Origin: Chitinophagales bacterium
GTDB taxonomy: Bacteria > Bacteroidota > Bacteroidia > Chitinophagales > CAIODY01
Length of the DNA stretch: 46,638 bases
Reading direction: 5' to 3'
NCBI GenBank assembly: GCA_947452995.1
Contig: CANGEV010000019.1
Location: 1 to 46,638, forward strand
The notes beneath the pieces are model-generated. The model had not been told where the DNA came from and made no database searches. It saw nothing but the letters and a program-made list of their open reading frames with translations. Shown piece after piece: positions 1 to 46,638 of the stretch. Position numbers and translations under genes: made by a program. How positions within the stretch are numbered: position 1 is the first letter of the stretch; every line of letters begins with the position of its first letter.

Positions 1-148
1 TCGCCAAACCCGTTACAGTGATGTTTTCGTAGCTTTTGTATTTGTACTTGATGCTGTTCGCCAAGATAACAGAAGCGATTAAGCCACTGATAGTAACGAA
101 GATGACAACGAAATGCTGTTTCAATAAGGCGATGAACTTTTCTTTCAT
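1..148 (-). CDS. SIMPL-domain (DUF541) protein, N-terminal fragment
   Basis: The gene runs off the left edge of the window, so only about 49 N-terminal residues are visible, starting at the ATG at 148. They show a short basic N-terminus, a membrane segment or signal anchor (about residues 11-30, rich in V, I, L and F) and then the stretch YKYKSYENITVTGLA. That is how SIMPL (DUF541) proteins of Bacteroidota usually enter their domain. Family members are periplasmic or membrane-anchored proteins without a firm biochemical role, sometimes linked to oxidative stress. It is followed 4 bp before the left end of its ATG-side neighbour by a minus-strand lipoprotein gene that lies upstream of it, so the two may be cotranscribed. 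The family call rests on a short stretch only. Confidence 0.6.
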   Translation of the reverse strand, partial: MKEKFIALLKQHFVVIFVTISGLIASVILANSIKYKYKSYENITVTGLA

Positions 149-152
149 GGAA

Positions 153-1004
153 TTATTTTAAACCTATGTACGCCGGATTCATAAAATCTTTCAAGGCTTT
201 GTATGGCACGGTCAACTCGCGAATACCATCCGCATAGGAGCCCATTTCATAAGGGTTGTATAGGAATGTGATACCCTTTTTTTCAAAGGCAAAACAATCG
301 GCTAGTTCAAACTTTTCACTCATTGATTTATAGCTAGTGCCATATTCTTTTTCATAATAGGCCTGCACTGTTTTAGCTACCGCTTCTAAAGTTCCTTCCC
401 GGAAGACATTTTTATAGGTCATCCGTTCACCTGTTTTTAAATCAAAGCTGTTTAATACAGCGCCATAAAAACCATGTGCACCGCCCATATAGCCTCCATC
501 ATTCTGTACAATACTCAAATAGTCATGGGTCCATTCATCGATTGTCATATTGCTTGATTGAGAATAAATGCTGGAAAGAAAGTCGCTATCCTGATACAAT
601 AAAGCTTTTGCTGCAGAAGAATGTCCCATTACCAAATAACGAATAGTATCATTGATTTTTTTCCAAACCGCCTGATTGCTATTCGATTCAAATTGCAAAA
701 ACTGAATCTCAATCTTATTCGGATCTTGAGGTGCGAAACCTGGCCAATCCTCGCGTTCTTGGCCAGTGGCATTTTTAAATTTTACCAAAAAAGTAGAATC
801 AATATGCTCTGCGCTATAGGTCATCACCCGTACGCCGGCAATGGGTGAGACGATGCTATCTACCGGAATAGCGTGAAATAAAGATAGGGACGTATCTTGA
901 ACGCTTTCATTGCTCGAAGCTTTGTTGCCACCCGCTTCTATATTAGTGCAAGAAACGATGCTTAGTAAGGATACGAATGCAAGTACGGGAATATAGTTTT
1001 TCAT
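153..1004 (-). CDS. DUF3298 (RsiV-like) lipoprotein
   Basis: 283 residues. The N-terminus MKNYIPVLAFVSLLSIVSC is a lipoprotein signal peptide with the lipidated Cys at residue 19, so the protein should be exported and lipid-anchored. The C-terminal half has the hallmarks of the DUF3298/RsiV fold: GGAHG at residues 174-178, a following FDLKTGERM segment, and GITFLYNPYEMGSYADG near residues 244-260. In Bacillus RsiV this fold binds lysozyme. A GH25 lysozyme-like gene lies two genes upstream on the same strand, which is suggestive but proves nothing. The order is GH25, small lipoprotein, this gene, SIMPL gene, all on the minus strand with gaps under 10 bp, so one operon is likely. Confidence 0.8.
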   Translation of the reverse strand: MKNYIPVLAFVSLLSIVSCTNIEAGGNKASSNESVQDTSLSLFHAIPVDSIVSPIAGVRVMTYSAEHIDSTFLVKFKNATGQEREDWPGFAPQDPNKIEIQFLQFESNSNQAVWKKINDTIRYLVMGHSSAAKALLYQDSDFLSSIYSQSSNMTIDEWTHDYLSIVQNDGGYMGGAHGFYGAVLNSFDLKTGERMTYKNVFREGTLEAVAKTVQAYYEKEYGTSYKSMSEKFELADCFAFEKKGITFLYNPYEMGSYADGIRELTVPYKALKDFMNPAYIGLK

Positions 1005-1009
1005 ACCAA

Positions 1010-1186
1010 TTACATATTCTTCGTACTCATAAAATTCTTCACCGACTTACGGTGTTTCTTCTTACGGCAGGTAGAGCCTGTTTTATAGACTTTACCATGC
1101 TTGCTGTGCTTGCTAGAACTACACGATTCCATCGCTGGTACGAGCATTAAGAAGGCGAAGACAAAAAGTAAAACTTGGTTTTTCAT
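1010..1186 (-). CDS. Small hypothetical lipoprotein
   Basis: 58 residues from the ATG at 1186. A longer reading with a start at 1225 is possible but would overlap the end of the upstream GH25 gene; the 1186 start leaves a clean 7-bp gap and places a typical signal peptide (MKNQVLLFVFAFLMLVPAMESC) first. The probable lipidated Cys is at residue 22. The mature part is only about 36 residues and strongly basic, with SSSKHSKHGK and CRKKKHRKS. I do not recognise a family. Small basic Ser/His/Lys-rich lipoproteins of this kind are common in Bacteroidota and have no known function. Confidence 0.6.
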   Translation of the reverse strand: MKNQVLLFVFAFLMLVPAMESCSSSKHSKHGKVYKTGSTCRKKKHRKSVKNFMSTKNM

Positions 1187-1193
1187 AGGTTGA

Positions 1194-1943
1194 TTAATTA
1201 AGGTTTGCAAAATTTTGAACGACATTCAAATCCACCTTTCCCTGAACACCCTTTAATCGGGCATCATGCGTATGCTGCCACATCGTCCACTCACGACCGT
1301 CCGGCAAAGAAGGTCGTAAACCACTGATGTCACAGATCCAAATTGGATTATCTTTAAAAAAGCCTGCAATGATCCGCTCATAGCCTTTCTTGTTAGAATA
1401 CAACATCACCTTACGTCCTATACGACTTTCAACAATAGCTATCATCTCTGTTAATACCGCCCGCACTTCTTGCGCTTGCGTCGCATTCACTTCATAATTG
1501 GTATACTCCTCAACATCAATTACCAAAGGCATATCCGTCGTATCCACCAATGCTACCGATAGGAAATTCTGCGCCTGATCACTACCCGACTGGTCGAAGC
1601 GGAAAAAGTGATAAGCCCCAACACGTAAGCCTGCTAACTTTGCCTTTTGGTAATACCTCGTATAATTCGGATCAACGTAAGATGTTCCTTCCGTCGCCTT
1701 CATATAAACAAATCCATAGCCTTGGTCGGCAACCGCCTCCCAATCAACCTTTCCAGCATAACGCGCAATATCTATTCCCTTTGTAGCATAGCGATTCCGT
1801 AACGAAGGATAAGGTCGTTTTAACTGTGGACCAAACTTAAAATAGCCCACCAAAATAATTGCTACTAATAGGAGCCCTGCCAACGTAAACTTTATTAGAA
1901 AAAGAGGAATCGACTCCTCTTTTGTTTTTTTCTTTTTCGCCAT
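1194..1943 (-). CDS. GH25 family lysozyme-like muramidase, membrane-anchored
   Basis: 249 residues. A Lys-rich cytoplasmic tip is followed by one membrane segment (about residues 13-34) and then a GH25 (Chalaropsis-type lysozyme) domain from about residue 55. Family marks are GIDIARYAGKVDW with Asp58, MKATEGTSYVDPNY, VGAYHFFRF, and VIDVEE at residues 141-146 holding the Asp/Glu pair (D143, E145) expected at the active site. The C-terminal MWQHTHDARLKGVQGKVDLNVV matches the usual WQY...G..G.vDlN ending of the family. It would cleave N-acetylmuramic acid to N-acetylglucosamine linkages in peptidoglycan from the periplasmic side of the inner membrane. It heads a run of minus-strand genes encoding exported proteins. 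Confidence 0.9.
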   Translation of the reverse strand: MAKKKKTKEESIPLFLIKFTLAGLLLVAIILVGYFKFGPQLKRPYPSLRNRYATKGIDIARYAGKVDWEAVADQGYGFVYMKATEGTSYVDPNYTRYYQKAKLAGLRVGAYHFFRFDQSGSDQAQNFLSVALVDTTDMPLVIDVEEYTNYEVNATQAQEVRAVLTEMIAIVESRIGRKVMLYSNKKGYERIIAGFFKDNPIWICDISGLRPSLPDGREWTMWQHTHDARLKGVQGKVDLNVVQNFANLN

Positions 1944-1962
1944 TACTTTTCTAAATTACAGC

Positions 1963-2952
1963 TTATACATCATAGTTTTTACGCATTAGTTCAATTTCTT
2001 TTTTATGCTGCTCCCGCACTTCGTCCGGCGACACCACCGTCACCTTCGATCCATAACTCAGAATCAAATTCATCAGCTCAATAGAATGATAGACCCGAAT
2101 CTGCACCAACAAGGATTCACTCGTCTTCGAAATAATCTGCATACTCGGATGTAGTTTGTGCTCCATAATCAAAGGAATAACCTCTTTTGAAAATTGAAGC
2201 TGCACGTCCATCGGCTCTTGATTGTTTTGATGGAACACGCCCAAAGAATACTTAAAATAGTACTCCTGGTTGAAATACTTGTCTTCAAAATAGGGTGCAT
2301 CACAGGACAGAATTTCTTGAATACGATAGAGCTTAAACACCTTCGTCGCGTTCTCAGAATAGGCCACCATATACCAACGGTTTCGAAACTCTTTTAAAAG
2401 GTACGGACTCACAACGCGCTCCTTCAGTTCTTGTCCAAATGGACGATACTTAATGCGAATCGCACGCTTTTCAGATATCGCCGCAAATATTTCCTCTAAC
2501 CACTGCTGCCCCGTGTCTTCTGCCATTTCACCTATCTGTATGCTCTTGGCTAAGTTGGGATGCGATAGCTTACGCAAAACAGAACCCGTCAATAAGCGTG
2601 TCACTACGTCATCAAATTTTTGAAAAAATGCGGTTCCTTTAAAAAGGTTGAAGGTCTGCACCGCCATCTCCAAAGCCGTCCGCTCTTCTCGCGTCAAAGG
2701 TACTCGCTCGATATCGTCCTCCCGAGAGGCATAATGAAAACGACCTTTCTTCCGCTCAACCGTCACAGGATACACCTTTTGAATGTCTTCAATGTCCTTA
2801 TATATCAACCGCTGCGTCACAGGCTCAAAGCCATCCATCATGAGCTGCTCATTGACATGCTCCATGATCTCTTTGGCGGTATAATGACGAGCACTACCTA
2901 ATAATTCGTTGATAATCTTATAACGACGGAAAGAATTCTTATTAATTGGCAT
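1963..2952 (-). CDS. WYL-domain transcriptional regulator
   Basis: 329 residues from the ATG at 2952. An upstream ATG at 2991 is in frame, but MPINKNSFRRYKIINELL is the typical beginning of these Bacteroidota proteins, and the upstream extension would run into the putative operator. The N-terminal third is a winged helix (RYKIINELL, YTAKEIMEHVNEQL, QRLIYKDIEDIQ). The middle holds the WYL domain, with IRIKYRPFGQELKERVVSPYLLKEFRNRWYMVAYSE around residues 165-210. The C-terminal WCX-like part ends the protein. WYL regulators sense ligands, often nucleic acids or nucleotides, and many control defence or DNA-damage genes. The gene diverges from the AAA+ ATPase gene at 3081 across a 128-bp gap with inverted repeats, so it probably controls both itself and that gene. 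Confidence 0.9.
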   Translation of the reverse strand: MPINKNSFRRYKIINELLGSARHYTAKEIMEHVNEQLMMDGFEPVTQRLIYKDIEDIQKVYPVTVERKKGRFHYASREDDIERVPLTREERTALEMAVQTFNLFKGTAFFQKFDDVVTRLLTGSVLRKLSHPNLAKSIQIGEMAEDTGQQWLEEIFAAISEKRAIRIKYRPFGQELKERVVSPYLLKEFRNRWYMVAYSENATKVFKLYRIQEILSCDAPYFEDKYFNQEYYFKYSLGVFHQNNQEPMDVQLQFSKEVIPLIMEHKLHPSMQIISKTSESLLVQIRVYHSIELMNLILSYGSKVTVVSPDEVREQHKKEIELMRKNYDV

Positions 2953-2975
2953 GACGCAAATTTTTGAGTCTTTTG

Positions 2976-3042
2976 TGAAATTTTGTTTCAAATATGTAAA
3001 AATATTTTCAAAAACACTTTCATTTTGAAATAAAATTTCAAA
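2976..3042. promoter_or_regulatory. Candidate WYL operator: cluster of TGAAA/TTTCA inverted repeats
   Basis: The WYL/AAA+ intergenic region carries a cluster of related inverted repeats. 2976-2990 is TGAAA-5 nt-TTTCA. 3008-3030 contains TTTCAAAA and TTTTGAAA arms with 9 nt between. 3024-3042 is TTTGAAAT-AAA-ATTTCAAA, a perfect 8-bp inverted repeat with a 3-bp spacer, whose outer flanks CACTTT (3015) and AAAGTG also pair. Such symmetric sites between a regulator and its divergent target are what an operator for the WYL protein would look like. The stretch is very AT-rich, so chance contributes. Confidence 0.5.
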
Positions 3043-3080
3043 GTGTGCGTAAATCTTTGTATCCTAATTAACCCGCAACG

Positions 3081-4763
3081 ATGATTATGAAAGACAAAGA
3101 AATCGCTAAACTCCTCCTCCGAGCTGTTCAATGGACTACCCGCGAAACGAAAAATAAAGACCTCAACGACGAATACTTAGCCACCATCGATACGCCACTA
3201 AGTCCTATCACCTGCTTCTTCGCCATCAGTAATATGGAAGCAGTAGTTCTCTCCCTTTACCTACATGCGCAATATCGTAACGTCAGCCTCGAAGCCGATA
3301 GCCTTGTACAACACTTTGGCGAAAATATCGTCGCACTTGCCGACATCCAAGATGCAATCGACGCACTAGTAGAAAAGAAATTCCTCTTCGGTAGCAATAC
3401 CAATAAGAAAGATAAACTCAACGGCGAACAACCCAGCTATCGCGTCAACTATAAAATCATGGAGGCAGTCATCAACGGCGACCTTTCCTTTCTAGATGCT
3501 AAACCAATCCTCACTTTCCTAGAATGGATGGAAGAATTCAACGAACTCCTTCCTATGCGTAAAACAGGCTATATGAATAGCCAACGCTTTATTGATGAAG
3601 TAAACACCTTGCTCACACAACATCCTAACATCGACGAAATTCGCTGGATTGAAAACCTTGGACTAAACGCGAATGAGAAAGTGCTCTTTATCGCGCTCGT
3701 CGCAGAACACCTCTATGAAAGCGAACAAGTAGATATGGATGATCTTTGTCGCGACCTTTTCGATTCACCCATTCAGCGCGCTAGTCTAAAAAAAGGACTC
3801 CGTGACGGCTCTCACCCTTTCCTACAAAAAAACTTAATCCAATACCATAGCGAAGATTTTATCATGGGCAACTATGTAAAACTCAGCGATGAAGTACTTT
3901 CCAATTTGATTGGAGAAGAAGTAAAAATCGAACAACGCCTGTTCAAACCACGCATGGGCACTTTAATCGCACCTGCCACTATCACAAATGAAACACTCTT
4001 CTATAATGAAAAAGAAGAGAAACAAATAGAATTGCTTGCCAAAACATTAGATGAAAATCGACTCCACATTGTATTTAATAATCTTAAACAGGCAAGCATG
4101 AAACCGGGACTCAACATCCTTCTGATGGGCGGTCCCGGTACTGGGAAAACAGCAACCGTGAAGAACCTAGCGCAGCAAACACAGCGCTCCATCTTGATGG
4201 TTTCCATTGATAAAATTCAATCTAAATGGGTCGGCGATTCGGAAAAGAATTTAAAACGTGTTTTTGATGAGTATCGCCAACTCTGTAAATCCTGCGAACA
4301 AACACCCATTCTACTTTTTAACGAAGCGGATGCAATCCTCGGTAAACGTATCGAAGTAACACGAAGCGTCGACCAAATGAACAACGCCTTGCAAAATATT
4401 TTATTGCAAGAGCTCGAAGATTTCGAAGGCATATTCATGGCTACTACCAACCTCGCCACACATCTCGACAGCGCCTTCGACAGACGATTCCTCTTCAAAA
4501 TTGAAATGGAAATGCCTACAAAGGAGGTACGTTTGAAAATTCTAGAAAACAATTTTCCAAGCTATGATGATGTAACCTTACGCGAGATAAATTCGTTATA
4601 CAAGCTAAGCGGCGCACAAATCAATAATATCAAAAAGAAATTATTGATTCGTTCTGCCATCGAATTCGAAGCAAACGCCAATGAAATACTACTAGGCCTT
4701 TGCGAAGAAGAATTCGTCATCAGACGCAATACCCACAAAAAAGCAATTGGTTTCACTAACTAA
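3081..4763 (+). CDS. AAA+ ATPase of unknown role
   Basis: 560 residues. The first 340 or so match no domain I recognise and look mostly alpha-helical. A C-terminal AAA+ module follows: Walker A MGGPGTGKT at about residue 348, Walker B ILLFNEAD at about 410, sensor 1 ATTN at about 453 and an arginine-finger region DSAFDRRF at about 465, then a helical lid. Walker B reads Asn-Glu instead of Asp-Glu. The second ATG, six bases in (3087), is an equally good start. The gene diverges from a WYL regulator and is followed after 11 bp by rmuC. The likely role is remodelling of a protein or nucleoprotein complex, but the substrate cannot be read from sequence. Confidence 0.85.
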   Translation: MIMKDKEIAKLLLRAVQWTTRETKNKDLNDEYLATIDTPLSPITCFFAISNMEAVVLSLYLHAQYRNVSLEADSLVQHFGENIVALADIQDAIDALVEKKFLFGSNTNKKDKLNGEQPSYRVNYKIMEAVINGDLSFLDAKPILTFLEWMEEFNELLPMRKTGYMNSQRFIDEVNTLLTQHPNIDEIRWIENLGLNANEKVLFIALVAEHLYESEQVDMDDLCRDLFDSPIQRASLKKGLRDGSHPFLQKNLIQYHSEDFIMGNYVKLSDEVLSNLIGEEVKIEQRLFKPRMGTLIAPATITNETLFYNEKEEKQIELLAKTLDENRLHIVFNNLKQASMKPGLNILLMGGPGTGKTATVKNLAQQTQRSILMVSIDKIQSKWVGDSEKNLKRVFDEYRQLCKSCEQTPILLFNEADAILGKRIEVTRSVDQMNNALQNILLQELEDFEGIFMATTNLATHLDSAFDRRFLFKIEMEMPTKEVRLKILENNFPSYDDVTLREINSLYKLSGAQINNIKKKLLIRSAIEFEANANEILLGLCEEEFVIRRNTHKKAIGFTN

Positions 4764-4774
4764 AACTAAATACT

Positions 4775-6094
4775 ATGTTGTACTATATCCTCTTAGCAGC
4801 TAGCGCCTTTTTAATTGGACTTTTAATCAGTCGACTCCTCGGCTCTTCTCGCCTCGCCGCAGCTGAAGCGAGAGCCATGAACGCGGAAAATAACCTCGCA
4901 ACAATGTCTGAAGAACTAAAAACCTTACGCATGAAAACAGAATCAATGCTACAAGAAAAAAGTAAAGCAGAACAAGAAGTGTATTTTTTAAATCAACAGC
5001 TTAAGGCTAAAGAGACAGAACAAGCACAACTCATAACAACCTTGAAATCACAGTTTCAAGTGATAGCGCAAGAGATTTTAGAAACGAAGAGTAAAAACTT
5101 TTCCGAACAAAGCGAGAAGCAATTACAAGAATTGCTAAATCCATTAAAAAAGGAAATCACTGATTTTAAAACTAAAGTAGAATCAACTTACGAAAACGAA
5201 GCGCGTGAACGTCATTCCTTAGAAGGACGTATCAAAGAACTAGTAGCAACGAGCGACAAAGTAGGAAACCAAGCAGATGCCTTAGTGAACGCACTTCGGA
5301 ACAATACCAAACAACAAGGTGACTGGGGGGAAGTAATTCTCGCCTCTATCCTGGCAAATAGCGGCTTACAAGCGGGCCGCGACTTCGAAGAACAAGCCTT
5401 CATCAAAACAACGGACGGTAAAGTTATCAAAGATAAAGACGGCAATACGATGCGCCCGGATGTCACTATCTACTTTCCAGACAAAAGAAATGTAATTGTA
5501 GATTCAAAAGTATCACTCACAGATTGGGTACGTTACTGCGAGACAACGGATAATGCACAACGAAACGAGGCTATGAAAGGACATATACGTTCCATCAAAA
5601 AACATATTGATGAACTGAGTGCGAAAGATTACCCCCGTTATGCAAATGCATTCGGACAAGTATTGATGTTTATTCCTATCGAACCTGCTTTCTTGGAGGC
5701 CTTAAAATTCGATACCAATCTATGGAAATACGCCTACGATAAAAAGGTGTTGATGGTGGGTCCGACTAACCTTATGGCGGTTCTTAAAATTGTACTCGAG
5801 ATGTGGAAAGCGGATGCGCAAAATAAAAACGCGATTCAAATTGCAGATCGCGCTGGTGAACTCTATGATAAAATTGTAAACTTCCTAGATAGCTTAAATG
5901 AAGTAGGCGAATATCTTAAGAAGGCGCAGGAGTCGCATGCTACAGCTGTGAAACAACTATCGACAGGTAAGGGGAATGCGTTAAAAAAAGCGCAAGATCT
6001 CAAAGAGATGGGGGCTAATACGGTTAAAAGTATTCCCACAAAGTATCTCAGCGACGATGAAAATAACACACTAACAAATTCAGAAAATCAATAA
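4775..6094 (+). CDS. rmuC: DNA recombination protein RmuC
   Basis: 439 residues. An N-terminal membrane segment (about 2-22) is followed by a long coiled coil (about 25-170, rich in E, K, Q and A heptads) and then the RmuC domain from about residue 180. The domain contains GDWGEVILASIL, GRDFEEQAF, RPDVTIYFPDKRNVIVDSKVSL and YDKKVLMVGPTNLMAVL, all close to the family pattern. RmuC has a PD-(D/E)XK-like nuclease core and limits DNA inversions or rearrangements at short inverted repeats in E. coli. It begins 11 bp after the AAA+ gene and is followed 11 bp later by a small gene, so the three are probably one operon. That links the WYL/AAA+ pair with DNA metabolism. Confidence 0.93.
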   Translation: MLYYILLAASAFLIGLLISRLLGSSRLAAAEARAMNAENNLATMSEELKTLRMKTESMLQEKSKAEQEVYFLNQQLKAKETEQAQLITTLKSQFQVIAQEILETKSKNFSEQSEKQLQELLNPLKKEITDFKTKVESTYENEARERHSLEGRIKELVATSDKVGNQADALVNALRNNTKQQGDWGEVILASILANSGLQAGRDFEEQAFIKTTDGKVIKDKDGNTMRPDVTIYFPDKRNVIVDSKVSLTDWVRYCETTDNAQRNEAMKGHIRSIKKHIDELSAKDYPRYANAFGQVLMFIPIEPAFLEALKFDTNLWKYAYDKKVLMVGPTNLMAVLKIVLEMWKADAQNKNAIQIADRAGELYDKIVNFLDSLNEVGEYLKKAQESHATAVKQLSTGKGNALKKAQDLKEMGANTVKSIPTKYLSDDENNTLTNSENQ

Positions 6095-6105
6095 AAACTA
6101 AAATT

Positions 6106-6309
6106 ATGTTTGGAATCGAAATTAAACCTAACTCGTATGTAACTGTTCGTTTGAATGGCGGAGACAGCAATATCAATTTTACTTGCGTCAATGATATGCG
6201 CGAATTAATTCAACAACTAAAATGCCTTTTCAGAGGTCGTCTGATTGATGTACTCATTATGCAAGAAGGTAGAACACTCGGACAATTAATGATTGACTGT
6301 TCGGCATAA
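6106..6309 (+). CDS. Small hypothetical protein downstream of rmuC
   Basis: 67 residues, starting 11 bp after rmuC. The sequence is evenly composed and soluble-looking (MFGIEIKPNSYVTVRLNGG...), with predicted beta strands first and an amphipathic helix around RELIQQLKCLF. I recognise no family. Spacing and codon usage like that of rmuC argue that it is real and translated with rmuC. Confidence 0.6.
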   Translation: MFGIEIKPNSYVTVRLNGGDSNINFTCVNDMRELIQQLKCLFRGRLIDVLIMQEGRTLGQLMIDCSA

Positions 6310-6337
6310 AAAAGCCTATTCAAATAAAACGATTTAA

Positions 6338-6372
6338 TTTGTACGTACTAAATAATTATATTTGTACGTACA
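6338..6372. promoter_or_regulatory. Promoter and operator of the DUF6364/PIN toxin-antitoxin operon
   Basis: TTTGTACGTAC occurs twice as a direct repeat, at 6338-6348 and 6361-6371, 23 bp apart, so about two helical turns. The second copy is centred on the perfect 12-bp palindrome TTGTACGTACAA. A Bacteroidota -7 box fitting TAnnTTTG (TATATTTG, 6357-6364) overlaps the second copy. A start of transcription near 6371 would leave a leader of about 12 nt before the ATG at 6384. This is the expected arrangement for autorepression by a ribbon-helix-helix antitoxin. Confidence 0.6.
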
Positions 6373-6383
6373 ACTAATTTATC

Positions 6384-6626
6384 ATGAATACCAAACTCAC
6401 AATTAAACTGGATAAAGAGGTGATTGAACAGGCGAAAATTTATGCAAAAAAGCAGAATACCAGTTTATCAAAACTGATTGAATACTATCTTTCTCAAATA
6501 ACATCAAAGCAAAAGAAAGAAACAATTAATCCTATTGTTAAGGAACTTTCAGGTATCATTAAACTACCAAAGAATTTAGACGCTAAAAAAGCCTACCGTC
6601 AACATATTTTAAACAAATACAAATAA
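6384..6626 (+). CDS. DUF6364 ribbon-helix-helix antitoxin
   Basis: 80 residues. MNTKLTIKLDKEVIEQAKIYAKKQNTSLSKLIEYYLSQI is a ribbon-helix-helix N-terminus (beta strand, then two helices) of the DUF6364 type. The C-terminal 40 residues, ending in LDAKKAYRQHILNKYK, would be the toxin-binding tail. It precedes the PIN-domain gene with a single base between the stop and the next ATG, so the two are translationally coupled. The expected role is to neutralise the PIN ribonuclease and repress the operon through the GTACGTAC repeats just upstream. Confidence 0.85.
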   Translation: MNTKLTIKLDKEVIEQAKIYAKKQNTSLSKLIEYYLSQITSKQKKETINPIVKELSGIIKLPKNLDAKKAYRQHILNKYK

Positions 6627-6627
6627 T

Positions 6628-7044
6628 ATGACAAAGGTTTTTGTTGATACCGATGTTTGCATTGATTTGCTTTCAGAAAGAACGCCGTTCAATTCTACGG
6701 CCGAGATTCTATTTACACTTGCTGCAGATTCAAAAATAAAAATATTTGTATCCGCAATTACCTTTGCAAACATCGACTATATTCTCCGTTCACAATACTC
6801 CGCTAAACATTCACGTCAAATTCTTTCCAAATTTAAATCTATCGTGCATGTCTTAGCAGTTCAAAGTTCAACTATCGACTTAGCAATTAACTCTGAATTC
6901 ACAGATTTTGAAGACGCAATTCAACATTATTGTGCAATTGAATCAGGTATTCCTTTGTTAATCACACGAAATCTTAAAGACTATAAAAAAGCTTCTATAA
7001 AAATCTTAAATCCTGAAACTTACTTAACTTCCGTAAAATTTTAG
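6628..7044 (+). CDS. PIN-domain toxin (VapC-like ribonuclease)
   Basis: 138 residues, one PIN domain. Acidic residues expected at the metal site are visible: Asp7 in VFVDTDV, Asp96 in FTDFEDAIQ, and Asp118 in LITRNLKDY, with the TRNxKDY ending typical of the group. PIN toxins are magnesium-dependent endoribonucleases that cut tRNA or rRNA and arrest growth when the antitoxin is lost. Together with the DUF6364 gene before it, this makes a complete type II module, with no sign of truncation. The DUF1801 gene begins 5 bp later and may share the transcript. Confidence 0.88.
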   Translation: MTKVFVDTDVCIDLLSERTPFNSTAEILFTLAADSKIKIFVSAITFANIDYILRSQYSAKHSRQILSKFKSIVHVLAVQSSTIDLAINSEFTDFEDAIQHYCAIESGIPLLITRNLKDYKKASIKILNPETYLTSVKF

Positions 7045-7049
7045 GATCC

Positions 7050-7523
7050 ATGAAAATGAAAGCTGCCACTGTTCTGGACATTTTAGCTAATATCCCAGAA
7101 GAGAGAAAAGAGGCGTTCAATAAACTACATAATACCATTCTGAAAAATTTACCGAAAGGCTTCGAAGCAGCCATAAGTTACGGAGGATTAGGCTATGTAG
7201 TCCCTCATAGTATCTATCCGGCCGGCTACCACTGCAAGCCCGAAGAAGCACTCCCATTCGCAGGTATAGCCTCACAAAAAGCCTCTATCAACTTCTATCA
7301 TATGGGCATCTATGCAAATCCAGATTTGCTCAATTGGTTTGTTACAGAATATCCCAAACACTGCTCCGCTAAACTCGATATGGGCAAAAGTTGTATCCGC
7401 TTTAAAAAGATGGATCAAATTCCTTTTGCTTTAATAGCCGAACTTATAAATAAAATAAGCGTACAAGAATGGATAGCTACCTACGAACGTTTGTATGTAA
7501 AAACGAAGAAAACTAAATCTTAA
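7050..7523 (+). CDS. DUF1801 (YdhG-like) protein
   Basis: 157 residues. The sequence shows the DUF1801 pattern: an N-terminal helix pair (ATVLDILANIPEERKEAFNKLHNTIL), then PKGFEAAISYGGLGYVVPHSIYP, LPFAGIASQKASINFYHMG, and a late MGKSCIRFKKMDQIPFALIAELI. Proteins of this small alpha/beta fold are common in Bacteroidota and Firmicutes, and their function is not known. The 5-bp gap to the PIN gene suggests cotranscription, but nothing in the sequence ties it to toxin function. Confidence 0.85.
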   Translation: MKMKAATVLDILANIPEERKEAFNKLHNTILKNLPKGFEAAISYGGLGYVVPHSIYPAGYHCKPEEALPFAGIASQKASINFYHMGIYANPDLLNWFVTEYPKHCSAKLDMGKSCIRFKKMDQIPFALIAELINKISVQEWIATYERLYVKTKKTKS

Positions 7524-7552
7524 GCAAACAAACATGATCTCTAATTGTTATT

Positions 7553-7564
7553 CTCACTAGTGAG
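7553..7564. repeat. 12-bp palindrome upstream of a T9SS gene
   Basis: CTCACTAGTGAG is a perfect palindrome 19 bp before the ATG at 7583 and 30 bp after the DUF1801 stop. No T-run follows, so it is not an intrinsic terminator. It could be a regulator site or chance. Confidence 0.3.
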
Positions 7565-7582
7565 TTCAAGAAACTATAAACT

Positions 7583-8920
7583 ATGAGAAAATTACTTTTA
7601 CTAATATCGCTATTCGTTTACAATTTCTCCATCGCGCAGACAAACGGGAACGTCTACGGTATCATTCGCAAAAACTATTACAGCATTGTAACAGATCCCT
7701 TCGACAGCACAATCACCTTTCAACAATTTGATTCATGTACGATTAAGTTCGGCGAATGCAATCCTGTTACTGGATTGGTAACAACAATTGGAAACACACA
7801 ATACAGTCAATCGATAAACCTAACTGGCGCGGCCTTAAATCCATATAACAATACCTATATTTTTCAAACAGGAAATAACATTTCTTCCTTCGATATAAAT
7901 ACAGGATTGATCACAAACCAAGTACCCGTAACAAACCCCAACGGAAGCACATACTTCGACAATTTTCGTTTTAATAATTCCGACTCCGCTATTTACGGAC
8001 TAGCTCGCAGAACTTACTTCGATACCGCAAGCAACACATTCCAACAAGGTGTATTTCTTGCTACAGCAAATCAACAAACAGGTGTAATATCTGAGCTTTC
8101 TTCCACAGCAGTTGCCCCCGGCTTTGCATTACTTGGTAGTGCTATCGACCCGTATCAAATGCTGTATTATTTCTCGACAGGCAATAATTTGTTGGCTATT
8201 GACATGTATACCGGAGCCGTTTACAATAATGTCACCTTAACAATTATGGACGGTTTCTCTTTTGGGAACTTCACCTATAGTTGCGTAGACACTGCCATCT
8301 ATGGCCTTGTCAGACAAAACTATTTTAGTACGATACCTGATCCACTTAATCCAGGAGGAACAATGCAAGTGCTAGACTCTGCTACACTAAAACTAGGGCG
8401 TGTCAATCCGACAACTGGAGTGGTAACAAATATTTCAACGCACTCTATCGGTATTAATGCCTATACCATCAACGGTGGAGCAGCAATCGATCCCACTAAC
8501 ATGATCTATTATTTTAGCTATGGAAGTGGCATTGCAGGCATTTCTATGACCACCGGTCAAATCGTATCCACCCCAAACTATAACATTGCTAACGGAGATT
8601 ATTTTGATCTAATGCGCAATTTTGAGAATTGTTACAACGCCACACGTATCAGACAAAATCCAACATTAACAGCAACAGAAAACACTATTCCTAAAAATGA
8701 ATATACTGTATATCCTAACCCCAACAATGGATCTTTTCAAATTCAAAATATAGAAGATAACGCAACAATAACTATCTACGACTTAGTAGGTCGTATTATT
8801 CACCACCAAAATGCAAGGGAGAATAATATATCCTGCACGATTGAAAAGCCCGGTGTTTATTATCTAAGAGTTTCAACCCCACGTAATACAGCAACGAAAA
8901 CAATCATCATACAGTATTAA
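7583..8920 (+). CDS. T9SS-secreted protein with three internal repeats
   Basis: 445 residues. A signal peptide (MRKLLLLISLFVYNFSIAQ) leads into three repeats of about 100 residues. Each opens with a close variant of one motif: VYGIIRKNYY, IYGLARRTYF and IYGLVRQNYF. Each continues with a segment on Asn/Thr-rich turns such as NPVTGLVT, NQQTGVIS and NPTTGVVT. This looks like beta-propeller or beta-solenoid blades. The last 75 residues are a type A T9SS sorting domain (YTVYPNPNNGSFQI ... GVYYLRVST), so the protein is expected at the cell surface or outside. No catalytic motif is seen. Confidence 0.8.
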   Translation: MRKLLLLISLFVYNFSIAQTNGNVYGIIRKNYYSIVTDPFDSTITFQQFDSCTIKFGECNPVTGLVTTIGNTQYSQSINLTGAALNPYNNTYIFQTGNNISSFDINTGLITNQVPVTNPNGSTYFDNFRFNNSDSAIYGLARRTYFDTASNTFQQGVFLATANQQTGVISELSSTAVAPGFALLGSAIDPYQMLYYFSTGNNLLAIDMYTGAVYNNVTLTIMDGFSFGNFTYSCVDTAIYGLVRQNYFSTIPDPLNPGGTMQVLDSATLKLGRVNPTTGVVTNISTHSIGINAYTINGGAAIDPTNMIYYFSYGSGIAGISMTTGQIVSTPNYNIANGDYFDLMRNFENCYNATRIRQNPTLTATENTIPKNEYTVYPNPNNGSFQIQNIEDNATITIYDLVGRIIHHQNARENNISCTIEKPGVYYLRVSTPRNTATKTIIIQY

Positions 8921-8934
8921 TTGCTGTACGCATA

Positions 8935-8951
8935 GCTGAAAAGAATTCAGC
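8935..8951 (+). terminator. Weak hairpin after the T9SS gene at 7583
   Basis: GCTGAA-AAGAA-TTCAGC forms a 6-bp stem with a 5-nt loop 15 bp after the stop codon. There is no clear T-run, so termination here is doubtful. Confidence 0.25.
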
Positions 8952-9026
8952 CTGTACTATAGATTAACAAGAAATCAGCTTAGCTTGTATGTTCTTATTT
9001 TTTACATCCCTAAAACACGTTAAATA

Positions 9027-9293
9027 ATGAGTCACATACAGGTAATTTTAACCTTAGACATGGAAAATATTCCAGCTAATTTTCCAGAGATTTTAAAGCA
9101 TGAACAAGAGGTGGTAGCTATTTGGAAGGAAGAAGGATTCCTAGAACACTTGTTTTTAAGACAAGAAAGAAATGGTGCGATTCTAATTTTTAAAGGTCTC
9201 GACCTTGAGAAAGTTACCGCCTTAATGGAAACACTTCCATTCTTTGCACTCAAAAAAAATATAGAATATTATAATTTGATGAAACAGTTTTAA
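9027..9293 (+). CDS. Small muconolactone-isomerase-like (dimeric alpha/beta barrel) protein
   Basis: 88 residues. The order strand (IQVILTLD), helix (FPEILKHEQEVVAIWKEEGF), strand (HLFLRQERNGAILIFKGL), helix (LEKVTALMETLPF), strand (NIEYYNLM) fits the dimeric alpha/beta barrel fold. The helix-one pattern and the ETLPFF segment resemble muconolactone delta-isomerase-like proteins of Bacteroidota. A catabolic role is unlikely, because no aromatic degradation genes are nearby. It is a single gene that ends at a strong bidirectional terminator. Confidence 0.65.
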   Translation: MSHIQVILTLDMENIPANFPEILKHEQEVVAIWKEEGFLEHLFLRQERNGAILIFKGLDLEKVTALMETLPFFALKKNIEYYNLMKQF

Positions 9294-9312
9294 ACTAGAA
9301 TTAAAACATTAA

Positions 9313-9350
9313 AACAAAAAGGGCAATCTGTTTAGATTGCCCTTTTTGTT
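9313..9350. terminator. Strong bidirectional intrinsic terminator
   Basis: A perfect 17-bp stem (9313-9329 and 9334-9350) with a 4-nt loop lies between convergent genes. Its core is GGGCAATCT/AGATTGCCC, flanked by A5 on the left and T5 on the right, so it can stop transcription from both the small gene at 9027 and the CotH gene at 9379. Confidence 0.9.
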
Positions 9351-9378
9351 TAAGAATTACTTTACGCGCTTCATTAAA

Positions 9379-11655
9379 TCATCGCGCTATTATTAATTTT
9401 TGTTCCTGCCATTTACCTGCATCATTCAATACTTGCACTAGATAAACCCCATCACTAAATATCGGCAACTGCAATTCGCCACCCGCACAAAAACCACTCG
9501 CCATCATACGACCATTCATATCCATTACACGATAGGCATTTGTAAAGCCCTTTAAACCGATAATTCTACAGCTGCCAGCACTTGGGTTAGGAACTACACT
9601 CCAGTTACTAGGTAAAGCACTAGTCTCCGCACCTAAGGCGAAATTAGTATTCTCCGTTGCAAAGGTTGGATTCATCACTCGGAAAGCGCCTGTACCATTC
9701 GGATAGCGACCATAACTGATGTCCCCAACTTGTAAACCATAATAAACACTATCTATTACAAACCCATTAACATCACTTAAACGAATTGTTCCACTATCAT
9801 TATTCAATTTAAAATTAGTATGCAACTTCAATTGAAAACGATCATCATCCGCCCATATAATAAGATAATCATGTGGAGCAATACTCGTACCAACAGGTAG
9901 CATCCACATTTGATTAAACCCTGTACTATCGCTTAAATAATAATTTCCCAAATCCAATACAGCATCACTATTATTATAAAGCTCAATCCAATCTTCACGC
10001 TGACCATACTCATCTTTTTGCAGTGAATTATTATTGGCCAAAACCTCGTTAATAACGATATCTCCAGCTTTGGGCAAATTCTTTTTACAAGCAAAATTTA
10101 AAAATTCATGTTCTGCTCTCGCCGGTAAGAAACTAACAGCGCTTCCATTATCTGCCATAAAATAATATACCATTGAAACACCATTCATCAAAATAGAAGC
10201 TCCGTAAATACTATCTCCTGCCAAGCCATCATTATGCATACCATCATCTAGTAATAGCACTTTTGCAAATTTCAGTTGATGATTAAAACGATATCCAGCA
10301 TATACTTGTTGTACAGGCTTATCTAACTTTACACGGAAGGTAGTTAACTTCCCAAATAAACTATCTACCGAAAACGCCATTCCAGCAGATAATACAGGCG
10401 CTACCTTTGTTAGCATCGTATCTACAGTCAAATAGGTGTATCGATTGTTTAAAAAGCTCTGAATACCCGGTACCACATGACTGCCCACCGTATATCCTGT
10501 ATTCATCGAATTTTGAAACTGCGTATAACTAAAGAACTTATTCGAATCGCGTGCAACACAGGAATCAACAGTTGCTTGCATCTGATTTGCTAACGCTATA
10601 CACTGCCCTTGCGAAAGCTGCTCGTCAATCAAGGTTCGAACGTGAGCTATATATTGACGCTCATATTTCGGCTGCTGCAACAAATCATAAATCAATATCC
10701 AATCTCTATCCTGCTTATGTGCCAATAAAGGCATTTGCTCCATCCCACTTACTGTCAGTGTGCCCATACCTCCTGCCGCGTTACCCAAAAATGGAAATCC
10801 GCCTATAGACATGTTCAGGTCCCATATCAAAGGACAAAAGCGGCCATTTACATCTTTATATTGATAATGATTCTGCGCAAAAGCTCCTGTATAACTATCT
10901 AAATTGACAAACACATTATTGAAAGCCAACATCCATAATGCGCGATCTATATCTAATACCTGCTCAATTATTGAACTGTCTTTATCCAATCGATTCATAT
11001 AGCTCACAAACTCCTTCCACCCGTATTTTGAGTCTAATTCATAATCTGCAAAATAAAGCGTACTATCACTTCCTTTATAGTGAAGTGTGCTTCTGTGAGC
11101 CGGACCAGGATTGGCTGGATTACATTTCATCAATGTATTCGAACTCAATCCAAATGTATTACCAATAAATCGATCATCGATCGCCTCTGTATTAGTAAAC
11201 AAGCCGATACGTTTGCTATTCACCCACAACTCTACAAATCCAACTCCAGGAACATCTGCATACTGCTTAAGTAAGGTATAAGTGCTCGCTTCTCGTACCA
11301 TTGAAGGGTCCGCATAAATATTTGCTAATTTGATATCCTTAATCCCTAAGTAAGAATGCGATTTATACTTGTCCAATCGTATATGCATTGGATTTTTGGC
11401 ATAGGTAGAATCGTACGAACTATTCCCTTTATACTTTACACCAATACTATCATAACTTATTCCATTGATTCGAATGGAGTCTGCCATCAAATAGCCTCCC
11501 TGACCTAGTTTTATCGTATCTAATTGATAGTCCCAATTAGTAGCAGCAAAGAAAATTTCAATCCGCTGCACGTTTTGTATTGTATAGAGAGATTGTTGTG
11601 CTCGCGCTAATAATGCGGACATCACGAATAAAAATAATAAGCCTCCTTTTTTCAT
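9379..11655 (-). CDS. T9SS-secreted CotH-like protein with lamin-tail domain
   Basis: 758 residues. Signal peptide (about 1-19). A CotH kinase-like region covers about residues 50-330: VKYKGNSSYDS, PMHIRLDKYKSHSYLGIKDIKLAN, DPSMVREASTY, GFVELWVNSKRIGLFTNTEAID, and CPLIWDLNMSIGGF, the last resembling the family's metal-binding D-N-x-x motif. About residues 530-650 form a lamin-tail domain (GDIVINEVLANNN, DWIELYNNS, DLGNYYLSD). A type A T9SS domain ends it (WSVVPNPSAGSCRI). CotH proteins phosphorylate spore-coat proteins in Bacillus; many secreted bacterial CotH proteins have unknown targets. It lies downstream of two other T9SS cargo genes but behind a terminator at 11668-11704, so it may have its own promoter. 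Confidence 0.9.
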   Translation of the reverse strand: MKKGGLLFLFVMSALLARAQQSLYTIQNVQRIEIFFAATNWDYQLDTIKLGQGGYLMADSIRINGISYDSIGVKYKGNSSYDSTYAKNPMHIRLDKYKSHSYLGIKDIKLANIYADPSMVREASTYTLLKQYADVPGVGFVELWVNSKRIGLFTNTEAIDDRFIGNTFGLSSNTLMKCNPANPGPAHRSTLHYKGSDSTLYFADYELDSKYGWKEFVSYMNRLDKDSSIIEQVLDIDRALWMLAFNNVFVNLDSYTGAFAQNHYQYKDVNGRFCPLIWDLNMSIGGFPFLGNAAGGMGTLTVSGMEQMPLLAHKQDRDWILIYDLLQQPKYERQYIAHVRTLIDEQLSQGQCIALANQMQATVDSCVARDSNKFFSYTQFQNSMNTGYTVGSHVVPGIQSFLNNRYTYLTVDTMLTKVAPVLSAGMAFSVDSLFGKLTTFRVKLDKPVQQVYAGYRFNHQLKFAKVLLLDDGMHNDGLAGDSIYGASILMNGVSMVYYFMADNGSAVSFLPARAEHEFLNFACKKNLPKAGDIVINEVLANNNSLQKDEYGQREDWIELYNNSDAVLDLGNYYLSDSTGFNQMWMLPVGTSIAPHDYLIIWADDDRFQLKLHTNFKLNNDSGTIRLSDVNGFVIDSVYYGLQVGDISYGRYPNGTGAFRVMNPTFATENTNFALGAETSALPSNWSVVPNPSAGSCRIIGLKGFTNAYRVMDMNGRMMASGFCAGGELQLPIFSDGVYLVQVLNDAGKWQEQKLIIAR

Positions 11656-11667
11656 TGTAGATTTTTT

Positions 11668-11704
11668 AAAAAAAGAACCCGCCGTTATGGGCAGGTTCCT
11701 TTTC
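11668..11704 (-). terminator. Intrinsic terminator of the 14412-11718 cargo operon
   Basis: Read on the minus strand, GGAACCTGCCC pairs with GGCGGGTTC across a short loop (one mismatch) and is followed by a T-rich tail. It lies 14 bp after the stop codon of the gene at 11718 and 12 bp before the CotH start codon. Confidence 0.75.
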
Positions 11705-11717
11705 GTTTTACTAAAAA

Positions 11718-12725
11718 TTATTCTTTAATGATTCGTTGATTAACAACATCGCCATTCTTTTGAATCAGCTCAACCCAATATATACCCCTAGGTAAATTAC
11801 TTAAATCAAGTATTGCGGTCGTATTCGTATTCCCGGCTTGCGTTAGCACTATACGTCCTAATAAATCACGTACTTTTATCAATTGCATTTCCCCTGCTGC
11901 ATGCACACTAATTAAACCCGAACTCGGATTCGGTGAAATAGTCAACGCTTCCTTCGTTGAAATAGAGACAACTCCATTCGGAACACAAGCACTACATGCA
12001 GTATAACAAACAACCGGCAACATACTATCTTTTGAAATAACGATCTCACGTGCCCCATTAACGCCACATCCACTTTCCAATACCTCATAATTAGAAACTA
12101 CATCTCCATTCGCATAAATATAATGCATCATACTTGCTGGTGTTGAATCTATATAAGTGATATATTCATAAACCTTTCCATCGAAGCTATACATACGTTG
12201 CGTAGTCGCATTCCAACCATTAAGTGTATCTGCTGCATGAACGCCTTTCGCACTCGCGCCGCCACTCACATTCTGCATGTCAACTCGATAACGTAATAAA
12301 TACTTATCCTGTGCTGCGTTTCTTCCAAAACGTATCGGTGCCAAAACGGTCGTATCACTATTCAATGAATCCAAATAAAACCAACGATAATCAATGTTCT
12401 GATATAATACCCGCGACTCGATCGGCACAAACTCTACTTCATACGATTGATCACCATTGATAAATTGATACATATACAAATGAAAAGCTGGCACATCAAA
12501 TACAACACTATATAAATTTGTATCTGCCAATTCTTGTGTCATTAACGTAGAACCTGGAATCCAGTCTCCGCCCGCAAAACCCGCGGCCGCCTGAAAATCA
12601 CCAAAGACATGTATTCCTGTCACATTCTTCACCTGCCCATGCATATCCACCGTCATCTTAACCTTCTTCGCTTCCGCTTGAACGCACAATAATGCAAAAA
12701 ACAATATAGCTATAACTTGTTTCAT
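11718..12725 (-). CDS. T9SS-secreted protein with starch-binding/E-set-like domains
   Basis: 335 residues. Signal peptide ending near QAEA. The N-terminal half reads like the immunoglobulin-like, glycogen-binding-type domain that often accompanies CotH proteins: VHVFGDFQAAAGFAGGDWIPGSTLM, YSVVFDVPAFHLYMYQFINGD, VPIESRVLYQNIDYRWFYLDSL. A second such domain may follow (YLLRYRVDMQNVSGG ... GVHAADTLNGWN). A Cys-rich patch (CYTACSACVPNG) precedes a type A T9SS domain (ISPNPSSGLISV). No enzyme motif is visible. It starts 4 bp after the arylsulfotransferase-like gene, so the two are cotranscribed, with CotH next. Confidence 0.8.
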   Translation of the reverse strand: MKQVIAILFFALLCVQAEAKKVKMTVDMHGQVKNVTGIHVFGDFQAAAGFAGGDWIPGSTLMTQELADTNLYSVVFDVPAFHLYMYQFINGDQSYEVEFVPIESRVLYQNIDYRWFYLDSLNSDTTVLAPIRFGRNAAQDKYLLRYRVDMQNVSGGASAKGVHAADTLNGWNATTQRMYSFDGKVYEYITYIDSTPASMMHYIYANGDVVSNYEVLESGCGVNGAREIVISKDSMLPVVCYTACSACVPNGVVSISTKEALTISPNPSSGLISVHAAGEMQLIKVRDLLGRIVLTQAGNTNTTAILDLSNLPRGIYWVELIQKNGDVVNQRIIKE

Positions 12726-12729
12726 CCGA

Positions 12730-14412
12730 TTAGTTTTTAATCATACGTGTTGTAAAATAATTACCATCTGAAAACGTTGCGCGCAACAAATAAACGCCGC
12801 TAGCCGCTTCGCTCAGGTCGACCTGATTATGTTGATGAATGCGCTTCACAACCTTTCCTTGCAAATCCATCACCTCCATATCATACAATCTACCCTTAGA
12901 ATCAACTACTTCAAAAAGGCCACTGCTTGGGTTCGGAACAATACTTGGCATATCTTGCATTAAATGCGCAATACCTGTATTCGCATCCGTAACACTCACC
13001 GCAGCTGATAATTCAGAATTACAGCCACTAGGATCCGTAATTTGAACTTGATAGTTTCCGTTCTGTGTAGCAGTATAACTTGCTCCTGTGGCACCACTAA
13101 TCGCGGATCCATTGAAATACCACTGATATGTACTTCCACCAGTTGTGTTCAATACAACACCATTCATCGCAATGCTAGGTGTATTGGGCTGTGATCCTCC
13201 AATACTACATGCCGTATAACGATGCGCTTGCTGAACAGAACCACTATTTTGATACGACCATACCGTATTACCTAAGGAATCAATTTCATAAATATAACCA
13301 GGTATCGCTACGCAAATCAACATATTACCGTTTGGAAACTGTTCCGAACAGCCTGCATTGCTTGTATGTCCATTTGTGGTAACACGCTTCGCATAGCTTG
13401 TCGGACCAAAAGCGGTTCCTCCAGCAGGTAATACATAACCCGCGCCATTCATTGGCGGTACCCACAAATCAACATAAGATACTGTTGCATTACCATTATT
13501 ATTAAATCCTACTAAGTAATTCGCCCACGGTGTTCCTGCCGGAGCCCAATGCGCATCATGTACTACGTTAAAGTTTGCAGCAGGCGTAGTTACGCCATAC
13601 GCTGCCGGATTTCCCCAACGATATAAGAAATCACCACCTCGTCCGGAATTACCACCGCTATGTGTTGCAGCCTCCGCTGTAGTAGTGCTATGATCAATCA
13701 CATACACCTCATTCATATAATGCGAACTGAAAATGATTTGATCAAACATTGGATTATAATCAATACCATTCACATGCATCCAATCTTTCGTTGTCTTATA
13801 ATTGATGTTTAATAGTTCGGGGTGATCACTCAAGTTGCTCACATAATTCGCTTTAGTCACATCTACATTTTGCATTAAATGATCCCAAGCATGCCATTCC
13901 CAAACAACATTACCTGTCGTAGGACCAGCAGGCTGGATTTCAACAATCTTGTCAGGCCACATTGCAATTGATTGTGAACAACCCGCAGCGGTCGCATCTG
14001 TAGCCGTTTTTGCTTCATATGCAATTAAAAGCACATTGCCATTCGGCATATAATGAATATCATGATGCGAACAATACTGTGTAGTGCTGTACACATAATT
14101 CCAAACAACATTCCCATTCCAATCAACCATTTGTACCTGACCACTTACTGGTCCGCCACTAAAAGAATTACCGCTCTTATTTACCGAACGTAATAAAGTG
14201 TCGCCGTTAATCATATAAGCAGAATAGGTCGTCGCCCCTGTTAAAGTCCAACTATGATAAGTATTATTACTTAAATCTATCAGCTTCGCAGTACTAGCAT
14301 TATTCGGAGCAATCAAAGTATACTGACCCCAATTCGTTTGTGCTTCAACATTAAAAAAAACAAAAATGAAAGCGACAATGGCCGCCAAACAATTAAGAAA
14401 ACTTAAGCGCAT
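12730..14412 (-). CDS. Arylsulfotransferase-like T9SS-secreted protein
   Basis: 560 residues. Signal peptide to about residue 24. The main part (about 30-395) is an arylsulfotransferase-like beta-propeller: VDWNGNVVWNYVY, CSHHDIHYMPNGNVLLIAYE, VVWEWHAWDHLMQ, WMHVNGIDYNPMFDQIIFSSH, VIDHSTTT, DFLYRWGNPAAYG. An immunoglobulin-like domain (about 405-475, TYQWYFNGSAISGATGASY) and a type A T9SS domain (IVPNPSSGLFEV) follow. The family moves sulfate between phenolic compounds, but whether secreted Bacteroidota members are active is not established. A paralogue sharing all these motifs is at 41165-42778. First gene of a short cargo operon. Confidence 0.85.
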   Translation of the reverse strand: MRLSFLNCLAAIVAFIFVFFNVEAQTNWGQYTLIAPNNASTAKLIDLSNNTYHSWTLTGATTYSAYMINGDTLLRSVNKSGNSFSGGPVSGQVQMVDWNGNVVWNYVYSTTQYCSHHDIHYMPNGNVLLIAYEAKTATDATAAGCSQSIAMWPDKIVEIQPAGPTTGNVVWEWHAWDHLMQNVDVTKANYVSNLSDHPELLNINYKTTKDWMHVNGIDYNPMFDQIIFSSHYMNEVYVIDHSTTTAEAATHSGGNSGRGGDFLYRWGNPAAYGVTTPAANFNVVHDAHWAPAGTPWANYLVGFNNNGNATVSYVDLWVPPMNGAGYVLPAGGTAFGPTSYAKRVTTNGHTSNAGCSEQFPNGNMLICVAIPGYIYEIDSLGNTVWSYQNSGSVQQAHRYTACSIGGSQPNTPSIAMNGVVLNTTGGSTYQWYFNGSAISGATGASYTATQNGNYQVQITDPSGCNSELSAAVSVTDANTGIAHLMQDMPSIVPNPSSGLFEVVDSKGRLYDMEVMDLQGKVVKRIHQHNQVDLSEAASGVYLLRATFSDGNYFTTRMIKN

Positions 14413-14423
14413 AAGGAATGATT

Positions 14424-14465
14424 TAAAAAATTAGACGAAAAGAAATTAAATTCCATTCGTCTAAT
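14424..14465 (-). terminator. Intrinsic terminator of the two-component operon
   Basis: On the minus strand ATTAGACGAA (14456-14465) pairs perfectly with TTCGTCTAAT (14430-14439) across a 16-nt loop, and T6 follows at once. It lies 70 bp after the response-regulator stop codon and just before the start of the next gene. Confidence 0.75.
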
Positions 14466-14535
14466 CACTATTTAATTGCATAAATATAACACTTCCATAA
14501 AATGAATGTGCCTTTTTTCCTTATCAGCTACTATT

Positions 14536-15231
14536 CTACTGCTCGAGGCTCAACTTAAAACCAACACCATGTACGTTCACAATCTGTACACGCGCATCCT
14601 TCGCTAAATACTTACGTAAGCGCGAAATAAACACATCCATGGATCGACCCACAAAATAATCATCACTGCCCCATACACGCTTTAAAATGTCTTCTCGCGT
14701 AATGACATCGCCTAAGTGATGACAGAAGATCTGCAAAATATCAGCCTCTTTCGAAGTTAAGTTCAATGGTTCCTCTTTCTTATACGTCAATTGCAAATTC
14801 TTATGATCAACATGATAGTCGCCAACTTCATAGGTATCCTTCATCACCTCTTCTTTCAATTTCTCATCTAAATGCTTCAACTTAGCACCCACACGTAATT
14901 TGAACTCCTCTGTATTGAATGGCTTCGTAATATAATCGTCGCCACCCATTTTAAATCCTTTAATCACATCATCCTTCAAATTCTTGGCTGTCAAAAAAAT
15001 AATTGGCACTGTTTTATTCACCAAACGAATATCCTCCGCCAAGGTAAAGCCATCTTTCTTTGGCATCATAACATCCAAAATACACAGATCAATGCTGTTG
15101 TTCACAAAGGTCTTTAATGCACTCTGCCCATCCTTACACCACTCCACCTTATATCCCTCTTGTTGTAACATGTCTTTAATGACAAAGCCCAAATGTTGAT
15201 CGTCTTCAGCTAAAAGAATTTTGTGTTTCAT
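14536..15231 (-). CDS. OmpR-family response regulator
   Basis: 231 residues. The receiver domain has the acidic pair Asp10/Asp11 (LLAEDDQ), the phospho-acceptor Asp53 in CILDVMMPKKDG, and the conserved Lys in DYITKPF near residue 107. The C-terminal winged helix of the OmpR type contains LTSKEADILQIF, TREDILKRVWG and RSMDVFISRLRKYL. The closest functional match I can suggest is the RprY-type regulator widespread in Bacteroidota, but this is not certain. It starts 5 bp after the sensor kinase gene, so the two are a cognate pair on one transcript. A stem-loop terminator follows. Confidence 0.93.
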   Translation of the reverse strand: MKHKILLAEDDQHLGFVIKDMLQQEGYKVEWCKDGQSALKTFVNNSIDLCILDVMMPKKDGFTLAEDIRLVNKTVPIIFLTAKNLKDDVIKGFKMGGDDYITKPFNTEEFKLRVGAKLKHLDEKLKEEVMKDTYEVGDYHVDHKNLQLTYKKEEPLNLTSKEADILQIFCHHLGDVITREDILKRVWGSDDYFVGRSMDVFISRLRKYLAKDARVQIVNVHGVGFKLSLEQ

Positions 15232-15236
15232 AGTGT

Positions 15237-16535
15237 TTATTTTTTGAAAGGAAAAAACAATGTAAATACACTGCCCTCCCCAAGTTTACTCGTAACCTTT
15301 ATCTGCCCATAATGTGCATCCGTCATCAACTTCACATAATTCAAGCCCAAACCAAACCCTTTCACATCATGCACATTCCCTGTCGGCACCCGATAAAATT
15401 TATCGAAGACATACGGAATCTTATCTTCCGCAATGCCAATGCCATTATCCTTTACATCAATTTCTATGCCTTTCGATACGTTTCGTGTCAAAATGGCAAT
15501 AACAGGCTCATCTTTGTCTGTATACTTCAACGCATTGTCAAGCAAATTATAGATAATGTTTGTGAAGTGGAGCTTGTCTATTCGTAAGACACTTTCTTTT
15601 GCTTCAAGGTTTAAATCTACACGTCCACTACTATTCAAAATAGTTAGACGCATATTATCAACCGCCTGCCGTATAACTGGATGAATATCGGTCTCCTCCT
15701 TATTCAAACGGATACGTTGCTTATCCAACTTAGCCATTTGCAATACTCGCTCCACTTGATTCTTTAGTCGATTTGCCTCATCTTGAATTATCGTTGCATA
15801 ACTTGTCAGACGCTCCGGAGTTTGTATTATGGACGGTTGCAATAATACCTCTGTTGAAATAGAGATTGTAGATAACGGTGTCTTAAATTCATGCGTCATA
15901 TTGTTGATGAAATCTGTTTGAATTTCACTCAAACGCTTTTGCTTTAAAATCACAAACATCGCATAAGCAAAAAACAATACCACACACAACAACATAAAGG
16001 AAGATATAAACCAAAAACCTAACTGCCCTATCACTACCTGTCTTTTCTTAGGGAAGTGAACAATGAAATAATATTGATCCTTATTCACCATTGGAAACAC
16101 CGTGTGCGTCTGCATTTTAGCAACATTAATATGATAATACGCTTGTTGCTTTTTATCAAATGCTACATAGTGTGCATAGGTTAAATTATTCGTGTTACAA
16201 TCAAACAAACTATATTCAAAATCCATGTCTAGATGATGAATCGCAAATTGTTTTTTTAATAAGTCTTCCAAAAACGCAGCATTTACATGATCCGCCAAAG
16301 GCACTAAATAAAAATCGTTCTCCATCTCCACCACCGGCTCCGATAAACGTGTCGTATCACCACTATAATACATCACCTGATTCACCACACGTAGTAAAGC
16401 CGACTGTACATTATGATTAAACTGACGATCATGCAAGGCTATCGCATTGCGCAACCAAAATATTTGCGTCGCTACCAGCCCTATTATACTGATAGTACCA
16501 AAAATTACCAATATTCGTATCGTCTTTGCTTTCAT
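15237..16535 (-). CDS. Sensor histidine kinase
   Basis: 432 residues. Two membrane segments (about 7-27 and 172-196) frame a periplasmic sensor region of about 140 residues with no recognised domain. The cytoplasmic part has the H box FINNMTHEFKTPLSTI with phospho-acceptor His215, the N box YNLLDNALKYTDKDE, and the G boxes DNGIGIAED and GFGLGLNYV. There is no HAMP domain between the second membrane segment and the H box, which fits the RprX-like type. It is upstream of and coupled to the OmpR-type regulator. The signal sensed cannot be inferred. Confidence 0.93.
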   Translation of the reverse strand: MKAKTIRILVIFGTISIIGLVATQIFWLRNAIALHDRQFNHNVQSALLRVVNQVMYYSGDTTRLSEPVVEMENDFYLVPLADHVNAAFLEDLLKKQFAIHHLDMDFEYSLFDCNTNNLTYAHYVAFDKKQQAYYHINVAKMQTHTVFPMVNKDQYYFIVHFPKKRQVVIGQLGFWFISSFMLLCVVLFFAYAMFVILKQKRLSEIQTDFINNMTHEFKTPLSTISISTEVLLQPSIIQTPERLTSYATIIQDEANRLKNQVERVLQMAKLDKQRIRLNKEETDIHPVIRQAVDNMRLTILNSSGRVDLNLEAKESVLRIDKLHFTNIIYNLLDNALKYTDKDEPVIAILTRNVSKGIEIDVKDNGIGIAEDKIPYVFDKFYRVPTGNVHDVKGFGLGLNYVKLMTDAHYGQIKVTSKLGEGSVFTLFFPFKK

Positions 16536-16550
16536 ATTTCAAGTACTGAA

Positions 16551-16590
16551 ATTAAGAAGGGATTGCCAAGTTGCTACTTAACAATCCCTA
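16551..16590 (-). terminator. Probable terminator after nadA
   Basis: AGGGATTG (16558-16565) pairs perfectly with CAATCCCT (16582-16589), 16-nt loop. On the minus strand a T-rich tract (TTCTTAATTT) follows the stem. It lies 28 bp after the nadA stop and before the sensor kinase start. Confidence 0.55.
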
Positions 16591-16617
16591 ATATCGTGTT
16601 AATTTTAATATCCTAGC

Positions 16618-17568
16618 TTATTTACTGATTGCTAACATCCGTTCAATGGAAGCAGAAGCCGCAACCCTCAAAGCCTCATCTAGAATGATTTCCGGACTTT
16701 CATCCCGCAAGCAAAGATAGATCTTCTCTAAAGTATTCAATTTCATATGCGGACAATCATTACACGCGCAGTTCGCATTCGGTGGCGCAGGAATAAACTC
16801 CTTATCCGGAGCAGCTTTCCGCATTTGATGCAAAATGCCCGACTCTGTAACTACTATAAACTGCTTCTTTTCCGACTGCAACGCGTAATTCAAAATAGCC
16901 GTTGTACTGCCTATAAAATCTGCATGGTCTAAAATAGCCGCCTCACACTCTGGATGGGCCAATACCTCCGCAGCTAGATGACGCTCCTTCAAACGCAATA
17001 ATTTCTCTAATGAAAAAATTTCATGTACCATACAGGCCCCATCCCATAACACCATATCCCTGCCTGTCTTCTTCTTCAAATAAGCCCCCAGATTACGATC
17101 CGGAGCGAAAATAATTTTCTTATCCTTCGGAATGCTTTCAATGATTTTCTCCGCATTGCTAGAGGTGCATACAATATCCGTTAATGCCTTAATCGCTGCA
17201 CTGCAATTAATATAACTCACCACTACATGATCCGGATGCTTATCCTTAAAAGCTTTGAATGCCTCCGGCGGACAGCTATCCGCCAACGAACACCCTGCTG
17301 CCATATCGGGTAAAATCACTTTTTTAGTAGGTGAAATAATCTTGGCCGTTTCTGCCATAAAATGCACACCCGCAAATAAAATGATAGAAGCATTCGTCTT
17401 GGCCGCCTCTTGTGACAACTGTAAGGAATCGCCTATAAAGTCTGCGATATCCTGAATATCAGCATCCTGATAATAATGCGCTAGGATAACAGCGTTCTTC
17501 TCCTTTTTTAATCGAGCTATCTCTTCAAATAAATCTAATCGTGGATCAATCTCAAGTCCTGTTGACAT
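16618..17568 (-). CDS. nadA: Quinolinate synthase NadA
   Basis: 316 residues, normal length for the shorter NadA type. It condenses iminoaspartate with dihydroxyacetone phosphate to quinolinate in de novo NAD synthesis, using a [4Fe-4S] cluster. Signature segments are [52 protein letters not shown] and [14 protein letters not shown]. The expected cluster ligands are Cys93, Cys179 and Cys272. nadB and nadC are not in the window, so the gene stands alone here, separated from the two-component genes by a terminator. No NadR/NrtR-type site was recognised upstream. Confidence 0.96.
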
Positions 17569-17707
17569 GTTCTATCAATTTTAGCAGTACAAAATAAAGC
17601 ATTAAGCACTACTTAAACCAATCCTTTGGCAAAAAGGTTCTCCGAAACAATGCTGACATTCGTCGTATATTTCAAAAAGTACGCATTCCGTTTTTTATCT
17701 TAGCAAG

Positions 17708-18682
17708 ATGAACTTGAAAGTTGGAATTATTGGTGTCGGCCATCTTGGCCGTATTCACCTTCAACAATGGCTACAAATTGAACGCGTTGACGTTATCGGT
17801 TTTTTCGACCCTTTTGATGAAAATGCCGAAAAGGCCATTGAAATGGGTGCTGCACGATTTAATTCATTAGAAGAATTAATCAATGCTGCAGACGCTATTG
17901 ATATCGTAAGTACTACCACTGCACATTATCAAATAGCTTGCTTAGCACTTCAACAAAAAAAACACGTCTTTATTGAAAAGCCTATCACCCATACCTTGCA
18001 AGAGGCACAACACTTATTGCAATTAATTCAAGAAGCTGGTGTGAAAGGACAGGTTGGTCATGTAGAACGTTTCAATCCCGGGTTTTTATCCATTAAAGAC
18101 TATGCGCTTAACCCGCTTTTTATCGAATGTCATCGCTTGGCTCAGTTTAACCCACGTGGTACAGATGTATCTGTTATCCTCGATCTCATGATTCATGATA
18201 TCGATATTATATTAAGTGTCGTTAAATCAAAAGTAGTGAACGTCGCTGCAAGCGGTGTCGCTGTAGTAAGCGAATCTTTAGACATTGCAAATGCACGCCT
18301 AGAATTCGAAAATGGTTGTGTGGCTAATATTACCGCTTCTAGAATGGCACTCAAGAAAATGCGTAAAATACGTTTCTTCCAAAAAGATGCTTATATCGGA
18401 GTAGACTTCCTAGAAAAGAAAAGTGAAATCTGCCGCCTAAGTGATACTGCTCAAGAAAATGATTGGGCGATTCCATTAGAGATTCCTAATCAAGCGACAC
18501 GCTATATTCACTTCGAAGCACCAAATGTAGTCGATTCAAATGCTATACGTACCGAATTGTCGATGTTCCGCGATGCTATCGAACAAGACATTCCTTGCTC
18601 CGTAAGTTTTGAAGATGGCTACAATGCACTTTTGGTCGCTTCTGAAATCTATGAGCAAATCATTCAAAAGCAAAAAAAATAA
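17708..18682 (+). CDS. Gfo/Idh/MocA-family oxidoreductase
   Basis: 324 residues. An N-terminal Rossmann fold opens with GIIGVGHLGRIHLQQW. The family's EKP triad is seen in FIEKPITHTLQEA, and a conserved VGHVERFNPGF segment precedes the C-terminal alpha/beta domain. Close relatives act on sugars or nucleotide sugars with NAD(P). It is the first gene of a plus-strand operon (gaps 52, 0 and 3 bp) with a lipoprotein, a sugar-phosphate transferase and an isoprenoid-synthase-like gene, so a role in preparing a sugar for a surface glycolipid or polysaccharide is plausible. The dehydrogenase substrate cannot be named. Confidence 0.88.
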   Translation: MNLKVGIIGVGHLGRIHLQQWLQIERVDVIGFFDPFDENAEKAIEMGAARFNSLEELINAADAIDIVSTTTAHYQIACLALQQKKHVFIEKPITHTLQEAQHLLQLIQEAGVKGQVGHVERFNPGFLSIKDYALNPLFIECHRLAQFNPRGTDVSVILDLMIHDIDIILSVVKSKVVNVAASGVAVVSESLDIANARLEFENGCVANITASRMALKKMRKIRFFQKDAYIGVDFLEKKSEICRLSDTAQENDWAIPLEIPNQATRYIHFEAPNVVDSNAIRTELSMFRDAIEQDIPCSVSFEDGYNALLVASEIYEQIIQKQKK

Positions 18683-18734
18683 TCCCATTCGCACAATAAT
18701 ATGCGCTACTGGCGCGTTTATTATAAATCAAGGT

Positions 18735-19592
18735 ATGAGAAAACGTTTTTCGCCACTATTCTTAATCGCAGTATTTTTCTGCATCACCATCTGGGCTTGC
18801 GTAAAACCCTCTGCCAAACCTGTATACATCCATATTGATAAATTTAGCTTCTCTTGCGATCCCTCTACCGAAGGAACTGCTACTGCTAAAGTAACAGACG
18901 CTTGGATTTATATTAATGAACAAGCCGTTGGTGTTTATCAACTCCCGTGCACCATTCCTGTCATAGCAGACGGTAAAACACAAATCTTGATTAGCCCAGG
19001 TATCATGCGCAACGGTATTCCTGACAAACGCGCGGCTTACGATAATTACTCCTCCTTTATTGATACCCTAACACTTATTCCGCTAGATACTATCACCCTC
19101 CATCCTTCTGCACATTATATCAGCGGACTGAAATTTAACTGGATGGAAGATTTTGAAAAAGGCTGCTCACTATCCAATTATGGCGGTGATACTGGTATCG
19201 TGCGTGTCAATTCAGCTGATACGTCAAATGTGATTTCTGGTACCACCTCCGGTGTTGTGAAGTTGACTGACGCAAATCCAAAGATGATAATCAAAACCAA
19301 TACAGCACTCATTGTTCCAACCGATGGTACTCCGCTTTATATGGAAATGGATTATAAAAATGATATTCCGCTTACCATCAGTTTTGTAGCGGATGTCAAT
19401 GGGGTTGCCGTTTCTCATGATTATGTTACCCTGAACACAAAAAAATATTGGAACAAAATTTATATCGACTTCACTGAGCCCTTCGCATCCTTAAGAGCTA
19501 GCAATTATCAAATAATTTTCAAGGCTACTAAAAGTGTGGACGGCAGTGTCGCATACATTCGTTTAGATAATATCAAGTTTATAACTCGCTAA
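18735..19592 (+). CDS. Hypothetical lipoprotein in glycosylation operon
   Basis: 285 residues from the ATG at 18735. A longer reading from 18609 overlaps the oxidoreductase gene and lacks a signal peptide, so it was rejected. MRKRFSPLFLIAVFFCITIWAC is a lipoprotein signal peptide with Cys22 as the probable lipid site. The rest looks beta-rich and exported. Segments such as AWIYINEQAVGVYQLPCTIPVIADGKTQILISPGIM are like a carboxypeptidase-regulatory fold, and the C-terminal half (LYMEMDYKNDIPLTISF, YIRLDNIKF) resembles a jelly-roll carbohydrate-binding fold. No family is certain. The stop codon TAA is directly followed by the GTG start of the next gene, so the two are translationally coupled. 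Confidence 0.75.
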   Translation: MRKRFSPLFLIAVFFCITIWACVKPSAKPVYIHIDKFSFSCDPSTEGTATAKVTDAWIYINEQAVGVYQLPCTIPVIADGKTQILISPGIMRNGIPDKRAAYDNYSSFIDTLTLIPLDTITLHPSAHYISGLKFNWMEDFEKGCSLSNYGGDTGIVRVNSADTSNVISGTTSGVVKLTDANPKMIIKTNTALIVPTDGTPLYMEMDYKNDIPLTISFVADVNGVAVSHDYVTLNTKKYWNKIYIDFTEPFASLRASNYQIIFKATKSVDGSVAYIRLDNIKFITR

Positions 19593-21008
19593 GTGAAGTC
19601 GCGTTTACCAAAATATAGTTATCTACTCTCTGATTGGCTTACAGCTATTCTGGCCTGGACAAGCTTTTTCTTTTTTAGAAAAATTAGTATCGAAGGTTAT
19701 GATTATACACAAGCCTTTCAAAGTTTGAAGGACCCACAACTAGCTTGGGGCCTAGTATTCATTCCTGCCGCATGGTGCGCAGTATATGCCTTGCTTGGCT
19801 CATACGAAGATATTTACCGCAAGTCGAGATTGAATGAATTTTTTAAAACCATTTCTATCACAGCAATAGGTTCAATTGTTCTTTTCTTTTCTGTAATACT
19901 TGATGACAAAGTGCCAAGCGCTCAATCCTATTTAAAAGCTTTCTTTTTGCTTTTTACATGCTCTTTCCTATGTGTCTTTTTGGGGCGCTATTTTCTTTTA
20001 GTAATAACAAAAAAACAATTGGTTAATCGGCAGGTTGGTTTTAACACGATTATTCTTGGCGGAGATCAACGAGCAATTGATATTTATAAAGAAATAAACG
20101 ATCGTGAAAAATCCCTCGGCTATAGCTTCTGTGGATTTATCTATACAGAAGAAAATGGAACAAATGGCCTAAGCAAATACCTTCCTAATCTCGGTCATTT
20201 AAAACAAATAAAAACTATCATTCAAGAACATCAAATTGAAGAGGTAATCATAGCTGTGGAAACACGCGACCACGACAAACTCAATTTATTAATAAACTCC
20301 CTCGCTGATCAAAAAGTAAATATTCATATTATCCCCGACTTCTACGATATCTTAAGCGGAAGCGTTAAGATGAACCACGTGCTTGGCGCTATACTAATAG
20401 GTGTTAATCCAGAATTAATGCCACTTTGGCAAAAGAAAATAAAACGCGTTTTTGACATTAGCATCGCTAGCTTAGCACTTATCGCAATTTCCCCTCTATT
20501 ACTTTTTACTGCATTGCGCGTGCGTTTCTCCTCTAAAGGTCCGATCATCTACTCGCAAGAAAGAGTTGGTAAAAATGGTAAACATTTTAGAATCTATAAA
20601 TTTAGATCTATGTTTATCGATGCGGAAAAAAACGGGCCCGCCCTTTCCTCCGAAAATGATCCACGTATAACAAGCTGGGGAAAGATTATGCGCAAATGGC
20701 GACTCGATGAATTACCACAATTTTATAACATCATAATAGGTGATATGAGCCTTGTGGGTCCTCGCCCCGAACGCCAGCATTTCATCGAACAAATCGTGAA
20801 AATAAATCCAGCTTATATTCACTTACAAAAAGTTCAACCCGGACTTACCTCTTGGGGGATGGTGAAATTCGGCTACGCAAGCAATGTAGATCAAATGGTG
20901 GAACGAATGAAGTATGATATTCTTTATATCGAAAATATGTCGCTGGCTCTAGATTTTAAAATTATTATCTACACCTTCTTGATTATTTTTCAAGGTAAAG
21001 GAAAATAA
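19593..21008 (+). CDS. Polyprenyl-phosphate sugar phosphotransferase (WcaJ-like)
   Basis: 471 residues from a GTG start that directly abuts the preceding stop codon (TAAGTG); no internal ATG would keep the N-terminal membrane helices. About five membrane segments in the first 130 residues lead into a CoA-binding-like Rossmann domain (NTIILGGDQRAIDIYKEI) and a C-terminal bacterial sugar transferase domain. The latter has KRVFDISIASLALI, KFRSMFIDAE, WRLDELPQFYNIIIGDMSLVGPRPE and LTSWGMVKFGYA. It transfers a sugar-1-phosphate from a nucleotide sugar onto undecaprenyl phosphate, the first step of exopolysaccharide or glycan synthesis at the inner membrane. Glycosyltransferases and flippases are not nearby, so the product is unknown. 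Confidence 0.93.
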   Translation: MKSRLPKYSYLLSDWLTAILAWTSFFFFRKISIEGYDYTQAFQSLKDPQLAWGLVFIPAAWCAVYALLGSYEDIYRKSRLNEFFKTISITAIGSIVLFFSVILDDKVPSAQSYLKAFFLLFTCSFLCVFLGRYFLLVITKKQLVNRQVGFNTIILGGDQRAIDIYKEINDREKSLGYSFCGFIYTEENGTNGLSKYLPNLGHLKQIKTIIQEHQIEEVIIAVETRDHDKLNLLINSLADQKVNIHIIPDFYDILSGSVKMNHVLGAILIGVNPELMPLWQKKIKRVFDISIASLALIAISPLLLFTALRVRFSSKGPIIYSQERVGKNGKHFRIYKFRSMFIDAEKNGPALSSENDPRITSWGKIMRKWRLDELPQFYNIIIGDMSLVGPRPERQHFIEQIVKINPAYIHLQKVQPGLTSWGMVKFGYASNVDQMVERMKYDILYIENMSLALDFKIIIYTFLIIFQGKGK

Positions 21009-21011
21009 TTC

Positions 21012-21998
21012 ATGCGAAAATCTATACTTGATTATGGTCGCTTTTTCGGACAGCTATTGCCATTGTCAGCACCATTAGTCCGACAATTTTTTTTCTATCA
21101 TTGTAATGTAAAACCTTTAATAAAAAGTTGGAAGAGTCGCTTTCCTGATATAGCCACGAATAAAGAAATAAAAAGACTTCTTTTCTTTGGTGTTTTTATC
21201 CCGGTAATGCAAGGCAATGGATTCGCTCTATTGAGAAAAGAAAAAATGAATAGAAAAGAACGTCTTACGATGACACTTTTCGCAACCGCAACACCCCTAT
21301 TCGACGACTTCTTTGATGAGAACTTTAGTACCCATGAAGAACTAGAAGAGTTTTTTCGACTGCGTGAAAATTATCTACCTAAACATCCGAAGTCGATTCT
21401 TCTTTTTGAATTACTACTTACAATAAAACCTCTTCTATCTCACCCTGAAGAATTTATTCATCTCGCTTACCAAGTTTATACAGCACAACAACACGCTAAA
21501 AAAATTCAAAGCGATATTAATAGTGATGTCAATGCAATTTTCATCGCCTCCATGGATAAATGTGAAAAATCCTGCTTACTTTTTGGTGAAATTTTAAATC
21601 TCCTTGAAATTGCGCAAGCAAAGCTTATCATTCTTCAATGTGGCTTACTCATTCAATTCACAGACGATATTTTCGACATGTGGATGGATGAGCAATCAGG
21701 GATTCATACAGTGGCCACTAAGGCAACTTCGATTGCTGCATTGGAACAACATTATTTATTAGAATGGGATAAGTTAAAACAGCTCTGTCAGAGCCTTCCA
21801 GAGAAAAAAAGAAAACGCTTTTTAGATTTTCAATGGTTCTTTTTCTCTCGTACTTTGGTTGCTTTACATCAGTTGAAATCTACTTGTAATCCTTTAAACT
21901 TCGATATTAAAAATTACAACCGTACAGAACTAGTTTGTGATATGGCTAAATGGTCTAACTTCAAACGCTGGGTAAACGCCTTTAGTTTATTAAAATAG
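21012..21998 (+). CDS. Class I isoprenoid-synthase-like protein with two DDxxD motifs
   Basis: 328 residues, all-helical in appearance, no signal peptide. Two aspartate-rich motifs sit 120 residues apart: DDFFDE at 98-103 and TDDIFDMWMD at 217-226. The second, in the context GLLIQFTDDIFDMWMDE, closely resembles the second aspartate-rich region of trans-prenyl diphosphate synthases (FQIxDDxxDxxGD). The prenyltransferase RRG after the first motif and the GK after the second are missing, so chain elongation as such is doubtful; a cyclase, squalene-synthase-like or sugar/lipid-carrier role is possible. Both motifs would bind magnesium-diphosphate. It begins 3 bp after the polyprenyl-phosphate sugar transferase gene, and the terminator stem contains its stop codon. 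Confidence 0.7.
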   Translation: MRKSILDYGRFFGQLLPLSAPLVRQFFFYHCNVKPLIKSWKSRFPDIATNKEIKRLLFFGVFIPVMQGNGFALLRKEKMNRKERLTMTLFATATPLFDDFFDENFSTHEELEEFFRLRENYLPKHPKSILLFELLLTIKPLLSHPEEFIHLAYQVYTAQQHAKKIQSDINSDVNAIFIASMDKCEKSCLLFGEILNLLEIAQAKLIILQCGLLIQFTDDIFDMWMDEQSGIHTVATKATSIAALEQHYLLEWDKLKQLCQSLPEKKRKRFLDFQWFFFSRTLVALHQLKSTCNPLNFDIKNYNRTELVCDMAKWSNFKRWVNAFSLLK

Positions 21999-22030
21999 AA
22001 AAACCTCCTTTTTGTCAGGAGGCTTTTCTA
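21996..22030. terminator. Bidirectional intrinsic terminator
   Basis: TAGAAAAACCTCCT and AGGAGGCTTTTCTA pair with a 7-nt loop (21996-22009 and 22017-22030, one A/C mismatch). The stop codon of the isoprenoid-synthase-like gene is inside the left arm. It serves the convergent genes at 21012 and 22049. Confidence 0.85.
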
Positions 22031-22048
22031 CTATAATTGTTTTAGCTA

Positions 22049-25000
22049 CTATTGCTTTATTACGCGTTTAATATCCACTCCCTCTTTTCCTTCAATCATC
22101 AATAAATATGTTCCAGCAGATAAATCTGTTGTGTTCACCACCAATTCCCGGCTACCACTTGACATATTTTCTTCTCCTAAATCTTTCACCGCTTTACCAT
22201 TCATATCAAACAATCGGATATGCAACTTATCTGACTTCATCAATGAAAATTGAATGCGCAATTCTTGCTCAAATGGGTTTGGAAACACCTTCAGATTGAT
22301 GTCCTTTGCAAACACGCTGATACCTGTTGCATCATATACAAATACCGTTACTTGATCATTATCTACACAGCCATTTGCATCTGTTCCTGTCAACACATAA
22401 GTACTTGTCACCGTTGGACTAGCAGTAGTTGTTGCAGTGGTAGTGCTAGTCAAAGCTGTAGATGGTGTCCATAGATAAGTTAAAGCACCCGAACCATTTA
22501 AGGTCGTAGAGTTTCCAAGAGAAATAATCACATCTGATCCTGCAGATACTTGCGGTAATGGTAACATATTAACCTGGACAGAATCTTTATCAAAACAACC
22601 ATTCGCATCCGTTACTGTCAATGTATACATTTCTGATGTCATTACATTCACTGTAGGGTTAGCAATGTTTGCAGAACTTAATCCTGTTATCGGTGCCCAT
22701 GAATAGGTATATCCTGATACAGGTGCAGTACCTATTGATCCTGCCATACCGTAACAATACGAAACATTCGAACCGGCATTTGCATTTGGTTTAGGATTTA
22801 CTGTAACAACTACAGTATCCTTCTTTGTACATCCCATTGCATCTACCGCAGTAACAACATAAGTAGTAGTAGCTGTTGGAGTAGCTAGAGGATTACTAGA
22901 GGATGCAGAATTTAATCCTGTTGCAGGCACCCAGGTGAATGTATATGGCGCAGATGCTCCAAACATAGTAGGTGTTCCTCCTAATTCAGCAGAATAACCA
23001 GCACATACCGTAGCATTAACACCAGCACTCACACCAAATGTTGTAGAACCACCAGGGCCTGTTACCGTTGCAGAGGAAGATCCTGTACAACCATTGCCGT
23101 CTGTTACCGTTACGGCATAGGTTCCATTACATACACTCTTTGCTGTGTCTAAGAAAATACTTAAAAACGGACTACTACTAAATACATAATTTCCAGAACC
23201 ACCAACAGGATTCATAACGACCATACCATTACATAATCCGCAACTTGTATTCACAATACTTAATGTTAATGATATCGGTGCCGGATTTATAAAACTTGCT
23301 GTGTCTTGAATAGTACATCCTAAGAAATCTGTAATGTTTACATAGTATGTATTTGGCGTAGCATTTGTTATACCTGTATTAGTACCAATTGGCGTAGTTG
23401 ACCATTGATAAGTATAAGGTGCTGTACCTCCTGATACACTTACACTGGCAGTTCCATTATTCGCATTGTTACATGTAATAGGTGAAGTATTCATAAAACT
23501 ACTCATAACCCCATCCACTTTTACAATAACATTATCACTCGCAAAACAACCGTGTGAATCCGTAACAGTAATTGTATATGTAGTAGCACTACTAGGATTC
23601 GCAGTTGGATTCGCGGTGCTTGCTGAACTTAAACCAATACTTGGTGTCCATGAATAAGTAGTATAAATTCCAGATCCTCCGCTCGCGGTAGGCGCTCCCC
23701 CTATATTAGCAATATTAGATCCGCAAACCGTTGTGTTAGCACCAGCATTCACAATCGGATTTGTATACGGATACACAACAACCGTATCGAAAGAAGCACA
23801 ACCCCCTTGATTCGTCGTTTGTAAAATATAAGATGTAATATTTAATGGCGTCGCAACAGGATTCGCGGTATTAATAACATTCAATCCAACACTTGGTGTC
23901 CAATTATAATACAAACCACCTGTACCTTGCAAAGTCACCGATCCGCCACTGCAATAAGATGTGTCATTACCGGCATTAGCTACTGTCATCGGATATACTG
24001 TGATAATTACAGCGCTATCTGAAAAACTAGAACAATTTCCATGCTCAATTGAATCTACAAAGCCTACATGTAATGTGTCCGTTACCATCAAACCTGTTAC
24101 AGCAAAAGTTAAAGTTCCTCCATTACCCCAAACAGGATTTCCAGAAACATTTTGATAGTGCGAATTAGCAACAAAGTAGGCGTAATTCATGCTCGTATTA
24201 TTTATTTGAACAGTGCTATTTCCACCGCCACATAATACAGTCGGGCCTGCTGTAATACTTGCTGTATCAACAGCATCAAATATTAATACATCATCAATTC
24301 CTAAATCATAAAATGCAGGCACTGCTACAAATTTTAATGAGATATTGGGCTGACGAGCATATTGACCTAAACATACTTGGAATTGTTTCCATCCTCCTGG
24401 ATAGGAACTATAATTTGAATTATATAGATCCAATGAATCTAACTGAGTATAACTGATACCTCCATTATTAGAACCATAAACCAACACATAGTTACTACCA
24501 AATGGCGTGTATTGGTTAAAATAGAATTTCATAGCCGGATTTTTCAAAGTAGTAAAATCCAAACACGGACTAATCAAATCACCAGAAGCTCCATTAACAG
24601 CACCTGCTAATTGTGTACCACCATGAGCTGGTAAGTTTGGAAAACCTAAATTGTTTACAACACTCCACGCTCCATTAGATACTATCCATGGTGGAGTTGC
24701 TGATTCGAAATCTTCTAACCATGGAAAAGAGGATATGGTTGGATAATGAATAACTATCGCATGTGCAGTATCATCTTGTGGTAAAGTATCACCAAATGTT
24801 GTAGCCCAGAACGTAACATAATTATTACCTATAGTACTAAAATCTGCTGGCGCTGGTATACTCACAGTATATCCTGTTAATGGCGGAATGGTTGCATTTA
24901 TAGTAGAAGATCCTGTAGAAAAACCATTATTGATATCAAAGTTTACATTAAACTGAAATATGGTATCTGTTCCCGCATTAAATACGTTTGCTACGATTGT

Positions 25001-25594
25001 TTCCGCTGTTCCTAAATTACAACTGTTTAATGGCGACACTAAGTTGAACATTGCGATATCGTATGGCGTCGCTGCAGGAATAAAAATACCGTAATCTTCT
25101 GTTTCACCGAATCCGTACGTTGCACATGGATCGAATGTTGTTGTATTATAGATTTCACGAACACGCATGACAGAATTACCCGGCACTGCTGTCAAAGGAA
25201 CTGTAAATACAATAGTGCTAGTTTGTGACCCAGTCATATTTTGAATTATTCCTAATAACTCCGCTGGGTCAAATAAAAAATTATGATTATAATCAATCCA
25301 TGCTGCCATATTATTGGAAGCACTCGGCCATGTTCCACATTGAAGTGTTAAGGTATATGTTACACCCGGTACCAATAGGGTTGACATATTTGTATAATTA
25401 TTATAATAGGGTATACCTGAAGCCGGACCACTATTTGTATTATTGATTGTTCCTAATTGCACACTATTGATATAGTCACCTGAAGAACTATTACATGTTG
25501 GTGGAATATTACCAGGACAATAATAATTTTGAGCATTCACTGTATTGATGGTGAACACAAAAATTGCTAAAAAAAAGAGGAGCCCTTTTTTCAT
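22049..25594 (-). CDS. Giant T9SS protein with GEVED and SprB-like repeats
   Basis: 1181 residues. Signal peptide (MKKGLLFFLAIFVFTINTVNAQ). A GEVED domain (about 75-170: AAWIDYNHNFLFDP, TYGFGETEDYGIF) comes first. A likely jelly-roll region (about 280-440) follows, with FPWLEDFESATPPW and SLKFVAVPAFYDLGIDDV. Then come at least five immunoglobulin-like repeats, each of the form NAG..T.YC.G..V.L.G... Y.WTP..GL....NP.A.P..T.TY.L.VTD..GC...D.V. A SprB-type repeat (PITCNNANNGTASVSVSGG) is among them. A T9SS type A domain closes it (LKVFPNPFEQELRI). Large proteins of this kind act in adhesion, gliding or biofilm. No enzymatic domain is seen. Confidence 0.88.
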   Translation of the reverse strand: MKKGLLFFLAIFVFTINTVNAQNYYCPGNIPPTCNSSSGDYINSVQLGTINNTNSGPASGIPYYNNYTNMSTLLVPGVTYTLTLQCGTWPSASNNMAAWIDYNHNFLFDPAELLGIIQNMTGSQTSTIVFTVPLTAVPGNSVMRVREIYNTTTFDPCATYGFGETEDYGIFIPAATPYDIAMFNLVSPLNSCNLGTAETIVANVFNAGTDTIFQFNVNFDINNGFSTGSSTINATIPPLTGYTVSIPAPADFSTIGNNYVTFWATTFGDTLPQDDTAHAIVIHYPTISSFPWLEDFESATPPWIVSNGAWSVVNNLGFPNLPAHGGTQLAGAVNGASGDLISPCLDFTTLKNPAMKFYFNQYTPFGSNYVLVYGSNNGGISYTQLDSLDLYNSNYSSYPGGWKQFQVCLGQYARQPNISLKFVAVPAFYDLGIDDVLIFDAVDTASITAGPTVLCGGGNSTVQINNTSMNYAYFVANSHYQNVSGNPVWGNGGTLTFAVTGLMVTDTLHVGFVDSIEHGNCSSFSDSAVIITVYPMTVANAGNDTSYCSGGSVTLQGTGGLYYNWTPSVGLNVINTANPVATPLNITSYILQTTNQGGCASFDTVVVYPYTNPIVNAGANTTVCGSNIANIGGAPTASGGSGIYTTYSWTPSIGLSSASTANPTANPSSATTYTITVTDSHGCFASDNVIVKVDGVMSSFMNTSPITCNNANNGTASVSVSGGTAPYTYQWSTTPIGTNTGITNATPNTYYVNITDFLGCTIQDTASFINPAPISLTLSIVNTSCGLCNGMVVMNPVGGSGNYVFSSSPFLSIFLDTAKSVCNGTYAVTVTDGNGCTGSSSATVTGPGGSTTFGVSAGVNATVCAGYSAELGGTPTMFGASAPYTFTWVPATGLNSASSSNPLATPTATTTYVVTAVDAMGCTKKDTVVVTVNPKPNANAGSNVSYCYGMAGSIGTAPVSGYTYSWAPITGLSSANIANPTVNVMTSEMYTLTVTDANGCFDKDSVQVNMLPLPQVSAGSDVIISLGNSTTLNGSGALTYLWTPSTALTSTTTATTTASPTVTSTYVLTGTDANGCVDNDQVTVFVYDATGISVFAKDINLKVFPNPFEQELRIQFSLMKSDKLHIRLFDMNGKAVKDLGEENMSSGSRELVVNTTDLSAGTYLLMIEGKEGVDIKRVIKQ

Positions 25595-25688
25595 AGTTTA
25601 AATAAGGTTTTGTAAATTCATCTTGTATTGCTAATTTAGCAAATACACTATTTTTCAAAAATAATAAAAGCCGTCGCAAATACCAAGT

Positions 25689-25718
25689 TTTTCCACATTA
25701 TCTGAGTAATTATACACA
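25689..25718 (+). other. Two consensus DnaA boxes upstream of the ECF sigma gene
   Basis: TTTTCCACA (25689-25697) and TTATACACA (25710-25718) both fit the E. coli-type consensus TTWTNCACA with no mismatch and share an orientation, 12 bp apart. They lie in the 204-bp gap between two divergent genes, 1.5 kb left of the proposed origin. They may be part of an extended origin region or may regulate the sigma gene. Confidence 0.4.
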
Positions 25719-25732
25719 ACTCAGTTTTTTTT
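25702..25732 (+). terminator. Terminator-like hairpin with T8 in the 5' region of the sigma gene
   Basis: CTGAGT (25702-25707) pairs with ACTCAG (25719-25724) and T8 follows. No plus-strand gene precedes it, because the neighbour to the left is on the minus strand. It could therefore end a short RNA or act as an attenuator for the sigma factor gene. Its loop contains one of the DnaA boxes. Confidence 0.45.
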
Positions 25733-25798
25733 ATCTAAACGGCTCTCTATCGATTCTTCGATACACTTAGTTTTTTTATTAACCTCAAAACAATTAGT

Positions 25799-26371
25799 AT
25801 GCAAACACTAAGTGATCAAGATTTGATTGCCCTTTATCAAAATGGCCAAGAAAGCTGTTTTGAAATTATTTACCATCGTCATAAAGACAAAATCTTTTTT
25901 TCAATTTTAGCCAAGATTGGAGATAATGATATTAGTAATGACGTTTTTCAGGAAACCTTCATAAAAATCATCGATAACATAAAAAAGAAAAATTACGATG
26001 AAAAAGGGAAGTTTATAAACTGGGCTTTAAGAATCGCAAACAATGCCTGTATGGATCATTATCGATCTATTCAACGTAAACGAATCAATTATGTGGAAAA
26101 TGAAACTATTTTTCTAAAAATTGAAACAGATTTAAATAGTAGTGTTGAAAATCAGTTAATTAATAGAGAATGTTCCACAATGATGCATACTCTTCTGAAT
26201 TACCTGGATGAAGATCAAAAAACAGTATTATACCTACGCTATTTTGAAAAATTAAGCTTTTTGGAAATAGCTACTAAAACTGGTATTAATGTGAATACCT
26301 GTTTAGGTAGAATGAGATACGCATTAAAAAATCTTCATAAAATAATGCTCGAAAAAAAATTAGAGCTCTGA
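25799..26371 (+). CDS. ECF-type RNA polymerase sigma factor
   Basis: 190 residues. Sigma region 2 has ALYQNGQESCFEIIYHRHKDKIF, SNDVFQETFIKIIDNI and INWALRIANNACMDHYRS. Region 4 has LDEDQKTVLYLRYFEKLSFLEIATKTGINVNTCLGRMRYALKNL, a helix-turn-helix that recognises the -35 element. It directs RNA polymerase to a small regulon. No FecR or other anti-sigma gene is adjacent. The next open frame is a 49-residue protein 53 bp downstream. In Bacteroidota, ECF factors of this size without a partner are often expressed constitutively. Confidence 0.93.
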   Translation: MQTLSDQDLIALYQNGQESCFEIIYHRHKDKIFFSILAKIGDNDISNDVFQETFIKIIDNIKKKNYDEKGKFINWALRIANNACMDHYRSIQRKRINYVENETIFLKIETDLNSSVENQLINRECSTMMHTLLNYLDEDQKTVLYLRYFEKLSFLEIATKTGINVNTCLGRMRYALKNLHKIMLEKKLEL

Positions 26372-26424
26372 CAAAATAAAAGCATAAGGTCAAGCGTTTA
26401 TTATCTAAACCACCATCCCCGCCT

Positions 26425-26574
26425 ATGCTTAAATTTTACCAACAACTATTTTTGAAATACACATTTAATGGCTTTCAAAAAAATTCTTTTCAACCAGTTC
26501 TTCCTCAAAAAGCTAGTATCAAAAAGCAAACAGAACAAGCTATCTTAGCATATAGTAAGCTTTTGTTAAACTAG
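26425..26574 (+). CDS. Possible small protein between the sigma factor and nth
   Basis: 49 residues, ATG at 26425, TAG at 26572-26574. The sequence begins MLKFYQQLFLKYTFNGFQ and ends QAILAYSKLLLN: basic, with two short amphipathic helices and no membrane segment or motif. I recognise no family. The next gene, nth, begins 4 bp after the stop, which is operon-like spacing and favours translation. It could be chance in AT-rich DNA. Confidence 0.4.
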   Translation: MLKFYQQLFLKYTFNGFQKNSFQPVLPQKASIKKQTEQAILAYSKLLLN

Positions 26575-26578
26575 CACT

Positions 26579-27220
26579 ATGACTAAAAAAGAACGTTACA
26601 CGTTTATTCTTGATTATTTTGAAAAACACAATCCATCTCCCGAAACAGAATTATTCTATACCAACGGTTTTGAACTTGTTGTTGCTGTTAGTCTTTCTGC
26701 TCAGTGCACTGATAAACGTGTTAATCTGGTAACGCCAGCCCTTTTTAAAAAATTTCCAAGCCCTGAACTTTTAGCAAAAGCTTCCTTCGAAGAAGTTTTT
26801 AAACTCATTCGATCCATTTCCTACCCCAATAATAAGGCTAAACACCTCATTGGAATGGCTGAAATGCTCGTTAATAAATTTAACGCTGTAATCCCCGATA
26901 ATCTAAACGACCTTATCCAACTACCAGGTGTAGGTAGAAAGACTGCTAATGTGCTTCTTTCGGTCCTTTACAATCAAAATACAATGGCTGTGGATACGCA
27001 TGTCTTCCGGGTAAGCCACCGACTCGGTTTAGTAGCAAAGACAAAAAAAACACCTCAAGCAGTCGAATTAGAACTTTACAAACACATTCCCGCAGACAAA
27101 ATACCTTTTGCACATCATTGGTTGATTTTACACGGTCGTTACACGTGCCTCGCCCGCAGCCCCCTCTGCCCCTCTTGTCCTTTCCAAAATTTTTGTCCTT
27201 CTGCACATCGTAATCTATAA
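26579..27220 (+). CDS. nth: Endonuclease III (DNA glycosylase/AP lyase)
   Basis: 213 residues, the usual length. The helix-hairpin-helix LPGVGRKTANVL carries the catalytic Lys121, and Asp139 stands in VDTHVFRVSHRL. The C-terminal [4Fe-4S] motif is C-x6-C-x2-C-x5-C (Cys190, 197, 200, 206). It removes oxidised pyrimidines and cuts at abasic sites in base excision repair. The plus strand here is still C-rich (hand count 53 G to 79 C over 26581-26940), in contrast to genes to its right. It ends at the left edge of the proposed origin. Confidence 0.97.
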   Translation: MTKKERYTFILDYFEKHNPSPETELFYTNGFELVVAVSLSAQCTDKRVNLVTPALFKKFPSPELLAKASFEEVFKLIRSISYPNNKAKHLIGMAEMLVNKFNAVIPDNLNDLIQLPGVGRKTANVLLSVLYNQNTMAVDTHVFRVSHRLGLVAKTKKTPQAVELELYKHIPADKIPFAHHWLILHGRYTCLARSPLCPSCPFQNFCPSAHRNL

Positions 27221-27590
27221 TTACTATTATTATTTAAATAATCTTATCATTATTATTATGCTGTGGAAATGTAGAATAAGTTTTTTTAAAAAAGGGGTTT
27301 TCTATTCTTTTTTGACTTTACCAACATGTTATTTTTCTTGTTGTTTATTTCTAAGTTCGTATATATCGAGGTTTACACTGTTTATTAACTATGGTGGATA
27401 ACGTTGAATGTGTATAGTGAGTACGTCATTTTTTTTCACTTTTTCTGGTTCTTACTGTTGATTTCATTGTTGTAAATCACTACTTATTAGACGTTTTGTT
27501 TTCAAACACTACATTTGATTTTTATAGTGTGAATTAGTAGCCCTTATTCCACACGTTATACACCACTTATTAACTGTATATACACAGGTT
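27221..27590. other. oriC: Candidate chromosomal replication origin (oriC)
   Basis: 370 bp without a gene, very AT-rich. The left end (27221-27260) is almost pure A/T with ATT-triplet runs, as in a DNA-unwinding element. Six 9-mers differ by one base from TTWTNCACA: minus strand ATTTCCACA (27262-27270), TTATCCACC (27393-27401), CTATACACA (27409-27417); plus strand TATTCCACA (27545-27553), TTATACACC (27556-27564), ATATACACA (27578-27586). The 9-mer TTATTAACT occurs twice (27382, 27568). The strand bias of G over C changes sign in this neighbourhood, mnmG and dnaN lie to the right, and two parS-type sites follow within 4 kb. Exact limits are not determinable by eye. Confidence 0.65.
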
Positions 27591-28262
27591 ATGGAACTTA
27601 AAGAAATTGCGCAGTTGCTCAATGAGAAACATCAAACTCGTGAGCTAATCATTAATAATGCTCGTACCCAGTTCGATTCTTTTAAGGAACGTATTATTGA
27701 GTTTGTAACCAATCTTAATAAAGAACCTGCAACAAAAGATTTTCTTAGTTATAAGTTGAATGGCGATTTCGAGTTACAATTATTCTTCTGTGGTGAAGTT
27801 CTTATTTTCTCACTACACACTGATATGTTTATGTTTGACGATTCTCATTTTGTACATAATTTAAAATATGTCAAGGATGATCGTTCAAGATCTTATTGCT
27901 GTATAATCAAGGTTTATAATTTTCTTTTAGATTCTTTTCAATTCAATCGTCTTTATGATGTAGGGTACTTAATTGGTAGGGTGTTCATTAATAAGGACAA
28001 TCACTATTTCGTGGAAGGAAAACGTCAGCTTGGTTTCCTTTATAATGACTTTGAAAATGCGGAATTTAACGCTGTCAATCAAACACGTTTGGTAGAATCT
28101 TGTTTGCTCTATGCCATGGAATTTGATCTTTTAGTTCCTCCCTTTGATGAAGTAAAAGAAATACCTCTAGGTTTAAAATTAGAACAGCATGGTAATGCTG
28201 CTATTAAAACTGGTAAACGACTTGGTTTTAGGTTTAATGCAGATACTGACGTGACAGATTGA
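27591..28262 (+). CDS. Conserved hypothetical protein next to the origin
   Basis: 223 residues, soluble, no signal peptide. The N-terminus is an acidic helix (MELKEIAQLLNEKHQTRELIINNARTQFDSFKERI) and the core is alternating beta strand and helix with many aromatic residues (FCGEVLIFSLHTDMFMFDDSHFVHNLKYV, GRVFINKDNHYFVEGKRQLGFLYNDF). I do not recognise the family. It is followed by an RsbW-like ATPase gene whose start is 14 bp downstream, and by mnmG. A degenerate DnaA box ends 4 bp before its ATG, so DnaA could influence its expression. Confidence 0.75.
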   Translation: MELKEIAQLLNEKHQTRELIINNARTQFDSFKERIIEFVTNLNKEPATKDFLSYKLNGDFELQLFFCGEVLIFSLHTDMFMFDDSHFVHNLKYVKDDRSRSYCCIIKVYNFLLDSFQFNRLYDVGYLIGRVFINKDNHYFVEGKRQLGFLYNDFENAEFNAVNQTRLVESCLLYAMEFDLLVPPFDEVKEIPLGLKLEQHGNAAIKTGKRLGFRFNADTDVTD

Positions 28263-28276
28263 TTAAATCTGCTACT

Positions 28277-28708
28277 ATGACTCATAATTTAAGCTCAAAA
28301 GAATTAAATTTGGATAAACTTTCATACATTTTTAATTCTAAATCAGACTTTTATTCTCATTTAAATCAAATTTTAGCTGATTTGCATCCATTTCTAGCGG
28401 TTTATGATAGCCTAATGGGAAACGTGGAACTGGTATTGGGTGAAGCTATTAATAATGGTGTAACGCACGGCAATAAAGGTGATATTTCTAAGGATATTAA
28501 GGTTGATATTTGGTTAGATAATAGGGTTCTCTGTATCTGTGTAGAGGATCAAGGTGAGGGTTTTAATTTTAATAATATCCCTGATCCTACTTCTCCAGAG
28601 AACAGAGAAAAATTAACAGGTCGTGGGGTTTTCTTAATGAAATCATTAGCTGATTTAGTAGTCTTTGAAGGTAATGGTTCTAAGGTAGAGATCCATTTTA
28701 AGTTGTAA
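28277..28708 (+). CDS. RsbW/SpoIIAB-like ATP-binding protein
   Basis: 143 residues from the ATG at 28277. A TTG start at 28259 overlapping the previous gene is possible but less likely. It is a stand-alone GHKL ATPase domain of the HATPase_c_2 type: N box ELVLGEAINNGVTHGN, G1 box VEDQGEGFNF, G2 box GRGVFLMKSLAD. In Firmicutes such proteins are anti-sigma kinases in partner-switching. Single copies next to mnmG are frequent in Bacteroidota, and their partners there are not settled. No STAS-domain antagonist is visible nearby. Confidence 0.9.
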   Translation: MTHNLSSKELNLDKLSYIFNSKSDFYSHLNQILADLHPFLAVYDSLMGNVELVLGEAINNGVTHGNKGDISKDIKVDIWLDNRVLCICVEDQGEGFNFNNIPDPTSPENREKLTGRGVFLMKSLADLVVFEGNGSKVEIHFKL

Positions 28709-28724
28709 TGTTCCACGTGTAACA
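28709..28724. promoter_or_regulatory. parS: Candidate parS site 1
   Basis: TGTTCCACGTGTAACA fits TGTTNCACGTGNAACA at all 14 specified positions, the known ParB-binding consensus in its palindromic form. It starts right after the RsbW-like gene's stop codon and ends 8 bp before the mnmG start. It is about 1.1 kb from the proposed origin. Confidence 0.8.
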
Positions 28725-28732
28725 ATTTTTTT

Positions 28733-30592
28733 ATGCAATCAACGTACGATGTAATTGTAGTTGGTGCAGGGCATGCAGGCTGTGAAGCTGCTGCTGCTGC
28801 CGCCAATATGGGGTGTTCTGTGCTATTAATCACAATGAACATGCAAACTATCGCTCAAATGTCCTGTAATCCTGCCATGGGTGGTGTTGCAAAAGGTCAG
28901 ATTGTTCGAGAAATAGACGCTTTAGGTGGCTATTCTGGTATTGTATCAGACAAAAGTATGATTCAATTTAGAATGTTGAATCGTTCTAAAGGTCCGGCTA
29001 TGTGGTCCCCTCGAACACAGAATGATAGAATGTTATTCGCTTCAACGTGGAGGGAAATGTTGGAACAAACCCCTAACGTTGATTTCTGGCAGGATACGGT
29101 TAGTCATCTATTCATTGAGGATGGTAAGTTACGAGGGGTAATAAGTGGTTTGGGTATTACGTTTAGATCAAAAACTGTGGTTCTTACTAGCGGTACCTTT
29201 TTGAACGGAAAGATACATATTGGTGAAAAGCAGTTTGGAGGTGGTAGAATGTCTGAGCCTGGTGTGTATGGGTTGACTGAACAACTTGTTGATTTAGGAT
29301 TTCAATCTGATCGTTTGAAGACAGGAACACCTCCTCGTATCGATGGTAGATCTATCGATTATTCTAAAACAGAAATTCAAGAAGGTGATAAGGAAATTGT
29401 TGGGTTCTCTTATATGCCGGTCGACAAGCCTAAGACGCAACGTTGTTGTTGGATTACTTATACCAATCAGGACGTTCATGATATTCTTAAAACTGGTTTT
29501 GATAAGTCGCCGATGTATGCTGGTCGGATCGAAGGAGTGGGTCCTCGCTATTGCCCGAGTATAGAGGATAAAATCAATCGATTTGCTGACAAGGATCGTC
29601 ATCAGCTTTTTATCGAACCTGAAGGTTGGAATACAGTTGAAATTTACTTAAATGGTTTTAGTACTTCTTTACCAGAGGATGTTCAATTAAAGGCATTAAA
29701 ATTAATTCCTGGCTTAAATAACGTAAAATTGTTCAGACCTGGCTATGCAATTGAATATGATTACTTTCCGCCTACACAATTAAGTAAAACATTAGAAACC
29801 AAGCTTTTAGAAGGTCTATTTTTTGCAGGTCAAATAAATGGTACAACTGGCTATGAGGAAGCCGCTTGTCAAGGAATTATGGCTGGAATTAATGCTGCAC
29901 TTAAGGTTAATTCTAAGCCTGAATTTATATTAGATAGGTCAGAAGCCTATATTGGTGTTCTTATTGATGATTTAATTTCAAAAGGTACAGAGGAGCCATA
30001 TCGAATGTTTACCTCCAGGGCTGAGTTCAGAATGTTGTTACGTCAGGATAATGCCGATATTAGATTGACAGAAAGATCACATTCGATTGGCCTAGCTACA
30101 GACGAACGTTTTTCTTTAATGTCGAAGAAGCGTGAAGATGCTAAGGATTTGTTTGGGTTTATGGAGCAACATAAATTGGAGCCATCTGATGCTAATGATT
30201 TTTTAGTTGAACGTAATTCTGCACCATTGTCGCAACGTCAGAAGCTGGGACAGTTAGTTCTTAGGCCTAATCTTGGTATTAATGATTTTCGATTTTTTCC
30301 GTTGATCAAAGAGAAGTTGGATACACTAACAGACGCCTCGATAGAGTACGCGGAGATAGAGCATAAGTACAAGACATATATTCAGCACGAAGTAGAATTG
30401 GTTGATAAAATGAAGCGTTTGGAGCATTTAAAACTTCCTGATAGCTTGGATTATCGTTCGATTCAGTCGTTAAGTATGGAGGGAAGAGAGAAGTTGTCGC
30501 GGGTCAAGCCAGCAACATTGGGTCAAGCCAGCAGAATTAGTGGTGTAAGTCCTTCAGATATTTCCGTTTTAATGATCTTTATTGGTAGATAA
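28733..30592 (+). CDS. mnmG: tRNA uridine-5-carboxymethylaminomethyl synthesis enzyme MnmG (GidA)
   Basis: 619 residues, normal length. FAD-binding Rossmann motif [15 protein letters not shown] at about residues 5-19; further family marks are [51 protein letters not shown], and [18 protein letters not shown]. With MnmE it modifies the wobble uridine of certain tRNAs. Historically gidA is a neighbour of the replication origin in many bacteria, which fits the region at 27221. The plus strand is G-rich here (hand count 94 G to 65 C over 28741-29100), in contrast to nth. The next gene begins 1 bp after its stop. Confidence 0.98.
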
Positions 30593-30593
30593 T

Positions 30594-30995
30594 ATGCAGA
30601 AAATAGAACACATTGGTATTGCGGTAGCTTCTTTGGAAGAAAGTATCCTTAAGTACGAGCTTTTGTTAGGTATAAAGTGCTATAAGGTAGAGGAAGTGGT
30701 GAGTGAGGCAGTGAAAACGGCCTTTTTCCTTGTTGGTGAGTCAAAAATTGAACTTTTGGAAGGTACAAATGAAGATTCTGTCATTTCAAAGTTCGTTTCC
30801 ACGAAAGGAGAAGGTATTCACCATATAGCTTATGGTGTTTCAGATATAAAGTCAGAAATGCAGCGCTTACGAGCAGAAGGTTTTAGAGTTCTGAACGAAG
30901 AACCTAAGGTTGGAGCAGATAATAAATGGGTTTGTTTTGTACACCCAAAGGATACAAAGGGTGTTTTGACAGAGTTATGTCAGGAAAGAGAATAA
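30594..30995 (+). CDS. mce: Methylmalonyl-CoA epimerase
   Basis: 133 residues from the ATG at 30594, one base after the mnmG stop. It belongs to the glyoxalase/VOC fold: KIEHIGIAVASLEESI at the start with a metal-binding His, a central GEGIHHIAYGVSDI with a second His, and a late GVLTELCQE with a Glu ligand. It interconverts the R and S forms of methylmalonyl-CoA in propionate and branched-chain degradation or propionate fermentation. No mutase gene is in the window. It ends 4 bp before candidate parS site 2. Confidence 0.92.
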   Translation: MQKIEHIGIAVASLEESILKYELLLGIKCYKVEEVVSEAVKTAFFLVGESKIELLEGTNEDSVISKFVSTKGEGIHHIAYGVSDIKSEMQRLRAEGFRVLNEEPKVGADNKWVCFVHPKDTKGVLTELCQERE

Positions 30996-30999
30996 AATT

Positions 31000-31015
31000 T
31001 GTTACACGTGGAACA
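31000..31015. promoter_or_regulatory. parS: Candidate parS site 2
   Basis: TGTTACACGTGGAACA is the exact reverse complement of site 1 at 28709 and fits TGTTNCACGTGNAACA at every specified position. It fills the 20-bp gap between two convergent stop codons (30995 and 31016). Confidence 0.8.
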
Positions 31016-31738
31016 TTAAACCTTGACAAGATAAATACCATGTAAAACAGGTACAACAGGGGCTGCATTTTCGATAAAGCAATATTCGAAATCAGCAGAG
31101 GCTCCTAGCGCTTTTAAGCGGTTGAAGTGGTTAGCCTTAGTATTATAAATATATAAATCTTTATTAATATTTTTATATAAATCAGCCATCATACGAGCGC
31201 TGTCATCTAGTAGGTTGAAATGTTCTTTAAGTCGATGCGCTAATCCTCCTGCGAATAGACTGTCTTCCATATTAACTCTGCCTTTCCATGCAGCACAGGC
31301 AATAAGAATAGACTGATTTCTTTCTTTAAGGTAGGCAGCAATGGCATCTATATTCACGAAAGCGCCAATTACAACTTGTGAAGCATCACCTTTTACCATA
31401 GAGAGAATTTTTGTTCCGTTGGTGGTGCTTAAAACAAGCGTTTTACCAAATACTTCTGGATTATGGTATAATAATGGCGAATTGGAATAATCGAAACCCT
31501 CTGGTGTTTTGGCATCCCGTTCGGCTGCAAGGATATGATTTTCCTTGCCACGATAAGTTAGACATTCATCAATACCAGCAACCGGTATAATGTTTTTTAC
31601 ACCATGGAACAATGCAGAGCACATAGTAGAGGTGGCTCGTAAAACGTCTACCACTACAACCGTTTTGTTTTGTAAATCGTGTTGGTAGAGTAAATCAGGG
31701 GAAAGACAAACTTCGATACCAGGTAATTTTTGTTCCAT
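31016..31738 (-). CDS. comB: 2-phosphosulfolactate phosphatase family protein (ComB)
   Basis: 240 residues. Family marks are TVVVVDVLRATSTMCSALFHGV near the N-terminus, AAERDAKTPEGFDYSNSP, LVLSTTNGTKIL and LIACAAWKGRVNMEDSLFAGGLAHRL. ComB hydrolyses 2-phospho-3-sulfolactate to sulfolactate in coenzyme M synthesis of methanogens. In bacteria it also serves sulfolactate or sulfonate-lipid metabolism. No other coenzyme M gene is visible. Its start is 47 bp from the divergent gene at 31786, with back-to-back -7 boxes between them. Confidence 0.92.
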   Translation of the reverse strand: MEQKLPGIEVCLSPDLLYQHDLQNKTVVVVDVLRATSTMCSALFHGVKNIIPVAGIDECLTYRGKENHILAAERDAKTPEGFDYSNSPLLYHNPEVFGKTLVLSTTNGTKILSMVKGDASQVVIGAFVNIDAIAAYLKERNQSILIACAAWKGRVNMEDSLFAGGLAHRLKEHFNLLDDSARMMADLYKNINKDLYIYNTKANHFNRLKALGASADFEYCFIENAAPVVPVLHGIYLVKV

Positions 31739-31765
31739 GTGTAAACTTCTTTAATAAAGCGACTG

Positions 31766-31781
31766 CAAAAATATAAATTTG
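31766..31781. promoter_or_regulatory. Back-to-back divergent promoters
   Basis: On the minus strand TATTTTTG (31773-31766) and on the plus strand TAAATTTG (31774-31781) both fit the Bacteroidota -7 box TAnnTTTG and touch each other. The plus-strand box ends 4 bp before the ATG at 31786, which would make that transcript leaderless or nearly so. The minus-strand box would serve comB. No clear -33 element is seen. Confidence 0.5.
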
Positions 31782-31785
31782 TAGC

Positions 31786-32118
31786 ATGAACCTACAACTA
31801 GAATTTGAATGGGGTAAACTAAAAAATCGTTTACAAGAACAATTCGGTGCTAACCCAGAGATGGAAGTGATCCTTTTTTTAATCGGTGTTCGAGAATACG
31901 GTAAAATAAAATCCGTTTACACCAAAGAAGAGAAGGTAGATTTAATGCATATTGCAACCTGCCGCGTATTGAGTCAGGAAGGTTTTTTTGAATTAGAATT
32001 TACTGACCAAGACGGATGGCCTCATTATCGTGCTACGGCCAAACAAAAACCAAACAATCTAGAAGAACAGGAAATTCTGCTTAAAAGAAATATAATTAAT
32101 TATTTTAATGCTATTTAA
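31786..32118 (+). CDS. Conserved hypothetical protein
   Basis: 110 residues, acidic and soluble. It opens with LQLEFEWGKLKNRLQEQFG and continues with EMEVILFLIGVREYGKIKSVYTKEEKVDLMHIATCRVLSQEGFFELEF and PHYRATAKQKPNNLEEQEILLKRNIINYF. I do not recognise a domain, but the smooth amino-acid use and tight coupling to the cyclophilin gene (1-bp gap) make it real. Its role is unknown. Confidence 0.75.
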   Translation: MNLQLEFEWGKLKNRLQEQFGANPEMEVILFLIGVREYGKIKSVYTKEEKVDLMHIATCRVLSQEGFFELEFTDQDGWPHYRATAKQKPNNLEEQEILLKRNIINYFNAI

Positions 32119-32119
32119 T

Positions 32120-32842
32120 ATGAAAAGACTGATTGCCACCTCAACGCTTTTGTTATGCATCTTTACCTTATTTTCTTTTGCTAAGAAAAGACAACATTTG
32201 CCTACCGAAATAAGCATTCAAACTAATATGGGTGAAATCGTTGTTCTGTTGTATGACGAGACACCGAAGCATCGAGATAATTTTATCAAGATGGTTAAAA
32301 ACCATTCGTATGATTCTTTGCTGTTTCACCGTGTGATCCAAAATTTCATGATACAAGGGGGTGATCCTGATTCCAAAAAAGCATTGCCGGGAACAATGCT
32401 CGGCAACGGAGAAATGCCAGGAGGCAGAATTCCTGCAGAATTCAGTACGAGAATCATTCATAAAAAAGGCGCCTTGGCAGCCGCTCGTGATAATAATCCT
32501 GAAATGGCAAGTAGTAATTGTCAGTTTTATATTGTTCAAGGTCGTGTCTTCAACGAACAACAATTGCATTCGATGGAACAAAAACGCGGAACACCTTATA
32601 CAGCGGAACAAATCAACACGTATAAAACGATAGGAGGAACACCTCATTTAGATATGGGCTATACCGTATTCGGAGAAGTGGTTAAAGGATTAGAAGTGGT
32701 TGATAAAATTGCGGCTGTTGCACGTGACGCAAATGATCGCCCAAACACTGATGTAAGAATTATCAGTATGCGCATTATCGAACCTAAGAAAAATAAATTC
32801 TTTAAAAATCCTGCTTATATCGTTCCTTCAAGCGGGCACTAG
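32120..32842 (+). CDS. Peptidylprolyl isomerase, cyclophilin type, exported
   Basis: 240 residues from the ATG at 32120, one base after the previous stop. A signal peptide (MKRLIATSTLLLCIFTLFSFA) sends it to the periplasm. The cyclophilin domain contains NMGEIVVLLYDETPKHRDNFIKMV, FHRVIQNFMIQGGDPD, NNPEMASSNCQFYIVQG and YTVFGEVVKGLEVVDKI. An insertion of about 30 residues (NEQQLHSMEQKRGTPYTAEQINTYKTIGG) sits before the final strands, as in other Bacteroidota cyclophilins. It helps prolyl isomerisation in exported proteins. Its last 41 bp overlap the 3' end of the opposite-strand M1 peptidase gene. Confidence 0.93.
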   Translation: MKRLIATSTLLLCIFTLFSFAKKRQHLPTEISIQTNMGEIVVLLYDETPKHRDNFIKMVKNHSYDSLLFHRVIQNFMIQGGDPDSKKALPGTMLGNGEMPGGRIPAEFSTRIIHKKGALAAARDNNPEMASSNCQFYIVQGRVFNEQQLHSMEQKRGTPYTAEQINTYKTIGGTPHLDMGYTVFGEVVKGLEVVDKIAAVARDANDRPNTDVRIISMRIIEPKKNKFFKNPAYIVPSSGH

Positions 32843-35402
32843 TTTCAGAACGGAGAATTTCATCAAGCATCGACTTAACCACCATCAAACGATCTTGGTC
32901 TTTTCCTTCGTCGTACTTTTTCTTAAAGCGTGCAACAGCACGGTATGCTGCTTCCCTGGTGTCTTCCTCTTTATTTTGGATGGCAACTGCAGTTAAAATA
33001 TTGAGCCCCTTTTCAATTAAGTTCTCTGGCATACGGAAAAGATAGTCTGCAAAATTTTTAATAAAAGCATCGTTGATTTTGCTTTTAGGATTTTTCAAAC
33101 GCTCTTCGAAATAAGGATAATTTTCCGGCGTGCCTTTCTGACCGTATAAGTAAGATACCGCCCCGGCAACAGTTTTGTTTGTTTCCTTTTCTAAATAATA
33201 TGCTTCACGTAATGAAGCTAGAACATTTACATGCATGAGTGCTAAAAGCGAACTGCTGATTACTTCATAAGAAGAATCCTTACAACATTGAACAAAAACA
33301 TCTTGACACTCGAAGCATTTCATTTCACCTAAATTGTCAATCATTTTTGAACGTACCATACAGCTTTGCTCTTCTTTGATCTGGTCGAGCGTTGCATTAA
33401 TCGCAATGGTACGCATTAATGAATCACGTGTTTTTAGATGGTCGTTCGTCCATTCACGGATATAATCGTTTTTATCTGTAAGTCCGTTTAGATAGAACTC
33501 ACTCAGGTTTTGATCTTTACCTTGAAAATCAGCTGCGTATTTTATGGCTTCTAATCGATCTTGGAATGTGCCGACGTGATTGTATTTGTAGGAAAGTTCT
33601 TGTACGGAGAAATCTTCTTTTTTTACGAGTGGCAATGTATGATCCGCATCTGTATTTATGAAGAGTGGTTTTGCTTTTAGTTGAAACTTGAACTTTTGGT
33701 ATTTACGATTCACCCAAACTTTTTCCGTTTGTTTGCCAAGCAGGGTATAAAATTCAAAGGTGAGTGGAAATTCAAAGCGGTCGAGGGAAGGAGCTTCTTG
33801 CATTTGTTCCACGAGGATCGAAACGCTTTGGGTAGAGTCGATATATTTTTTGGTAAAACGCAAAACAGGGTGACCAGCAGCATACCACCATTGATCGAAG
33901 AAAAGGCCCCAATCTTTTCCGGTTATTTCTTCAGCGCAACGTTGAAGGTCGGTCGGACAAGCATTTTTATAAGCAAAACGATTTAAATATAAATTTAATG
34001 TTTTAAAGAAAGCTTCGTCGCCCATTTGTTGGCGGAGGGCATGAATCACGAGTCCGCCTTTTTGATAATTGTGTGCATCGAAAAGTTCAACTGGTTCTTT
34101 ATAATAATGACGCACGATAGGATAGGTGGCGCCGTTAGCTGTTTGTGAAAAATAGGTTCTACGATCTTGCTCGCGGCCTGCTTCAGCTTTTTCAATTCCG
34201 TAGGCGTATTCATTCCATAGGTATTCGCCATAAGTAGCAAACGACTCGTTCATAGTGAGGTTGGTCCAGGAGTCGGCGGTAGCGAGGTCGCCGAACCATT
34301 GGTGGAAAAGTTCGTGTGCGATCACTTCTTCGAAATTGCGGTCGAGGCGTTCGCGCGAAGTTTGTTGTAAAAATTCACCATGGATAGTGGCAGACGTATT
34401 TTCCATGGCGCCACTTACATAATCATGAACCACCACTTGATCATATTTAGGCCAAGGGAAATCATAGTTGAGGCGACGGCTGAAGCATTCAATCATTGCG
34501 GGTGTTTTCCCAAAAATTTCCGGAAGGTATTCTTGGTATTGGATATCCCCGAAATAATGAAGCGGCATATTTCTCCATTGGTCGTCTACTTGAAAGAAGT
34601 CGCCGATGGCCATCATGAAAAGATAGGGGCTATGCGCTTGTGTCATTTTCCAAACGTCTGTTTCGCTATGGTCATTGTTGACGATGGTATAGCATTTCGT
34701 TCCGTTAGAGATGGAGATCATTTCAGCCGGGCGGGTGATAAACATGGTTTGGGTGCACTTTTGATTGGTTTCATCAAATGTAGGGAACCAGCAAGAGGAG
34801 GCTTGTGGCTCGCCTTGTGTCCAGATTTGTCGTGGCTTGTCGGGATCGCTGCCATCGGGGTTGATGAAATATAGTCCACGGTCGTCGCTGATAGCGGAGC
34901 CACCTCCTAGCCGGCGTTCATAGGGTTTGGCGGTATATTGAATAAATACATGTAGGGTGTCTTTATTGGTAAAGGTTTGTGGTAATTGAATTTTTAATCG
35001 GAGGGAGTCGTAGGAGAAGTTAAGATTAACGGAGTCTTTGTTTTGGAGTAACGCGATGCGATGGACATCGAATCCTTTCGCATCGAGGGTTAGGGTGTTT
35101 TGCGGATAGAAATGTGGGGTAAGCGTGAGCGTTGCTTTTCCAAAGAGGCGACGTTTTTTCCAATCGAAGGAAACGGCTAGTTTGGTATGAATGAGATCAA
35201 AGCTTTTTTCACCTTGTCCTTTATAGGTGATGAAGGCTGCTTCGTTCAGGCGTAGGGTGTCGAGGGTATAGGTAACGGCTTGCGTTAGGCTATCCTGGGC
35301 GATGGTGTTTTGTTTAGATTTTTGATGTCGCCCAAATTGACAGGCAGCGGATAATAGAAGCAGGGCAAAAGCGACGATGTATAAACGAGATGAATTCTTC
35401 AT
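32802..35402 (-). CDS. M1 family metallopeptidase (aminopeptidase), lipoprotein
   Basis: 866 residues. The signal peptide ends at a lipid-site Cys21 (LLLLSAAC). The M1 domain has the exopeptidase motif GAMEN at about 331-335, the zinc motif HELFHQW with His363, Glu364 and His367, and the third ligand in NESFATYGEYLW. A C-terminal helical domain (about 600-866) looks like the HEAT-like cap of the family. It would trim amino acids from peptides outside the inner membrane. The plus strand is G-rich here although the gene is on the minus strand (hand count 67 G to 51 C over 34261-34500). Convergent overlap of 41 bp with the cyclophilin gene. Confidence 0.95.
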   Translation of the reverse strand: MKNSSRLYIVAFALLLLSAACQFGRHQKSKQNTIAQDSLTQAVTYTLDTLRLNEAAFITYKGQGEKSFDLIHTKLAVSFDWKKRRLFGKATLTLTPHFYPQNTLTLDAKGFDVHRIALLQNKDSVNLNFSYDSLRLKIQLPQTFTNKDTLHVFIQYTAKPYERRLGGGSAISDDRGLYFINPDGSDPDKPRQIWTQGEPQASSCWFPTFDETNQKCTQTMFITRPAEMISISNGTKCYTIVNNDHSETDVWKMTQAHSPYLFMMAIGDFFQVDDQWRNMPLHYFGDIQYQEYLPEIFGKTPAMIECFSRRLNYDFPWPKYDQVVVHDYVSGAMENTSATIHGEFLQQTSRERLDRNFEEVIAHELFHQWFGDLATADSWTNLTMNESFATYGEYLWNEYAYGIEKAEAGREQDRRTYFSQTANGATYPIVRHYYKEPVELFDAHNYQKGGLVIHALRQQMGDEAFFKTLNLYLNRFAYKNACPTDLQRCAEEITGKDWGLFFDQWWYAAGHPVLRFTKKYIDSTQSVSILVEQMQEAPSLDRFEFPLTFEFYTLLGKQTEKVWVNRKYQKFKFQLKAKPLFINTDADHTLPLVKKEDFSVQELSYKYNHVGTFQDRLEAIKYAADFQGKDQNLSEFYLNGLTDKNDYIREWTNDHLKTRDSLMRTIAINATLDQIKEEQSCMVRSKMIDNLGEMKCFECQDVFVQCCKDSSYEVISSSLLALMHVNVLASLREAYYLEKETNKTVAGAVSYLYGQKGTPENYPYFEERLKNPKSKINDAFIKNFADYLFRMPENLIEKGLNILTAVAIQNKEEDTREAAYRAVARFKKKYDEGKDQDRLMVVKSMLDEILRSETSARLKERYKQDF

Positions 35403-35484
35403 AAAATGTGCAGAAAGTGTTCAAAAGTACGAAAGCCTGTTGAAAATATACGGATGATACTTTTTAATGAATGAAGAATGGGGT

Positions 35485-35492
35485 TATCTTTG
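35485..35492 (+). promoter_or_regulatory. Probable -7 box of the dnaN promoter
   Basis: TATCTTTG fits the Bacteroidota -7 consensus TAnnTTTG and lies 28 bp before the dnaN ATG, which gives a leader of about 21 nt. A clear -33 TTG was not found at the expected distance. Confidence 0.5.
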
Positions 35493-35519
35493 TTAATAAT
35501 TATTAGAAAAACCAGATTC

Positions 35520-36641
35520 ATGCAATTTATCGTATCAACAGGCACATTGTTAAAGCAATTACAATCCATCAGTGGTGTTGTATCTTCTAACACGATTTTA
35601 CCGATCGTAGAATGTTTCTTATTTGACATTCGTAAGGGAGAATTGGTATTGGCGAGTACTGACTTAGAAACATCGATGATTACTACGATTCCAGTGGAGT
35701 CGAAGGATGCATGTAAGGTGGCTATTCCTGCGAAGCAGATTTTGGAAATTTTAAAAAATTTACCAGAACAGCCATTGACGATTAAGGTAGAAAAAGAAAA
35801 TTATGGTGTGGAGATAGCGAGTGAGAATGGTCGTTATAAATTGATGGGAGAAGATGGAGAAAACTTCCCGAAGATCACGCAGCAAGAAGGTACAGATGAG
35901 GTGAAAGCTGCATCGGGTGTTATTTTGCGTGCCATCACCAAAACGATGAATGCAATTGGTAACGACGAGATGCGTCCGGCAATGAACGGTTTGTATTTTC
36001 AAATGACGCCAGAAGGAACCCATTTCGTTGCAACGGATGCGCATCGTTTGGTGAAGATGACGCGTAGCGACATGACCTTTAAAAATTCAACGAGCTTTAT
36101 TGTTCCACGTAAATCAGTATCGCAGTTGAAGATGATGTTGCCTAACAATGATAGTGAAGTAAGCATTGCGCATGAGAAAGGGAATGCATTTTTCAAGACG
36201 GAGAGTATGCTATTGGTTTGTCGTTTGATTGATGCGAAGTATCCTGACTATCAAGCGGTGATTCCGGTAGACAATCCTTCTTGTTTGACGATTGAGAAGG
36301 AGGAGTTGATGGGGACTTTGAAGCGTGTTCAAATTTTCGCGAACAAGACAACACATCAAGTGGCGTTTAAATTAGCTGGAAGTTCTTTACAAATTTCAGC
36401 ACAGGATTTAGATTTCTCTAACGAGGCGAAAGAGACTTTGACTTGTGAATTTAATGGCGATGATATGGAGATTGGTTTTAACTCGAAGTTTATGTTAGAG
36501 ATGTTGAATAATGTCGACACGAAGCAGATTCGTTTGGAGTTGAGCACGCCGACAAGAGCGGGTGTATTGACGCCGGATGTGCAAGAGGAGAATGAGAGTT
36601 TGTTGATGTTGGTAATGCCAATTATGATCAACAATTATTAA
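35520..36641 (+). CDS. dnaN: DNA polymerase III subunit beta (sliding clamp)
   Basis: 373 residues from the ATG at 35520. An in-frame ATG at 35478 would add 14 residues and include the promoter, so it was rejected; MQFIVSTGTLLKQLQSISGVV is the family start. Three repeated clamp domains follow, with PIVECFLFDIRKGELVLASTDLE, LPEQPLTIKVEKE, MNGLYFQMTPEGTHFVATDAHRLV and the C-terminal SLLMLVMPIMINNY. It tethers the replicative polymerase to DNA. dnaN usually lies close to dnaA, but dnaA is not in this window. Followed by an intrinsic terminator, so it is probably monocistronic. Confidence 0.97.
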   Translation: MQFIVSTGTLLKQLQSISGVVSSNTILPIVECFLFDIRKGELVLASTDLETSMITTIPVESKDACKVAIPAKQILEILKNLPEQPLTIKVEKENYGVEIASENGRYKLMGEDGENFPKITQQEGTDEVKAASGVILRAITKTMNAIGNDEMRPAMNGLYFQMTPEGTHFVATDAHRLVKMTRSDMTFKNSTSFIVPRKSVSQLKMMLPNNDSEVSIAHEKGNAFFKTESMLLVCRLIDAKYPDYQAVIPVDNPSCLTIEKEELMGTLKRVQIFANKTTHQVAFKLAGSSLQISAQDLDFSNEAKETLTCEFNGDDMEIGFNSKFMLEMLNNVDTKQIRLELSTPTRAGVLTPDVQEENESLLMLVMPIMINNY

Positions 36642-36666
36642 GAGATAATTTTAGAAAATTAATAGA

Positions 36667-36696
36667 AGCGTCTTCGGTAACGGAGGCGCTTTTTTT
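36667..36696 (+). terminator. Intrinsic terminator of dnaN
   Basis: AGCGTCTTC (36667-36675) pairs with GGAGGCGCT (36682-36690) using two G-T wobbles and a 6-nt loop, and T7 follows. It lies 25 bp after the stop. Confidence 0.85.
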
Positions 36697-36773
36697 ATGC
36701 GGTTACTTTAAGAATAATAAAAATTTTAATATTGCGTAAAATTAATTATATTTAGAATATAAAAGTTTTGATT

Positions 36774-39700
36774 ATGAAAAAGGCAATCATTTTTCTAGTT
36801 TCATTTTATTTAATTTGTTTAAGCGTCAAAGCACAAAAAGGTTGGATTCCATTAATTGATCAACTTCCTAATAAACCGTTGTCAGTTAATGGACGGATAA
36901 CGAGTGTATTGGCAGATCGTTTTGGTTCAATATATGCTGGAGGAGATTTTAAAAACAATTATCAGCACTTTTACGTTGCAAAACATGATAGTACAGGGTG
37001 GTATGAACTAGGAGGTTTAAATTCTTTAGCTGCGAATGGAAATATCTTATCTATTTGTAATGATAGTTTTGGGAATATTTATGCTGCAGGTTCGTTTAGA
37101 AATTCACAGGGATATTATTATGTTGCAAAATATGACGGTGTCAATTGGAGTGAATTAGGGGGTTCGAATAGTTTAGGGGTAAATACTACGAATTCAATTT
37201 TGTGTATATGTAGTGATAAATATGGAAATATTTATGCTGCAGGTACTTTTCGGAATAGCCTAGGAAAACGTTATGTAGCAAAATACGATGGAACGAGTTG
37301 GACGGAGTTGGGAGGATTGAATGCGCTTTCAGCAAATGATAAGATAGTAAATATTTGTTGTGATACTTTAGGTAATTTATATGCTGCCGGAAATTTTTCC
37401 GATGTGAATGGTCGTTTTTATGTTGCTAAATATAATGGAACGGTATGGAGTCAATTAGGAACGTTAAGTAATACGATTTTTAATGGTATAATAACCGCAT
37501 TAACATGTGATATAAATTCTAATGTTTATGTTTCAGGGAGCTTTACTAATGGGATGGGTTATAAATATGTGGCGAAATATGATGGAACAAATTGGAAAGA
37601 GTTAGGAGGTGTTAATTCATTATATATTAGTGGTAATGTAAATTGTCTCAAAACAGATATGACAGGAAATGTGTATGCTGCTGGTGATTTGATTAATGGA
37701 GTGGGTATTAGATTTGTGGCAAAGTATGACACTGTAACATGGACAGAGGTAGGAGGTATAAATTCTTTGCCAATAAATGGGAGTGTAAATGGGATGTTTG
37801 TTGATAAAATAGGGAGGGTTTTTTTAGGCGGTGATTTTTATGATTCGCATTTTAAACAGTATATGGTGGAATGGGATACTGTAAAATGGCTTGTACCTGC
37901 ATTTCAATGGCCATTAAAACCTGCTAGTTTCTTTAATAATCTTGTAACAGATTCTATTGGAAATATTATTGCAACTGGCGATTTGGTTGATTCGAGCGGA
38001 TTATATACCGTGGGAAAATATAATGGAATTGGATGGTTAAAACTAGGTGATACCAGCTTTTTTAATAACCAGCCGAATTCACTTTGTAGAGATAAAGCCG
38101 GGAATATTTATGTTTCTGGAGAATTTACAAATGCTAATGGACATTATTATGTGGCAAAATTTGATGGTCAAAATTGGAGTGAATTAGGAGGATTTGATTC
38201 ATTAGCAGCAAATGGTAGTATTGGTACAATGTGCATTGATAAAAATGATAATGTATATATAGGGGGAAGATTCACCAATTCAAAGGGATTTAAATATGTA
38301 GCAAAATTTGATGGTGTTAAATGGCGCGAGGTAAAGGGTTTGAATACATTATCGGTAGTTGGGGATATAAGAGCACTTGAATGTGACACTTTCAGTAATG
38401 TGTATGTGTCTGGTAATTTTAAAAACAGTTATAATGAATACTATGTTTCTAAATTTGATGGAAGTATTTGGAAAGAATTGGAGGTATTGAATCGTTTGTC
38501 AGCCAATGGTTGGATAAATAGTATTAAGGTTGATGGAGTGGGAAATGTGTATGTCGGAGGTCGGTTTACCAATTCAAAAGGGAAATATTACGTAGCAAAA
38601 TTTGATGGTCAAAATTGGTTAGAGTTAGGAACTGCATTTCCTTTATCTGCAAATAATTGTATACAAAAAATTTGTTTAGATAATTCAAATCAGGTTTATG
38701 TTGCCGGAGATTTTACCAATAATACAGGAGAGAATTATGTAGCAAAATTTGACGGAAATGTTTGGTCTGAGGTATGGGCTACAAAACCATTGAGCGCAAA
38801 CAGTTCTATATTAACGCTAATGATTGATTCAGCACAGAAGCTTTATGCTGCAGGATATTTTACTAACACGTTAAATGAAAACTATGTAGCGCAATGTATA
38901 CCTGAAAAAACAAGTGTACTAATTAAGACTGCAAGCTTGTGTCATGGTAAGACTTATACATTTGACGCAAAAAACTATACAGCTACAGGAACCTATTATT
39001 ATTATGTTTCTAATTATATGGGGGGCGATTCATTGGTTTTATTGAATCTTAACTTTTTCGATTATAAAAGTAATGTATGCGCTGTTACTGCTGATGTAAA
39101 TTCCACTCACAATATTGTAACATGGGAAAAACCTGCAGATTTAAAGGCTGGTGTAGATAGTTTTAGAATTTACAGGGATACGGGTAGTGGCGTGTTTGAT
39201 TATTTAGCTTCTATATATGGGGATTCTTTGTCCTTATATGATGACTATAGTGCTGACCCCAATAAAAAAGCGTATAAATACAAAATGTGTTTTGTTGATA
39301 CGTGCGGACAGTTACTTGCATTGGGTCCATTTCATAAATCAATCTTTTTAGAAAATCTTGGTAAAGGAAATTTACAATGGAATTTATATCAAAGAGAGTT
39401 TCAAGCAACTACAGGTACATGTTATTATGTATCGAGGGATGATAGCAGTACGGGCAATTTCTTTGTTATTAGTTCGGCATTATTACCTTCTGTGACAAAT
39501 TTTAATGATACTGATTATTATAAATTTCCAAATGCGAGATATCGTGTTTCTTTGGCTGGAGCTTTGTCTTGTGTGATATCAAAAAGTATGAATGGTTCCA
39601 TTTCAAATTATTGCCCACAAAAAAGTAATGTTGGCTTTGAAACGATAAAAAATAGTGTTTCTATATTTCCGAATCCTACCTCAGGTTTAATTCAGATATT

Positions 39701-39887
39701 TTCAACAAAAAAAATAAATGATGCCAATATTCAGGTGTTAAATTTAGAAGGAAAGTTATTACAAGTGAAGAGTAAACAAACTGGACAGCTTTTTAAATTT
39801 GACCTTACAAATTTTTCGTCTGGTATCTATATAATTCGAATAGTCACTAAGGAAGGAATATTACAGTACAAGATTGTTAAGGACTAG
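36774..39887 (+). CDS. Large T9SS protein with 13-14 tandem blade-like repeats
   Basis: 1037 residues from the ATG at 36774 (a TTG six bases before is unlikely). Signal peptide MKKAIIFLVSFYLICLSVKA. Residues of about 30-710 consist of roughly 13-14 repeats of about 50 residues, each of the form GN.YA.G.F.N..G..YVAK(Y/F)DG..W.ELGG.NSL..N..I.. , typical of beta-propeller-like proteins. A fibronectin-III-like segment (VNSTHNIVTWEKPADLKAGVDSFRIYRDTG) lies near 775-830, and a T9SS type A domain ends it (VSIFPNPTSGLIQIF). Repeats 7 and 8 are the most diverged. Secreted or surface-attached, probably a binding scaffold. No enzyme signature was found. Confidence 0.88.
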   Translation: MKKAIIFLVSFYLICLSVKAQKGWIPLIDQLPNKPLSVNGRITSVLADRFGSIYAGGDFKNNYQHFYVAKHDSTGWYELGGLNSLAANGNILSICNDSFGNIYAAGSFRNSQGYYYVAKYDGVNWSELGGSNSLGVNTTNSILCICSDKYGNIYAAGTFRNSLGKRYVAKYDGTSWTELGGLNALSANDKIVNICCDTLGNLYAAGNFSDVNGRFYVAKYNGTVWSQLGTLSNTIFNGIITALTCDINSNVYVSGSFTNGMGYKYVAKYDGTNWKELGGVNSLYISGNVNCLKTDMTGNVYAAGDLINGVGIRFVAKYDTVTWTEVGGINSLPINGSVNGMFVDKIGRVFLGGDFYDSHFKQYMVEWDTVKWLVPAFQWPLKPASFFNNLVTDSIGNIIATGDLVDSSGLYTVGKYNGIGWLKLGDTSFFNNQPNSLCRDKAGNIYVSGEFTNANGHYYVAKFDGQNWSELGGFDSLAANGSIGTMCIDKNDNVYIGGRFTNSKGFKYVAKFDGVKWREVKGLNTLSVVGDIRALECDTFSNVYVSGNFKNSYNEYYVSKFDGSIWKELEVLNRLSANGWINSIKVDGVGNVYVGGRFTNSKGKYYVAKFDGQNWLELGTAFPLSANNCIQKICLDNSNQVYVAGDFTNNTGENYVAKFDGNVWSEVWATKPLSANSSILTLMIDSAQKLYAAGYFTNTLNENYVAQCIPEKTSVLIKTASLCHGKTYTFDAKNYTATGTYYYYVSNYMGGDSLVLLNLNFFDYKSNVCAVTADVNSTHNIVTWEKPADLKAGVDSFRIYRDTGSGVFDYLASIYGDSLSLYDDYSADPNKKAYKYKMCFVDTCGQLLALGPFHKSIFLENLGKGNLQWNLYQREFQATTGTCYYVSRDDSSTGNFFVISSALLPSVTNFNDTDYYKFPNARYRVSLAGALSCVISKSMNGSISNYCPQKSNVGFETIKNSVSIFPNPTSGLIQIFSTKKINDANIQVLNLEGKLLQVKSKQTGQLFKFDLTNFSSGIYIIRIVTKEGILQYKIVKD

Positions 39888-39892
39888 TATAA

Positions 39893-39945
39893 TTATTCCT
39901 TCACCACCCGCATCGTTTTTGTTCCACGTGCGTCGTTGAGTTGAA
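39893..39945. repeat. 53-bp direct repeat, copy A (non-coding)
   Basis: 53 bases identical to 41165-41217. Copy B is the last 17 codons, with the stop, of the T9SS gene on the minus strand. Copy A has no gene body attached and abuts the stop codon of the RelE-like toxin gene at 39946. The spacing of the two copies is 1272 bp. Confidence 0.95.
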
Positions 39946-40290
39946 TTACGGAATGTTTTTAATAATGCGGATTCGATCTTCAGTCGATTTTTCATTTTTG
40001 TGATAAAGTTCTATTAGTATTATTTTATGTTCTAATTCAAAATATGCATAAATGAGACGAAGGCCTGTATTAACACCTCGGCCTTTTAATGATTTACATG
40101 CGATCTTTTTTATTTTGATGATCGGTGTTTTAACTGGAATATGGTTGATTCGAAAACTGAATGGTACTCTCTCCTGAGGGAGATAAGTTAAAATTTGTTT
40201 AAGTACGATAAGGTCATCTTGTAATGAGAGGTACTTTTTATTTAATTGTTTTAAATCTTTATCAAACTCCGGAAGGTGCTCAAATTTCAT
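39946..40290 (-). CDS. RelE/ParE-fold toxin of a type II TA module
   Basis: 114 residues. MKFEHLPEFDKDLKQLNKKYLSLQDDL is the two-helix start of RelE/ParE-type toxins. The later strands read IIKIKKIACKSLKGRGVNTGLRLIYAYFELEHKIILIELYHKNEKSTEDRIRII, with the RLIYAYF and IELYHKNEKS segments typical of the fold's sheet and C-terminal loop. Members are ribosome-dependent ribonucleases or gyrase poisons; the sequence does not decide which. It starts 1 bp after the stop of the antitoxin gene on the same strand, and its own stop codon abuts the 53-bp repeat. Confidence 0.8.
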   Translation of the reverse strand: MKFEHLPEFDKDLKQLNKKYLSLQDDLIVLKQILTYLPQERVPFSFRINHIPVKTPIIKIKKIACKSLKGRGVNTGLRLIYAYFELEHKIILIELYHKNEKSTEDRIRIIKNIP

Positions 40291-40291
40291 T

Positions 40292-41089
40292 TTAATCTAA
40301 TTCTGTTTGATAGTTTTTAAATGAATAGGGTGCTTCACGGTAGAGTGCTAGTTCGTAATTTATAACATCACCTGTTGAGGTTACTTTTAAAGGCAAATCA
40401 TTTGCAGCATATTCTGACAGATAATCGTATGGCCAATCACACATTTGCGTGATTACTTGATTTATACAATCTATTTCGCTTGCGTTAAAGTTTTTAAGCT
40501 GCGGATTTTGGAGTGGAAGTAAACGAAAGAAGCTTTTGTTTCGTTCTACCACCTTTACCTTTTTAAGGAGTTTATCCTGTTGCATTCGCGCTAGTGTTAA
40601 ATCTAAATGTTCTGCTACAGGCCTATTGTTTAGCTTTAAATAATTAGTACCCGACAGATGTTCTTCTTGCAATTCATAATAATTGAAGTCGCAGAAATAC
40701 ATTAATAGATGGAATGCGGATTCTGTAATATTGGCGTTTCCAGCACATTGTTTTAGAAGATAGAGAAGTGTTTGTTCTCTTTTTTTCTCGTTGGGTGCCG
40801 GACTTGAAATACGCTGTTCTGATTTTAAATAAACGGCCGTCTCTTGAACCTGACGAATTATATTGCCGTTATACTCTTTGGATAAAAAAGAATCAATGGA
40901 GAAATTCAAAATTTGTGCAATTTTTTGAAGTTCTTGAATGTCCAGCCCTCTATTTCCTAACTCGATTTGCGTAAGTGAGGGACGCGAAATCTTTATTGAT
41001 TTTGCAAGATCCTCTTGTGACCACCCCTTGTTAATACGAAGTTGGGCAATACGTTTGCCTATTTGTTTTCTAGAAAGTTTGTAATACAT
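40292..41089 (-). CDS. XRE HTH plus Panacea/SocA-like (DUF4065) antitoxin
   Basis: 265 residues. Residues 6-66 form a helix-turn-helix of the XRE type (KQIGKRIAQLRINKGWSQEDLAKSIKISRPSLTQIELGNR). Residues of about 105-180 resemble the SocA/DUF4065 (Panacea) domain: LLYLLKQCAGN, FHLLMYFCDFNYYELQEEHLSGTNYLKLNNRPVAEHLDLTLARMQQD. The Panacea domain is known as a versatile antitoxin module that neutralises many unrelated toxins. Fused to an HTH it can both bind the toxin and repress the operon. The antitoxin is upstream of the toxin. The C-terminal tail (about 215-265) has no recognised match. The domain call is from motif memory only. Confidence 0.75.
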   Translation of the reverse strand: MYYKLSRKQIGKRIAQLRINKGWSQEDLAKSIKISRPSLTQIELGNRGLDIQELQKIAQILNFSIDSFLSKEYNGNIIRQVQETAVYLKSEQRISSPAPNEKKREQTLLYLLKQCAGNANITESAFHLLMYFCDFNYYELQEEHLSGTNYLKLNNRPVAEHLDLTLARMQQDKLLKKVKVVERNKSFFRLLPLQNPQLKNFNASEIDCINQVITQMCDWPYDYLSEYAANDLPLKVTSTGDVINYELALYREAPYSFKNYQTELD

Positions 41090-41130
41090 CCCTATACCTA
41101 TTTATTAAAATAAAAATAGGGGTTGTTATT

Positions 41131-41163
41131 AAACAAAACAAATAATTGTTTTAAAACAAAACA
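41131..41163. promoter_or_regulatory. Candidate operator of the HTH-Panacea TA operon
   Basis: AAACAAAACA occurs at 41131-41140 and again at 41154-41163 (23 bp apart), and the perfect 14-bp palindrome TTGTTTTAAAACAA covers 41146-41159. It lies 42-74 bp upstream of the antitoxin start, inside the cassette and immediately next to repeat copy B. Confidence 0.5.
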
Positions 41164-41164
41164 T

Positions 41165-41217
41165 TTATTCCTTCACCACCCGCATCGTTTTTGTTCCACG
41201 TGCGTCGTTGAGTTGAA
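41165..41217. repeat. 53-bp direct repeat, copy B (coding)
   Basis: Identical to 39893-39945. Encodes the C-terminal end of the T9SS protein on the minus strand (ending ...ARGTKTMRVVKE and stop), so this is the ancestral context. Confidence 0.95.
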
Positions 41218-42778
41218 GGAGGTATGTGCCTGGTGCTAATTGGGAAAAATCAAAGTCGGAAAGAGACTTCGTATTTCCTTGCGCAATTGTTTGTCCCATT
41301 AAGTTGCACAATTTAAAATTCGTATCTGCATTGCTTGCAGTGAGATAAATATGATCGGAGAAGGGGTTAGGAAAAACACGTTGCACTTCGTTAGTAATGT
41401 CGCTTGCTAGCGATGCTGTTAAAACACAGTTGTCAGAAAGATGATTGCTGTTTTCTATCGTTGTACTAGCAGTTAAAACTTTTCCATTAAAGGCGCTATA
41501 ACTTTTATCGTAGTAGTAGGCTCTAAAAACTTGGTTTTGTGTCGGCGTTGCGTTTTGTGCTAAGACCCCGCCGTTATAGACGGGACTCGTATAAGCCCAT
41601 ACGGTGTTTTCGTTGGAATCGACTTCTATGAAAGCGCCTGCAGGACCATTACACAACAAGATGTTTTTGTTGTTGAGTAATTGGGCATTAGAAATATTCT
41701 GTGCATAGTAGTTATGCGTATTATTTGCATTGTAAAGGATGTTAGCTGCATTGGGAAAAAAGGGGAGGCTTGTAGTATAGTTGTAGTTGGTGAGTGGTGT
41801 TTGAATTTTGTCGACGCTGGAGTAGTTACCGCCCGTTCTGTTGAGTCCATTATTAAATACTAAAATTTCTCCTGTATTGTTTAACCAATGCGCACTGTGT
41901 TGTCCGAATAACTGCTGTGTGGCGTTATTATTATAGGCACTAGGATTTCCCCAACGATATAATAAATCGCCGCCTAGATTTGCGTTGCCACCGACGTTTC
42001 CGCTTGCTTGCGAAGTTGTGGTACTATGATCGATTATCCAAATTTCGCTGAAGGCATGTGAGCTAAGCAAAATCTGATTGAGGCTTGCATTATAATCAAT
42101 GGCATTCAGGTGGGTCCAGTCGCTTTGTGTTGCGGAGCTGTTGTAATTGATATTTACCTTGTTGGGGCTATTCGCCACTACGCCATAGTTAGCTTTTGTG
42201 TTGTCGTAATCTTGTACGAGATGATCCCAGAGATGCCACTCCCAAACGATTGTAGCGTTGTTGGTTCCTTGTGCTTGTAGTTCAATAATTTTTTCACTCC
42301 ATAAATAATTTGGACAAAGACTAGGGTTTCTTCCGGCAGCAATAGCCTCTGCTTTTGTTTTTCTTTCCCAGGAGATGACTAATACATTACCATTTGGAAG
42401 CGCTTTGATATCGTGGTGTTGACATTGATTTGTATCTGAAATAGTATAGCTCCACTGTACGTTGCCATTCCAATCTATCTTTTCAATGGTGCCCCCTTTT
42501 CCACCGGCATTAAAAGTTGTATTGTTTTTGTTTCCTGAACGCAATAAGGTTCCGTCTTCTAAAAGATAAACGGCTTGTCCTGGTTTGTAATTGCTGTTCC
42601 ACGCGTGCACTTGTTTTCCGCAAGCGTCGATGAGGTAAGTGGTGGTGCTGCTGATTGGTGCGAAAAGAATATAGCCATTATCAAGTGTACTGGCTTGATG
42701 TTGTAATAAGCCGACAGTTTGTGCATTTCCTGAGATTAATAAAAGAAGGCTCGCCAAAAAAGAAAAAACAGTTTTCAT
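41165..42778 (-). CDS. Arylsulfotransferase-like T9SS-secreted protein, second copy
   Basis: 537 residues. Signal peptide MKTVFSFLASLLLLISGNAQ. The propeller region matches the protein at 12730-14412 motif by motif: IDWNGNVQWSYTI, CQHHDIKALPNGNVLVISWE, IVWEWHLWDHLVQDYDNTKANYG, WTHLNAIDYNASLNQILLSSH, IIDHSTTT, DLLYRWGNPSAYN. It lacks the immunoglobulin-like domain of the other copy. It ends with a T9SS type A domain (RVFPNPFSDHIYL ... LNDARGTKTMRVVKE). The last 17 codons are duplicated on the far side of the toxin-antitoxin cassette. Activity of such secreted proteins is unproven. Confidence 0.85.
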   Translation of the reverse strand: MKTVFSFLASLLLLISGNAQTVGLLQHQASTLDNGYILFAPISSTTTYLIDACGKQVHAWNSNYKPGQAVYLLEDGTLLRSGNKNNTTFNAGGKGGTIEKIDWNGNVQWSYTISDTNQCQHHDIKALPNGNVLVISWERKTKAEAIAAGRNPSLCPNYLWSEKIIELQAQGTNNATIVWEWHLWDHLVQDYDNTKANYGVVANSPNKVNINYNSSATQSDWTHLNAIDYNASLNQILLSSHAFSEIWIIDHSTTTSQASGNVGGNANLGGDLLYRWGNPSAYNNNATQQLFGQHSAHWLNNTGEILVFNNGLNRTGGNYSSVDKIQTPLTNYNYTTSLPFFPNAANILYNANNTHNYYAQNISNAQLLNNKNILLCNGPAGAFIEVDSNENTVWAYTSPVYNGGVLAQNATPTQNQVFRAYYYDKSYSAFNGKVLTASTTIENSNHLSDNCVLTASLASDITNEVQRVFPNPFSDHIYLTASNADTNFKLCNLMGQTIAQGNTKSLSDFDFSQLAPGTYLLQLNDARGTKTMRVVKE

Positions 42779-42808
42779 ACAATAGGTTTTAGCGAGCGGG
42801 CTCGTTCA

Positions 42809-44602
42809 TTATTTAAAATGCGCTTTAATAATTTTTGCTTTTTGAACGCCTACCACTTCTGCGAGTGCATCCAAAGAAGCAGCTTTAACATTTGCAACAC
42901 TTCTAAATCTTTTCAGCAGGGCTGTATTCGTTTCTGGTCCGATGCCTTTGATCTTCGTAAGTTCTGGAATAAGCGTTGCCTTATCGCGGCGGCTTCTATG
43001 GTGTGTAATCCCGAAGCGGTGTGCTTCGTCACGCAAGTGTTGTATCACACGAAGTGCGGGCGACTTCTTACTGATATGTAAAGGAACAGGATCGTTCGGC
43101 ACGTAAATTTCCTCCAATCGTTTGGCGATAGAGGCGAGCGCTACCTTGCCGATAAGTCCTAATTTTTTCAAGGATTCATAAGCGGCGCTGAGCTGACCTT
43201 TACCACCGTCAATTAAGATGAGTTGTGGTAGCGGCGCAGCTTCTTCGATCATACGTTTGTAGCGACGGAACACCACCTCTTCCATGGTGGCGAAGTCGTT
43301 GGGACCTTCTACCGTTTTAACATTGAAGTGACGATAGTCTTTTTTGCTTGGTTTTCCATTCTTAAAAACGACCATCGCGCTTACTGGGTAATCGCCTTGG
43401 AAGTTACTATTATCGAAGCACTCGATATGCATGGGTAGCTCTGTCAGGCGAAACTCTTTCTGCAATTCTTTAAGCACAGAAAATTCTTCTGTCTTGATTT
43501 TTATGTTCATCTCGCCAGCGAGCTTTTTGTTTTTGTAGTAGAGCGCATTTTTCTGACAGAGGTCGAGCAGTTGTTTTTTATCGCCGCGTTGTGGAACGGT
43601 GACTTCGATATCAGGATCGCCGAGTTCGACTTCGAAAGGTACAACGACTTCGGTAGATGGGGATCGGTGTAGCTGACGAAGGTGAAGGACGGCATAGGCG
43701 AGTAGTTCTTCTTTCGTTTCGTCGAGTTGCGGCTTCAGTTCGATGGTTTGTGTAGCGACGGCGGAGCCTTGGACGATACGCATGAAGTTGACGAAGTTGT
43801 GTTGTCCTTCGCTTACCATTCCGAAGACGTCGATATTGGTGATTTCTGGTTTTACGAGTGTCGAGGTGTCGCGGAATTTTTGGAGTGCTTGAATTTTTGT
43901 TTTTAGCTGATGTGCTTTTTCGAATTCAAGTTTTTCTGCGGCGCTCATCATTTTTTCAGAAAGGTGTTGAATAACGGAGCCGGTGTTTCCTTTTAATATC
44001 TGTCGTATCTGTGCGATGTTTTCATCATATTCTTCTTGGCTTTGCAAGCCAACGCAAGGTCCCTTACAATTGCCGATATGGTATTCTAAGCAAACTTGAA
44101 ATTTATTTGCGCGAATTTGATAGTCGTTGAGTGTAAGGTTGCAGGTACGGATTTTAAATTCTTTGTGGAACAGTTCAATCAAAGTATAGACTGCGCCTAC
44201 AGAAGGGAATGGGCCGAAGAACTTAGAACCGTCGGGTGTTACTTTGCGGGCGGTGAATACTTTTGGAAAGCGTTCGTTACCGATACAGATCAGCGGATAG
44301 GTCTTATCGTCTTTTAGAAGAATATTGTAGCGGGGCTGATAACTTTTAATCAGCGAGTTTTCGAGGATGAGCGCGTCGCGTTCGGTATTGACGATGGTGA
44401 ATTCAATCCGTTCTGCAAGGCGGATGAGAATTTTGTGTCGGGTACTTTTATCGTGGATACCGACGAAATAAGAGGTGACGCGATTAAGTAAATTTTTCGC
44501 TTTACCGACATACAACACTTCGTTGTCTGGTCCGATAAAGCGGTAGACTCCTGGCTGTTTGGGTAAGCTTAGTTGAAACTCTTTAAACTCTTCGACTGTC
44601 AT
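42809..44602 (-). CDS. uvrC: Excinuclease ABC subunit C
   Basis: 597 residues, normal length. The GIY-YIG nuclease domain (about 12-90: LPKQPGVYRFIGPDNEVLYVGKAKNLLNRV) makes the 3' cut. A UVR motif (about 205-240: AAEKLEFEKAHQLKTKIQAL) binds UvrB. The RNase H-like C-terminal nuclease domain (CFDNSNFQGDYPVSAMVVF, LILIDGGKGQL, FGITHHRSRRDK) makes the 5' cut. A helix-hairpin-helix pair (TKIKGIGPETNTALLKRF) binds DNA. Nucleotide excision repair enzyme in the cytoplasm. The gap to the T9SS gene downstream is 30 bp, so read-through is possible. Confidence 0.97.
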   Translation of the reverse strand: MTVEEFKEFQLSLPKQPGVYRFIGPDNEVLYVGKAKNLLNRVTSYFVGIHDKSTRHKILIRLAERIEFTIVNTERDALILENSLIKSYQPRYNILLKDDKTYPLICIGNERFPKVFTARKVTPDGSKFFGPFPSVGAVYTLIELFHKEFKIRTCNLTLNDYQIRANKFQVCLEYHIGNCKGPCVGLQSQEEYDENIAQIRQILKGNTGSVIQHLSEKMMSAAEKLEFEKAHQLKTKIQALQKFRDTSTLVKPEITNIDVFGMVSEGQHNFVNFMRIVQGSAVATQTIELKPQLDETKEELLAYAVLHLRQLHRSPSTEVVVPFEVELGDPDIEVTVPQRGDKKQLLDLCQKNALYYKNKKLAGEMNIKIKTEEFSVLKELQKEFRLTELPMHIECFDNSNFQGDYPVSAMVVFKNGKPSKKDYRHFNVKTVEGPNDFATMEEVVFRRYKRMIEEAAPLPQLILIDGGKGQLSAAYESLKKLGLIGKVALASIAKRLEEIYVPNDPVPLHISKKSPALRVIQHLRDEAHRFGITHHRSRRDKATLIPELTKIKGIGPETNTALLKRFRSVANVKAASLDALAEVVGVQKAKIIKAHFK

Positions 44603-44637
44603 ACAGCGAAGGTAAGATGAATTTGGTAAAAGAAGGC

Positions 44638-45042
44638 TTAGCGATCGTTACGATGTTCTAGTTCTTCCTCCTCCTCTTCGGCAGCAATCATATTATCGTA
44701 ATAAGCAACGAGTGCTAAAATGAATAATACAAGGGTAGGCACCAGTGCTTTGGCGAACTCTAGTTTTCCGCCAATGGTAGAACCGATAGAAGCGACCATA
44801 ATAAGGATTAGCAAGATACTTACGTAGAAGCGGCTTGCGGCAAACATTAAACCGATAGCGCCTAAAATTTCAATCACTCCAATAGCAATCGCCACTTCTT
44901 CGCCACCAGAGGTTAGTTTGGCCATGAAATCGAAACTTTCAGGTATAAAATCTAATCCAAGGCATTTTGATAAACCATTGGAAATTAAGATTAGAGCGGA
45001 TAAAATTTCTAGGACTTTTAAAATTTTACGTTGTGTGTTCAT
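44638..45042 (-). CDS. DoxX-like four-helix membrane protein
   Basis: 134 residues. Four membrane segments: about 9-30, 49-69, 72-92 and 95-115. The pattern KVLEILSALILISNGLSKCLG, VAIAIGVIEILGAIGLMF and LPTLVLFILALVAYY-like ending fits the DoxX/DoxX-like family. The C-terminus is an acidic tail, EEEEEELEHRNDR. Family functions are mostly unknown (one branch is the thiosulfate:quinone oxidoreductase subunit). The gene is 35 bp upstream of uvrC on the same strand. Confidence 0.75.
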   Translation of the reverse strand: MNTQRKILKVLEILSALILISNGLSKCLGLDFIPESFDFMAKLTSGGEEVAIAIGVIEILGAIGLMFAASRFYVSILLILIMVASIGSTIGGKLEFAKALVPTLVLFILALVAYYDNMIAAEEEEEELEHRNDR

Positions 45043-45278
45043 AGGAAAATTTTAGGTTGAAGTGTTTGTTTGGTGGTTGGTCCTTACGCGAATTTAAGGA
45101 AAGGCTTTAAAATCGTAAAAAGTTTAATACACAAAATCCTCTAAAACGTACTCGAAAAGGGACAATTCACGTATTTTGATTGTTTTTGTCCATAAAAGTT
45201 TAAGTTGAGAATAATTAAAGGGCTATTGTATTTTGCAAAGGGGCCTATTCCTGCTTACCTTTGTTCGTACAAGAAAAA

Positions 45279-45294
45279 TATTACACGTGGCACT
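45279..45294. promoter_or_regulatory. Degenerate parS-like palindrome over the cysS start
   Basis: A CACGTG core in TATTACACGTGGCACT, 3 mismatches to TGTTNCACGTGNAACA. The GTG within the core (45287-45289) is the probable cysS start codon. It is weak as a ParB site. Confidence 0.2.
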
Positions 45295-46638
45295 ACATGT
45301 TTTTAATTCGATGACGCGCAGTAAAGAGTTGTTCACTCCTATCCATGCTCCTTATGTGGGCATGTATGTATGTGGACCTACGGTGAGTGGTGAAAGTCAT
45401 CTTGGCCATGCTCGTCCGTATGTGACTTTCGACGTGGTGTATCGTTATTTACTTTCTTTGAGATATAAGGTTCGTTATGTTCGCAACATTACGGATGCTG
45501 GTCATTTTGAAGAGGAAGGAAAAGAAGCGGAGGATAAGGTTGGAGGTAAGGCGAAGTTAGAGCGTTTAGAGCCGATGGAGTTGGTGCAGAAGTATACGAA
45601 TTTGTTTCATGATGCGATGGATGCTTTAGGGAATCATCGTCCGAGTATAGAGCCGACGGCTACTGGTCATATTCCAGAACAGATTGCGATGATACAGGAC
45701 ATGATAGCGAAGGGTTTGGCGTATGAACGGAATGGTTCTGTATATTTTGATGTTCGTCGTTATGCAGAAGCTGGTCAGTATGGTCAGTTGAGTGGACGGA
45801 TATTAGAAGACATGATTGCCGGCAGCCGTGAATTGGACGGACAGCAAGAGAAAAATGATCCTGCAGACTTTGCATTATGGAAGAAGGCGCCTGAGGAACA
45901 TATCATGCGTTGGAACAGTCCGTGGGGTGAAGGGTTTCCTGGCTGGCACATTGAGTGTTCGGCAATGGCGACTAAATATTTAGGAAAGCATTTTGATATT
46001 CATGGTGGTGGGATGGATTTACAGTTTCCGCATCATGAGAGTGAGATAGCGCAGAGTACGGTATGTAATGGTTGTGCTCCGGTAAAGTATTGGATGCATA
46101 ACAATATGATTACGGTGAACGGGAAGAAGATGGGCAAGAGCTATAACAATACCATTACGCTCCGTGAGTTATTTAGCGGTGCGCATGCTTTGTTGGAAAA
46201 GGCCTATACACCGATGACGGTTCGCTTTTTAATTTTGCAAACGCATTATCGTAGTACCTTAGATTTTAGTAACGAAGCCTTGCAGAGTGCTGAGAAAGGC
46301 TTGTCGCGATTGATGAGTGCTGCTGCGATTATGAAAGGCTATGCGAAAGGGGATGTAAGTAAAGTGGGGAGCACGGCAACAGATGTTCAGATTCAAACCT
46401 TGATAGCAGAATGTACGCAGTATATGGATGATGATTTCAATACGGCGATGACATTAGCGAATTTGTTTGAAATGGCGAGTATTGCTTTCGCAGTGAAGAA
46501 CTTGCAATTGCCAGCGGGCGAGGCAAGCGAAGGCGCATTAGCTTTGATGGCGAATACCTTTGAGCGTTTTGTATATGGCATTTTCGGATTACAAGAAAGT
46601 GTTCAAACGAGTGGTAGCAAGATGGACGATGTGATGCA
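45287..46638 (+). CDS. cysS: Cysteinyl-tRNA synthetase, C-terminus cut off by the window
   Basis: About 450 residues visible; the C-terminus lies beyond the right edge. The start is taken as GTG at 45287, giving MALHVFNSMTRSKELFTP, which matches the family start; the in-frame ATG at 45311 would shorten it by eight residues. Class I synthetase marks are VCGPTVSGESHLGHARPYVTFD (HIGH-type HLGH), the zinc-site region HIECSAMATKYLG and GGGMDLQFPHHESEIAQS, and the KMSKS-type loop KKMGKSYNN. It charges tRNA-Cys. Codons here are G-rich on the plus strand, as expected to the right of the origin. Confidence 0.95.
   Translation, partial: MALHVFNSMTRSKELFTPIHAPYVGMYVCGPTVSGESHLGHARPYVTFDVVYRYLLSLRYKVRYVRNITDAGHFEEEGKEAEDKVGGKAKLERLEPMELVQKYTNLFHDAMDALGNHRPSIEPTATGHIPEQIAMIQDMIAKGLAYERNGSVYFDVRRYAEAGQYGQLSGRILEDMIAGSRELDGQQEKNDPADFALWKKAPEEHIMRWNSPWGEGFPGWHIECSAMATKYLGKHFDIHGGGMDLQFPHHESEIAQSTVCNGCAPVKYWMHNNMITVNGKKMGKSYNNTITLRELFSGAHALLEKAYTPMTVRFLILQTHYRSTLDFSNEALQSAEKGLSRLMSAAAIMKGYAKGDVSKVGSTATDVQIQTLIAECTQYMDDDFNTAMTLANLFEMASIAFAVKNLQLPAGEASEGALALMANTFERFVYGIFGLQESVQTSGSKMDDVM

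Follow-up and report, generated by a model that had tools for sequence, protein, structure and literature searches.

The window, the whole stretch of DNA that was analysed, comprises 46,638 nucleotides of contig CANGEV010000019.1 from a Chitinophagales bacterium. On its forward strand lie a Gfo/Idh/MocA-family dehydrogenase (17708..18682), a lipoprotein-like ORF of unassigned family (18735..19592), the start of which was picked by eye at a lipoprotein-type signal, an EPS polyprenyl glycosylphosphotransferase (19593..21008) and, 3 bp downstream of the latter, the gene under study (21012..21998), which encodes a protein of 328 residues, here called P0001. The first-pass annotation had described this ORF, the adjoining sugar transferase, the dehydrogenase and the lipoprotein in the same terms, and the translation agrees with it. 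It had also called the transferase WcaJ-like. This label stands for a generic EPS sugar transferase, whose TIGR03025 cut-off is passed, but not for WcaJ proper, whose TIGR03023 cut-off is failed. A terminator-like hairpin is found directly 3' of the P0001 gene (22004..22022, + strand); it is weak evidence because seven such sites were found as against 3.8 expected. Convergent with the P0001 gene is a reading frame for a secreted-looking large repeat protein of 1181 residues (22049-25594, - strand), conserved in G002/L008. Comparison of the P0001 gene with its 80% identical copy in the genome G002 gives a dN of 0.147 and a dS of 1.46, i.e. a dN/dS of about 0.1, and the gene is therefore under purifying selection.

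Alignment of 82 family members reveals two aspartate-rich motifs, both at the positions proposed at first pass and both conserved. The first, DDFFDE (residues 98-103, codons 21303..21320, + strand), is the DDxxD/E motif of class I terpene synthases and prenyl synthases; D98 and D102 are invariant. The second metal motif, QFTDDIFDMWMD (residues 215-226, codons 21654..21689, + strand), includes the TDDIFDMWMD that begins at residue 217 and has the family form QLxNDIFDxYKD, with Q215, D219, D222 and D226 invariant. Position 218 is N in 69 of 87 rows and D in 15, P0001 reading D-D where its relatives mostly have N-D; some relatives read QLTND.YD. K183 (codon 21558..21560, + strand), T233 and D310 are likewise invariant. 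R304 (85/87 rows), M311, position 312, K313 and N316 are nearly so, which delimits a C-terminal signature, R304..DMxK..N316 (codons 21921..21959, + strand). Most members have Glu at position 312, but P0001 has Ala.

The same residues can be set against two classes of enzyme. In a profile alignment with 28 Bacteroidota prenyl diphosphate synthases, D98, D99 and D102 correspond to the first motif, K183 to the KT lysine, and Q215-D222 to the second Asp-rich motif, a likeness that the first-pass annotation had pointed out. It had also reported the RRG and GK elements to be absent. Indeed, at the places given by this alignment P0001 has no RRG, no GKR region and no GK of GKxT, and it reads GI.T in place of GK.T. 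Canonical class I terpene synthases, for their part, carry a diphosphate-sensor Arg and a C-terminal RY. K183 falls in their sensor-Arg region of the profile alignment, near the sensor itself, where a Lys seems to stand for the Arg; for the C-terminal RY, the nearly invariant R304 was considered. The residues N/D218, D222 and D226 are spaced i, i+4, i+8, as in the NSE triad. The NSE/DTE motif (N/DDxxS/TxxxE/D) is not found literally, as P0001 reads DDIFDMWMD, with D222 for S/T and Asp for Glu, and the family reads NDxFDxxKD.

P0001 belongs to a widespread bacterial enzyme family that has no Pfam or NCBIfam entry, in keeping with the earlier suggestion of a poorly described subfamily. The only Pfam match of P0001 is below threshold (Terpene_synth_C, PF03936, residues 80-117, 16.2 bits against a cut-off of 26.3). 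No NCBIfam model matches P0001, a phmmer search of PDB sequences finds no match for it, and an NCBIfam scan of the 82 members yields scattered chance matches only. Nothing recognisable as this class I family appears in the literature searched, mostly titles and the openings of abstracts. Because no such model names the family, terpene mining based on Pfam or NCBIfam would probably miss it. A homologue is present in 7 of 99 related genomes, the window's own included. A scan of genome contigs gave 128 stretches that encode a member; 80 loci were retained, 77 of them from Bacteroidota, two labelled 'uncultured bacterium' and one from a Chlorobiota MAG. Of 395 genomes sampled throughout the phylum, 10 match the first family profile (A1) and 12 a larger one, several of these weakly and in part. 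In a sample of 294 Chitinophagaceae genomes the class I gene occurs in 100, about one third. In a tree of 87 rows P0001 falls in a six-row clade (support 100/97) that has no shared partner gene. Another family, more distant and of about 415 residues, was seen at L096:1012-2271 and L097:1204-2442 (G353 and G211). It has KGGTSVL and QLxDDxxD stretches, a different first motif and no Pfam match, and L096 has no match in the PDB.

The AlphaFold2 model of P0001, built on the 82-sequence alignment, is all helical and confident (pLDDT 94.7, pTM 0.91). A Foldseek search of the PDB with this model gives no match at E 0.001 or better; the best matches are class I isoprenoid enzymes with E of 0.01-0.04 and probabilities of 0.99-1.00. 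In the VIA comparison, which must be read knowing that helical bundles can reach a Z of about 13 from their arrangement alone, MoeN5 comes first (Z 18.5, 3.5 A, 250 aligned), followed by prenyl (polyprenyl) synthases up to Z 16.9, the diterpene synthase Sat1646 at 16.0 and sestermobaraene synthase at 15.5. The predicted fold is that of class I isoprenoid enzymes. This comparison had been named beforehand as the check on the first-pass proposal of a divergent class I isoprenoid enzyme, and it agrees with that proposal, as do the conserved motifs and the missing database models. Judged by its fold, the model does not give the result set down there as a refutation, the lack of an all-alpha cavity in which the two Asp motifs would face one another. 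In profile-profile comparison the family is most similar to 14 canonical class I terpene synthases (E 7e-4 one way and 2e-5 the other), with the 28 Bacteroidota prenyl diphosphate synthases next (5e-3, 3e-3). No similarity is detected to 14 Bacteroidota phytoene synthases (0.44 and 0.23) or to an unrelated class II set (0.32 and 0.092). Used against the PDB, the 82-sequence profile has a best E of only 0.079; four of its seven hits at E <=10 are prenyl synthases, and some hits, such as growth hormone, are plainly due to chance.

Most family members lie among housekeeping genes (sucC, lepA, RNA methyltransferases, glyA and others, named by eye or by Pfam). Adjacency is therefore given weight only for two recurrent partners, a class II cyclase-like protein and a methyltransferase. 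Five class I genes, at L009, L014, L020, L022 and L071, lie just 3' of succinyl-CoA ligase subunit genes (by eye); they represent two unrelated lineages, and this is probably a coincidence. A SAM methyltransferase adjoins the class I gene in 8 of the 80 loci (L014, L019, L020, L022, L025, L027, L030 and L054), downstream on the opposite strand in five and upstream on the same strand in three. The eight proteins are 47-91% identical to one another, and on the 87-row tree the label requires a single change, in a clade other than that of the class II partner. Their NCBIfam matches include geranyl diphosphate methyltransferase models, far below cut-off, and it is possible that this clade makes a methylated (non-canonical) terpene. 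A geranylgeranyl-reductase-family protein is found near the class I gene in two loci (L035, above the NCBIfam cut-off, and a like gene at L037), and a UbiA prenyltransferase in one (L056).

The second recurrent partner, about 390 residues long, is encoded either after the class I gene or facing it in 12 Chitinophagaceae loci forming a BLAST cluster; L078, cut by a contig end, is a thirteenth by eye. Examples are L086:8893-10065 and L045:8966-10126, which with their homologues (alignment A4) are stand-alone class II cyclase-like proteins with signal-like N-termini. L045 (Segetibacter aerophilus) and L079 (Ilyomonas limi) are relatives better partnered than P0001. In Chitinophagaceae bacterium DXS (L017:6765-10026) the class II partner is preceded by two class I genes in tandem, the first very divergent, and all three lie on one strand. 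The partner has no convincing Pfam match. Its predicted model is of moderate quality (pLDDT 76.9, with residues 118-141, next to the DxDD motif, under 50) and contains both the alpha-barrel beta domain and the DxDD of class II terpene cyclases. Foldseek places drimenol synthase first (E 1e-7), as does VIA (Z 28 over about 300 residues), ahead of MstE (22.7) and squalene-hopene cyclase (about 22). Sugar epimerases with the same barrel reach 18-19; the fold is thus a shared one, though drimenol synthase leads clearly. A profile of 30 partner sequences run against the PDB hits drimenol synthase (0.0014), AsDMS (0.013) and AstC (0.14) first, each of which either is a terpene cyclase or carries in its annotation the HAD linkage of the drimenol synthase group. 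With this profile the DxDD aligns with DLDTT of drimenol synthase, and D145, D147 and D148 are invariant in the 30 sequences. A second partner clade has PDD(L/M/I)DDT, PDDLDDT forms among them, and is often encoded away from the class I gene. In the part of PMC12365925 drawn on here, D331 and D333 of AsDMS are essential; the partner's acid motif would correspond to these two residues.

A strongly hydrophobic stretch within the first 40 residues is found in 35 of 37 class II proteins, in 0 of 28 prenyl synthases and in 24 of 87 class I members. It must be noted that this measure, a crude hydrophobicity window, is loose, because so many class I members also pass it. By the look of its N-termini the class II partner is likely exported. 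The class I and class II proteins are both small and soluble-looking. Among the 294 Chitinophagaceae genomes the class I gene is found in 100, the class II gene in 60 and both in 50, as against 20.4 expected (Fisher test, 7e-19, ignoring the shared ancestry of the genomes). In ten genomes the class II gene is found and no class I gene is detected; in 50 it is the other way round. The two genes lie within 2 kb of each other in 23 genomes, with closest gaps of 25-189 bp. The class II partner probably acts in the pathway of the class I enzyme in many Chitinophagaceae relatives of P0001.

In the window genome (G000) the class II partner is not found. The sugar transferase adjoins the class I gene only there and in G002, both of one genus. 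In three genomes of the sister genus g2 a 65% identical transferase is encoded on contigs other than that of the class I gene, and in G001, of the same genus and 89% complete, no class I gene and no full-length match to the transferase were found. The first-pass annotation had connected P0001 with the glycan and had named conservation of the operon as a check. The linkage being confined to two genomes, and the neighbours of other members being unrelated, a dedicated glycan role is rejected as a general explanation. The carotenoid or hopanoid product suggested at the same time is not indicated either, because the window genome has a canonical phytoene synthase of its own and no match for squalene-hopene cyclase (SHC). 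It also has two canonical prenyl synthases. The canonical terpene synthase model has no match in it; the controls were silent too, though the model matched in 5 of 60 Chitinophagaceae.

On balance, we consider it rather probable that P0001, whose family is unnamed, acts in the cytoplasm as a metal-dependent class I terpene synthase. In our reading it has retained some prenyl-synthase features. A prenyl diphosphate supplied by the ordinary prenyl synthases of the cell would enter the all-helical pocket, where D98, D99 and D102, together with D218, D219, D222 and D226, may hold magnesium and the diphosphate, with K183 assisting the grip. The C-terminal R304-K313 segment would then close the active site. 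Departure of the diphosphate would leave a carbocation to be quenched or cyclised, giving a terpene hydrocarbon or alcohol. The terpenoid-type neighbours at some of the 80 loci fit this reading. Against it stand the absence of Foldseek matches in the PDB at E 0.001 or better, the first place of a glycolipid prenyltransferase, rather than of a terpene synthase, among the VIA matches, the lack of a literal NSE triad and the apparent Lys for the sensor Arg, the second motif, which can also be read as that of a prenyl synthase, and the housekeeping-only neighbourhood of most members, the clade of P0001 itself being without a conserved partner.

The VIA result could mean that P0001, like MoeN5, is a prenyltransferase with a lipid or glycolipid as acceptor, and this acceptor might be what the sugar transferase encoded 3 bp upstream, here and in G002, makes. 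The MoeN5 substrate is a phosphoglycolipid (PMC7839719, in the section drawn on). We regard this as unlikely: the lead in Z is small, profile similarity favours terpene synthases, MoeN5 is absent from the PDB hits of the family profile, and the link to the sugar transferase is limited to one genus. It is similarly improbable that P0001 is a prenyl diphosphate synthase, divergent but still able to add IPP, for an unusual chain. The aligned second motif and KT lysine speak for such an activity, as does the share of prenyl synthases among the PDB profile hits. Weak PF00348 matches occur in 16 of the 82 members (best 4.7e-5), none being reported for P0001 itself. Because P0001 lacks the IPP-binding elements, it is more probably a terpene synthase than an enzyme of chain elongation, and the window genome already has two canonical prenyl synthases. 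An enzyme joining two prenyl diphosphates in the manner of squalene or phytoene synthase is quite improbable. The QLTND.YD of some relatives does resemble the phytoene-synthase motif Q..N..D, the Foldseek hits include dehydrosqualene synthase CrtM and PF00494 is weakly matched by 2 of the 82 members, but the profile comparison detects no similarity to phytoene synthases, and the genome encodes its own. A catalytically dead or regulatory prenyl-synthase homologue, akin to a small subunit, would suit the isolation of most members among housekeeping genes, but with catalytic-type Asp and Lys residues invariant in 82 members and a dN/dS of about 0.1 it is very improbable.

A broader model can be put forward tentatively, and as a conjecture that may well fail. 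It assumes a hitherto undescribed, two-compartment terpene pathway in Bacteroidota. The new class I family would make a neutral terpene in the cytoplasm, to be finished outside the inner membrane by a class II cyclase that is exported and stands alone, its TCbeta domain preceded by a signal peptide. The branch of P0001 would work without the class II partner and would have joined an exopolysaccharide operon in its own genus. To our knowledge, the class II cyclases described so far are cytoplasmic or work at the cytoplasmic membrane; exported ones, if real, would be unusual.

Canonical bacterial class I terpene synthases (PF19086/PF03936) share with P0001 the fold, the DDxxD motif, the NSE spacing and the best profile-profile score. 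P0001 differs from them in having D-D-D rather than N-S-E, apparently Lys in place of the sensor Arg, a DMEKPxN signature of its own and a Pfam score below cut-off. Canonical terpene synthases from Chitinophagaceae are described in PMC12723471. With trans-prenyl diphosphate synthases (PF00348) P0001 has in common the first Asp motif, the KT lysine, the QxxDDxxD second motif and the fold. Unlike them, it lacks RRG and the GKR region, has GI.T for GK.T and has no recognisable IPP site. The moenomycin prenyltransferase MoeN5 resembles it most in fold, as judged by VIA, but is only about 9-10% identical to it in the structural alignment.

A precedent for a class II cyclase supplied by a non-canonical class I enzyme is offered by the class IB large-terpene synthases (YtpB/BalTS), which work with SqhC. 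The motifs given for BalTS in the portion of PMC7839719 used here, DYLDNLxD and DY(F,L,W)IDxxED, do not occur in the P0001 sequence; the two were compared by these motifs. The partner of the P0001 relatives is like the HAD-TCbeta drimenol synthases (AsDMS) in having one class II beta domain and an acid motif of the DxD type; unlike them, it has no HAD domain and begins with a hydrophobic, signal-like segment. Finally, a mixture of terpene- and prenyl-synthase features such as that of P0001 can work, if fungal IDS-like terpene synthases are a guide. As far as the part of PMC7484799 consulted describes them, these keep prenyl-synthase motifs and lack coupling activity, and one of them acted as a terpene synthase even though its second motif is conserved. 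They are close relatives of GGPP synthases, whereas the family of P0001 is bacterial and far more divergent.

Follow-up and report, generated by a model that had tools for sequence, protein, structure and literature searches.

Where does chromosome replication start in an uncultured Chitinophagales bacterium whose dnaA and mnmG genes lie on different contigs? In Bacteroidota origins are mostly known through skew-based prediction, and genome records often start at dnaA. The draft genome comprises 36 contigs with 2,542,930 bases; the window, the whole stretch of DNA analysed here, is its complete contig C19 of 46,638 nucleotides. In a tree of MnmG sequences the source groups with Chitinophagaceae and other Chitinophagales, and the closest named MnmG is ~70% identical. 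The original prediction placed an origin without an adjacent dnaA in the gap after nth, with mnmG and dnaN nearby, and Pfam confirms both of these genes. Our analysis indicates that this gap is very probably the replication start, and its location is well supported. The gap and the genes around it are the following.

26579-27220, plus strand: nth, endonuclease III, the left flank (TIGR01083 above cut-off)
27221-27590, no strand: probable oriC, an intergenic region with the putative unwinding element at its left end and DnaA boxes further right, marked by the skew minimum, 73% A+T and box density
27591-28262, plus strand: uncharacterised 223-aa protein, the right flank (no Pfam or NCBIfam match)
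28733-30592, plus strand: mnmG (gidA; PF01134, E 3e-164)
35478-36641, plus strand: dnaN, sliding clamp (PF00712, PF02767, PF02768)

Computed over the window, the cumulative G-minus-C curve has its minimum at 27248, within the gap. The plus strand had been described as C-rich to the left and G-rich to the right regardless of gene strand, and the skew at third codon positions agrees with this on both strands. Left of the gap it amounts, in plus-strand reading, to -0.354 for minus genes and -0.340 for plus genes; right of it the values are +0.309 for plus genes and +0.378 for minus genes. As transcription could not bias genes of both orientations in one direction, the bias is a replication signature. 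Of the hand counts on which the prediction was based, those of 53 G/79 C, 42/60 and 94/65 are exact, while the count for 34261-34500 is 66/51 and not 67/51. The neutral bias assumed near 25.8-28.4 kb is approximate, with values of -0.11 (26-27 kb), -0.05 (27-28 kb) and +0.18 (28-29 kb).

Sixty stretches from contigs C1-C31 were sampled for skew and DnaA boxes, which together with the window cover 1.2 of 2.54 Mb. The skew of C19 swings from about -0.22 to +0.19, and no other contig in this sample has a strong minus-to-plus switch or a skew minimum that would point away from the gap. The gap thus lies at a minus-to-plus switch, as an oriC does, with about half of the genome sampled. C1 drifts from plus to minus, opposite to C19 and terminus-like. 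The dnaA gene is located on C26, and the encoded DnaA bears the GGRDHSTV DNA-binding signature; skew declines steadily along C26, and a minus-to-plus switch was not found on this contig. The locus is hence not a dnaA-linked oriC of the B. subtilis type, and a genome record started at dnaA would be wrong for this genome. In the relative G025, which is assembled in two contigs, skew is negative to ~1.34 Mb and positive past 1.345 Mb, and mnmG is located at 1.348 Mb; in the complete relative G050 the skew is too noisy for a decision.

The gap itself was described as gene-free, very AT-rich and furnished with six near-consensus DnaA boxes, all of which agrees with our data. It holds no ORF of at least 90 aa, and Rfam and tRNA scans gave no match anywhere in the window. 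Of all stretches of 370 bp examined across 1.2 Mb, just 0.4% reach the A+T content of the gap. Eight sites have at most two mismatches to TTATCCACA, compared with a mean of 1.8 in the shuffled gap (P ~0.0005). When the box search was extended beyond the window (TTWTNCACA, at most one mismatch), the gap proved to be the densest of all 370-bp stretches in the 1.2 Mb sampled, an intergenic DnaA-box cluster as in oriC. The enrichment is one of local clustering only, the near-box total of the whole window being 148 observed versus 149 expected. A perfect DnaA box was found in the gap neither by matching to TTATCCACA nor in a genome-wide search for TTATNCACA, so perfect matches offer no argument for affinity. 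Six of the boxes are conserved.

27262-27270, minus strand: proximal DnaA box ATTTCCACA, two mismatches to TTATCCACA, inside an invariant 45-bp block
27393-27401, minus strand: DnaA box TTATCCACC, one mismatch, 8/9 conserved
27409-27417, minus strand: DnaA box CTATACACA, 9/9 conserved
27545-27553, plus strand: DnaA box TATTCCACA, 8/9 conserved
27556-27564, plus strand: DnaA box TTATACACC, 9/9 conserved
27578-27586, plus strand: DnaA box ATATACACA, 9/9 conserved

The comparison was made with G002, a sister species with identical gene order, whose gap aligns without gaps at 77% identity; G001 is a third, divergent congener, and G003 and G004 represent the sister genus. Across the six boxes 52 of 54 positions (96%) are kept in the sister species, whereas the remainder of the gap, with boxes and 45-bp block excluded, is 71% identical. 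The gap also contains four CACTA/TAGTG motifs, at about 27413, 27479, 27507 and 27532, which are retained in the sister species and possibly form a site for another origin-binding protein.

At the left end of the gap, the proximal box is part of a candidate unwinding module with these elements.

27215-27259, no strand: candidate DNA unwinding element with triplet repeats, very AT-rich, placed alike with respect to the box in G001 and G002
27245-27259, plus strand: candidate DnaA-trio array 3'-TAT TAT TAT TAC TAT-5', five central-A triplets, separated from the box by GC
27270-27278, minus strand: degenerate tandem distal box TATTCTACA, three mismatches, aligned in other families with better distal boxes of the TTATCCA type
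27243-27287, no strand: invariant block, 45/45 identical in two congeneric genomes (the window genome and G002)

On the minus strand the block reads TATTCTACA-TTTCCACA-GC-ATAATAATAATGATA; beyond it the sequence stays very AT-rich as far as the stop codon of nth. The 3' end of the proximal box points at this AT-rich DNA, and a putative unwinding element (27215-27259) thus stands beside a DnaA box (27262), as expected of oriC. According to a loose definition, a basal unwinding system (BUS) has a box with at most two mismatches, a spacer of 0-16 and at least three NAN triplets (PMC8287927), and ATTTCCACA, the GC spacer and the five triplets conform to it. Trios in the strict form applied in PMC7561715, more than three 3'-[G/A]A[T/A]-5' triplets after a GC cluster, are not present at 27245-27259, where the triplets read 3'-TAT-5'. 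Trios are published in the orientation 3'-GAT-5' on one strand, the box strand then reading 5'-CTA-3' (PMC8235120); for C. difficile the trio is given as 5'-CACCTACTACTATTACTACTATGA-3' (PMC7561715). In several relatives a single good trio (5'-CTA-3') adjoins the box. The spacer between box and triplets measures 2 bp in the window and 3 bp in most relatives. Taken by itself, the loose-trio pattern is frequent, with 112 matches of at least four triplets in 1.2 Mb. As a bare scan with the loose BUS definition does not discriminate, conservation and proximity to mnmG were used as criteria.

The region around mnmG contains two parS sites, which had been predicted to lie within 4 kb of the gap.

28709-28724, no strand: parS site TGTTCCACGTGTAACA, exact, directly upstream of mnmG, in the same place in most relatives
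31000-31015, no strand: parS site TGTTACACGTGGAACA, exact, downstream of mnmG

Both are perfect 16-mers, where 0.02 would be expected in the window by chance; genome-wide there is one further exact site and one with a mismatch. The TGTTNCACGTGNAACA 16-mer near the probable origin is accompanied by a ParB encoded on C12, as expected for parS. At most Bacteroidota loci examined, parS is found ~20-140 bp upstream of mnmG and often again ~1.86 kb downstream (parS-flanked loci L092-L171 and L172-L191). Since parS flanks mnmG in most loci, mnmG belongs to a conserved segregation block, relative to which the distance and side of the origin differ between lineages. The gene for the 223-aa protein was considered as an origin marker and rejected: homologues occur in 27 of 60 relatives, where the gene context is mostly a different one, and in several of them the gene follows another one, reading as prolyl-tRNA synthetase.

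Several other Chitinophagales families possess equivalents of the module, with the form ATCCACA-GCC-CTAATAAT, in clusters of DnaA boxes no more than 15 kb from mnmG. G003 and G004 have 14-15 clustered boxes ~2.8 kb upstream of mnmG; within the cluster stands TAATCCACA-GCC-(C/T)TAATAAT, followed by AT-rich DNA. The pattern WTNCACANNNHTAATAAT (WTNCACA-NNN-HTAATAAT) has 53 matches in 61 genomes, 12 of them within 15 kb of mnmG compared with ~0.5 expected by chance. These 12 come from families f1, f4, f9, f11, f19 and f21, and two further exact-motif matches (f3, f13) are on the same contig as mnmG at 35-39 kb. A sequence-only profile (R1), from which an exact motif at 1314463 of G025 lacking an AT-rich element was excluded, detected the module near mnmG in eight non-training genomes (G007, G009, G024, G026, G032, G036, G039 and G050). 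On named mnmG loci R1 matches Chitinophaga solisilvae and, in the Cytophagales, Algoriphagus, Roseivirga, Runella, Dyadobacter and Cyclobacteriaceae MAGs; most Cytophagales matches lie ~4.2-4.8 kb downstream of mnmG, within a local box cluster. In 14 of 25 loci the third-codon skew minimum is at most 2 kb away from the module. A second profile (R2), built without the genus of the window, matched the congener G001 (C98) directly after nth with an E value of 4e-8. With 0.007 the window's own site is the best match of its genome, barely ahead of a chance match at 0.025, and it was not reported in a smaller search of the window. This weak match marks the window copy as a diverged example of the module.

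The recurrence in Chitinophagales and Cytophagales, at least two orders, leads us to favour, with some reserve, a single ancestral opening module consisting of a DnaA box, GCC, CTAATAAT and a TTTAAA-rich element, which would have moved relative to its flanking genes while staying near parS-mnmG and uncoupled from dnaA. If this is true, the module would represent a form of the basal unwinding system peculiar to the phylum and would serve as a sequence tag for origins in draft genomes.

A serious, if less likely, alternative is that the origin is in C19 but opens through a generic AT-rich element with an E. coli-like architecture, TAATAAT being merely DNA of low stability. In E. coli, oriC (gidA/mnmG-mioC) lies beside mnmG and not beside dnaA, with an AT-rich element on the left and an R1-type box (TGTGG..) on the right, whose 3' end is directed toward the AT-rich DNA. 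The window shares the adjacency to mnmG; its neighbouring genes differ, and it has parS, which E. coli is not known to have. An R1-like box oriented toward the AT-rich element and a degenerate trio register speak for generic opening. Against it, box, GC spacer and CTAATAAT recur beside mnmG in several families with their spacing and sequence, neither of which is required by plain AT-richness.

The origin could also be centred elsewhere within a few kb or be bipartite over 25.6-27.6 kb, which we consider improbable. The stretch 25601-27600 contains 21 near boxes, the most among 5,424 windows of 2 kb, and a second gap (25595-25798), 1.5 kb leftward and upstream of an ECF sigma gene, has two boxes that match TTWTNCACA perfectly at a distance of 21 bp.

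25689: perfect DnaA box TTTTCCACA in the 25595-25798 gap
25710: perfect DnaA box TTATACACA in the 25595-25798 gap

The matching gap of G001, however, has no perfect boxes, and both the unwinding module and the skew minimum are at 27.2 kb. The second gap is possibly an auxiliary DnaA site. That 27221-27590 is only an AT-rich promoter gap with chance boxes, and that replication really starts close to dnaA or on a stretch outside the sample, is very improbable: the gap must indeed also contain the promoter of 27591-28262, and there is a perfect box upstream of dnaA (C26:4149), but C26 has just three clustered boxes there and no skew switch, no other sampled contig flips, and the conservation of the boxes in the gap is far above background.

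The unique skew switch among the sampled contigs, the densest boxes, the switch-free C26 and the flip at mnmG in G025 support the predicted oriC without adjacent dnaA. We therefore regard it as highly probable that 27221-27590 is oriC, located beside mnmG and parS and far from dnaA; judging from its sequence, it would be opened in the BUS manner from the leftmost box. We infer DnaA binding, duplex opening and origin activity for this region, and the architecture at 27215-27259 suggests the following mechanism. DnaA supplied from the distant gene on C26 would load on the box cluster (27262-27586). From the leftmost box (27262-27270, minus strand), which faces left, a DnaA oligomer could extend onto one strand of the triplet repeats, along 27245-27259 and onward to ~27215. 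By stretching the bound strand it would open the duplex at 27215-27259 and permit helicase loading. ParB at the parS sites around mnmG may then move or separate the newly copied origins.

Origins near mnmG have been predicted with Ori-Finder in Flavobacteriaceae, namely Mariniflexile (PMC11278836) and Algorimicrobium/Bizionia (PMC12843772). As in the window, these origins lie by mnmG with GC skew agreeing (PMC11278836, PMC12843772), and for Mariniflexile the origin is stated to be away from dnaA (PMC11278836). In contrast to our locus, they belong to another order and are Ori-Finder predictions, and the passages covered do not describe an unwinding module (PMC11278836, PMC12843772); the recurrent box-trio module and the parS context are documented in the present analysis. 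The basal unwinding system is known from B. subtilis and others (PMC6669920, PMC8287927) and has been called widespread (PMC8287927). Tandem DnaA boxes, a short GC spacer, triplet repeats and an AT-rich element are shared with the B. subtilis type (PMC6669920, PMC8287927), and in relatives also the box strand with CTA-type triplets. The window differs in that its origin does not adjoin dnaA, its box-strand triplets are degenerate (5'-ATA-3') and its distal box is poor. In the literature covered, with most subscription journals and DoriC outside the scope, we found no description of the module or of an origin in Chitinophaga. Both an oriC near mnmG and the BUS are thus already known, and the newest part is possibly a phylum-specific form of the module. 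A conserved module adjacent to parS-mnmG would provide a precise origin coordinate and aid coverage-based growth-rate methods in uncultured bacteria. It also carries the question whether opening by DnaA-trios is ancestral over to a phylum with dnaA and oriC apart.

Two further observations concern the gene context in relatives. The G001 assembly breaks ~300 bp past nth, at the origin (end of G001:C98, L262), and its HATPase-mnmG side is on a separate contig (end of G001:C238, L172). In several relatives nadA adjoins the DnaA-box cluster (L173, L174, L182, L187), while in the window nadA (16618-17568) lies ~10 kb from the probable origin, as if the intervening genes had been inserted.

What the first reader, a model, noticed from the sequence alone, without database searches (positions are those of the whole stretch)
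39893..41217. Toxin-antitoxin cassette bracketed by a perfect 53-bp direct repeat copied from the end of a T9SS gene
The 53 bases from 39893 equal those from 41165, and copy B is the stop codon plus last 17 codons of the T9SS gene at 41165-42778. Between them lie exactly 1219 bp with a RelE-like toxin, an HTH-Panacea antitoxin and its operator. The toxin stop codon starts at the first base after copy A. This looks like an insertion at a gene's 3' end that preserved the gene, as integrative elements do at tRNA or tmRNA ends, but without any integrase. It could be a new minimal mobile unit mobilised in trans, or a product of recombination. The duplication makes excision by homologous recombination possible.
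Basis: partly seen in the sequence, partly recalled or inferred. Interest (0 to 1): 0.75.

Follow-up and report, generated by a model that had tools for sequence, protein, structure and literature searches.

The report
Toxin-antitoxin insertion with duplicated gene tail
A two-gene toxin-antitoxin cassette sits between two identical copies of the last 53 bases of a neighbouring gene, most likely the scar of foreign DNA recombined in beside that gene, and distant relatives of the cassette carry similar scars at unrelated genes.

Summary
The 53-bp repeat is exact, is not found elsewhere in this genome, and brackets a 1219-bp PanA/RelE-fold toxin-antitoxin (TA) pair; one copy is the 3' end of an arylsulfotransferase gene (X) with a T9SS sorting tail. 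Homologous TA pairs are bracketed by other direct repeats in 9 of 70 unselected loci (1.3 expected from control segments): gene 3' ends, terminators or dispersed repeats. Cassette ends are not conserved: in one genome the right end cuts a third TA-operon gene at a 5-7 bp microhomology. No integrase or transposase gene was seen between the repeats in the 11 loci read plus the window. An empty site exists for one case (icd terminator, Pedobacter-like genus). In the window the host gene is not ancestral at this place either: in both same-genus genomes dnaN and uvrC are neighbours, where the window has 6.1 kb (propeller gene, cassette, X). Best explanation: homology-facilitated illegitimate recombination (gene displacement) that left the old gene tail behind, i.e. 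the 'insertion with long target duplication' known for restriction-modification genes, here with a TA. A dedicated minimal mobile unit is unlikely but not excluded.

The parts
39893..39945 (-). repeat copy A: detached copy of the 3' end of gene X, directly after the toxin stop codon
39946..40290 (-). RelE/HigB-fold toxin, 114 aa
   Evidence: ORF; model; Foldseek; profile match to HigB-2 E 0.0013
40292..41089 (-). antitoxin, HTH plus Panacea domain (PanA type), 265 aa
   Evidence: Pfam
41090..41164 (-). upstream region of the TA operon; begins directly after the stop codon of X
   Evidence: sequence, junction
41146..41159 (.). palindrome TTGTTTTAAAACAA, putative operator; similar sequence lies upstream of the homologous antitoxins in L112 and L284
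   Evidence: function inferred
41165..41217 (-). repeat copy B: 3' end of gene X in place
41165..42778 (-). gene X, arylsulfotransferase with T9SS type A sorting tail
   Evidence: Pfam, NCBIfam
36768..39887 (+). gene Y, convergent beta-propeller protein with T9SS tail; ends 5 bp before copy A
36703..42812 (.). 6.1-kb stretch between dnaN and uvrC, replaced by 26 bp in same-genus genome G002

Best explanation
The cassette is an ordinary type II TA operon that entered by recombination beside gene X. Inferred course: incoming DNA carrying an X-like gene followed directly by the TA operon paired with the resident X and recombined there; its other end joined illegitimately into the resident X about 50 bp before its stop codon. 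X stays whole, the TA lies behind it, and the last 53 bp of the old X remain beyond the TA, next to gene Y. This is homology-facilitated illegitimate recombination, or gene displacement leaving the old tail. Shown: the repeat, its exact borders, recurrence with unrelated genes, an empty site for one homologous case, and one junction with microhomology inside a truncated gene. Inferred: the route of DNA entry, that the donor already had X followed by TA, and which copy is the newcomer. The repeat could later allow RecA-type excision, which the toxin would counterselect.
For: Bracketing repeats around homologous TA pairs: 9 of 70 loci with both flanks at least 600 bp (80 fetched, 10 left out for short flanks), against 1.33 expected for same-size control segments in the same loci, never reached in 20,000 simulations. 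The repeats differ in sequence and kind: metallophosphoesterase 3' end (G041), 136-aa gene end plus terminator (G266), 287-aa gene end (L119), terminators (L104, L105, G720). In G266 the third gene of the operon, whole in G352, is cut where the repeat starts, at GTGAAGC/GTGAAAC. In G041 the two copies differ by 13 synonymous and 1 nonsynonymous changes, so both evolved as working genes before coming together; decay of a copy made in place is rejected (0 of 20,000 simulations; 0.0005 under a milder null whose 0.29 share was my assumption). Empty site: G778 has one icd terminator where G720 has terminator-TA-terminator. L152 carries a decayed second copy of its own toxin's 3' end downstream, as displacement would leave.
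Against: No genome with X followed by this TA but without the second tail was found, so the donor arrangement is hypothetical. In the window the junction shows no clear microhomology, and the repeat stops exactly at two stop codons, which looks more precise than random joining. In G266 the substitutions (8 synonymous, 14 nonsynonymous) fit decay of one copy after duplication in place (P 0.30), so not every case shows foreign origin. With 53 of 53 bases identical the window itself says nothing on which copy is foreign. Natural competence of this organism was not tested.
Confidence: 0.55

Rival explanations
1. Tandem-copy relic: X was recently duplicated in tandem, and the TA replaced nearly all of the second copy, leaving only its last 53 bp.
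For: Tandem arylsulfotransferase genes are seen in several genomes of the order, e.g. G007, G014, G018, G032 (self-matches). It needs no special donor.
Against: The tandem pairs examined are diverged (matching blocks of about 65-76% identity), whereas the window repeat is 100% identical. The other target genes (metallophosphoesterase, icd) were not seen as tandem pairs in the searches made.
Confidence: 0.12
2. Relic of a larger integrative element whose attachment sites were the X gene end and whose integrase and other genes were lost, leaving only the TA because its loss is lethal.
For: Restoration of a gene 3' end with a diverged copy is typical of such elements (recalled), and the G041 copies differ mainly by synonymous changes.
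Against: No integrase or transposase gene was seen between the repeats in any of 11 bracketed loci read or the window; cassette ends are arbitrary; many unrelated targets for related TA pairs; 53 of 53 identity leaves little time for reduction.
Confidence: 0.1
3. Circle integration: a circle with TA plus one repeat, excised by homologous recombination elsewhere, integrates by a single homologous crossover at the matching gene tail in a new cell.
For: Gives the same structure with an intact gene and needs no integrase; explains diverged copies as in G041.
Against: Predicts that related TA pairs keep the same target gene. G266 and G352 carry a TA region 91% identical over 1.46 kb, yet the shared stretch stops about 10 bp into the repeat and G352 lacks the repeat.
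Confidence: 0.1
4. A dedicated minimal mobile TA unit inserted at gene 3' ends by a recombinase acting in trans.
For: Enrichment at 9 of 70 loci, TA as the only gene-sized ORFs of known kind between the repeats in 7 of 11 read loci, and six Phage_integrase-domain matches in the own genome, some outside the two full-length ones.
Against: Variable and truncated ends, no shared core seen between repeats, repeat lengths from 26 to 215 bp.
Confidence: 0.08
5. Assembly artefact around a 53-bp repeat in a draft assembly.
For: 36-contig genome of unknown origin; reads not available.
Against: Both junctions to the repeat are distinct sequence, the genome is rated 99.96% complete and 0.02% contaminated, and the same layout recurs in independent genomes.
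Confidence: 0.03

Closest known systems
Insertion with long target duplication of restriction-modification genes (Nobusato et al. 2000; Furuta et al. 2010; both papers not held, known here from passages in PMC1643837, PMC3031569, PMC3874152)
   Same: An addiction-type gene pair inserted in a chromosome between long, variable (about 100 bp) copies of the target, without a transposase
   Different: Here the cargo is a PanA/RelE-fold TA pair in Bacteroidota, and in G041 the two copies are diverged homologues and not a fresh duplication
Homology-facilitated illegitimate recombination and displacement arrays in T6SS/Rhs loci (Kirchberger et al. 2017, PMC5361080, passages read)
   Same: Anchor homology at one end, illegitimate joining at the other, remnants of the displaced gene left downstream
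   Different: There the remnants are orphan immunity genes and 3' ends of effectors; here a bare 53-bp gene tail beside a TA pair
Small variable segments flanked by repeats (PMC2884548, passages read)
   Same: 10-18% of variable segments in three species have flanking direct repeats; illegitimate recombination proposed
   Different: Most of those repeats are under 30 bp; here 26-215 bp, often gene ends or terminators
PanTA toxin-antitoxin systems (Kurata et al. 2022, PMC8832971, passages read; authors recalled)
   Same: Panacea-domain antitoxin encoded beside a toxin
   Different: That paper was read only in passages; this toxin family was not looked up in its supplementary lists
Elements that integrate at gene 3' ends and restore the gene (recalled, e.g. 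e14 at icd)
   Same: Target gene stays intact, tail duplicated, diverged copy possible
   Different: No integrase, no fixed ends, many targets

Membership tests
Type II TA with Panacea antitoxin | HTH plus Panacea antitoxin gene adjacent to a toxin gene | tested here: met
   PF12844/PF01381 and PF13274 above cut-off; the toxin ORF follows after 1 bp
Type II TA with Panacea antitoxin | conserved two-gene architecture in several species | tested here: met
   toxin matches at E 2e-26 or better in 15 genomes (own included) lie beside the antitoxin matches of those genomes
Type II TA with Panacea antitoxin | toxicity and neutralisation | not testable with these tools
   needs expression tests
RelE/HigB toxin superfamily | RelE fold | tested here: met
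   model pLDDT 89.5, best Foldseek matches HigB2 and RelE, prob 1.00, but no match at E 0.001 or below
RelE/HigB toxin superfamily | sequence match to a family model | tested here: inconclusive
   window toxin: no Pfam match; 6 of 12 homologues match RelE weakly, best E 0.0031
Insertion with long target duplication | addiction-type genes between long direct repeats of the target | tested here: met
Insertion with long target duplication | related genome with a single, empty target | tested here: inconclusive
   met for G720/G778; for the window the relatives lack the target gene too
Homology-facilitated illegitimate recombination | microhomology at the non-homologous junction | tested here: inconclusive
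   seen in G266; not clear in the window
Integrative element at a gene 3' end | integrase in the element | tested here: not met
   no integrase-like ORF by reading between the repeats in the window or in 11 other bracketed loci
Integrative element at a gene 3' end | fixed element ends and common core in the repeats | tested here: not met
   variable ends and unrelated repeats, by eye
Transposon or IS-borne cassette | transposase or terminal inverted repeats at the borders | tested here: not met
   no such ORF or inverted pair at the window borders

The most novel reading that the evidence does not exclude
PanA/RelE TA pairs of Bacteroidota are a class of minimal selfish genes that repeatedly settle at gene 3' ends and terminators with long target duplications, helped by a recombination function supplied in trans or triggered by the TA itself, parallel to restriction-modification genes.
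Probability: 0.12. Interest if true: 0.75.

Novelty: new member of a known kind. Interest (0 to 1): 0.42.

Why it matters
How TA pairs move between chromosomes without plasmids, phages or recombinases is, to my knowledge, poorly documented. The set of bracketed cassettes, with an empty site, a microhomology junction and a diverged tail copy, turns this into a question that strain-level genomes can answer, and extends to TA pairs a pattern described for restriction-modification genes.

Tried and rejected
T9SS-tail hotspot: the repeat occurs nowhere else in the genome, and among neighbours of the 80 TA loci only weak T9SS-tail matches were found, best E 0.0003 with three seed tails. Plasmid or phage carriage: no match; one relative in 2.9 million viral contigs. 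Integron-like array in Ferruginibacter-type genomes: a palindromic repeat and an IS-like end lie left of the G266 cassette, not followed up. A search for the empty site in the family of G010 held only that genome. First toxin model was poor (pLDDT 43.7) and was replaced by one on a larger alignment. One search stopped with an error and misread the orientation of minus-strand loci; replace it. L137 is among the 9 bracketed loci but has recR between its repeats and an inverted-repeat type element, so it is a weak case; L170 and L176 repeats are multi-copy. Repeat counts in the other sets: 3 of 17 order-level loci bracketed by strong repeats (the partial G181 locus and the own locus were not in that set, and two weak AT-rich matches were not counted: L090, and a second one in L082); 2 of 16 class-level loci (one of them weak, and 6 of the 16 are copies of loci already in the set of 80). 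Paper searches for TA with direct repeats and partial duplication, or target duplication, found no description of TA insertion with long target duplication in their listings (only CC-licensed PMC text is searched, and not all listed papers were opened).

Full report
Observation. The repeat is real and exact: 53 of 53 bases at 39893-39945 and 41165-41217, 1219 bp apart, no further copy within 3 mismatches in the window and none in 100 shuffles, none elsewhere in the own genome. On the minus strand the order is uvrC, X, TA operon, detached X tail, then the convergent end of Y. The repeat ends at the last base of X's stop codon; after copy B the TA upstream region starts at once, after copy A come 5 bp and the stop codon of Y. 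At the other end copy A follows the toxin stop codon directly.

What the genes are. The antitoxin has an HTH and a Panacea domain. The toxin is a RelE/HigB-fold protein: no Pfam match of its own, HigB-2 as best profile match in the PDB (E 0.0013; 0.0048 with the larger alignment), a confident model on 76 sequences (pLDDT 89.5) and HigB2 and RelE as nearest structures (E about 1e-3, so the fold call rests on the model, the prob of 1.00 and the profile match together). X is an arylsulfotransferase with a T9SS type A tail. Y is a propeller protein with a T9SS tail.

The place is not what it seemed. In the two other genomes of the genus, dnaN and uvrC are neighbours, tail to tail: 26 bp between the matched stretches in G002 (dnaN and uvrC regions 86-88% identical in DNA, uvrC 95% identical in protein), and directly abutting ORFs in G001. 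The window has 6.1 kb there: Y, detached tail, TA, X. So X is not an ancestral gene of this place, and the whole block, or its parts in turn, arrived there, unless it was lost in both relatives. I cannot order these events from the data. The toxin, antitoxin and Y genes are poorer in G+C at third codon positions (0.26, 0.30, 0.22) than X (0.40) and uvrC (0.47).

Recurrence. Antitoxin homologues are in 18 of 298 relatives (own genome included) and toxin homologues in 17 of 395 genomes of the class (own included). A scan of one genome per species gave 299 toxin relatives, of which the best 80 were kept as loci, without regard to repeats. In 70 with both flanks at least 600 bp, 9 are bracketed by low-copy direct repeats (E 1e-6 or better, gap 1-4 kb); control segments of the same size in the same loci give 1.33 expected, at most 6 in 20,000 simulations. 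The nine are L102, L104, L105, L119, L123, L137, L147, L170, L176. L137 is weak (recR lies between its repeats), L170 and L176 repeats are multi-copy. With the window, G041 and G720, the repeats are: gene ends (window, G041, L119), gene end plus terminator (G266, the same locus as L123), terminators (L104, L105, G720), and others. Between the repeats of 11 loci read, 7 hold the TA pair as the only gene-sized ORFs of known kind, and none holds an integrase or transposase as far as reading the ORFs tells; these ORFs were not run through Pfam.

Which way it happened. Four results bear on mechanism. First, G720 (a genome in a well-sampled genus that I take for Pedobacter, because G685 of that genus holds the Pedobacter sp. 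locus L146) has the TA between two 42-bp terminator copies (86% identical) behind icd, while G778 has a single terminator there and both outer flanks match. Of the genomes listed with a TA match in that search, all 14 that I compared have it away from icd; the match list was cut, so the count is a lower bound. Second, G266 and G352 share a TA region 91% identical over 1.46 kb; in G352 a third gene follows the toxin whole, in G266 this gene is cut and continues as the X tail at GTGAAGC/GTGAAAC. That is a microhomology joint, not an element end. Third, the two tails in G041 differ by 13 synonymous and one conservative change; a copy decaying after duplication in place is rejected. So two working homologues met there. 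G266, by contrast, fits decay of one copy, and L119's second copy has a frameshift and a further deletion. Fourth, L152 keeps a decayed second toxin 3' end behind its toxin; both L152 and its sister L163 have broken toxin genes.

Reading. These fit recombination anchored in a homologous gene or terminator with an illegitimate joint at the other end, leaving the old tail. The same structure is known as insertion with long target duplication for restriction-modification genes: PMC3874152 (passages) states target duplications of the order of 100 bp, PMC1643837 (passages, one a figure legend) describes the Helicobacter example; the original papers are not held. PMC5361080 (passages) proposes the same mechanism for displaced T6SS effectors with leftovers. 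PMC2884548 (passages) reports repeats at 10-18% of variable segments. A single homologous crossover by a circle, a tandem-copy relic, and a reduced integrative element remain as rivals. The own genome has six Phage_integrase-domain matches, two of them full-length and probably XerC/XerD (recalled, not tested), so a recombinase in trans is not excluded by absence.

Limits. No strain-level relative of the window was available, so neither copy can be called native. The random-placement control does not match gene type or intergenic position. Only best-scoring toxin relatives were examined. Junction microhomology was inspected by eye in a few loci. Gene names for flanking ORFs without a family search (dnaN, icd, recR, RNase H-like, metallophosphoesterase, asparagine synthase) are recalled from their sequences; uvrC has Pfam support.

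Noticed in passing
window 36703-42812: 6.1-kb block between the 3' ends of dnaN and uvrC, absent from both same-genus genomes; a variable site between convergent core genes.
   Followed up: partly
L119:4480-5112, L142, L135: A gene that reads like RNase H with a viroplasmin-type N-terminus recurs beside the TA pair in different genomes and orientations (66-70% DNA identity); another recurring neighbour stretch is shared by L120, L129 and L131.
   Followed up: no
L112 about 1565-1770, L111, L139, L155: Small conserved third gene (MKNLQNSGKEWSSADLKKLEK...) behind the toxin, possibly part of the operon.
   Followed up: partly
L081:10708-10843 and L230-L237: Dispersed palindromic repeat and an IS-like end left of the G266 cassette; the palindrome ends in GTTGGGT, reminiscent of integron attC sites (recalled).
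   Followed up: no
L133, L166, L170: Multi-copy intergenic repeat family (CAGGATTTACAGGATT...ACGTCTTCGGTTT) bracketing TA pairs in Saprospiraceae-type genomes.
   Followed up: no
L152:5086-5310, L163: Decayed second toxin 3' end behind the toxin in L152; toxin genes of L152 and L163 carry stop codons.
   Followed up: partly
L118, L132, L136, L144, L146, L174: TA pair in six Pedobacter species with flanks that match between several of them, apparently inherited vertically, in contrast to the insertion in G720.
   Followed up: no
G026:C395, G026:C292, G006 contigs: Several arylsulfotransferase-T9SS genes in a row on one contig.
   Followed up: no
window 9312-9351 and 2976-3040: Imperfect palindromes of 40 and 65 bp.
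   Followed up: no
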